Shown one piece after another: positions 1-33,118 of a stretch of DNA of 33,118 bases. Made by a program: the position numbers and the translations under genes. The notes under the pieces are model-generated. The model saw nothing but the letters and a program-made list of their open reading frames with translations, did not search any database and was not told the DNA's origin. Numbering within the stretch: position 1 is the stretch's first letter; the number at the start of each line of letters is the position of its first letter. The stretch lies in contig JAALKB010000014.1 of assembly GCA_011088265.1 (NCBI GenBank), forward strand, positions 1-33,118, written 5' to 3'. This DNA is from Gammaproteobacteria bacterium. GTDB lineage: Bacteria > Pseudomonadota > Gammaproteobacteria > Arenicellales > Poriferihabitantaceae.

Positions 1-13
1 CTATCAGCTTACT

Positions 14-328
14 CTATTCTAATACCCCGTAGCTTGCTGCGGGGTAGTTTATTGCTTTAGGCTGAATTGACAGCTGACCTCTGGCAAGCATATCTTTGCC
101 GAAATCTGGAGGTATCTGAATTATTTTTTTATCCTCAGTAAGGAGTAAAACTGTTCCCTCCTCATGGAGAAAATCCCCATCAATGAGCGTCACCCCTCCT
201 TCTAAAAGACCGAAATCCACAAACTGATTGTAGATCAGATCCCATACCTCAATAATCTTCCCACCCTTAGAAAACCCGATTCCAGCGCCATAACGAATCA
301 TGCCCATGGGCCCAAGTTGGTGGGTCAC
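14..328 (-). CDS. Uncharacterised 104-aa protein, last gene of the Ubl operon
   Basis: Not recognised. It is a small soluble protein with no membrane segment or cysteine motif; the middle alternates short hydrophobic strands with charged turns (for example VTLIDGDF and TVLLLTEDKKIIQI), suggesting a small beta-rich fold. The start is GTG at 326-328, overlapping the TGA of the upstream JAB gene in a GTGA four-base overlap, so the two are probably translationally coupled. This position makes a role with the JAB protease or the Ubl likely by context only. It ends 13 bases from the window edge, so further operon genes could lie beyond it. That it is a real gene is supported by the tight overlap; the function is unknown. 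Confidence 0.7.
   Translation of the reverse strand: MTHQLGPMGMIRYGAGIGFSKGGKIIEVWDLIYNQFVDFGLLEGGVTLIDGDFLHEEGTVLLLTEDKKIIQIPPDFGKDMLARGQLSIQPKAINYPAASYGVLE
23..46 (-). terminator. Weak hairpin at the 3' end of the operon
   Basis: A 7-bp inverted repeat (TACCCCG at 23-29, CGGGGTA at 40-46, 10-nt loop) lies just before the stop of the 104-aa gene. No U-run follows on the minus strand, so it is at best part of a terminator or an mRNA 3'-end stabiliser. Confidence 0.25.
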
Positions 329-1209
329 GAAACACCGATGCCAATTACGATTACCTGAGACATTCGATCAAGACATTCCTTAATTGCAACCACATTCTCC
401 GAGTTGTTCAGGCTGGAAGCAATTTGCAGTATTTTCAGGAAGGTATTGTAATATGATCTATGCATAGCACGATCCGGATCAGTTTCAGGGTCTGGCTTTT
501 GATTTTGATCTCGCAATACCTTCCGAATGAGATGATCATTCGAGAACCCCAGATCATCAAGAATAGTGCTAATAGTGTCGATAAAAACGTTTATCTCCAG
601 CTGTTCTTCTTTCAAAGAATTATAATAACGGGCAGTTGGTTCCCCGATGGGATCTCCATATGTCATTTTGGTAAAATACTCTGGAATCTCTATCAGATCA
701 TCCCCCTCCATTCTCCAAAACCCAATGGGCCACCCTGGCTGCCCCCCCACCACCACAGCACTGACATGCCAATGCTTCGGAAAATGAGATGAATGCAAGG
801 TTGTATCAAAACCTGACATAAAAGGGTCTCCCAATCCAACATGAGAGTGAAACCATCCCACCACATAAAGTTCAGTATCATTCGCAAGGTTACTGTGCAA
901 ACTCAAAAGCGCCTGACTATCAAATTCATAGTGGGTAATGCTGGTATTCGAGCTTGGAAGCTCGAGCGCTTTGGTAATCTCTACCACAACCCGGGAACCA
1001 CGTTGATAATGTACCCCAAGTAACACACCACCGATTTCTCGCTTCGGGTCAGCTTGCGATACCTGACGCATTCTAATTAGTGCAATATCGGTGATGTAGA
1101 GAGTAAAATTCTGACCACTGTCTAACACATAGCTAGGAATATCCCCCGGGATTTCATAGGGCATAGTGCGCTTCTTGACACTGATCTCAAAGTCACCGGA
1201 GTTCGTCAT
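325..1209 (-). CDS. JAB/JAMM (MPN) metalloprotease, deubiquitinase-like
   Basis: Predicted zinc isopeptidase that would remove or process the Ubl encoded next to it. The JAMM motif is complete: E58 in REIGG, then H121-S-H123, S132 and D135 in a stretch matching HSH...SGFD. There is one extra residue between the HxH and the serine compared with Rpn11, and Val replaces the usual Pro after HxH. The MPN domain spans about residues 35-175. Residues 185-294 form a helical C-terminal extension of unknown role, making the protein longer than a bare JAB domain. ATG at 1207-1209 starts the gene; its A and TG form an ATGA with an in-frame TGA of the preceding reading frame. Known biology: JAB proteins accompany E1/E2/Ubl operons in bacteria. 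The substrate is inferred. Confidence 0.93.
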   Translation of the reverse strand: MTNSGDFEISVKKRTMPYEIPGDIPSYVLDSGQNFTLYITDIALIRMRQVSQADPKREIGGVLLGVHYQRGSRVVVEITKALELPSSNTSITHYEFDSQALLSLHSNLANDTELYVVGWFHSHVGLGDPFMSGFDTTLHSSHFPKHWHVSAVVVGGQPGWPIGFWRMEGDDLIEIPEYFTKMTYGDPIGEPTARYYNSLKEEQLEINVFIDTISTILDDLGFSNDHLIRKVLRDQNQKPDPETDPDRAMHRSYYNTFLKILQIASSLNNSENVVAIKECLDRMSQVIVIGIGVS

Positions 1210-1262
1210 ACAAATGACCCCACAAGAGAACTGCGAAAATCAGATCCGGCTCTTGCTTCATG

Positions 1263-1523
1263 CTATACAACGAGACTATCCCCATCCTTCACTCCCGCGC
1301 TGTCGAGGGTTTCCGTGGTACCCAAAACTCGCTCTCCCTCTTTCCACAAGAGTTGATAGTCGATTGCACTGCCATCCGCACCTGTCTTGGGCAGTCCAAT
1401 ATCAGCTAGCCCTATCAGTTTTTGTACTAACTGATACGTTGTAACAGTGATGGGTAGTTCCAAGTCCCAGGTATCTTGCCCAAAAGCAGTAGTAAGACGA
1501 ATTGAAATATCATTATTTGACAT
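1263..1523 (-). CDS. Ubiquitin-like protein, YukD/EsaB-like beta-grasp, no C-terminal Gly
   Basis: An 86-aa single-domain protein. The pattern of a first beta hairpin (DISIRLTTAFGQDTWDLEL), a helix around TYQLVQKLIGL, and a final GVKDGDSLVV strand matches the YukD/EsaB class of beta-grasp ubiquitin-like proteins. It sits between the E2/YbjN-like genes and JAB, so it is the likely conjugated or signalling protein. The tail stops at the last beta strand with VV; there is no GG or even a single terminal Gly, which classical E1 chemistry needs. Reading on through the TAG gives 18 more codons, ending exactly at the TGA that overlaps the JAB start. ATG start with GGAG about 12 bases upstream. Fold call fairly good; conjugation is inferred from context. 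Confidence 0.8.
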   Translation of the reverse strand: MSNNDISIRLTTAFGQDTWDLELPITVTTYQLVQKLIGLADIGLPKTGADGSAIDYQLLWKEGERVLGTTETLDSAGVKDGDSLVV

Positions 1524-1548
1524 GGTTTATATTCACTCCATTACAATA

Positions 1549-2079
1549 TCAGGAAAGTGATGATGCATTGTCGCGCAGGATTTCAATGGCGAAATCCTCA
1601 TCATCAGCGAACTCGTTTCCATTACCCAACTCAAGTTGGTTCTTAACCGAAACATAAAGGGTAGCGACTGAAGGATTAGAAACAAGGAGAGAGATGTTTT
1701 CGATCTGGTGCTGGGCATACTTTAAAGCTGCCCTGAATACAGACATGGAATAAGGTTCCGAACACTGGTTTTTAGGGATATCAACCTGCATGATCACCCG
1801 CTGGTCCTTCAAGAGAAATTTAAATTGAGGAACTGACGCATTTGCCTCACAGAGATATTCCTGAATAGCTACCCGGCTCTCACTGGGAGTTCCTTTTGTC
1901 ATAAAAAATTGCATACTCACCCAGTGTTTCATCAGTCGAATATGTACTTCGAGCTCTTTCGCCGTTTGAAATGGAAGCCGAATAGTTGTCCCACTTCGAA
2001 TCCAACTACTATCCATTCGAAGATATTTCCATCCAATTCGGTCCAGATATCCCTCAAAGGTACTAATGGTGGTAGCCAC
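1549..2079 (-). CDS. YbjN-like / type III chaperone-like fold protein
   Basis: A 176-aa protein with an N-terminal helix followed by YLRMDSSWIRSGTTIRL, a strand pair around LEVHIRL and WVSMQFFM, then a helix and a second half (VIMQVDIP, then a long helix from about SVFRAALKYAQHQIENI). This alternation resembles the YbjN / T3SS-chaperone-like fold, often a protein-binding scaffold. No catalytic residues are apparent. The start is GTG at 2077-2079, 12 bases after the E2 stop. Lying between E2 and Ubl, it could be a chaperone or adaptor for the Ubl or for conjugation targets; that is inference. The family call rests on pattern only and needs a profile search. Confidence 0.55.
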   Translation of the reverse strand: MATTISTFEGYLDRIGWKYLRMDSSWIRSGTTIRLPFQTAKELEVHIRLMKHWVSMQFFMTKGTPSESRVAIQEYLCEANASVPQFKFLLKDQRVIMQVDIPKNQCSEPYSMSVFRAALKYAQHQIENISLLVSNPSVATLYVSVKNQLELGNGNEFADDEDFAIEILRDNASSLS

Positions 2080-2091
2080 TAATTTTTACAC

Positions 2092-2625
2092 TCAATTGTC
2101 AGTATTTTTTCGCCGTACAACAGCCATGTCGAAGTCAAGGTCCACTACCGGACGATTGTCCAGAGGGAAAAGATCCTGATCCAGTTTTGCTCTAACCCAA
2201 TCCGCGGCCTTGCGGTTAAGAGGGTCAGCAACGTTAAACTCTTTATACTGAACCATATGAACAATGTTAACCACCAGATCAGATAAAGAGTCCGTTCCAG
2301 CCCACAGATCGCCGAGGCACACTTCGTTCCCGTTAAAATTGGGATGAAAGATTGAGGTTTCCCATTGAATTTCGGGTGGCGCAGATGGAAACAGATGTCC
2401 AAGGGACATTCGGAACCTATGAGTAGTTACCTCGACGAGATTGAATTCCTCGTCTTCGGCGGGGTTATTACAGACTCCTCTACAATTTACGGTAACCTGG
2501 AAAGCAGTAGGGGGATCACCTTCCGGCTCAATGTCGACAATGCTGCTCCTTTCGTTCAGGCTAGCCAACTCCCTGGCCTCATGTAAAAAGCGACGTATCT
2601 TCCCGGATGTATTCTTATTTAGCAT
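2092..2625 (-). CDS. E2 (UBC-fold) ubiquitin-conjugating enzyme homologue
   Basis: Predicted Ubl carrier that takes the thioester from the E1 and passes it to a target. The UBC signature is plain: F93-H94-P95-N96 (HPN), then the catalytic Cys103 in NEVCLGDLW seven residues after the Asn (eight in UBCH5, so one residue shorter). A following helix leads to VADPLNRKAADWV, matching the conserved DPLNP.AA segment of E2s. The N-terminal helix RRFLHEARELA and the strands to EIQWETS are also in order. So this is an apparently active E2, not a Cys-less variant. The ATG at 2623-2625 has AAGGAG about 12 bases upstream, inside the end of the E1 gene; the genes are 9 bases apart. Confidence 0.92.
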   Translation of the reverse strand: MLNKNTSGKIRRFLHEARELASLNERSSIVDIEPEGDPPTAFQVTVNCRGVCNNPAEDEEFNLVEVTTHRFRMSLGHLFPSAPPEIQWETSIFHPNFNGNEVCLGDLWAGTDSLSDLVVNIVHMVQYKEFNVADPLNRKAADWVRAKLDQDLFPLDNRPVVDLDFDMAVVRRKNTDN

Positions 2626-2634
2626 TACGTTAAG

Positions 2635-3801
2635 TTACTCCTTCAATCCCAATTGGTCCCATAGCACTGGTTTAATCAGAACAGAAACCTTCTTAATTTC
2701 TCCCTCTTCCTGAGCGAAAGCATAAAACCTCCCTCCATCTGGAAGTCCTAAGCTTAACAGCATCTCTGGTACCCGCCAACCGCTATTTAGTGGAATTTGT
2801 GAAACCGGTTTCCACTGACTGCTGTCTGTTAGCTCACCGGCAAACGATGCTGGTTTTATGTGTCGAACCGATCCGATGTCTCTATAAAACAAATTCACTG
2901 GAAAATAAAAATTGACTGCAGGACCCAGGGTTTGCTCGATCACCGCCTCAAACTCCTCCCACTTCATATCGGCATTGAATCGCAGAAATCTCGTATTCGA
3001 CTTTTCCGGATGATACCTACAGTCGAAATTTCTGGGTAAGCTATACTTATCAATAGTAGATTTTCCAGAATGGTAGCGCAGGCTCTGTCCAGGAAGAAGG
3101 CCCTGGCCCCATCTTTCGACAAAAGTATCTCTAAAAAGATAACGCAAACCTTCCTGAACCATCAAAGCTCCAGTTACCGAGGAGGTAATTGGGGTCGTTG
3201 GAACCCCTTCACTCGCCTGGACCCTTTGAGCGAACATACTGCACGACTTACGAAGCGTTATATCCCGCATCTCGTGGATGCCGATACCACATGAAAAGCA
3301 AACGTCTTGCTCAAAGGGACGAAATGCACTTACCACCCCCTCCCAGGGAGTCAATCCACCATCCAGATACAGTGTATCTGCTTCTGCACAAAGTAAAGAG
3401 AGCTCTAACCTGGCCTCAACGTTATCAAGACACCCAAAAACAATATCCGCCTCCCTAACCAGATCCAAACCCACCTCTTCCTGTAAACGACCATTGAGCC
3501 CAACAACCCTGCAATCCGGATTGGTATTTTTCATCCCTTGCGCTGCCGCAGTAGTTTTGGGAGAGCCTACACTCTCCGCAGTAAAAAGCACAGATCGGGA
3601 CAGGTTCCCTGCTTCCACATAATCCATATCCACCAATATTGTTTCACCCCATCCGATAAGCGCCAGGTTTTTTATGACCTCATTGCCCAAAGCCCCACAG
3701 CCACAAACAATAGCGCGCGCGACTTTTATACGTTTGTAATCCCACCAATCGAGTCGGGATAAACTCTCGTACCTAGGGGGAACTTGCTCGTTCACCGTCA
3801 T
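2635..3801 (-). CDS. E1-like ThiF/MoeB-family activating enzyme
   Basis: Predicted to adenylate the Ubl C-terminus and form a thioester. With the ATG at 3799-3801 (388 aa) the Rossmann motif GCGALG is at 34-39, the ribose-binding Asp pair at D58/D60, the N66-x2-R69 ATP residues, K82 and D126. A CxxC (C168, C171) is followed 16 residues later by C187 in KSCSM, which lines up with the catalytic Cys of E1s such as UBA2. A second zinc pair might be C261/H264, though this is unsure. Residues about 265-388 form a C-terminal extension with hints of a beta-grasp/UFD-like domain. The ATG has AGGA about 10 bases upstream; an in-frame TTG at 3831 has no such site. It overlaps the RING gene by 29 bases. 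Confidence 0.95.
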   Translation of the reverse strand: MTVNEQVPPRYESLSRLDWWDYKRIKVARAIVCGCGALGNEVIKNLALIGWGETILVDMDYVEAGNLSRSVLFTAESVGSPKTTAAAQGMKNTNPDCRVVGLNGRLQEEVGLDLVREADIVFGCLDNVEARLELSLLCAEADTLYLDGGLTPWEGVVSAFRPFEQDVCFSCGIGIHEMRDITLRKSCSMFAQRVQASEGVPTTPITSSVTGALMVQEGLRYLFRDTFVERWGQGLLPGQSLRYHSGKSTIDKYSLPRNFDCRYHPEKSNTRFLRFNADMKWEEFEAVIEQTLGPAVNFYFPVNLFYRDIGSVRHIKPASFAGELTDSSQWKPVSQIPLNSGWRVPEMLLSLGLPDGGRFYAFAQEEGEIKKVSVLIKPVLWDQLGLKE

Positions 3802-4303
3802 AGAATATTTTTCCTGTTTCCTCTGGGACAAATTTACAATGCCTGCATAGACAAGGTACTTTATCCTCCACCAATGTGTCCCAACAGTCTATATGGTAAG
3901 GTGTTTTACAAAGAGGACAATAAATCATTTCCGCATCCAGATCACCTGATCCCCTACAGTATGTGCAAGATTGATCATGAGACAAAGGGGTGCGTTTGAA
4001 TATTTGCCTAAATTTAAAAACCTCTCCTTGACAGACAAGCACTTGTCCGTGACGAACTACACTCAACGATTTTACACTTCGCCCATCAACAGAAACTTCA
4101 AGGTCCGTGGGTATGATGCCGCAAACCCCGCTTTCTGAATAAAACACCCAGAATCCATCGCTATAACACATCCCCTCACTGGAATCTGATTTAAAACGCT
4201 GTTTTCGACTGAGAAAGAGAGCTTCTCCCCGCTTTTGTGGAAAATAAATCCTTTCTTCTTCATCACCCAAGAAATATGGGGTTAGATCCAGATCCTTCGT
4301 CAT
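3773..4303 (-). CDS. RING/PHD-type zinc-finger protein, candidate E3
   Basis: A 176-aa protein whose C-terminal third holds a cross-brace zinc finger: C113-x2-C116-x12-C129-x2-C132-x4-H137-x2-C140-W, then C151/C153-x2-C156. This C4HC3 spacing fits RING-variant/PHD and the prokaryotic RING families found with E1/E2 genes, so an E3-like role is likely. The N-terminal part (about 20-105) is beta-rich with DLEVSVDGR and a Gly-rich turn, reminiscent of the end of an FHA domain, but this is weak. An ORF extends upstream to 4384, but the ATG at 4301-4303 has a GGGAGG site 8-9 bases ahead and overlaps the preceding TGA as ATGA, so it is preferred. It lies directly upstream of the E1 gene and overlaps it. 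Confidence 0.82.
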   Translation of the reverse strand: MTKDLDLTPYFLGDEEERIYFPQKRGEALFLSRKQRFKSDSSEGMCYSDGFWVFYSESGVCGIIPTDLEVSVDGRSVKSLSVVRHGQVLVCQGEVFKFRQIFKRTPLSHDQSCTYCRGSGDLDAEMIYCPLCKTPYHIDCWDTLVEDKVPCLCRHCKFVPEETGKIFYDGERASSP

Positions 4304-4932
4304 TGGCCGACCCTCCCGTAAAGCCGGTGGAAATAGCCATCTTCTGAACCAAGCTCCCATGCCATTTCTCCTGCGAGACGACAAAGCTCACCCGAAAAAT
4401 TATCATTCAATGATATTTCACCTAATTTGTTGGCTAACCGTCGAGCCAGATTAATCGGTAGCCGCCGCAATAATGCATAAATGGGCAGATTTCCCAATAA
4501 CATGGAAATGCTTTGATCATCACCATCACGTAAAATATTCTGAACATCATCCATCGTTTCCGTCTCACCTTGCTCCAATCGCTCGACCATTATTTGCCTG
4601 ACAATAGTAGATTTCCTGGAATTCAAATTACCAGTCTCTATACCTCTTATATTCTCCCTGAGAAACTCGTAAAACAAATCTGAAAATCCGCTGGAATTCA
4701 ATTTCTCCACATCGCTCGGAAGCTCAGTTATTGGCCTGTTTAGCTTGAGTTTGTATCCCATTGAATCGTACAAAGCGATCTTGCCACTCACCCTCATTTC
4801 GTTCGGGTTATCGTTAAAGTGAGCTTCTTTTCCACTGTCCTTTGGACTCTGGCGTTTGAATTTATCAGAGCCCTTTGGAGCGCCTGATTCTACGGTCTTG
4901 TTATCTTTGTGGAATGTTGAATTTGAATTCAT
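4300..4932 (-). CDS. Uncharacterised 211-aa helical protein of the Ubl operon
   Basis: Not recognised. The first 50 residues are polar and Lys/Ser/Asn-rich, probably disordered; the rest is predicted helical with repeated Leu/Arg helices (LLRRLPINLARRLANKLG). No cysteines in zinc-finger spacing and no membrane segment. The ATG at 4930-4932 is used here; an in-frame TTG at 4965 would overlap the preceding TGA as TTGA but has a GAGGA sitting directly against it, too close for normal initiation. The 3' end overlaps the RING gene by four bases (ATGA), pointing to co-translation with the E3-like protein. It could be an E3 partner or substrate adaptor; this is inference from position. Confidence 0.65.
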   Translation of the reverse strand: MNSNSTFHKDNKTVESGAPKGSDKFKRQSPKDSGKEAHFNDNPNEMRVSGKIALYDSMGYKLKLNRPITELPSDVEKLNSSGFSDLFYEFLRENIRGIETGNLNSRKSTIVRQIMVERLEQGETETMDDVQNILRDGDDQSISMLLGNLPIYALLRRLPINLARRLANKLGEISLNDNFSGELCRLAGEMAWELGSEDGYFHRLYGRVGQ

Positions 4933-4961
4933 AGTTAACCATTGGCCACTGAGATGTGAAA

Positions 4962-6677
4962 TCAATCCTCTTCGTCTCGTCTTGAAATTTTTAATTCGAA
5001 ATCATCACTTGCTCCATCAGTGCTTTCAGATTTTTTCGCTCTAATGTTGGGGTTGACCAGGATATCTCCACACTTATTGAGAACCCATTGCACCTTATCT
5101 TTTATATCTTCAACCTTATCTGAGGAATGAACAGTCTTTATAATCGCAGTCTCCAGAGAACTAGAAAGCCTCTTCGCCATTACATTCTTATCTTCCCCGC
5201 AAAAAAACTTATCGGGTAAGCTCCATATAGGATCCACTGCAGTCAAGAGATTTCTGGTGCTGTTCAAAGAATTACCTAACCCGGACTTCACAATAGGAGG
5301 TTCTTTTTCAAATTTTTCGATTGCTGCAAAAAACTCACTCTCGGTGCTATAAAATATTAAATCAGACAACCACTGAAGATGCCCAAAATAACTTGTTGAA
5401 TCCAGGTTCTTCCAATCGCATAATTCTTCAACAGCCTGATGTATTTTCGGATTATTTGGGAAGTGAAGATCTAACCAAACCTTACGATCCTCAAGGTGAG
5501 TCCATTGCAAAGCTATCTGTGTGGAAAGGCAGTGAATATGCTTTTTCTCCCCTCCAAACAAATTGGGTTGAGAATTGGAAGACCGGGAATCCAATGACAC
5601 GCGATCAGTCACAATAATGGCATTACCCAATTTGGCATCGTCACAACTGGATAGCCAGCTAAAATCAGCGAACAGATCACGAAATTGCGGTGTATATTCG
5701 ACCAATACCAGCTCATCGCCATTGGTCCTGGTGCCGAGAAAATAGTCTTCGAGTCGAGATAGACGGTGTCGCGTAAACCGTTTTCCCTGGTTTTGCAGAT
5801 GTATCCTGATTTGTTCTATCAGCAGATTTGCCAACGAACTGTCATTACTATTAATCCATAACCATTTATGGTTATTGCCAATCTCACTGATCAACCTCTT
5901 TATCTTGTCAAAGTGTTGATAACCATAACCCAGCATGGACTCAGGCGTTGAATAAACAACTTTAGGTCTGGTATTAGTGGCTACCAGAGAACTTACGTCC
6001 TGATTCGTGGCACGGTTCCCCCCGATCTCAGTACTCTGTCCCAATGCTGACATAAACTCCGATTCCTGTTCATCCCAATTGCTGAAAATCTCCGCAGCCA
6101 ACTTAGTCCAAATAGCATGCAGTGGCTCAGGTTCTCCCTCCAGACAATCATCATGCCAAGAACCAATTGATTGGGCCATATTATCCTTCTGTGGATAGAC
6201 TAACGAAATGCGATGTCCCCCAGGATGCCCCGCTGAAGCCGGTGTTATCTTTCCAAGGTTAGCCTGTAACGGATCCCAACCCCAAGCAAAATAGTATTCA
6301 CATCGAGAGCGGAAATATTTTTTTATTTCCTTGATGGTTTCTTGTTCTTCACCCTCTGCGTCCTCGCGTCTTTCATCAGCAGGCTCTAAGCCCAAAAACC
6401 AATCAAGACACTCGACTATGTGTGTCTCACCAAAAGGAGGCGGATTTCGGTTTGCGAAACTTTTAGGATAACGGAAATGGGAACCCTCAGGAACGACCTG
6501 GTTTACCCTCCAATTTGAGCTCCCAGTTGCAAATATTTGATCGGAACGCCCGGTTACAAACACACTGTCAAAATAACCCTCTCTGACCAGCGTTTCCAAT
6601 GCAAATCGAGATAGTAGAATGTTGTTTGGAATATCTGCTGGAACACCTACAGAAGAAAATGGTGTCGACTCGCTCAA
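4962..6677 (-). CDS. Uncharacterised 571-aa protein, possible degenerate P-loop NTPase core
   Basis: No family recognised. Residues 271-290 (KWLWINSNDSS followed by a helix), 322-330 (ELVLVEYTP) and 353-359 (AIIVTDR) have the order strand-loop-helix, acidic strand, strand seen in P-loop ATPases, with the Walker A Gly/Lys lost (INSNDSS). This might be an inactive AAA/STAND-like core, but the match is only by eye. The C-terminal 40 residues are charged and probably disordered. The start is TTG at 6675-6677, 7 bases after the stop of the 92-aa gene; no better start is visible. It has no signal peptide. Its size and central place in the operon suggest a scaffold or target-recognition subunit working with the AAA protein. 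Confidence 0.7.
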   Translation of the reverse strand: MSESTPFSSVGVPADIPNNILLSRFALETLVREGYFDSVFVTGRSDQIFATGSSNWRVNQVVPEGSHFRYPKSFANRNPPPFGETHIVECLDWFLGLEPADERREDAEGEEQETIKEIKKYFRSRCEYYFAWGWDPLQANLGKITPASAGHPGGHRISLVYPQKDNMAQSIGSWHDDCLEGEPEPLHAIWTKLAAEIFSNWDEQESEFMSALGQSTEIGGNRATNQDVSSLVATNTRPKVVYSTPESMLGYGYQHFDKIKRLISEIGNNHKWLWINSNDSSLANLLIEQIRIHLQNQGKRFTRHRLSRLEDYFLGTRTNGDELVLVEYTPQFRDLFADFSWLSSCDDAKLGNAIIVTDRVSLDSRSSNSQPNLFGGEKKHIHCLSTQIALQWTHLEDRKVWLDLHFPNNPKIHQAVEELCDWKNLDSTSYFGHLQWLSDLIFYSTESEFFAAIEKFEKEPPIVKSGLGNSLNSTRNLLTAVDPIWSLPDKFFCGEDKNVMAKRLSSSLETAIIKTVHSSDKVEDIKDKVQWVLNKCGDILVNPNIRAKKSESTDGASDDFELKISRRDEED

Positions 6678-6684
6678 AGTCGTC

Positions 6685-6963
6685 TTAATGACCCGAATAC
6701 ACAGCCGGACATACCGAGCGAGCTCTTTCTAACCACCTCAGATCTGGGGCATCATTCCGTGGCTGCTCCCCTTTCCAATCCCGTAAACTGATATAATTTT
6801 GCATACGCATTCTGGCGTGGTTTAGCAAGGCCCGTACGCTGATGGGCTCTCGTCCTGCCATTGGATTCAGACAGACCCAAGCCCCGTATCCAACAAAAAG
6901 CGCTGTTCTCTGGCGTTCTTTTTTCGCCGTCTTTAGTGTCTTAACTAGTGTCTCCAGTTCCAT
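6685..6963 (-). CDS. Uncharacterised 92-aa basic protein of the Ubl operon
   Basis: Not recognised. A small basic protein with an N-terminal amphipathic helix (ELETLVKTLKTAKKERQR), a short hydrophobic strand (TALFVGYGAWV) and a further helix (RALLNHARMRMQNYISL). The ATG at 6961-6963 lies 21 bases after the AAA gene stop, and its own stop is 7 bases before the next gene, so it belongs to the same transcript. It could be a small regulator or adaptor of the AAA ATPase. No evidence for a specific function. Confidence 0.6.
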   Translation of the reverse strand: MELETLVKTLKTAKKERQRTALFVGYGAWVCLNPMAGREPISVRALLNHARMRMQNYISLRDWKGEQPRNDAPDLRWLERARSVCPAVYSGH

Positions 6964-6984
6964 AATTGTAGAAATCGCGTGCTA

Positions 6985-8691
6985 CTAATTGTATACAGGG
7001 GTTTCATCCCAAACATCAGTGGGTAAGGCATCTAAAACCACTGAAGATGATGCTGAAACAGAAATTTGCTCGTCTTTTGGCACATAGTCTCTGTACTTTT
7101 CCTCAACTTCTTCTGCCTTATCCTTATAACCTTTATCCTGAAGGGCTTTAATCGTCTGAGATAACCACTCTCTAATATGATAGGTATCCTGTTGTTTAAC
7201 GGCAGTTGATAAAACCCGGTAAGGAAGCGGCGTTGCTTCTATCGACTCTGAGTCAAGTATCTCTCCCAAATGAAGTTTGAAAGCTGTTCGCACAGCTTTT
7301 TCTATATCTCCAGGCGTCAGTCCATGGGTCGTTTTCAATAGATCATTCCAATCGATCTCTTTCGGTCTTAGGCCTTCAGGGTGGCTTGCGATATGAATTT
7401 GAAATACTGATTTTCTAACTTTTTCATCCGGCATATCAGCAGCAATCATTTCATCGAATCGGCGCAACATCGCCAAATCGATAAGATGCAAGTGATTTGT
7501 GCCTGCAAAAAATAATACCTTTCGCTTGGATTCCCTCAATCGATCCAACTCCTGTAAAAAATGAGCCACCTGAGTATTCCTCCAGTCCTGTCCAGAGCTA
7601 TTTCTCCCTTGACCAAGTCCATCTATTTCATCTGCAAACAGGATACAGGGTGCTCTGTCGATTGCTTCGTTAATGACATCGGTCAGTGCTTTTTCGCTTT
7701 CACCAACCCACTTACTCATCATGTCATTGATCCTCATTCTGATAACGGGAAGATCATGACCAAAATCAGTCTTGTGTTGATTAGCAAAAGCGTTGATCAC
7801 ATAGGTTTTTCCACACCCGGAGGGGCCATGGAGCAAATAGGAACCCATCTCACTACCCAAAATACTGGCCACTTTGTCAAGACCCAGTGACCATTCCGAA
7901 AAATGTAATTTGTAAATCCGTCTTAGCTCATTAGAAAACGTTCCTGCTTGATCGGAACCAGCCACTTTTGAGAAATCAAGCGCGTCCGCAATGCCTTTTT
8001 CTGTCCGGTCCAGCTTTTCTATTTCTTCTTCAAAAACTTTCAGTCTGGGATGGTCAGAGCTAACAGCAGACAGCGAATTGTAGGTTTCCTGAAAGGCGTC
8101 ATTGTTTCCGCTTCTCCATTGAATAAGGACTTTACTTGCCAGAACTTCTGCGGCCAAAGACTTGGTCAGGAAGGGTGATTTCAATGGAATACTATCGAGT
8201 AACTCGCGGTATTCGTCGCACTTAGCTAAAGCATCAGCTGCGTCCTCCATCTCCTCCACACCCTCCAGTATCCCTGCCAACGTATCGCAGAGAATATCAA
8301 CGAGGTCAGAATAGGAAATAACTGAGTTCGCGGAAGTCAACGAAGAATGACCCAGACAATGGAGTAAACGGGGCAGCGCTTCGGTGAGATCTCTATTTGC
8401 GTAATGCGCATAACCCAGAAGTGCGGCGACATCCGGGGATTCTCCCTGGCTTTCCTTTTCTGCAATAACAAGATCATCAATGATTCTCTGCTCGGAAGCC
8501 CAATCCTCGTCATCGTCTTCAGCCAGAAGCTGGATCGAAACCCATGCTCTGACCAGAAACAGCTGCCAAACAGTCAGCGAAGAGCAAAGAGTAATAGCAG
8601 TATGAAGCAGGTCGAGCGCCTCATCCCAATCTTTTCGATCTATCGCCTTTATTGCCTGTTGATAGGCCGCGTAGTACGAATTAGTGTTCAT
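6985..8691 (-). CDS. Classical AAA ATPase with N-terminal helical repeats (p97/Vps4-like core)
   Basis: A 568-aa protein. Residues 1-230 are helical with TPR-like pairs (IKAIDRKDWDEALDLLHTAI near 15-34), probably a substrate or adaptor-binding platform. The AAA domain at about 250-480 has Walker A GPSGCGKT (289-296), Walker B LFADEID (351-357), sensor-1 N399 and arginine fingers R410/R411. It also has KWVGESEK (327-334), the match of the p97 D2 pore loop MWFGESE, so it is likely a hexameric threading unfoldase or segregase. The tail (about 490-568) is helical then Ser-rich. It belongs to the same minus-strand operon as E1/E2/Ubl/JAB, 27 bases after the preceding gene. A Cdc48-like role on Ubl-tagged proteins is inferred. 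No peptidase gene is nearby. Confidence 0.95.
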   Translation of the reverse strand: MNTNSYYAAYQQAIKAIDRKDWDEALDLLHTAITLCSSLTVWQLFLVRAWVSIQLLAEDDDEDWASEQRIIDDLVIAEKESQGESPDVAALLGYAHYANRDLTEALPRLLHCLGHSSLTSANSVISYSDLVDILCDTLAGILEGVEEMEDAADALAKCDEYRELLDSIPLKSPFLTKSLAAEVLASKVLIQWRSGNNDAFQETYNSLSAVSSDHPRLKVFEEEIEKLDRTEKGIADALDFSKVAGSDQAGTFSNELRRIYKLHFSEWSLGLDKVASILGSEMGSYLLHGPSGCGKTYVINAFANQHKTDFGHDLPVIRMRINDMMSKWVGESEKALTDVINEAIDRAPCILFADEIDGLGQGRNSSGQDWRNTQVAHFLQELDRLRESKRKVLFFAGTNHLHLIDLAMLRRFDEMIAADMPDEKVRKSVFQIHIASHPEGLRPKEIDWNDLLKTTHGLTPGDIEKAVRTAFKLHLGEILDSESIEATPLPYRVLSTAVKQQDTYHIREWLSQTIKALQDKGYKDKAEEVEEKYRDYVPKDEQISVSASSSVVLDALPTDVWDETPVYN

Positions 8692-8718
8692 AGTCGAGGT
8701 ATCTTCATTAGTATTGGA

Positions 8719-9018
8719 TTAATTGAAAATCGGAACCTCTGGGACTTTCAAGCCAATCCATGGCTCTACGCCGGAACGCCAAAAACACGATGTAAAACCA
8801 CTCTCTTGGGCTTCGAGCGGTGAGTCATGAGTGATTCCGAGCGCCCCCAGCTGTAGCGGTGAGCAGTTTGAAAAGAATGACTCAGAACAAACAAGGGCAT
8901 CCGCTTGAATATGAGTATTTATCGACAAGGAAGGATAATCCCCAAATACGATAAAAAAACACACCCGTTGCTCATGGTTTTTCGCTTGGGAGCATATCTT
9001 GCAAATTAACTTATACAT
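8719..9018 (-). CDS. Uncharacterised 99-aa Cys-containing protein
   Basis: Not recognised. It has six cysteines (C6 and C9 as CKIC near the N-terminus, then C20, C45, C52, C78), which might bind a metal, but the spacing fits no known finger. The ATG at 9016-9018 overlaps the TGA of the preceding gene by one base (TGATG), a common coupling arrangement, so it is preferred to an upstream in-frame ATG at 9066 that would overlap by 49 bases. It lies 27 bases before the AAA gene. Moderate confidence that it is a real gene; function unknown. Confidence 0.55.
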   Translation of the reverse strand: MYKLICKICSQAKNHEQRVCFFIVFGDYPSLSINTHIQADALVCSESFFSNCSPLQLGALGITHDSPLEAQESGFTSCFWRSGVEPWIGLKVPEVPIFN

Positions 9019-10151
9019 CACTGGACATGGGTCACTGATATAAAAAAAAGGGGGCTTCCATTCCAACTCGCAAGATCAGAATATTTTCCAGACCTGGAAT
9101 AACTCTTTATTATTTCTTCTTCTCCAATACTGATGAAGTAGCGAATGAGCAAAAATAGGCTCCGCAGGGTATCTGACTCGGTTTCCTTTTTTCTGATGTA
9201 CTGACTCGATTCTCGAGGGTTAATAACTACCTCATAAGAAAACGCCTTTTTGAGTCGTGAAATCCACCTGTCAATGAAATATACCTCCCTGGCAGACACG
9301 CTAATAGAACCAAGCTTTTTGGAATTCTCACCCTGCTCGTCTAATCTCTGGATTGTCGTTTTTTCCGATGCATTTTTATCGGCTTCAAGAATCTCACTAA
9401 AATTGCTCTGGTCCAGATCGAAAATGAATTCAAGTGCCTGTTTCGAGCCTTCGGGTTCGCCTCTCGCAAATGAACGCAATAATTCTCTGCTCACAGGATG
9501 GCCTATGCTGTCAATTAGCTGCCCGAGTTGGAGATTGTTGTCTTCAAGATATCTGTTTTTTAAATCCAGGTTTGGTGGTGTGGAAGACGAAATCCATCGT
9601 ATTCCACACCCTTCGTTTCGGAACTGACTCGCGATAAGAATACCAAGAGCCTCACTGTCTTTTCCGAAACCAATAATGGATCCATGGTCCGGGGTAAATT
9701 GAACGGGAGTATGTCGGGTAGCATCAAAACCCACATCCAGTTTACTTTTCTCTTCTGCTGGAAGCCTATCCTTCGTTTCAACTCCTGGAAAAACGCTCCC
9801 CTCGGAAAGACCATGGATTGCCGGACTAATATTTGCTCTGTCTCGCCGAGGACGAACGATAGTGGCATTGGATAAAATAGTCTTCGGACTCTTAATTCTT
9901 GGCGATATCAATTTCGATCTTTCAAACCATTGCCTACAAATTTGTAAAGGCAACCATTTTTGACGCTCCCCGATCCATTTCGCCTCACGAGCGTGGAGGT
10001 ATTTTCCCGGTTTGCCAAATTTTGAGCCATAACGCTGCCAGTTAGCCCAAGTGCTGGGCGGCAACCCCCTAACCAGGGACCATAGATAAAAAGGATTAAC
10101 AGGAGGCTCGAACTGTTTTGTGGCTGGCTCGAATGTCTCGTGGAGAGACAA
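9018..10151 (-). CDS. Uncharacterised 377-aa protein of the Ubl operon
   Basis: Not recognised. The first 130 residues are basic and Trp/Pro-rich (repeated W at WSLV, WANW, KWIG, KWL, QWF), then a region with PDHGSIIGFGKDSEALGILI, which has strand-turn-helix character, and a mostly helical charged C-terminal half. No membrane segment and no zinc motif. The start is TTG at 10149-10151 with GGGGA about 6 bases upstream, 12 bases after the end of the preceding gene. Co-transcription with the Ubl genes is clear; the role is unknown. It is a candidate target-recognition or effector subunit, by context only. Confidence 0.65.
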   Translation of the reverse strand: MSLHETFEPATKQFEPPVNPFYLWSLVRGLPPSTWANWQRYGSKFGKPGKYLHAREAKWIGERQKWLPLQICRQWFERSKLISPRIKSPKTILSNATIVRPRRDRANISPAIHGLSEGSVFPGVETKDRLPAEEKSKLDVGFDATRHTPVQFTPDHGSIIGFGKDSEALGILIASQFRNEGCGIRWISSSTPPNLDLKNRYLEDNNLQLGQLIDSIGHPVSRELLRSFARGEPEGSKQALEFIFDLDQSNFSEILEADKNASEKTTIQRLDEQGENSKKLGSISVSAREVYFIDRWISRLKKAFSYEVVINPRESSQYIRKKETESDTLRSLFLLIRYFISIGEEEIIKSYSRSGKYSDLASWNGSPLFFISVTHVQ

Positions 10152-10163
10152 CAGTGTTCCCCA

Positions 10164-11021
10164 TCAGGAATTTGATTTTCCACCATCGATGTTTTCTAAA
10201 AACCCCTTGTGGCAGTTCACAAACAGATATGAAAGTGGTTGCACTCTCCAACGCTCTCGAGCAGGAATCACATTCATCAAATCTCTAATGTCATTGGGCT
10301 TTGCCATCATCATGGAATTTATTGAGTCATTGGCAATACACATGCTCTCTAAAGCCGCCAGGGCATAGTACCAATCGTCCATTCCAACAGCAAGGTGAGC
10401 GTGGCCACCCCATGGTATATATTCACTCTCTTCCTTGCCCGATCTTCGAATCAGCTCCGTAACAAGCGCTCCCTGTGTAGCCGGACGATTCTGATCAGAA
10501 AGAGGTGGCAACTCACCCTTTCGACCAAAGGCAATAGCTAACCGTTCCTTCTTAGGCTCCCATGTTTCGAGCAAATGATTAGTGGGTTCGCTTTTAAGTT
10601 CACTATCCATAGATAGTGCCTGAGTCAAACTAATGTAGTTTCTTGCCAGGCCAAGATCGTGCGTAAAATTATTTTCAGCACGCGCACGTTCCCAAGCGTA
10701 TCTGGCCGCCCCAGTATTCCCTAAATCAAGGCACAGTTTTCCAAAACCGATCCACCACTGGTCATCGGTATCAAACGTTAGTAGTACTGATCTTAGATGG
10801 GTAGACTCAACTATCTTCTTCCCGGAAGAAGAATTCGTTGACTCAAAATGGAAGTCATCCTCTGATACCAGATTAAGAACTGCATTGGCTAAAGCAAACC
10901 CATTTATCTCGCCTGCATCATATCTCGCCAGTAACTTCTTAATTTGTGTTCTAGCCCTTCTCTTTCTAGAAAACAATCTCACTCTCCATCGATCTATTTG
11001 GCACAGGCAAACTCCGCGCAA
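10164..11021 (-). CDS. Uncharacterised helical (TPR-like) protein, first gene of the Ubl operon
   Basis: No named family recognised. The 285-aa product is helical after residue 20; the segment around DQWWIGFGKLCLDLGNTGAARYAWERA has the W...G...L.G....A...Y..A rhythm of a TPR repeat, and a second such stretch occurs near WYYALAALES. The longest frame starts at TTG 11019-11021; a second in-frame TTG at 10974-10976 has GGAGAG 5-6 bases ahead and may be the real start (270 aa). The promoter candidate at 11071-11099 lies just upstream, making this the first gene of the block. The helical repeats suggest protein binding, as in the AAA partner. Confidence 0.68.
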   Translation of the reverse strand: MRGVCLCQIDRWRVRLFSRKRRARTQIKKLLARYDAGEINGFALANAVLNLVSEDDFHFESTNSSSGKKIVESTHLRSVLLTFDTDDQWWIGFGKLCLDLGNTGAARYAWERARAENNFTHDLGLARNYISLTQALSMDSELKSEPTNHLLETWEPKKERLAIAFGRKGELPPLSDQNRPATQGALVTELIRRSGKEESEYIPWGGHAHLAVGMDDWYYALAALESMCIANDSINSMMMAKPNDIRDLMNVIPARERWRVQPLSYLFVNCHKGFLENIDGGKSNS

Positions 11022-11070
11022 TCAAACCCTTTTGTCCATACGCTTTGCCTAAAGTCCTGAAACTCAGTAC

Positions 11071-11099
11071 ATTATCACTCTGATTGTCAAATGAATCAA
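11071..11099 (-). promoter_or_regulatory. Candidate sigma-70 promoter for the Ubl operon
   Basis: On the minus strand TTGATT (11094-11099) and GATAAT (11071-11076) are 17 bases apart. The -10 matches TATAAT at 5 of 6 positions and the -35 matches TTGACA at 4 of 6. It lies in the 165-base spacer ahead of the first operon gene, with transcription expected to start near 11064. Confidence 0.5.
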
Positions 11100-11186
11100 G
11101 AAGTAGAGCACAAGACGTCTAAATATTTTTTTGGTAGCCCAAGCCCATGTCTAGACATACAGAATACTCCTTATTGGCATAGAGGA

Positions 11187-13637
11187 TCAGGATCTCATAT
11201 TCTCACCTTTGGAATCGTAGGGGCACTGATCCAGTACTCGTAACTCAAAACGACGACCCGCTATTTCAATTTCGTACTCACGACTAATCAGCGCTTTTTT
11301 CGGTAACCCTGCTGATCTGACATAACCCAGACACAAAGCCTGGCGGCACCTCTGCGACCTAAAACCAAGCCCGCCGGAAGTGGTTCTTCCTACCCACTTT
11401 CCCTGATAAAAGATGGGTTCGTCCCTTAGGAGCAATGGTGTTTCAGCCATGACTTCGAACAGCAGGAGGTATTTCTCAACGGACTTTTCGGATACATTCA
11501 GGAGCGTATCAATACCTATAAACCCATTTGGTTTATCTTTTTTTACGGCGAAACCCAATCCAGCTTCATAGGGATTTTCTTCTGGGCCGATATCTGACCC
11601 CCAGTGCAGATATCCTTTCTCCAATCGACAACATTCCAAGCAAAAATGCCCGGCCATTCCCATTTTATAGTCATCCATAAGATCGGTAACCCTCCTCAGA
11701 ATCCGGTTGGCTGCATCGGCTGGGATGTATAATTCCCACCCGGCTTCTCCGACATAACTGAGTCTAAGCGCCAATATCTCGATATCATCAATGTTCAGTG
11801 TTTTCCCAGAACCGAATGGGAAACTCTTCTGGTCAAGCTTCTCGTTGGTGATATTTTCCAGCAAATCCTGAGCATTCGGACCCATGACGCCAAGCACGGC
11901 ATATTGATCGGTTTCATCTTCCATGAGTACATTCTCCGAATCGTCCAAATGGCTAGCTATCCAGTGCAAATCCTTTGTTCTTGTGGCCGCGCCGCTAATT
12001 ACCAGAAAGCGATTTTCGCTTTGACGCAAAACCGTGCACTCTGCTTCAATTCCTCCCTGTGGATTTAACATCAGGGTATAAACAATTCGACCCGGCTCCA
12101 CATCGATGTTATTGGTGCACAAACGTTGTAATGCCGTGATTGCATGATCGCCGCTAATGGCGATTTTCGTGAATGGAGAGAGTTCGAATATTGCGCCATG
12201 TTCTTGCAACATTCTGGATTCACGCTGAGCCATGGGCCACCAGTTTTGCTCACCATGGCTGTATTTTATTGACGTATCCTCCCCAGGTTTTGCAAACCAC
12301 AGCGGTCGTTCCCAACAGGTCATTGAACCAAATACAGCCCCTAGCTCAGCCATTTTTTCATGCCATGCTGACTGCTTACGATTACGTCCGGTTTTGTATT
12401 GTTTGTATGGCCAATGCATCTGGAATTGATTGTGGACAGATTCCGGTATACGTTGCGCCAAAAAAACAGGATTATTGTCTGCAACATCAAATCTCGCAAT
12501 ATCAACTTCCCATAGATCCATGGGAGCATGGCCTTCAATCACCCAGTCCGCCATGACCTTACCCACTCCTGCGGATGACATAATACCGATGGAATTAAAC
12601 CCCGCAGCGACATAAAAGTTGGACACCGACGTAGCCCGCCCCATGATTTGTTTGGTGTCCGGCGTAAAGCTCTCTGGGCCGTTCATAAACTGAACAATGC
12701 CTGACTCATTCAGGCAGGGCATACGATGCATTCCCGCTTCCAGCATGGGTCCCGCATGTTCCCAATCTTCGTCGAACATGAGAAAAGAAGCATGAGGGTT
12801 TTTCTTTTCATGATTCCAGATTCTGGCATTCGACTCGAAAGTACCAAGAACCAGCTTTCCCGCGTCCTCTTTAATGTAAATGCCACTATCCAGGTCCCTT
12901 AGAATCGGGCAAATTTCCGGTAGTGTTGGGATGCTTTCGCTAACAACGTAAACATGTTCCACTGCCTGTAAGGGCACATCGACACCCGCGAGTAGTCCAA
13001 TCTCTCTGGCCCAAAGCCCAGCGCAATTAATGATCACATCACATGGTAAACACTCTGCGTTTTCCAGCGTAACCGACTTTGCCGTCCCGTGGACTACCTC
13101 AATGGAAGCAACACCCGCATGCTCCCGAATCTCCACACCCAGAGACCTCGCCCCTCTGGCATAGGCCATACAAAGATCCACCGGGTTAACCTGCCCATCC
13201 TGGGTTACCCACATACCACCCACGAGATCATCAGTGTGGAGTAAATTAAGCTGCTCCTTCACTTCTCCTGCATCAAGCATTTGAGTCTCAAGGTTATTCA
13301 TCATTCCCATGGCGGCAATTCGCCTAAGCTCGATCATGCGTTCCGGATGCTGGGCCAGCCACAATCCCCCGGTTTGTCGGTATCCCGTCGATTGTCCTGT
13401 TTCATCTTCTAACCGACTGAAAAGCTCCACCGCATATTTCGCCAACACAGTTAGGTTCTGGCTTCCTCGAAGAGGACCCACAATGCCCGCAGCATGCCAT
13501 GAGGTTCCACTAGTCAGTTCGTTTCTTTCCAGCAGACAAACGTTTTTGCAACCCAGCTTTCCTAGGTGATAAGCCGTACTCAAACCAATGGCACCACCAC
13601 CTATGATGACAATTCTGCTGTTTTTGTTTACCGTCAC
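11187..13637 (-). CDS. FAD-dependent dimethylglycine/sarcosine dehydrogenase-like protein with folate-binding half
   Basis: An 816-aa two-part flavoprotein. The N-terminal half is a DAO-type oxidoreductase: GGGAIG at 13-18 binds the FAD adenosine, and the SGTSWHAAG stretch holds H48 at the place where DMGDH/SARDH carry covalent FAD. The C-terminal half (about 440-800) is of GCV_T/aminomethyltransferase type, which in this family binds tetrahydrofolate and captures the formaldehyde unit. Length and order match dimethylglycine and sarcosine dehydrogenases (about 800-900 aa). The exact N-methyl substrate cannot be told. The start is GTG at 13635-13637. It faces the same way as the MttB homologue upstream (277-base gap), suggesting shared use of a methylated amine. 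Cytoplasmic here; no signal peptide seen. Confidence 0.9.
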   Translation of the reverse strand: MTVNKNSRIVIIGGGAIGLSTAYHLGKLGCKNVCLLERNELTSGTSWHAAGIVGPLRGSQNLTVLAKYAVELFSRLEDETGQSTGYRQTGGLWLAQHPERMIELRRIAAMGMMNNLETQMLDAGEVKEQLNLLHTDDLVGGMWVTQDGQVNPVDLCMAYARGARSLGVEIREHAGVASIEVVHGTAKSVTLENAECLPCDVIINCAGLWAREIGLLAGVDVPLQAVEHVYVVSESIPTLPEICPILRDLDSGIYIKEDAGKLVLGTFESNARIWNHEKKNPHASFLMFDEDWEHAGPMLEAGMHRMPCLNESGIVQFMNGPESFTPDTKQIMGRATSVSNFYVAAGFNSIGIMSSAGVGKVMADWVIEGHAPMDLWEVDIARFDVADNNPVFLAQRIPESVHNQFQMHWPYKQYKTGRNRKQSAWHEKMAELGAVFGSMTCWERPLWFAKPGEDTSIKYSHGEQNWWPMAQRESRMLQEHGAIFELSPFTKIAISGDHAITALQRLCTNNIDVEPGRIVYTLMLNPQGGIEAECTVLRQSENRFLVISGAATRTKDLHWIASHLDDSENVLMEDETDQYAVLGVMGPNAQDLLENITNEKLDQKSFPFGSGKTLNIDDIEILALRLSYVGEAGWELYIPADAANRILRRVTDLMDDYKMGMAGHFCLECCRLEKGYLHWGSDIGPEENPYEAGLGFAVKKDKPNGFIGIDTLLNVSEKSVEKYLLLFEVMAETPLLLRDEPIFYQGKWVGRTTSGGLGFRSQRCRQALCLGYVRSAGLPKKALISREYEIEIAGRRFELRVLDQCPYDSKGENMRS

Positions 13638-13914
13638 TTTAATCGCCCTTCATCGTAGTTGCCTTGCTGTCAGTCAAAATATCCTTTCCAGGGGAGGATT
13701 CATAGCGTATGAACATTTCCTGGCACGCTTGATCGAGAAAAAACAGGCACACCCCAGAATGACCATAGACCAAAGGGCCCTATATAAGGTCCCGAGTTTT
13801 ATCGACTATCATCAGGTTGCGCCCATGTCATGCCAAATGAAAATATCGCTACTGCAATTTGAAATGCAGAAACCGATTCAGACCAGACTCAGACCAGACA
13901 ATGAGTCCTGCACC
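13638..13914. other. Spacer between the MttB-family gene and the flavoprotein gene
   Basis: 277 bases without a convincing gene. It holds an 11-base tandem duplication (13879-13900). A TATATA box within an imperfect GGGCCC/GGTCCC palindrome lies near 13776-13796 (position approximate), but no matching -35 for the minus strand was found. An ORF on the plus strand across it has no family features. Confidence 0.5.
13879..13900. repeat. 11-bp tandem direct repeat (CAGACCAGACT-like, 2 copies)
   Basis: Two adjacent copies of CAGACCAGAC(T/A), at 13879-13889 and 13890-13900. The reverse complement gives TCTGGTCTG, the same core found as repeats at 18336-18382. Confidence 0.75.
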
Positions 13915-15507
13915 CTAGTAATTCATATCCGGCATGGATGACTTACGCTTTAGCACAAACTCTTCGAGTTCTTCCAATCTGGCAACATCCAACGTTGGTT
14001 CTTCATAGCTAGCCAAATGCTCCTTCCAGAGCTGATTGGCTCTTTGAGCTGAGTCCAGCCCACCGTTCGCAGACCATTGTTCCCAGGAATTATTGTCTGC
14101 GATGTTTGATCGATAAAACGCAGTTTCGAAATGATTGAGTGTGTGTCGACTGGAAAGAAAATGCGACCCTGGCCCTACTTCGAAAATGGCATCCATCGCC
14201 TGAGCTTCCGATGAAAGATCAATGCCCTGGGCAAAATCGACAATTTTTCCGCACAGGTCGGCATCCATCATGGTTTTTTCATATCCGGTCACCAAACCAC
14301 CTTCCAACCAACCGGTGGCGTGATTAATAAAATTCGCTCCCGCCAGGACAGACATTAACAAACCATAGGTCGCTTCCTGCTGAGCCTGACCATCCGGCAA
14401 CTTGGAGGCAGACAAGGCTCCCACAGTATGAAAAGGAACCCCCAGTCTACGCGCCAGCTGGCCCGCGGCTAACACCATTTTCGCCCCTTCAGGATTACCA
14501 AATGTCGGCGCACCGGACTGCATGGAAATTGCGGTTGCAAAGCTCCCCATTAAACAGGGCGCACCGGGTCTGACCAACTGCGTTAGCGCACAAACTGCCA
14601 ATGCTTCCGCCAATACCTGGGCCAATGTACCGGCCACCGTACAGGGGCTCATGGCCCCCGCTAAAGTCCAGGGAGTACAAGCAACGGCCTGATTGTTTTT
14701 CGCATAGGTCTTCAGCGCACCGGACATTGCTGAATCCAGCACCAAAGGGGCATTGGTGTTTGCTACGGAATAAAAAACACAGTTTTGGTCCACGAACTCA
14801 TCGCCAAATAAAATCTTTGCCATAGCCACGGAGTCTTCAGCACGCTCACGCCCAATTAGTGAACCAAAACAACCACGATCACTGTATCTAAAATGTCCGA
14901 GAAGCATGTCCAGGTGACGCTTGTTCACCGGGATATCTGTGGGTTCACAAACCACTCCGCCGGAGTGATGCAACCAGGGAATGGTCTGATGAATTTTTAC
15001 CAGATTGTGAAAATCTGCTAATGTGCCATAACGTCTCCCCTCGTCCAGATTATGAATAAACGGTGGACCAAATGAGGGACACAGAACGGTATTATTACCT
15101 CCGATAACCACATTATTTTTCGGGTTTCGGGCATGCTGTATATATTCCGATGGTGCTGTGGCCTGAATAATCTGTCGAGGATGACCAGGCTCAAACCGAA
15201 CCCGCGTCCCCTGAACATCAGCTCCTGCCTCACGAAACAGATCGAGAATCTCTGTGTCATCGGTAAAATCCATTCCGATTTCTTTAAGAATCTGGTCCGC
15301 GTTGGCCTCGATCAGACACAGTCCTTCTTCATTTAATATGTCATAGGTAGTGATTTGTCGCCGAATATAGGGGGCTCGAGCGACATCTGGGCGCGCTCGT
15401 TGGTGTTGCCTTTGTTTTTGCCGTTGGCTGCGTCCCCCTCTGGTTCGCTTTTCGTTACCAGAACGGACGGAATGGGGCAGCCCCTTTTTATCATCGCTCA
15501 CGCGCAT
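13915..15507 (-). CDS. MttB-family (trimethylamine methyltransferase superfamily) methyltransferase, non-pyrrolysine type
   Basis: A 530-aa TIM-barrel methyltransferase of the MttB superfamily. The basic N-terminal tail (GGRSQRQKQRQHQRARP) and the later SASKLPDGQAQQEATYG segment are typical of the non-pyrrolysine members; there is no in-frame amber codon in the gene. Non-Pyl members studied elsewhere demethylate glycine betaine or other quaternary amines and pass the methyl to a corrinoid protein. No corrinoid-binding or corrinoid:THF methyltransferase gene is in this window, so partners must lie elsewhere if this chemistry holds. The ATG at 15505-15507 is used; an in-frame GTG at 15513 is also possible. 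It is divergent from the aminotransferase and upstream of the dimethylglycine dehydrogenase-like gene. Confidence 0.9.
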   Translation of the reverse strand: MRVSDDKKGLPHSVRSGNEKRTRGGRSQRQKQRQHQRARPDVARAPYIRRQITTYDILNEEGLCLIEANADQILKEIGMDFTDDTEILDLFREAGADVQGTRVRFEPGHPRQIIQATAPSEYIQHARNPKNNVVIGGNNTVLCPSFGPPFIHNLDEGRRYGTLADFHNLVKIHQTIPWLHHSGGVVCEPTDIPVNKRHLDMLLGHFRYSDRGCFGSLIGRERAEDSVAMAKILFGDEFVDQNCVFYSVANTNAPLVLDSAMSGALKTYAKNNQAVACTPWTLAGAMSPCTVAGTLAQVLAEALAVCALTQLVRPGAPCLMGSFATAISMQSGAPTFGNPEGAKMVLAAGQLARRLGVPFHTVGALSASKLPDGQAQQEATYGLLMSVLAGANFINHATGWLEGGLVTGYEKTMMDADLCGKIVDFAQGIDLSSEAQAMDAIFEVGPGSHFLSSRHTLNHFETAFYRSNIADNNSWEQWSANGGLDSAQRANQLWKEHLASYEEPTLDVARLEELEEFVLKRKSSMPDMNY

Positions 15508-15513
15508 GCTCAC

Positions 15514-15932
15514 TTTTTAAAATTTAGCGACACTGACTATAACCTGACAGTCTTATTAATGCTCCACCCTAATGCTTTACCCTGGATAGTTTTCTAAATT
15601 CAGAAATCGCTCTGCCTAATTCTACAAAAGGTAATTGACATAAAAGTGATCATGTCCGGATTGACGCTGTCATTGTGACAGGACTATTGTGAGGTTAGCT
15701 TCACCATTCTGCCCAATTGAAATGGCATCAGCGTTAAACTATCCCATCGAGTCGAGACGGACTGGAGCACTTAGTGCCGCCAAACAATCTTTGTTTGATC
15801 ATTGTTCTTTTGCTATCGTTGCTGGTCGTTTATCGTGATGGTTTCAGGTTATCGGTTTGTTAACCATCCTATTTCAACTATTGTGCTCCAACTGTCAATC
15901 TCATCCAACTGCCCCTTCAAGAGACAAGAGTA
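15514..15932. other. Divergent intergenic region between the MttB-family gene and the aminotransferase gene
   Basis: About 420 bases with no gene. It contains a perfect dyad (15667-15681) between promoter-like hexamers. An AACAAT...ATTGTT inverted pair also lies near 15784-15807 (position approximate). No riboswitch pattern or regulator gene was recognised. Confidence 0.6.
15661..15690 (+). promoter_or_regulatory. Candidate promoter with an operator-like dyad in its spacer
   Basis: TTGACG (15661-15666) and TATTGT (15685-15690) are 18 bases apart. The spacer begins with the perfect inverted repeat CTGTCA-TTG-TGACAG (15667-15681). A repressor bound here would block polymerase. It points toward the aminotransferase, leaving a leader of about 230 nt. 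The -10 match is only 4 of 6, so the promoter is uncertain; the dyad itself is exact. Confidence 0.4.
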
Positions 15933-17285
15933 ATGCAAACCCATACCAGAATTTCCGCATCCATTAAGGAAAACATGGAGTCGTTTACTTCTAAAACCGA
16001 TTGGACGACGGAGGCCATCGTGAATCGAAGGGAAAAGTATTATGCAGCGTCTCAACGCGCCTTCGTACCATATAGCACTCCCCTGATTTTTAAACGAGGC
16101 CAGGACCAGTATCTCTGGGACGAACAAGGGAATCAATATCTTGACTGTCTGAGTCAGAATCTGTGTGTCAGCATTGGTTATAACAACCCAGCCGTTACTG
16201 CCGCAGTACAACATCAGGCTGAGCAAATTCAACATTGCACGACCATGTTTTTTCATCCGGTACCGGCGCATTTTGCTGAAGAACTCACCGCTAAATTCCC
16301 CCAGGAAGAACAGTGGGTTGTACATTTCATGAACAGCGGTGCCGAAGCCATCGACTTTGCGTTGTTACTGGCTCGTTCGCATACGGGCAATAATGACATC
16401 ATATCCTTAACCAATAGCTACCATGGCGCCACCTTTGGTGCGCAATCGGTAACCGGGATCAGCAACTTCCGACACAATATTTCATTACTCAACGGTATTC
16501 AGTTTGCCGCGAACCCGGACCAGTATCGAGGTATTCATGGTGCGGGAGTTGATTCCTATCTTGATGATCTGGGTCGAACCATCCACTATGGAACCCCGGG
16601 GAAAATTGCGGCCATGATTGTGGAGCCCGTTCAGGGATATGGCGGTATTGTTGAGCTTCCCCAGGGCTATCTTTCCGGTGCATTTGAACAGGTCCGGGCC
16701 GCCGGCGGACTCTGTATTGCGGATGAAGTCCAATCCGGGTTTGGCCGGGCCGGAGAAGGCTACTGGGCATTTACCAAACATAACGTGGTACCCGATATTG
16801 TAGTGCTTGCAAAAGGTATCGGCAATGGCTATCCCCTTGGGGCTGTGGTAGTTAAGCGTCATATCGCTGAAGCCATGGCAGAGAAATTCTATTTCAATAC
16901 TTATGGCGGTAATCCAGTATCCTGTTCAGCAGGTCGCGCAGTTCTGTCGGTTATTGACCAATGCGATTTGATCGGCAATGCAAAAAGGGTGGGGGCTGAG
17001 TTATTAAATGTATTGCGCAGAATGCAAAATAAATATGACGTTATCGGCGATGTCAGAGGAACCGGCCTGATGATGGCAGCAGAACTGGTAAAAGATAAAA
17101 CGACACGGGAGCCGGCAGTTGAAGAAATGCACAGGTTATTCCAACTTACCCGTAAACACGGCTTGGTGGCGAGTAAGTCAGGTGCTTACAAAAATGTACT
17201 TCGCATATGTCCTCCTCTTTGTATTCAAATGGAGGATGTCGCTTTTTTTGAACAGGCGCTAGATAATAGTTTTGCTGAAATGTAG
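15933..17285 (+). CDS. Class III PLP-dependent aminotransferase, AGXT2-like
   Basis: A 450-aa omega/ornithine-type aminotransferase. The PLP lysine is K294 in VLAKGIGNGYPLG, preceded by D264 in ADEVQSGFGR which holds the pyridine nitrogen. The pattern and length match alanine-glyoxylate aminotransferase 2 and related beta-amino-acid or dimethylarginine transaminases. The substrate cannot be decided from sequence. Start at ATG 15933; an in-frame ATG at 15975 has AAGGA five bases before it and could be the true start, removing 14 weakly conserved residues. It is divergent from the MttB homologue and followed by an esterase and an SDR on the same strand, forming a probable catabolic set. Confidence 0.92.
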   Translation: MQTHTRISASIKENMESFTSKTDWTTEAIVNRREKYYAASQRAFVPYSTPLIFKRGQDQYLWDEQGNQYLDCLSQNLCVSIGYNNPAVTAAVQHQAEQIQHCTTMFFHPVPAHFAEELTAKFPQEEQWVVHFMNSGAEAIDFALLLARSHTGNNDIISLTNSYHGATFGAQSVTGISNFRHNISLLNGIQFAANPDQYRGIHGAGVDSYLDDLGRTIHYGTPGKIAAMIVEPVQGYGGIVELPQGYLSGAFEQVRAAGGLCIADEVQSGFGRAGEGYWAFTKHNVVPDIVVLAKGIGNGYPLGAVVVKRHIAEAMAEKFYFNTYGGNPVSCSAGRAVLSVIDQCDLIGNAKRVGAELLNVLRRMQNKYDVIGDVRGTGLMMAAELVKDKTTREPAVEEMHRLFQLTRKHGLVASKSGAYKNVLRICPPLCIQMEDVAFFEQALDNSFAEM

Positions 17286-17369
17286 CCACAGGCGGCGCCC
17301 GCTATTCAGCATTCCACGACATAGCGTTCCACTACACGGCATTAATGGCAAATTAAACGGAAAATCAAC

Positions 17370-18305
17370 GTGAGCGATTTTGAAATAGACGACGAAATTC
17401 AGGCCTTTATTGATCAAAGCAACCGGTTTTATCAGGATTCTCCCCAGGTCCATGACCAGAGTCAAACCATGGGGCCTTCCCGGATGCGCGACGATTACAA
17501 CCGAATGTGTCAGGCTTTTCATTGTCCCTATCCAGAAGGTATCACCGCATCTGACTCCCACATTGACCACGACAACTATGCTATTCCCGTTCGTTACTAC
17601 GATAATCCTGAAACTCCCAACCACACTGCGGTTATCTACTATCATGGCGGTGGATTTATTCTCGGCGGACTGGAAAGCCACGATAGTATATGTGCGGAAA
17701 TTTGTGCGAACAGTAATTTGACAGTGGTTGCGGTAGATTATCGATTGGCTCCGGAATACAAACATCCAGTTCAGTTTATGGACGCGCTTCGCAGTTTCGA
17801 ATACTTATCCGAGAAATTTTCCTCTTTGATTCTCGTTGGTGATTCTGCTGGGGGTAATCTCGCCGCCGCTGTTTGTGGGGCGACCCGGAAAAGGAACCAA
17901 AAACCATCCGGGCAGGTACTCATCTACCCTGGTCTGGGTGGAGAAGAACTCCAGTTACCATCCTATGTTGAGCGGGCCAATGCACCCATGCTCACCACCG
18001 CAGACGTTTCGTTTTATCGATCCATACGGAGCCAAGATGCCCCTCCTGTCATGGACCCAACATTTAGCCCACTCATGGCAGAGGAGTTTTCTGGATTGCC
18101 ACCCTGCCATGCTTTCTCAGCAGACACCGACCCTCTAAGGGACGATGCTAAAAAGTATGTCGAAAAATTGAACGAGGCTGGGACCAAAGCCCATTACACC
18201 AACGAACCAGGACTGATACACGGCTATTTGCGTGGGCGACATTCGAGCGAGAAAGCAGGCAATAGTTTCCGCTCGATTTGTAATGCCATCCGCGATCTGG
18301 CCTGA
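17370..18305 (+). CDS. Alpha/beta hydrolase of the hormone-sensitive-lipase family
   Basis: A 311-aa esterase/amidase-type hydrolase. The oxyanion-hole motif HGGG is at 92-95 and the nucleophile elbow GDSAGG at 157-162 with Ser159; the later SADTDPLRDD and LIHGYL segments supply the Asp and His of the triad. No signal peptide, so cytoplasmic. The start is GTG at 17370-17372 with a CGGAAAA stretch about 8 bases ahead, 84 bases after the aminotransferase stop. In this setting it could hydrolyse an ester or amide (formamidase- or arylformamidase-like roles occur in this family); substrate unknown. Confidence 0.9.
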   Translation: MSDFEIDDEIQAFIDQSNRFYQDSPQVHDQSQTMGPSRMRDDYNRMCQAFHCPYPEGITASDSHIDHDNYAIPVRYYDNPETPNHTAVIYYHGGGFILGGLESHDSICAEICANSNLTVVAVDYRLAPEYKHPVQFMDALRSFEYLSEKFSSLILVGDSAGGNLAAAVCGATRKRNQKPSGQVLIYPGLGGEELQLPSYVERANAPMLTTADVSFYRSIRSQDAPPVMDPTFSPLMAEEFSGLPPCHAFSADTDPLRDDAKKYVEKLNEAGTKAHYTNEPGLIHGYLRGRHSSEKAGNSFRSICNAIRDLA

Positions 18306-18308
18306 ACT

Positions 18309-18382
18309 GTCTAGTCTGGCCGTCTAGTCTCAGTTATCTGGTCTGAATTATCTGTCTTCAGCGATCTGGTCTGAATTATCTG
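18309..18382. repeat. Short direct repeats after the esterase gene
   Basis: GTCTAGTCT occurs at 18309-18317 and 18322-18330. A perfect 19-base repeat (ATCTGGTCTGAATTATCTG) occurs at 18336-18354 and 18364-18382, 28 bases apart. It shares the TCTGGTCTGA core with the repeat at 13879-13900. Confidence 0.8.
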
Positions 18383-18425
18383 ATCTGGACAATACGACCC
18401 TCAATCAGCTTGAGACACAACAACA

Positions 18426-19202
18426 ATGAGCACTCAAATCAGTAAAAGGCTAGCCAGGAAAAATATCCTAATCACCGGTGGCACCCGGGGTATCGGTGAA
18501 GCAATGGCCAATCGGTTTATCAGTGAAGGGGCTGCGGTGGTGATTACTGGTAGACAAAAAGCGTCTCTCGAATGTCAGGACAGGAAATACATTCTGGCGG
18601 ACTGCGCCTCCAGTCATGACATCAAGGCCGCTGTGGAATTCACCATGGAGCAGCTTGGTCGCATAGATGTTTTAGTCAACAATGCCGGAGTTGAGCTCGA
18701 AAAAACACTGGAGGAAACCACAGAAGAGAAATGGGACTGGGTGATGGATATTAATCTTAAGGCGCTGTTTCTGTTTACCAAATCGGTGTTGCCTCACATG
18801 CGTGCATCAGGAGGAGGTTCAATTATCAATCTTGCTTCTTCCAGCGCTATTCTCGCAGATCCAGGACTGGCTGCTTATAACGTCAGCAAAACCGCCGTTG
18901 TAGGATTGACCAGAAGTGTGTCAGTGGAAAATGCCGGGTACCAGATCCGATGTAATGCCATCTGTCCCGGTTGGATTGAAACGGATATGCTGTCCCAGAC
19001 TTTTTCCCAGGCCAGGGATCCAGAAAAGGCCAGGCAAAAAATCAGGAATCTGCACCCTATCAAACGCCTCGGGAAACCCGATGATATCGCAAACATCGCC
19101 CTTTGGCTGGCATCCGATGAATCCACTTTCGTAACAGGTCAGACATTTACCGTCGATGGTGGATTGACATCGTCCTCCCTGGCAGACCCAAATATTTACT
19201 AA
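18426..19202 (+). CDS. Short-chain dehydrogenase/reductase (classical SDR)
   Basis: A 258-aa NAD(P)-dependent oxidoreductase. The cofactor loop TGGTRGIG is at about 17-24, NNAG at 85-88, and the catalytic Ser (138/139), Tyr151 and Lys155 are in the usual S-x12-Y-x3-K array. The C-terminal VTGQTFTVDGG is the standard SDR end. The region after the glycine-rich motif (ITGRQKASLEC) hints at NADP rather than NAD because of the basic residue after the second strand, but this is not certain. It begins 120 bases after the esterase and likely belongs to the same catabolic set. The substrate is unknown. Confidence 0.92.
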   Translation: MSTQISKRLARKNILITGGTRGIGEAMANRFISEGAAVVITGRQKASLECQDRKYILADCASSHDIKAAVEFTMEQLGRIDVLVNNAGVELEKTLEETTEEKWDWVMDINLKALFLFTKSVLPHMRASGGGSIINLASSSAILADPGLAAYNVSKTAVVGLTRSVSVENAGYQIRCNAICPGWIETDMLSQTFSQARDPEKARQKIRNLHPIKRLGKPDDIANIALWLASDESTFVTGQTFTVDGGLTSSSLADPNIY

Positions 19203-19244
19203 CTTTTCCCATACCCACTTTAATTCTTTGATTCGCTGGTTTCC

Positions 19245-19928
19245 ATGACAATAAAATGCCTGACCTTTGATCTCGATGACACACTGTGGGATGTCTACCC
19301 CGTTATCATGAAAGCGGAAAAACGCTTCCATGACTGGCTGACTGAACATTATCCATTAATCGCCAACGACTTTGATATGGACACCATGGTAACTCACCGG
19401 CAACACTACTTCACACAGTTTGAAGAGATGCGGCATGACTTCACCTAGTTAAGAAAAAAATGGCTTTCCCACATCGCACAAAAATACCAATGCCCCGATG
19501 AGTTCGAGACGGTAGGATTCGATGTTTTCCACAAAGCCCGAAATGAAGTTGATCTTTATGATGGGGTATTGGAAATGCTGGAATACGTGAGCCAGCATTA
19601 CACGGTAATTTCGATTACAAATGGCAATGCTGATGTGAACCAGGTGGGTTTGGGTAAATACTTCGATTTTGGCATCACCGCATCGCTGGCGGGCGCGGCC
19701 AAACCAGATCCTGTTATTTTCAATAAGGCACTGTCCTGGGGTGATTTTCAGCCCCATGAAGTGATCCACATTGGCGATGACCCCATCCGGGATGTTAGAG
19801 GCGCAGCCAACCTTGGAATGAAGACAATCTGGGTAAACACCCGCCAACAGCCCTGGCCGGGTGGCTTGCCTGCTGATGCTGAAATCACCCAAATTTCCCA
19901 CTTGGTTGATAGCATAAAATCCTTATAG
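19245..19928 (+). pseudogene. HAD-family hydrolase interrupted by an in-frame amber codon
   Basis: The frame starts with MTIKCLTFDLDDTLWD, the HAD motif I with D9/D11, and is stopped by TAG at 19446-19448 after 67 codons. The same frame then runs on without a further stop to 19928, giving SITNG (motif II region), AKPDP (motif III Lys) and HIGDDPIRDVRGA (motif IV). So one base change in an otherwise complete 227-residue YigB/YihX-like phosphatase has split it. The codon lies in the cap, where family members normally have a residue between Thr and Leu-Arg. Either a recent nonsense mutation or a sequencing error. TAG readthrough is unlikely as TAG ends many genes here. Confidence 0.88.
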
Positions 19929-20145
19929 ATCAATAGACTCCGATCAATATATAGTGGCGTTTCTTAAGAAAGCTGTTTATACTGCCCTCAAATGCAGGTT
20001 TTCATCACCAGTGGGGAGGTGACCGTCTCTATGACATATTCCAGGTCTCAATGGAGATGGTGAAAACTCCGTTGTTTTTTGCTCTATTTCAGACAAAACC
20101 CAACAGTCATAAGAATACGCCAAAAAGTTAGCCTAATTGCAAGCC
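19929..20145 (+). promoter_or_regulatory. Upstream region of the DUF3014 gene with possible long-range stem
   Basis: About 217 bases. GTTTTCATCACC (19998-20009) can pair with GGTGAAAAC (20059-20067) leaving a three-base bulge and enclosing about 50 bases. No known riboswitch family was recognised; the stem may be chance. Confidence 0.25.
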
Positions 20146-21015
20146 ATGAACAAAAACCTTTCGTTCGCAGTACTGATGATTTTCGTTTCGGTTTGCGGGG
20201 TTTTAATTTGGGACCACTACACCACCTCGTTTTTGCCAGACGAGCTACTCAAACCTATTAAAACCCGAAACACTCCTCCGGCTTCTGTCGAAGAAGAACA
20301 GCCAAAGGCTGCTCTCTTTCCAGTTCCAAAACCCAATGACGTTGCCAAGCCCGACCCAGTAGAAACGAAAGAGGCAGACGAATCAACACTCTCCACCGAT
20401 GACATCGTCGAGGATGAACCACTGCCAGAATTGGATCAAAGTGATCACCCAATAAGAGACATGCTGGGTGATTTTTTTCCTATTTTTCAACTGACGGAGC
20501 TCTTTTCGTTTGAAAACCTGATTCGCCATTTCACAACTACCATAGATGGCGCAATGGGACCAAAACTGCCGCGAAAATTCAGTTTTGCGAATCACCCAGA
20601 GGGACAGTTTCTAGTCGAAGAGTCGGATACAGATAAGATTTATACCGTTGATGAACGAAATTATGATCGGTATTCAGGTTTTGTCCATTTAATAGAAGAC
20701 ACCGAGGTCAACCACATTATTTATGTGTATGTTCAGTTCTATCCTCTGTTCCAAAAAGCCTATGAGGAACTGGGTTACCCCAACTCCTATTTTAATGATC
20801 GTTTAGTAGAGATCATTGATCACCTTCTGGCAACACCAGATATTCCAGAAAAAATTGAACTGATCAAACCCAAGGTGTTTTATCAGTTCGCCGACCCGAA
20901 TCTCGAAAGCCTATCTGCAAGCCAAAAACTGTTATTGAGAATTGGGCCTAAAAATGCAGCCAAGGTAAGACAGAAACTCGATGAACTAAGAAAAGCACTG
21001 GCTCACCTGAAATAG
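20146..21015 (+). CDS. DUF3014-like membrane-anchored protein
   Basis: A 289-aa protein with a single N-terminal transmembrane segment at about 6-22 (SFAVLMIFVSVCGVLIW), a Pro/Glu/Lys-rich linker to about residue 95, and a C-terminal periplasmic domain. The segment beginning DHPIRDMLGDFFPIF followed by LIRHFTTTIDGAMG, then YDRYSGFV and a terminal helix (SLSASQKLLLRIGP), matches the DUF3014 pattern of gammaproteobacteria. Function of that family is not known; it is often encoded as a lone gene. The ATG at 20146-20148 is chosen over a TTG three codons earlier. It follows the broken HAD gene by about 217 bases. Confidence 0.8.
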   Translation: MNKNLSFAVLMIFVSVCGVLIWDHYTTSFLPDELLKPIKTRNTPPASVEEEQPKAALFPVPKPNDVAKPDPVETKEADESTLSTDDIVEDEPLPELDQSDHPIRDMLGDFFPIFQLTELFSFENLIRHFTTTIDGAMGPKLPRKFSFANHPEGQFLVEESDTDKIYTVDERNYDRYSGFVHLIEDTEVNHIIYVYVQFYPLFQKAYEELGYPNSYFNDRLVEIIDHLLATPDIPEKIELIKPKVFYQFADPNLESLSASQKLLLRIGPKNAAKVRQKLDELRKALAHLK

Positions 21016-21058
21016 ACTTCCAGCAACACTTTATCGACTTCAATTTGGACTCGCCTAT

Positions 21059-21106
21059 CGAATTACTCTTAGTGCGAATTATTCTTGGTGCGAATTACTC
21101 TTGGCG
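21059..21106. repeat. 16-bp tandem repeat, 3 copies
   Basis: Copies of CGAATTACTCTTAGTG-like sequence at 21059-21074, 21075-21090 and 21091-21106, each differing by one to three bases. Confidence 0.9.
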
Positions 21107-21132
21107 AAGGCAGTTGCGTGAGACCACCGTAA

Positions 21133-21170
21133 TGATGCAAGTCAGAGATGAAAATCAGTGATGCAAGTCA
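21133..21170. repeat. 12-bp direct repeat, 26-bp period
   Basis: TGATGCAAGTCA occurs exactly at 21133-21144 and 21159-21170. Confidence 0.8.
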
Positions 21171-21231
21171 AATATAGAATTAGGGCGTAACTCTATGATG
21201 GTATAACACTACGAGCTCTACGCGTCTGCCT

Positions 21232-21254
21232 ACAGCGCTAACCCACAGCGCTAA
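21232..21254. repeat. 10-bp direct repeat, 13-bp period
   Basis: ACAGCGCTAA occurs at 21232-21241 and 21245-21254; the second copy covers the sufE stop codon. Confidence 0.7.
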
Positions 21255-21673
21255 TGATAGCTTTTGAGGTGGGTCGCAATGGCCTTAATTTTCATTACCA
21301 TGCTAACCAAGCCATTGGACCGGGTTGGAGAAAGGTGTTCCTTTAATCCGATTCGGTCAATGAAATACAGCTCCGCCTTACTGATCTGCTCAGCAGTTTG
21401 GTGGGATAAAACCCGAATGAGTAGCGCGATAATTCCCTTTGTTATCACAGCGTCACTGTCTGCGGTAAAAGTAATTCGATCGTTTTCCATTTCAGCATGC
21501 AGCCAAACCCGACTCTGACATCCTGGGATGAGATTTTCATCCTGCCTGAATTTCTCTTCTAAAGGAGATAACTTTTTACCCAGGTCAATAATGTATTCGT
21601 ATTTGTCCATCCATTGATCAAAAAACTCAAATTCCTCAATAATTTCATTCTGTATATCGTCAATCGGTGACAT
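21251..21673 (-). CDS. sufE: SufE sulfur acceptor
   Basis: A 140-aa SufE-family protein that takes persulfide sulfur from the SufS cysteine desulfurase and passes it on for Fe-S cluster assembly. The acceptor Cys52 sits in the conserved GCQSRVWL (51-58), matching E. coli SufE Cys51. The later LLIRVLSHQTAEQI segment is also family-typical. The ATG is at 21671-21673, 65 bases after the sufS stop, so the pair is probably co-transcribed. No sufB, sufC or sufD is in the window; the two may work as a CsdA/CsdE-like pair or with a Suf operon elsewhere. Confidence 0.93.
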   Translation of the reverse strand: MSPIDDIQNEIIEEFEFFDQWMDKYEYIIDLGKKLSPLEEKFRQDENLIPGCQSRVWLHAEMENDRITFTADSDAVITKGIIALLIRVLSHQTAEQISKAELYFIDRIGLKEHLSPTRSNGLVSMVMKIKAIATHLKSYH

Positions 21674-21738
21674 TGTTCTACTCGTAGCGGGTTAGTTCCC
21701 AAATGTTTTCGACTCTGATGCCGGGTTTCGAAGGGATA

Positions 21739-23013
21739 TCAAAGCAACATACTAGCAGCCCGCTTTACCCCTGCTACCAGTGCATCAACATCGGCACGGT
21801 TATTATATATAGCAAAAGAGGCCCGAACTGTGCCCGGTATCCCATAGAAGTCCATTAGCGGTTGGGTGCAATGATGACCGGTTCTTACTGCAATGCCTTG
21901 CTGGTCCAGTAAAGTGCCAACATCAAAGGGGTGGCTCCCTTCTATCAGAAAGGATATTACACTGGCTTTATTTGTAGCGGTTCCAATAAATTTAACCCCC
22001 TGGATTTGGGACAACTGCTCAGTCGCATAGTGCAAAATATCCTGCTCGTGATCCAAAATAGATTGCTCATCAAACTGAATAAAATACGTGATAGCCGCTC
22101 CAAGACCAATGCCGCCGACAATATTAGGCGTCCCTGCCTCAAATTTATGAGGCAACGTATTGTAAGTGGTTTTTTCAAACGTTACTTTCTCGATCATATC
22201 GCCACCACCTTGATAAGGTGGCATTTGGTTTAATAGGGCTTCTTTTCCGTATAGGATGCCAACGCCAGTGGGGCCAAATATTTTATGGCCAGAAAACGCA
22301 TAAAAATCGACATCCATTGCCTGTACGTCGATATGCATATGTGGAACTGCCTGGGCACCATCAAGCAGGACCGGAATGTTCTTCCCATGAGAAAGCTCAA
22401 TGATCTTGTCGACAGGAGTTACTGTTCCAAGGGAATTGGACACGTGGGTCACTGCGACAAGTCGGGTTCGATTGCTCAGTAATGACTCAAAGGCTACCAT
22501 GTCCAGTTCACCTGCCTGATTGATGGGAATCACTTTCATGGAAGCTCCCCGCTCTTCGCAGACCATTTGCCAGGGCACAATATTAGAATGATGCTCCAAT
22601 GCAGAAATAATGACCTCATCGCCTTCATTCAGAAACTTGCGCCCGAAGGACGATGCAACCAGATTTATACTATCCGTGGTGCCCTTGGTAAACAGAACCT
22701 CATGGCTATGTTCCGCATTAATGTACTTTCGAATGATTTCCCGGGCGTCTTCATAGGCTTGAGTCGCTTCCTGACTCAGATGATGCACCCCCCGGTGAAT
22801 GTTTGCGTGTTGCTCACTATAGTATCGAGCGATGACATCGATAACCGATTGGGGTTTTTGCGCAGAAGCACCGCTGTCGAGATAAACTAGAGGATTCCCA
22901 TGGACCTGACGCTGTAAAATGGGAAAGTCTTTTCGGACTTCTTCTACGTCAAAAACTTTTTTGATAGAAACGTCCTGATGCGGGGTATTCGGTTGCTGAT
23001 TGGACAACGACAT
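21739..23013 (-). CDS. sufS: SufS/CsdA-type cysteine desulfurase
   Basis: A 424-aa group II cysteine desulfurase making alanine and enzyme-bound persulfide from cysteine. The PLP-binding K244 is in SGHKIFGPTG, the cofactor-stacking His in ALEHHSN, and the catalytic Cys382 in RTGHHCTQPL, the short-loop group II pattern. Length is slightly above the usual 405-410 because of an N-terminal tail of about 20 residues. It faces the same way as sufE downstream. A palindrome at 23181-23211, about 170 bases upstream, resembles a type 2 IscR site, which would fit iron-sulfur control. SufS or CsdA cannot be separated by eye. Confidence 0.95.
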   Translation of the reverse strand: MSLSNQQPNTPHQDVSIKKVFDVEEVRKDFPILQRQVHGNPLVYLDSGASAQKPQSVIDVIARYYSEQHANIHRGVHHLSQEATQAYEDAREIIRKYINAEHSHEVLFTKGTTDSINLVASSFGRKFLNEGDEVIISALEHHSNIVPWQMVCEERGASMKVIPINQAGELDMVAFESLLSNRTRLVAVTHVSNSLGTVTPVDKIIELSHGKNIPVLLDGAQAVPHMHIDVQAMDVDFYAFSGHKIFGPTGVGILYGKEALLNQMPPYQGGGDMIEKVTFEKTTYNTLPHKFEAGTPNIVGGIGLGAAITYFIQFDEQSILDHEQDILHYATEQLSQIQGVKFIGTATNKASVISFLIEGSHPFDVGTLLDQQGIAVRTGHHCTQPLMDFYGIPGTVRASFAIYNNRADVDALVAGVKRAASMLL

Positions 23014-23530
23014 TTTCCGGAAAAATTAGATAAATTCTGATTTATGAACAACAACCAGAGGCCAACAGTTGTGACCACTGGGTTAGTTGCAAAACCACTA
23101 ATAATGTAACGACTCGATTGATACCCCAATATGGCATGAAATGAAATTTTTTCAACCTGATTTACAACCAAAATCGATGAAAAATAACCCCTAAAATCAA
23201 ATGGTTATTTTCATTCCAGATTTCTGGTCATTCCTCAACTCATGGGTTTACCGATTCCAAATCCTCGTTTTCACTTAGTCCAGAGACAATTGTTCTCCCA
23301 GCCCAGCAGCGCCCCTGGAAGGAATTATCCACACAAAGATAATAAGGGCACTAATCTTTTTTGTTTTCCTTTACCCATTGGAGCAGTGTCAAACCCACAG
23401 CCAGACCTTAAAAACATTTATAATCGGGCTCTTCAACCCCAAGCCACTGATCCGCATTATCTATTACTACCTACTACTAAAGACAAAACATTAGTTAGTT
23501 GCGTTATCTCCCCCTTGTTATTTGCACCCA
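23014..23530. other. Divergent intergenic region between sufS and the glycosyltransferase gene
   Basis: About 517 bases, AT-rich on the sufS side. It contains the palindrome at 23181-23211. No gene in it is credible: ORFs across it lack family features and any clear ribosome binding site. Confidence 0.55.
23181..23211. promoter_or_regulatory. Palindrome resembling a type 2 IscR site upstream of sufS
   Basis: AAAATAACC (23181-23189) and GGTTATTTT (23203-23211) are exact inverted repeats separated by 13 bases. This fits the WWWWCC-(13)-GGWWWW frame of type 2 IscR sites; the inner Y and R positions agree, the inner A and T do not. Being between divergent starts it is unlikely to be a terminator. 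Confidence 0.4.
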
Positions 23531-24775
23531 ATGAAACTCAACGAAGAAAAAGCAGTGCATAAACACGAACAGGGATCAGCTCCTCGGGTTTTATTCATTA
23601 GCCCCCAACCCTTCTTCGAATGGAGAGGGAGTTCAATTCGAGTCAAATTCAACGTCATGGCATTAAGCGAATCTGGCTACGACGTAGACCTGCTAACCCT
23701 TCCCATTGGTCAGGATGAAACCGCAATCACCGCCCGGGTGATTCGGGTTTGGAATCCTTTCAGGTCGAAAAAGATATCCATCGGCCCATCTCCGCTTAAA
23801 CTGTGGTTTGACTTGCTGTTGTTGATAAAGGGTTTGATGCTAATTACGAAAAATAAATATGCAGTTATTCATGGAACCGAAGAAGCGGGTTCAATTTGTT
23901 ATCTGCTTTCACTTTTTTGCAGCGCAAAATCCGTTTACGAAAAACACTCGGACACCGGCTCCTACAAAAGTAATACAAGCAGACTCAAAAATGCCTTTCT
24001 TTACACTTACCACTGGGTAGAGAAACAGACAACCAGGCGAGCTTCCATCACCATTGCAACGGGGCCCGGTCTTGCTGAGCAGGCCCGGGAGAATGCACCT
24101 AACGCTACTATCTTCACCATCCCGGATATCCCATCTTCTACCATCGAACCAGATTCCCGGTCTGTAGAAGTAGCAAGAAACGAAATCAGTCAATCCAACG
24201 AAAAAATTGTGGTCACCTATGTTGGGTCTTTCGCCAGTTACCAGGGAGTCGATATCATTTTTGACTGCATTCCGGATGTTCTAAAGCAGCGCAACAGCAT
24301 CAAATTTCTCATCATTGGTGGTGACGAATCCGAAATCAGGCATTATCAAAATCTTCTGAATCAACAGGATATATCCACCCAGGGCAATGATCAACAAGTG
24401 ATGTTTGCCGGGAAAATTGCACCGGATCGACTTCCGGCTTATTTAACAGCATCAGACATATTACTTGCTCCCAGGAAATCAGGCATCAACTCTCCGTTAA
24501 AAATACTGGACTATTTCAAGGCTGGAACCGCCATTGTGGCAACCAATACGGTCGCTAACCAACGACTCCTGAATGATCAAAATGCCGTACTGTGCGCGTT
24601 TCAATCCGATGCTTTCGCCGACAGCATTCTTTGGTTGGCGCAGAACCCCAACAGCAGAACGACCATGGGACAGAACGGATATGAAGAATATAAAGAAAAA
24701 TACAATTTTTCAGTCTTCAGGCAACAGCTCGCGTTAGCCTATCAAACCCTATTAGATAAACCGGAAAGTCGTTAA
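23531..24775 (+). CDS. Glycosyltransferase, GT4-like (group 1)
   Basis: A 414-aa GT-B fold glycosyltransferase. The N-terminal Rossmann half has RVLFISPQPFFEWRGSSIR with the donor-side glycine turn replaced by a WRGSS loop. The C-terminal half has VTYVGSFASYQGVD and LLAPRKSGINSPLKILDYF, where the usual E-x7-E is modified (S..SPLKILDYFKAGTAIVATNT), a common variation in this family. It would move a sugar from a nucleotide donor to a lipid or glycan at the inner membrane. ATG at 23531 preferred to TTG at 23522. The GTG of the next gene follows two bases after its stop, so the two are co-translated. Confidence 0.85.
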   Translation: MKLNEEKAVHKHEQGSAPRVLFISPQPFFEWRGSSIRVKFNVMALSESGYDVDLLTLPIGQDETAITARVIRVWNPFRSKKISIGPSPLKLWFDLLLLIKGLMLITKNKYAVIHGTEEAGSICYLLSLFCSAKSVYEKHSDTGSYKSNTSRLKNAFLYTYHWVEKQTTRRASITIATGPGLAEQARENAPNATIFTIPDIPSSTIEPDSRSVEVARNEISQSNEKIVVTYVGSFASYQGVDIIFDCIPDVLKQRNSIKFLIIGGDESEIRHYQNLLNQQDISTQGNDQQVMFAGKIAPDRLPAYLTASDILLAPRKSGINSPLKILDYFKAGTAIVATNTVANQRLLNDQNAVLCAFQSDAFADSILWLAQNPNSRTTMGQNGYEEYKEKYNFSVFRQQLALAYQTLLDKPESR

Positions 24776-24777
24776 CA

Positions 24778-25581
24778 GTGAAATTTATCGTAGACACCCA
24801 TCTGCACATTTATCCGCTATATGACATTCCCAAAGCGCTGGATAAAATGCTCTCCAATCTGCATCGGCTTGGACCGAACGCAATTAGAGCAGCCTGCCTT
24901 ACCGAACGCAGCGATTGTCATGTCTTTGATGAACTGCGGGATAATCCCTCTAGCGAAATAACCCATCGGTTTGACATCACAGTTAACAGTGACAATACGT
25001 TAAGCATCTCGCCAAAAGCCACCAAGGTGAGTGATTCCAGTCACTCCAACTCCAACCAGGTCCACCTTCTTCCCGGTCAGCAGATTATTACCCTTGAGCG
25101 AATTGAGGTGCTTGCCCTTAACACATCGACTAGAGTTAGCGAAGGTCAATCTGCAAAAGACACCATAAAGTCGATATTGGAAGTAGGAGGGCTGCCTGTT
25201 GTTGCCTGGTCACCGGGAAAGTGGTTTGGCAAAAGGGGCAAAGTTGTTAGCCAATTGCTGGATTGTTTCTCACCAGCAGAAATGGCGCTGGGAGATACCA
25301 CGCTGCGGCCTTATCTTTGGATGACTCCTCTGATTATGCGAAAGGCGAAGAGTCGTGGGTTCAAAATACTTTGCGGATCTGATCCACTGCCTTTTCCCGG
25401 TGAAGAAAACAAACCTGGTAGCTATGCGTCCATAATCGAACACCCTCCTACGCAATCACCCTCCCATGTGATCCAAAACCTGTTAAATTCAGGCACCCAA
25501 ATTACTGCTGCTGGAAAACGGGGATCGCTGATAGAGGTGTTCTCCAGGGTACTCGGTAATGAACGGGTCAGAAATAAATAG
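24778..25581 (+). CDS. PHP/amidohydrolase-like metal-dependent protein
   Basis: A 267-aa protein starting at GTG 24778-24780, two bases after the glycosyltransferase stop. The N-terminus DTHLHIYP has the HxH metal pair of PHP or amidohydrolase enzymes; later GLPVVAWSPGKW and KILCGSDPLPFPGE supply further candidate ligands (Asp in GSDPLP). It is therefore probably a metal-dependent phosphoesterase or hydrolase, but which one is not clear, and some usual His residues of PHP are not obvious. The tight spacing argues for a shared pathway with the glycosyltransferase, possibly a sugar-phosphate or glycan step. Confidence 0.65.
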   Translation: MKFIVDTHLHIYPLYDIPKALDKMLSNLHRLGPNAIRAACLTERSDCHVFDELRDNPSSEITHRFDITVNSDNTLSISPKATKVSDSSHSNSNQVHLLPGQQIITLERIEVLALNTSTRVSEGQSAKDTIKSILEVGGLPVVAWSPGKWFGKRGKVVSQLLDCFSPAEMALGDTTLRPYLWMTPLIMRKAKSRGFKILCGSDPLPFPGEENKPGSYASIIEHPPTQSPSHVIQNLLNSGTQITAAGKRGSLIEVFSRVLGNERVRNK

Positions 25582-25622
25582 AACTAAAAATAGACATCAG
25601 GTACGACTAATCGATAGAAAAC

Positions 25623-26639
25623 ATGGCCGACTCATTAGAAAAATATCGCGGTAAAACTGTTCTGATTACCGGTGCAACCGGATTCACCGGGCAGGTACTT
25701 GCCAAAAAACTGGTTGATGTCGGAGCCGACGTCCGGGCCATCGCACGAAAAAGTTCAGTATTGGGAGACCTGGAAAAACTGGATATTAAATGGTATCGCG
25801 GGGATGTCTTTGATCCGGCTATCATCAAACAGGCCGTGGCCGGTGTACATTATATTTTTCATCTGGCGGCAGCATTTCGTGAAGTCAAATCATCCACAGA
25901 AGGATATCGTCTGGTACATGTGAAGAGCACTGAGCTACTCGCGAATGCCGTGGTTGGAAAACCAGAATTCGAATGCTTTGTCCACGTATCAACCGTTGGC
26001 GTTCACGGACACATTGAAGTTGAACGGGCAGATGAGAATTATCGCTTTGCCCCTGGTGATGACTATCAGAAAACCAAATTGGAAGGCGAGTTGTGGTTGA
26101 CGGAATTTGCCCAGAAAAACAACATTCCCTTTAGTGTCGTACGACCTGCACCTATTATGGGGCCTGGAGACATGAGACTTCTTAAGATGTTCAAAATGGT
26201 GAATAAGGGCTTTTTCCTGATGCTTGGGCGAGGCAAGGGAATGTATAACCTGGTGCATGTGGACGACTTGACGAACATTATGCTCCTGTCAGGTATTACC
26301 CCCGCAGCCCGATCAGAAGTGTTTATCGCAGCGGGCAACGAGCCCTTGCCAATGGTGGAGATTGCCAAAATCATCGCAGACAAAATTGGTAAAACAGTCC
26401 GCATCATTCGGCTTCCCATTACTCCTTTTTATATTGCTGCTGATATTTGTGAGCGGATTTCCCCTCCCCTTGGAATTCAACCACCAATTTATCGACGACG
26501 GGTGGATTTTTACACCAAGGACCGTCAGTTTGATAATTCGAAATCCCGCAAACTACTCGATTACGAATTTAACTACACCAATGATCTTGGCATAGAAGAA
26601 ACCGCTAATTGGTATAAACATAAAGGGCTTCTCGATTAA
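25623..26639 (+). CDS. Extended SDR, NAD-dependent epimerase/dehydratase-like
   Basis: A 338-aa extended short-chain dehydrogenase. The cofactor motif GATGFTG is at 17-23, the catalytic Tyr148 and Lys152 are in YQKTK, and STVGVHG supplies the Ser/Thr at about 123-124. The family includes nucleotide-sugar epimerases, 3-beta-HSD-like enzymes and dihydroflavonol-type reductases; the RPAPIMGPGD segment is typical of the last groups as well as of epimerases. Following a glycosyltransferase and a PHP-like gene on the same strand, a sugar role is plausible but not proven. ATG at 25623-25625, 41 bases after the preceding stop. Confidence 0.88.
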   Translation: MADSLEKYRGKTVLITGATGFTGQVLAKKLVDVGADVRAIARKSSVLGDLEKLDIKWYRGDVFDPAIIKQAVAGVHYIFHLAAAFREVKSSTEGYRLVHVKSTELLANAVVGKPEFECFVHVSTVGVHGHIEVERADENYRFAPGDDYQKTKLEGELWLTEFAQKNNIPFSVVRPAPIMGPGDMRLLKMFKMVNKGFFLMLGRGKGMYNLVHVDDLTNIMLLSGITPAARSEVFIAAGNEPLPMVEIAKIIADKIGKTVRIIRLPITPFYIAADICERISPPLGIQPPIYRRRVDFYTKDRQFDNSKSRKLLDYEFNYTNDLGIEETANWYKHKGLLD

Positions 26640-26690
26640 CCTAATCAGTGCTGGGCATATTGGACGAGTGTCGGACACGGTATCGCATAA

Positions 26691-26726
26691 GACGTCAAAC
26701 AGGACGTTAAACAAGTCGTCAAACAA
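26691..26726. repeat. 12-bp tandem repeat, 3 copies
   Basis: GACGTCAAACAG (26691-26702), GACGTTAAACAA (26703-26714) and GTCGTCAAACAA (26715-26726) lie end to end ahead of the ThDP gene. Confidence 0.9.
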
Positions 26727-26770
26727 GGAGACTGAATTAAAGAACAGCTCATAAAGATTAGAGATCTCCA

Positions 26771-28380
26771 ATGAATAAAGAACGCACAGGCGGACAGATA
26801 TTAATCGATGGACTGGTGAAACGGGGGGTCGATAAGGTTTTTTGCGTTCCCGGAGAAAGCTATCTTGGCGCATTGGATGCACTCTACGACAAGCAGGAGC
26901 ATCTTACATGGCTGATGCATATGGCAAGCTAACAGGAAACCCAGGCATCTGTTTCGTCTCCCGGGGTCCTGGGGCCTCCAATGCCATGATTGGTATTCAC
27001 ACGGCCTTCCAGGACTCTACCCCGGTTTTACTGTTTATTGGACAGATATCTCGAACAGATACAGACAGGGAAGCTTTCCAGGAATTGAATTACCACAATG
27101 TTTACGGTGATGTGGCTAAGAAAGTCCTTCGTTTCAATTCCGCCCACCGTATACCTGAGCAATTGCAGAAGGCCTGGAATATCGCCATCGCGGGAAGACC
27201 TGGTCCCGTCGTCGTGGAGCTGCCAGAAGATATGTTGGTAGACACCGCAATTGTAGATGATCTGGAACTGATCACACCCAGCCCCTCCGCACCGGATCCC
27301 TATCGAGTTGAACAATTATTGGACTGGATTACTGCCGCTGAAAAACCCATGATTATTAGCGGAGGGGCTGGCTGGACCCATCAGTGCAACACCTTGCTGG
27401 AAGACTTTTCTCAACGCTCACTCATTCCCGTTGCAACCTCTTTTCGACGATCGGATACCTTCGATAATCAACACCCCTACTATGCGGGTGAACTCGGCCT
27501 GGCACCGAATCCTGAGCTGATAGCCGCTACCCGGGATTCGGATCTGCTCATCGTTATCGGTCCAAGACTGGGCGACATTACAACATCCAGTTATCAACTA
27601 CTGACTCAATCCAGCCAGAGTCCCATAAACCTGGACCAGAAACTGGTTCACATCCACATTTCAGCAGAAGAAATCAATACCGTTTTTCACGCAGATTCAG
27701 GGATCACCAGCCATCCTGACGCCATGCTACAGAGACTTTGTGACAACCCAATCGAAATAACGGAATCACAAAAAGAAACAAGAAAAAGCCGGATTGACAA
27801 GCTAAATCAATCCTATTTAAATTTCCTGACTACCCCTCGTTTCACAGACGCCGACGTACGCATGGACAAGGTTGCAGCAATGCTCAGAAACCATTTGCCC
27901 GGGGACGCCATTATCACCAATGGTGCTGGAAATTACACCACCTGGGCACAACGCCACTACCAGTTCCGCCAATTTGGAACCCAGCTAGCTCCAACGAATG
28001 GATCCATGGGATATGGTGTACCCGCAGCAGTTGCGGCAAAGATAGTTCATCCAGAGCGGATGGTCGTATCTTTTTCTGGCGATGGTTGCTTTTTGATGAA
28101 TGGTCAGGAACTTGCCACCGCGGTTCAATATGGCCTGAACATTATTTTCCTAGTGATAAATAATAATACTTACGGCACAATTCAAATGCATCAGCAACGA
28201 CACTATCCCGACAGACCGTTAGGAACTGGATTAAAAAATCCGGACTTCGCCGCGTTAGCGAATGCCTACGGGGCGTTCGGTATCACTGTCACGCTCACCG
28301 ATCAATTCGGGGCCGCCTTCGATCAGGCGCTTAGCTGTGACAAACCTGCTTTGATAGAATTGAAAACTGACTATTTCTGA
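26771..28380 (+). pseudogene. ThDP-dependent acetolactate-synthase-like enzyme with an internal deletion/frameshift
   Basis: Begins at ATG 26771 with MNKERTGGQILIDGLVKRG and VFCVPGESYLGALDALYD, the classic start of ALS-like ThDP enzymes, then that frame ends at a TAA after about 53 codons. The rest of the protein continues in another frame from about 26887, with QAGASYMADAYGKLTGN, and is intact to 28380, including the ThDP motif GDGCFLMNG...NN. Homologues have about ten more residues here, ending in CRQEGGA; the Glu of that motif activates the cofactor. Both the shift (net 3n+1 bases lost) and the loss of that Glu show an inactive gene, unless an alternative start is used. The activity of the ancestor (acetolactate synthase or a 2-oxoacid decarboxylase) is undecided. 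Confidence 0.88.
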
Positions 28381-28489
28381 AACCAATCACGCTCTGCCAT
28401 CCCATCAACTACGTGAGATCCGTATCAACTGATAGACGCAGAAATGGGTTTTGGAGATAAATATTACCAATTAGCTAATGGAGTCCATT

Positions 28490-29278
28490 ATGTTAGACAA
28501 AAAAGTAACAATTATTACTGGCGCTTCTCGCGGTATTGGCTTTGCCTGTGCCCAACGCTTTATCCAGGAAGGTGCCCGGGTAGTGCTATCCGATGTAAAT
28601 GATAGCGAGGGTGAAGCTGCTGCACAGCAATTGCGTGATGCAGGCGGCGACGCCACCTATCGACATTGTGACGTTGGCTCCAAACAGCAAGTGCAGGCCC
28701 TGTTTGATGAGACCGTTGCCTCCCACGGAAGGGTTGATGTCGCCATTGCAAATGCTGGCATTGTGCATGCTGCAGATATATTGGACCTGGAAGAAGAGGA
28801 CTTTGACCGAGTCATTAATGTCAACCTCAAAGGTGTTTTTCTGACTGGCCAGATCGCTGCCAAACAAATGATCACACAATCCCCGGATGCTGATGGTTTT
28901 CGCGGCAGTATTATTAATATGTCATCGGTAAACGGAGTATTAGCCATTCCAGCGATAACTCCGTATGTCATTGCCAAAGGCGGTGTCAATCAGTGGACCA
29001 AATGCCTGGGAATTCGCATGGCAGGCGAAGGGGTTCGTGTTAACGGCATTGGCCCGGGATCCATTAATACTGAAATGTTCCAGAAAGTGGCAGACAATCC
29101 TCAGAAAATGCGCGAGGTCTTATCCCGAACACCAATGCAGAGGCCTGGCGAACCTGATGAGGTCGCCAAGATTGCAGTTTTCCTCGCAAGCCACTATTCG
29201 AGCTATGTAACAGGACAAACAGTATATCCAGACGGTGGTCGCATGGGCTTAAACTACGTAGTGCCAGTCGAAGACTAA
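28490..29278 (+). CDS. Short-chain dehydrogenase/reductase (classical SDR)
   Basis: A 262-aa NAD(P)-dependent oxidoreductase. TGASRGIG is at 10-17, ANAG at 87-90, and the Ser (145/146), Tyr159 and Lys163 are in place; D35 after the second strand (VVLSDVN) points to NAD as cofactor. The C-terminal YVTGQTVYPDGG is standard. The ATG at 28490 has GGAG 7 bases ahead (ATGGAGTCCATT); an ATG at 28478 four codons earlier has none. It follows the broken ThDP gene and precedes a CoA-transferase, so it may act in the same acid/alcohol pathway. Substrate unknown. Confidence 0.92.
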   Translation: MLDKKVTIITGASRGIGFACAQRFIQEGARVVLSDVNDSEGEAAAQQLRDAGGDATYRHCDVGSKQQVQALFDETVASHGRVDVAIANAGIVHAADILDLEEEDFDRVINVNLKGVFLTGQIAAKQMITQSPDADGFRGSIINMSSVNGVLAIPAITPYVIAKGGVNQWTKCLGIRMAGEGVRVNGIGPGSINTEMFQKVADNPQKMREVLSRTPMQRPGEPDEVAKIAVFLASHYSSYVTGQTVYPDGGRMGLNYVVPVED

Positions 29279-29424
29279 TCTGTCCTTTTGGGGTTCATGG
29301 CGTCCATCGGATTCGTCATGAATCTTCCTCATAACTACTGGTAGCTTTTCCAGCTAAAAGCAATGAACTTATCTGTTTTTTGCTATTGCTGCCAATTTTT
29401 CACAGAACCACCCAGGTCTTATCC

Positions 29425-30561
29425 ATGCTTCCTTTAGACGGTATCTTGGTTGTCGCCATCGAACAGGCTGTCGCCGCTCCACTTTGTACAGCTCGCTTAC
29501 AGGAAGCGGGGGCAAGAGTCATAAAAATCGAACGTGCCGGCGGTGATTTTGCCCGGGGATACGATACCGTAGCGGGAGGAGATAGTTCTTACTTTATGTG
29601 GCTCAATCAGGGTAAGGAGTCTCTGGTTCTGGACTTTAAAAACGAACAGGATGCCAGGCTGCTACATCGAATCCTGTCAAAGGCAGATGTGGTGGTGCAA
29701 AACCTTGCTCCTGGGGCATTAACCAGAGCGGGATTTGGTAGTGAACAACTAAGGGAGAAATATTCTCAGTTAATTACTTGTGATATCAGCGGATATGGAA
29801 GCAACGAGTCGGTAGCTGATATGAAGGCCTATGACTTTCTTGTACAGGCAGAAAGTGGGCTCGTCAGCATCAGTGGCGGAGAGAATGAACTGGGAAGAAT
29901 TGGTGTTTCGATTTGTGACATTGGAGCTGGGATGAATGCCCACGCTGGGGTATTGGAAGCCCTGCTAAAGAGGATAAAAACGGGAAAAGGAAGCGGCATC
30001 GAAGTCTCTCTTTTCGGCGTCGCCGCGGACTGGATGACCGTCCCATTGTTGCATTATGACTATGGCGATAAAGCCCCCAAAAGAGTAGGACTACATCATC
30101 CATCCATTGCGCCTTATGGCGGATATCAAACCCGGGGAGGAGAAATTGTTATTGTTGCGATTCAAAATGAACGGGAGTGGGCACGCTTTTGTGAAACCAT
30201 TCTTGGGGACATCAGCATAGCTACCAACCCATTATTTGATAGCAACAATAACCGGGTAAAAAACCGTAAAGCGCTGGATGCGATGATATTGAATATAACC
30301 GAATCACTTAGTCGTCAGTCCTTTATTAGCCAATTACAGGAAGCAGATCTGGCCTTTGGATCTGTCAATGAGATCAACGACTTCTCGGATCACAATGCCC
30401 TGCAAAGACGAACCGGCGTTTCCTCATCAGGGCAGGAAATTCACCATCCAGCTCGACCCATTGTGAATGTCGAAGGGCTTCTGGATGGTCATCCAAAAGC
30501 CAATCGGGTTCCCACCGTCGGAGAACACACTGATTTAATTCGATTAGAGTTCTACCAATAG
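29425..30561 (+). CDS. CaiB/BaiF family (class III) CoA-transferase
   Basis: A 378-aa CoA-transferase that moves CoA between carboxylic acids. The catalytic aspartate is D137 in AYDFLVQAESG, the position of the acyl-aspartyl residue in formyl-CoA transferase. The N-terminal GARVIKIERAGGDFAR and LNQGKESLVLD are also family hallmarks. The ATG at 29425 has AGGT about 8 bases ahead; an ATG at 29380 would add a hydrophobic tail with no site. Length is near the family mean of about 390-400. Donor and acceptor acids are unknown. Confidence 0.92.
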   Translation: MLPLDGILVVAIEQAVAAPLCTARLQEAGARVIKIERAGGDFARGYDTVAGGDSSYFMWLNQGKESLVLDFKNEQDARLLHRILSKADVVVQNLAPGALTRAGFGSEQLREKYSQLITCDISGYGSNESVADMKAYDFLVQAESGLVSISGGENELGRIGVSICDIGAGMNAHAGVLEALLKRIKTGKGSGIEVSLFGVAADWMTVPLLHYDYGDKAPKRVGLHHPSIAPYGGYQTRGGEIVIVAIQNEREWARFCETILGDISIATNPLFDSNNNRVKNRKALDAMILNITESLSRQSFISQLQEADLAFGSVNEINDFSDHNALQRRTGVSSSGQEIHHPARPIVNVEGLLDGHPKANRVPTVGEHTDLIRLEFYQ

Positions 30562-30589
30562 AAAACCGGGAGACGGGGAAAGGAAGGGG

Positions 30590-31111
30590 TTAGTCCCGTA
30601 CTAGCTTTCGAAGCCGAACAATCAAAGAAGCCACAAAGGACAGACTAAACAATGCACTAAGACCCAAAAGGATATGGGCCATACTAACTTTCATGAAAAT
30701 AATCGGCGTGTAACCGCAAGGCTCATGAATCCTGAAAATAAAGGGAAACCATTTCTCCAAAGCAAACCATTGGGGAAGTCCTGAACTCATTTCACATTCA
30801 CCCACAATAAAACCCATTTCCACTCCGAGGACCTGCCAGGAACGCTCCAGCATCCAGAGCCAAATAAAGGTAGCAATGGCAAAGAGAATGATTGAACCCA
30901 TGGGATGGGGTGGGGTCAGCAATGCCAATATACAAACCAGTAATAATGCGGCTAGTAACATTCGAACATGCACACAAAGAACACAGGGCAGGTAGTCCAA
31001 CTGATATTGATAGAACAAAGCCACGCTTTCCAGGAACAGACAAAGTACGGCCAGAGACACCCACAAAAGACGGGAGGTTGGGGAGACAATTAATGAACGG
31101 AGCAAATACAT
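30590..31111 (-). CDS. dsbB: DsbB-like disulfide bond formation protein
   Basis: A 173-aa inner-membrane quinone reductase that reoxidises DsbA. Four transmembrane helices are visible: about 15-35, 46-66, 70-92 and 143-165. The first periplasmic pair is the CxxC in LPCVLCVH and the second includes the Cys in GECEMSSG and the Cys in EPCGY. This is the standard DsbB arrangement. ATG at 31109-31111. It converges with the CoA-transferase gene, 28 bases from its end. A matching dsbA is not in the window. Confidence 0.92.
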   Translation of the reverse strand: MYLLRSLIVSPTSRLLWVSLAVLCLFLESVALFYQYQLDYLPCVLCVHVRMLLAALLLVCILALLTPPHPMGSIILFAIATFIWLWMLERSWQVLGVEMGFIVGECEMSSGLPQWFALEKWFPFIFRIHEPCGYTPIIFMKVSMAHILLGLSALFSLSFVASLIVRLRKLVRD

Positions 31112-31175
31112 TTTAGGCGGCTTAACACATCAAAAATAGAAGAACCATAAAAATAAAAGAACAATCGTAACAGAT

Positions 31176-31812
31176 CTACTGCACACCCTTATCAAAAGCT
31201 AACCGTAAACCAAGGCCAATTAACACCGTACCGGACATTCGATTTAACCAAACCTGCACACCCGGCCTTGCCCGCAGCCACAGGGATAAGGTTCCCGACA
31301 AATAACCAATGGGCGCCTTAACCAAAAAGGTCAAAAAGGCGAATAGCGAACCCAGAACCAATAAAATGACCGTAGGATTCGACACATCCGGTGAAACGAA
31401 TTGTGGTAGAAAGGCGAAATAGAAAATAGCAATTTTGGGGTTACTTAAGTTTGATAATGCGCCCTGCAGAAACATGGATTTCGCTGGCATATCCATGGTT
31501 GAACTGGATTCAAGTTCAATCGGAGGAGAACGAAAGGTTTTGATGCCCAAATAAATCAGATAAATTCCGCCAACGATTTTCATTGCGAAAAACAGCAATT
31601 CTGAAGCCTGTAGCACTGCGCCCAAGCCAAGCGCTGCCAAAAGAGTATGGCCAAGCAATCCAACGCTAACGCCTAAAGCAGTGACGATTCCTGCTTTTGA
31701 CCCCTGAGCCACTGATCGTGACATCACCAGAATCAGGTCCTGACCGGGGGGTAATAATTAACGCCAGGGAAATCAGCGAAAATGCGAGAAACGGAATGTC
31801 TGCATTATCCAG
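31176..31812 (-). pseudogene. LysE/RhtB-family exporter, frameshifted at a C6 run
   Basis: The open frame at 31176-31727 encodes the last five or so helices of a LysE/RhtB amino-acid exporter (MSRSVAQGSKAGIVTALG onward). The first helix, reading ADIPFLAFSLISLALIITP, is found in another frame just upstream (about 31752-31803), and the universally conserved TPGQD motif spans the break. Removing one C from the six-base run (31746-31751, Gs on the plus strand) restores the join. The upstream frame has no clear ATG, so the start may also be lost. As it stands the protein would lack its first helix. A sequencing error in the homopolymer is possible. Confidence 0.85.
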
Positions 31813-31835
31813 GGCTAAAAATATTGATGATAAAG

Positions 31836-32558
31836 TTAAGAAGAAAAGCCAGAAGCACTCATAAAATTGCGATATAGCTGACGTGCGCTTGTGAGAAAGC
31901 CATCCATATTTTCATCACTTTTTTCTTTCATCATTGATAATCCCGCAGGCCCCAGAGCAGCTTCCAAAGCATTCTTATAAGCAGGGATCTCCCCCCAATT
32001 ACTCACCGTGTCTGGCTCAAGTTCAATGTGGTATTGCATTGACCACGCGTGACTCCCGACCCGCATTGCCTGTACTTCACAGATATCTGAACTGGCAAGG
32101 ACAACGGAGTCCTCGGGTAATTCCGACACGCAGACTGAATGCCATTGCAGACATTTTTGTTCCTTCGCCATATTAGCGAATATGGGATCTTCGATGCCGC
32201 TCGGAGTTAGCTGGACGTTGAGGATACCTATCTCCGGCGGAGTTTGCAGTGCACAAGCTCCACCCAGAGCATCGGCTAATAACTGGTGTCCAAGGCACAA
32301 CCCTAAATAGGGTCTATTCAGTTCTTTCACCCAATGTCGAATGGCTTTCTTTTCTTCAACCAACCAGGGATGCTCATCCGTGTCCCAAACATCCATGGGG
32401 CCACCCATAACCCATAGCGCGTCATATTGTGTCAAATCAGGAATGGGTTCACCCTGATCCAATTCCACGGCGACCCAATTGACATTATCTTCCGCCAGAA
32501 ATTTTCGCAGAATGCCCGGATGTTCGCACTCAACATGCTGAAAAACCAATAATCTCAT
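31836..32558 (-). CDS. Class I glutamine amidotransferase (GATase1)
   Basis: A 240-aa free-standing glutaminase-type domain. The nucleophile Cys88 is in GLCLGHQ, with His177 and Glu179 in QYHIE completing the triad; WVMGGPMDVWD is the oxyanion region. Such lone GATase1 proteins are often annotated as GMP-synthase-like, but there is no synthetase domain. The role is usually gamma-glutamyl hydrolysis or amination with an unknown partner. ATG at 32556-32558. The stop is 24 bases before the start of the broken LysE gene, so both likely shared a transcript. Confidence 0.92.
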   Translation of the reverse strand: MRLLVFQHVECEHPGILRKFLAEDNVNWVAVELDQGEPIPDLTQYDALWVMGGPMDVWDTDEHPWLVEEKKAIRHWVKELNRPYLGLCLGHQLLADALGGACALQTPPEIGILNVQLTPSGIEDPIFANMAKEQKCLQWHSVCVSELPEDSVVLASSDICEVQAMRVGSHAWSMQYHIELEPDTVSNWGEIPAYKNALEAALGPAGLSMMKEKSDENMDGFLTSARQLYRNFMSASGFSS

Positions 32559-32710
32559 AGGTATAGTCTCATGGGTCAGGTCCTATTTTTGATGCTTATT
32601 TTTGTTATATTTCCCAGGTTCAACAATTAAGCGCAACCGTATTCAACGTTGCTGATTGCGCCGCAAAATAAAGTAACGAAATAATAAACCACCATATGAT
32701 CGCGAGGCGA
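32559..32710. other. Spacer between the srkA-like and GATase1 genes
   Basis: About 150 bases. A GCGCAA...TTGCGC inverted pair lies at 32631-32661. A perfect short hairpin TGATCGC-GAG-GCGATCA (32697-32713) covers the stop codon of the kinase gene on the minus strand; no U-run follows, so it is a weak terminator candidate only. Confidence 0.35.
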
Positions 32711-33118
32711 TCACGACCAGATCAGTGGAGGTTCATTCATCAATGCCGCCTGCTCTCGCAAAGCGAGCACGTGGCCTCCCCAATACTGTAGAGTATTGAA
32801 CCAGGGAAAAGCAATGGGAAAAGCAGGATCTTCCCACCTTGATGCGATCCAACTGGCATGATAGATCATTCTCAAGGTCCGCAACACCTCAATCAGATGC
32901 AGCTCAGCAGGGTTGAATGCAAAAAACTGCGTATAGCCCTCCAGTAAATCAGCCAATTTGGCCGACATGTAGCCACGCTCTCCGGAAAGAAACATCCATA
33001 AGTCCTGTATCGCAGGCCCGGTTCGCGCATCGTCAAAATCAACAATGTGAGGGCTTTTTTCAGTCCAGAGAATATTACCAGGATGCAAATCTCCATGCAG
33101 GCGAAGCTGTTTCACGTC
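32711..33118 (-). CDS. SrkA/APH-type phosphotransferase, C-terminal part
   Basis: The last 135 or so residues of a Ser/Thr or aminoglycoside-type kinase; the gene runs off the window at its 5' end. LHGDLHPGNILW is the catalytic (Brenner) motif and HIVDFDDARTGP the metal-binding DFD segment, followed by a helical C-terminus. This matches SrkA (YihE), a stress-response kinase in gammaproteobacteria often close to dsbA. A GTG at 33113-33115 lies at the window edge but the frame stays open, so it should not be taken as the start. The family call is firm; the exact name is likely. Confidence 0.85.
   Translation of the reverse strand, partial: DVKQLRLHGDLHPGNILWTEKSPHIVDFDDARTGPAIQDLWMFLSGERGYMSAKLADLLEGYTQFFAFNPAELHLIEVLRTLRMIYHASWIASRWEDPAFPIAFPWFNTLQYWGGHVLALREQAALMNEPPLIWS

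Follow-up and report, generated by a model that had tools for sequence, protein, structure and literature searches.

A putative RING-type ubiquitin-like gene cluster of a gammaproteobacterium with a single-module TPR-like AAA ATPase that may act on tagged proteins

The window (the whole stretch of DNA that was analysed, 33,118 nucleotides) is an entire contig of a 4.17-Mb gammaproteobacterial genome and contains a tightly packed series of minus-strand genes that encode, in order, a AAA ATPase, the proteins p92, p571 and p221, a RING/PHD-like protein, an E1, an E2, p176, a ubiquitin-like protein (Ubl), a JAB protein and p104. The E1 (2635..3831, minus strand, as is every gene of the operon) is of the ThiF type (ThiF, 7.2e-40) and shares a conserved cysteine in an SC motif with the E1s of two related loci, L033 and L034, in the alignment. 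The E2 (2092..2625) has the UBC fold (UQ_con, 2.1e-8) and, as judged from alignments, a conserved HPN motif and a candidate catalytic cysteine, Cys103. The Ubl (1263..1523) is a YukD-like protein of 86 amino acids that ends in LVV before a TAG codon (PF08817, 47.4 bits against a cut-off of 27, 3.4e-12), and the JAB/JAMM protein (325..1209) is isopeptidase-like (PF01398, 8.1e-9; PF14464, 4.3e-8), such that four components of a conjugation pathway, E1, E2, Ubl and JAB, score above their Pfam cut-offs in one gene cluster. The RING/PHD-like protein (3773..4384), a treble-clef protein and candidate E3 whose true start probably lies further inside this reading frame, reaches 22.7 bits with Prok-RING_1 (E 9.9e-5), below the cut-off of 29.1, with a homologue in an Anaerolineae locus (L093) at 65 bits and a relative in a Micromonospora locus (L035) at 4.8e-14. 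Similarly, p176 (1549..2079) is YbjN/TY-chaperone-like by a weak Pfam match (0.049) and by its counterparts in L035 (TY-Chap1, 3.6e-4; YbjN, 1e-3) and L093 (YbjN, 7.8e-6). The first-pass annotation, made from the DNA letters, had placed the AAA gene in a bacterial Ubl operon, and these assignments agree with it.

Six further proteins of the operon match no family: p92 (6685..6963), for which no relative was found either, p571 (4962..6677), p221 (4300..4965), p104 (14..328, at the contig end) and two proteins encoded upstream of the AAA gene across a 326-bp gap, p377 (9018..10151) and p285 (10164..11021), the latter matching, marginally and over a short stretch (E 0.013), an 833-aa protein that precedes the AAA protein in L035. 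No family or relative of p571 was found in any library searched, nor a convincing relative in the PDB, and the idea that p571 is a degenerate AAA partner was rejected after a negative profile comparison, an uninformative PDB search and a single-sequence AF2 model with a pLDDT of 36. Judged by translations and by Pfam matches in the flanks, the remainder of the window looks metabolic, with no mobile-element or defence genes apparent.

The AAA gene (6985..8691) encodes a protein of 568 amino acids with a TPR-like N-terminal region (residues ~1-235), a single classical AAA module (~283-480) and C-terminal helices. The Pfam search returned one AAA match only (PF00004, residues 285-417, E 1.8e-28), and the core (residues 283-472; 7276..7845) contains Walker A (GPSGCGKT, 289-296), the pore loop SKWVGESEKA, Walker B (ILFADEID, 350-357), sensor 1 (TN, 398-399) and paired arginines (410-411). 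The first-pass annotation had listed the Walker motifs, sensor 1 and the arginine pair; all are present and, in an alignment with the AAA protein of Micromonospora antibiotica (37% identical over the full length), all are kept, with the pore-loop region mostly so (VG 329-330, EK 333-334). The TPR-like repeats that had been proposed alongside are likewise supported by TPR_2 matches, weak for the window protein (E 0.074) and stronger for its relative (E 3.2e-4), and by a low-confidence AF2 model in which residues 4-235 form about eleven helices, for the most part at pLDDT 50-90. As the AAA domain was poor in this model, which was built from two sequences (pLDDT 53 overall), a fold search with the AAA model was given no evidential weight. 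A second stop codon lies directly behind the TAG that ends the gene, and readthrough at this position was dropped from consideration. The last residues, VYN (6985-6996, minus strand), have the form of the HbYX proteasome-docking motif; the Micromonospora protein ends in HLRR.

The protein had also been described as Cdc48/p97-like, which, from the sequence comparisons, holds for the AAA core with its aromatic pore loop and not for the family as a whole. Among solved structures the core is nearest in sequence to Cdc48-type modules. For the pore loop, which the first-pass annotation had matched to p97 D2, the alignments place an identical SKWVGESEKA in the D2 module of VAT, the archaeal VCP-like ATPase. 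Kinship with the Cdc48 family is nonetheless unsupported, because Cdc48/p97 requires tandem D1 and D2 modules and a second module is absent from the window protein, because Pfam recognised no Cdc48 N-domain family in its helical, TPR-like N-terminal region, because its score with the CDC48 subfamily model was 116 bits against a cut-off of 802.65 (in a range similar to its scores with IetA, PAN, CdvC and FtsH), and because in the AAA tree it grouped with bacterial TPR plus single-AAA proteins (96/90), outside Cdc48 D1, Cdc48 D2 and FtsH. Since the tree is small (28 sequences) and the branch of the window protein long, this placement is of moderate confidence; profile scores were 126.5 for the TPR family versus 126.8 for Cdc48 D2 with the window protein, and 126.9 versus 115.8 with that of L035. 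Members of the TPR plus single-AAA family (L003, L004, L005, L006, L009 and L011) consist of N-terminal TPR repeats, recognised by Pfam, and one classical AAA module, as in the window, and hhalign related them to the window protein with a probability of 99.95% over the AAA half, with the N-terminal regions unaligned. Their loci, fetched at ~3.6 kb, contain TPR-only neighbours and no Ubl genes. These members come from the window's class, and several of them lie beside TPR-only genes. The bacterial Cdc48 relative Cpa, for its part, has two AAA modules (PMC6017811).

The distribution of the operon was surveyed by a scan of genome contigs with an E1 alignment, which kept 80 loci. The best of these, L035 from M. 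antibiotica, has the order RING-E1-E2-YbjN-Ubl-JAB-833aa-AAA and is the only kept locus with a full-length AAA relative, making two loci in all with this ATPase; a single-protein scan of genome contigs with the AAA protein gave no relative, and no full-length relative was found in the viral contigs or plasmids searched. In the trees, the window and L035 form a clade both by their E1s (100/98) and by their AAA modules (100/100). Because L035 belongs to another phylum and carries the same Ubl block with the same AAA, we take the pairing not to be a matter of chance, and E1, E2, RING-like protein, YukD-like Ubl and JAB, joined to a AAA motor with a helical repeat region, form a unit that is conserved in two phyla. 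In Micromonospora, a SIR2_2-domain protein, a possible effector, is encoded after the AAA gene (L035:18572-19441). No AAA of the window type was found in the other E1-relative loci examined, mostly from Planctomycetota, Chloroflexota and Bacteroidota. A mobilizable cyanobacterial plasmid of Crinalium (L034:8203-11680) encodes a small set of E1, E2 and JAB with no AAA. The E2 was found in one of 109 genomes of the order and one of 388 of the phylum, with a strong match once among 251 Micromonosporaceae, and so sporadic a distribution suggests horizontal spread.

The Ubl of the window departs from its relatives at its C-terminal end. Behind LVV-TAG the same frame continues as HEARAGSDFRSSLVGSFV to the next stop (window 1209-1265, minus strand; the continuation itself occupies 1209..1262), such that an intact EARAG tail, matching the REARAG of the Micromonospora Ubl, lies behind the stop codon. 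The Ubl of L035 ends in TREARAG followed by DRTAGAAT, and most of the listed relatives end in ...AG, often with a short extension that could be trimmed by JAB. An in-frame TAG ahead of a conserved tail implies that the window copy is possibly broken or mis-sequenced, and at the level of sequence a sequencing error, a nonsense mutation and readthrough are indistinguishable from the present data. A reading of TAG as pyrrolysine was rejected as a general recoding, since no PylS scored above its cut-off and 6 of the 19 long open reading frames of the contig, where TAG is an ordinary stop, end in this codon. The in-frame TAG of the Ubl raises the question whether the operon is non-functional in this genome, or the AAA gene an unrelated neighbour, for which the several genes that match no family and the lack of relatives in the order could also be cited. 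We consider this very unlikely, as the other reading frames are open, the enzyme motifs are present, the gene spacing is tight, the tail sequence survives downstream of the TAG, and a second phylum pairs this AAA with the same Ubl block.

An Anaerolineae locus connects the Ubl block with a different ATPase. In L093 the order RING-E1-E2-YbjN-Ubl-JAB is kept behind Pup-proteasome genes, in one run (L093:2335-14520) of a Pup-proteasome-type ATPase (487 bits against a cut-off of 505), a Dop-like protein, a PafA-like protein, a HEAT protein, RING, E1, E2, YbjN-like protein, Ubl and JAB, and there is no AAA of the window type, indicating that the latter is not obligatory for the Ubl block. Ten further Anaerolineae loci contain E2, Ubl and JAB, mostly E1 and often RING, and no AAA was detected in them. 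In Micromonospora, pafA precedes the RING gene by ~1 kb on the same strand (L035:6821-9992). In view of L035, L093 and this pafA, an unfoldase next to a Ubl set is a recurring theme.

These neighbourhoods bear on the claim of the first-pass annotation that the ATPase acts as a segregase with no peptidase partner. Pfam and family searches recognised no peptidase family other than JAB in any operon protein, and to that extent the claim stands; yet, with six operon proteins lacking a family match, this means that none was recognised, not that none is there, and a peptidase or effector could be hidden among the six. Moreover, as two related loci have Pup-proteasome genes next to the Ubl block, a segregase-only mode of action, with no degradation, may not be true of the whole family. 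The ATPase might instead hand Ubl-tagged proteins to a host protease, a Pup-type proteasome in actinobacteria and an HslV/Clp-type protease in the window host, a possibility that gains from the positions of the Ubl block in L093 and of pafA in Micromonospora, from the HbYX form of the VYN end and from a remark by Kaur et al. (2020) on the coupling of Pup genes to a related Ubl system (PMC7159879). We nevertheless regard it as improbable: the VYN end is not conserved in Micromonospora, and the genome of the window host holds one HslV-type proteasome-fold gene, beside a AAA gene, with no other proteasome-fold gene and no Pup ligase found. VYN was dropped as a docking motif on the grounds that the L035 relative lacks it and that no 20S proteasome was seen in the window host.

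No paper that describes this very operon turned up in the literature searches. Close parallels among described systems include the RING-type Ubl systems of prokaryotes (Burroughs et al., 2011, as cited in PMC7159879), in which YukD-like Ubl, E1, E2, RING and JAB are clustered, as they are in the window with a RING-like protein, and the FtsH-ternary conflict systems that Kaur et al. (2020) described, in which RING/E1/E2/JAB sets accompany an FtsH-type AAA, MoxR and vWA (PMC7159879). The window operon resembles the latter in combining a Ubl set with E1, E2, a RING-like protein and JAB, a classical AAA and unmatched proteins, whereas FtsH-ternary systems have MoxR, vWA, a protein with two AAA copies of which the first is inactive, and a Ubl-E2 fusion, compared with one AAA with intact motor motifs and separate Ubl and E2 genes in the window. 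No operon protein matched MoxR or vWA at E 0.1, a search that could miss a very divergent vWA. A classical AAA is also found in IetAS, whose IetA was the best PADLOC match of the window AAA, but with NCBIfam IetA this protein scores 96 bits, where the cut-off is 510, and the subtilase (IetS) family was not found in the operon. The layout of the operon differs both from FtsH-ternary systems and from Cpa.

Another possible role for the ATPase is that of a remodeller. Akin to TRIP13 acting on HORMA proteins, it would open or close a complex built from proteins of the operon itself and thereby turn on an immune or stress effector, with no action on Ubl-tagged substrates. The top PADLOC matches of the window AAA were the anti-phage ATPases IetA and TRIP13, with both models matching other classical AAA proteins comparably; the sporadic distribution and the SIR2_2 protein of Micromonospora would fit such a role, and controlled assembly and disassembly has been proposed for FtsH-ternary systems that contain Ubl (Kaur et al., 2020; PMC7159879). 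We think it unlikely, though less so than delivery to a host protease, given that the operon has no recognised partner of the HORMA, subtilase, MoxR or vWA kind and that the rest of the window has no apparent defence neighbours.

The reading that we favour, and to which we give an even chance, is that a RING-type Ubl pathway includes a single-ring AAA unfoldase whose substrates are proteins or complexes tagged with the Ubl. It draws support from the motor motifs that both AAA proteins keep, from the same kind of operon in L035 and the clades that this locus forms with the window, from the recurrence of an unfoldase next to the Ubl set, from the single HslV-type gene and the lack of a recognised Pup ligase in the window host, and from the sporadic distribution. 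In this pathway, E1, E2 and the RING-like protein would attach the Ubl by its C-terminal ...AG tail to targets, and JAB would trim and remove it. The AAA protein would assemble into a single hexameric ring, with its TPR-like region binding either the target that bears the Ubl or an adaptor, for which p176 and the window-specific proteins come into question, and its aromatic pore loop would thread the target, pulling it from a complex or unfolding it. As the operon has no recognised processive peptidase, the protein would, once released, refold, stay inactive or go on to a general protease. Against this proposal, only two loci contain the AAA gene, L093 has the Ubl block and no such AAA, a peptidase or effector could be hidden among the six unmatched proteins, and a TAG interrupts the Ubl of the window ahead of its conserved tail, such that this copy is possibly inactive. 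The narrower proposition of a Ubl tag-plus-segregase system, with a TPR-AAA motor in the same operon, no dedicated protease and a status as an independent counterpart of the Cdc48 branch, is put forward more tentatively and falls somewhat short of even likelihood.

Bacterial E1-E2-RING-Ubl-JAB systems are already known, and the question addressed here is the fate of the proteins that they tag. The operon has a dedicated AAA motor that is conserved between two phyla, and in a third phylum the Ubl block stands next to Pup-proteasome genes. The AAA protein may work like Cdc48 on Ubl-tagged proteins. If so, bacterial Ubl tagging would be read by ATP-driven unfoldases; bacteria would couple tagging to ATP-driven unfolding with no dedicated protease, and the eukaryote-type logic of tag plus segregase would have arisen with a AAA family other than Cdc48.
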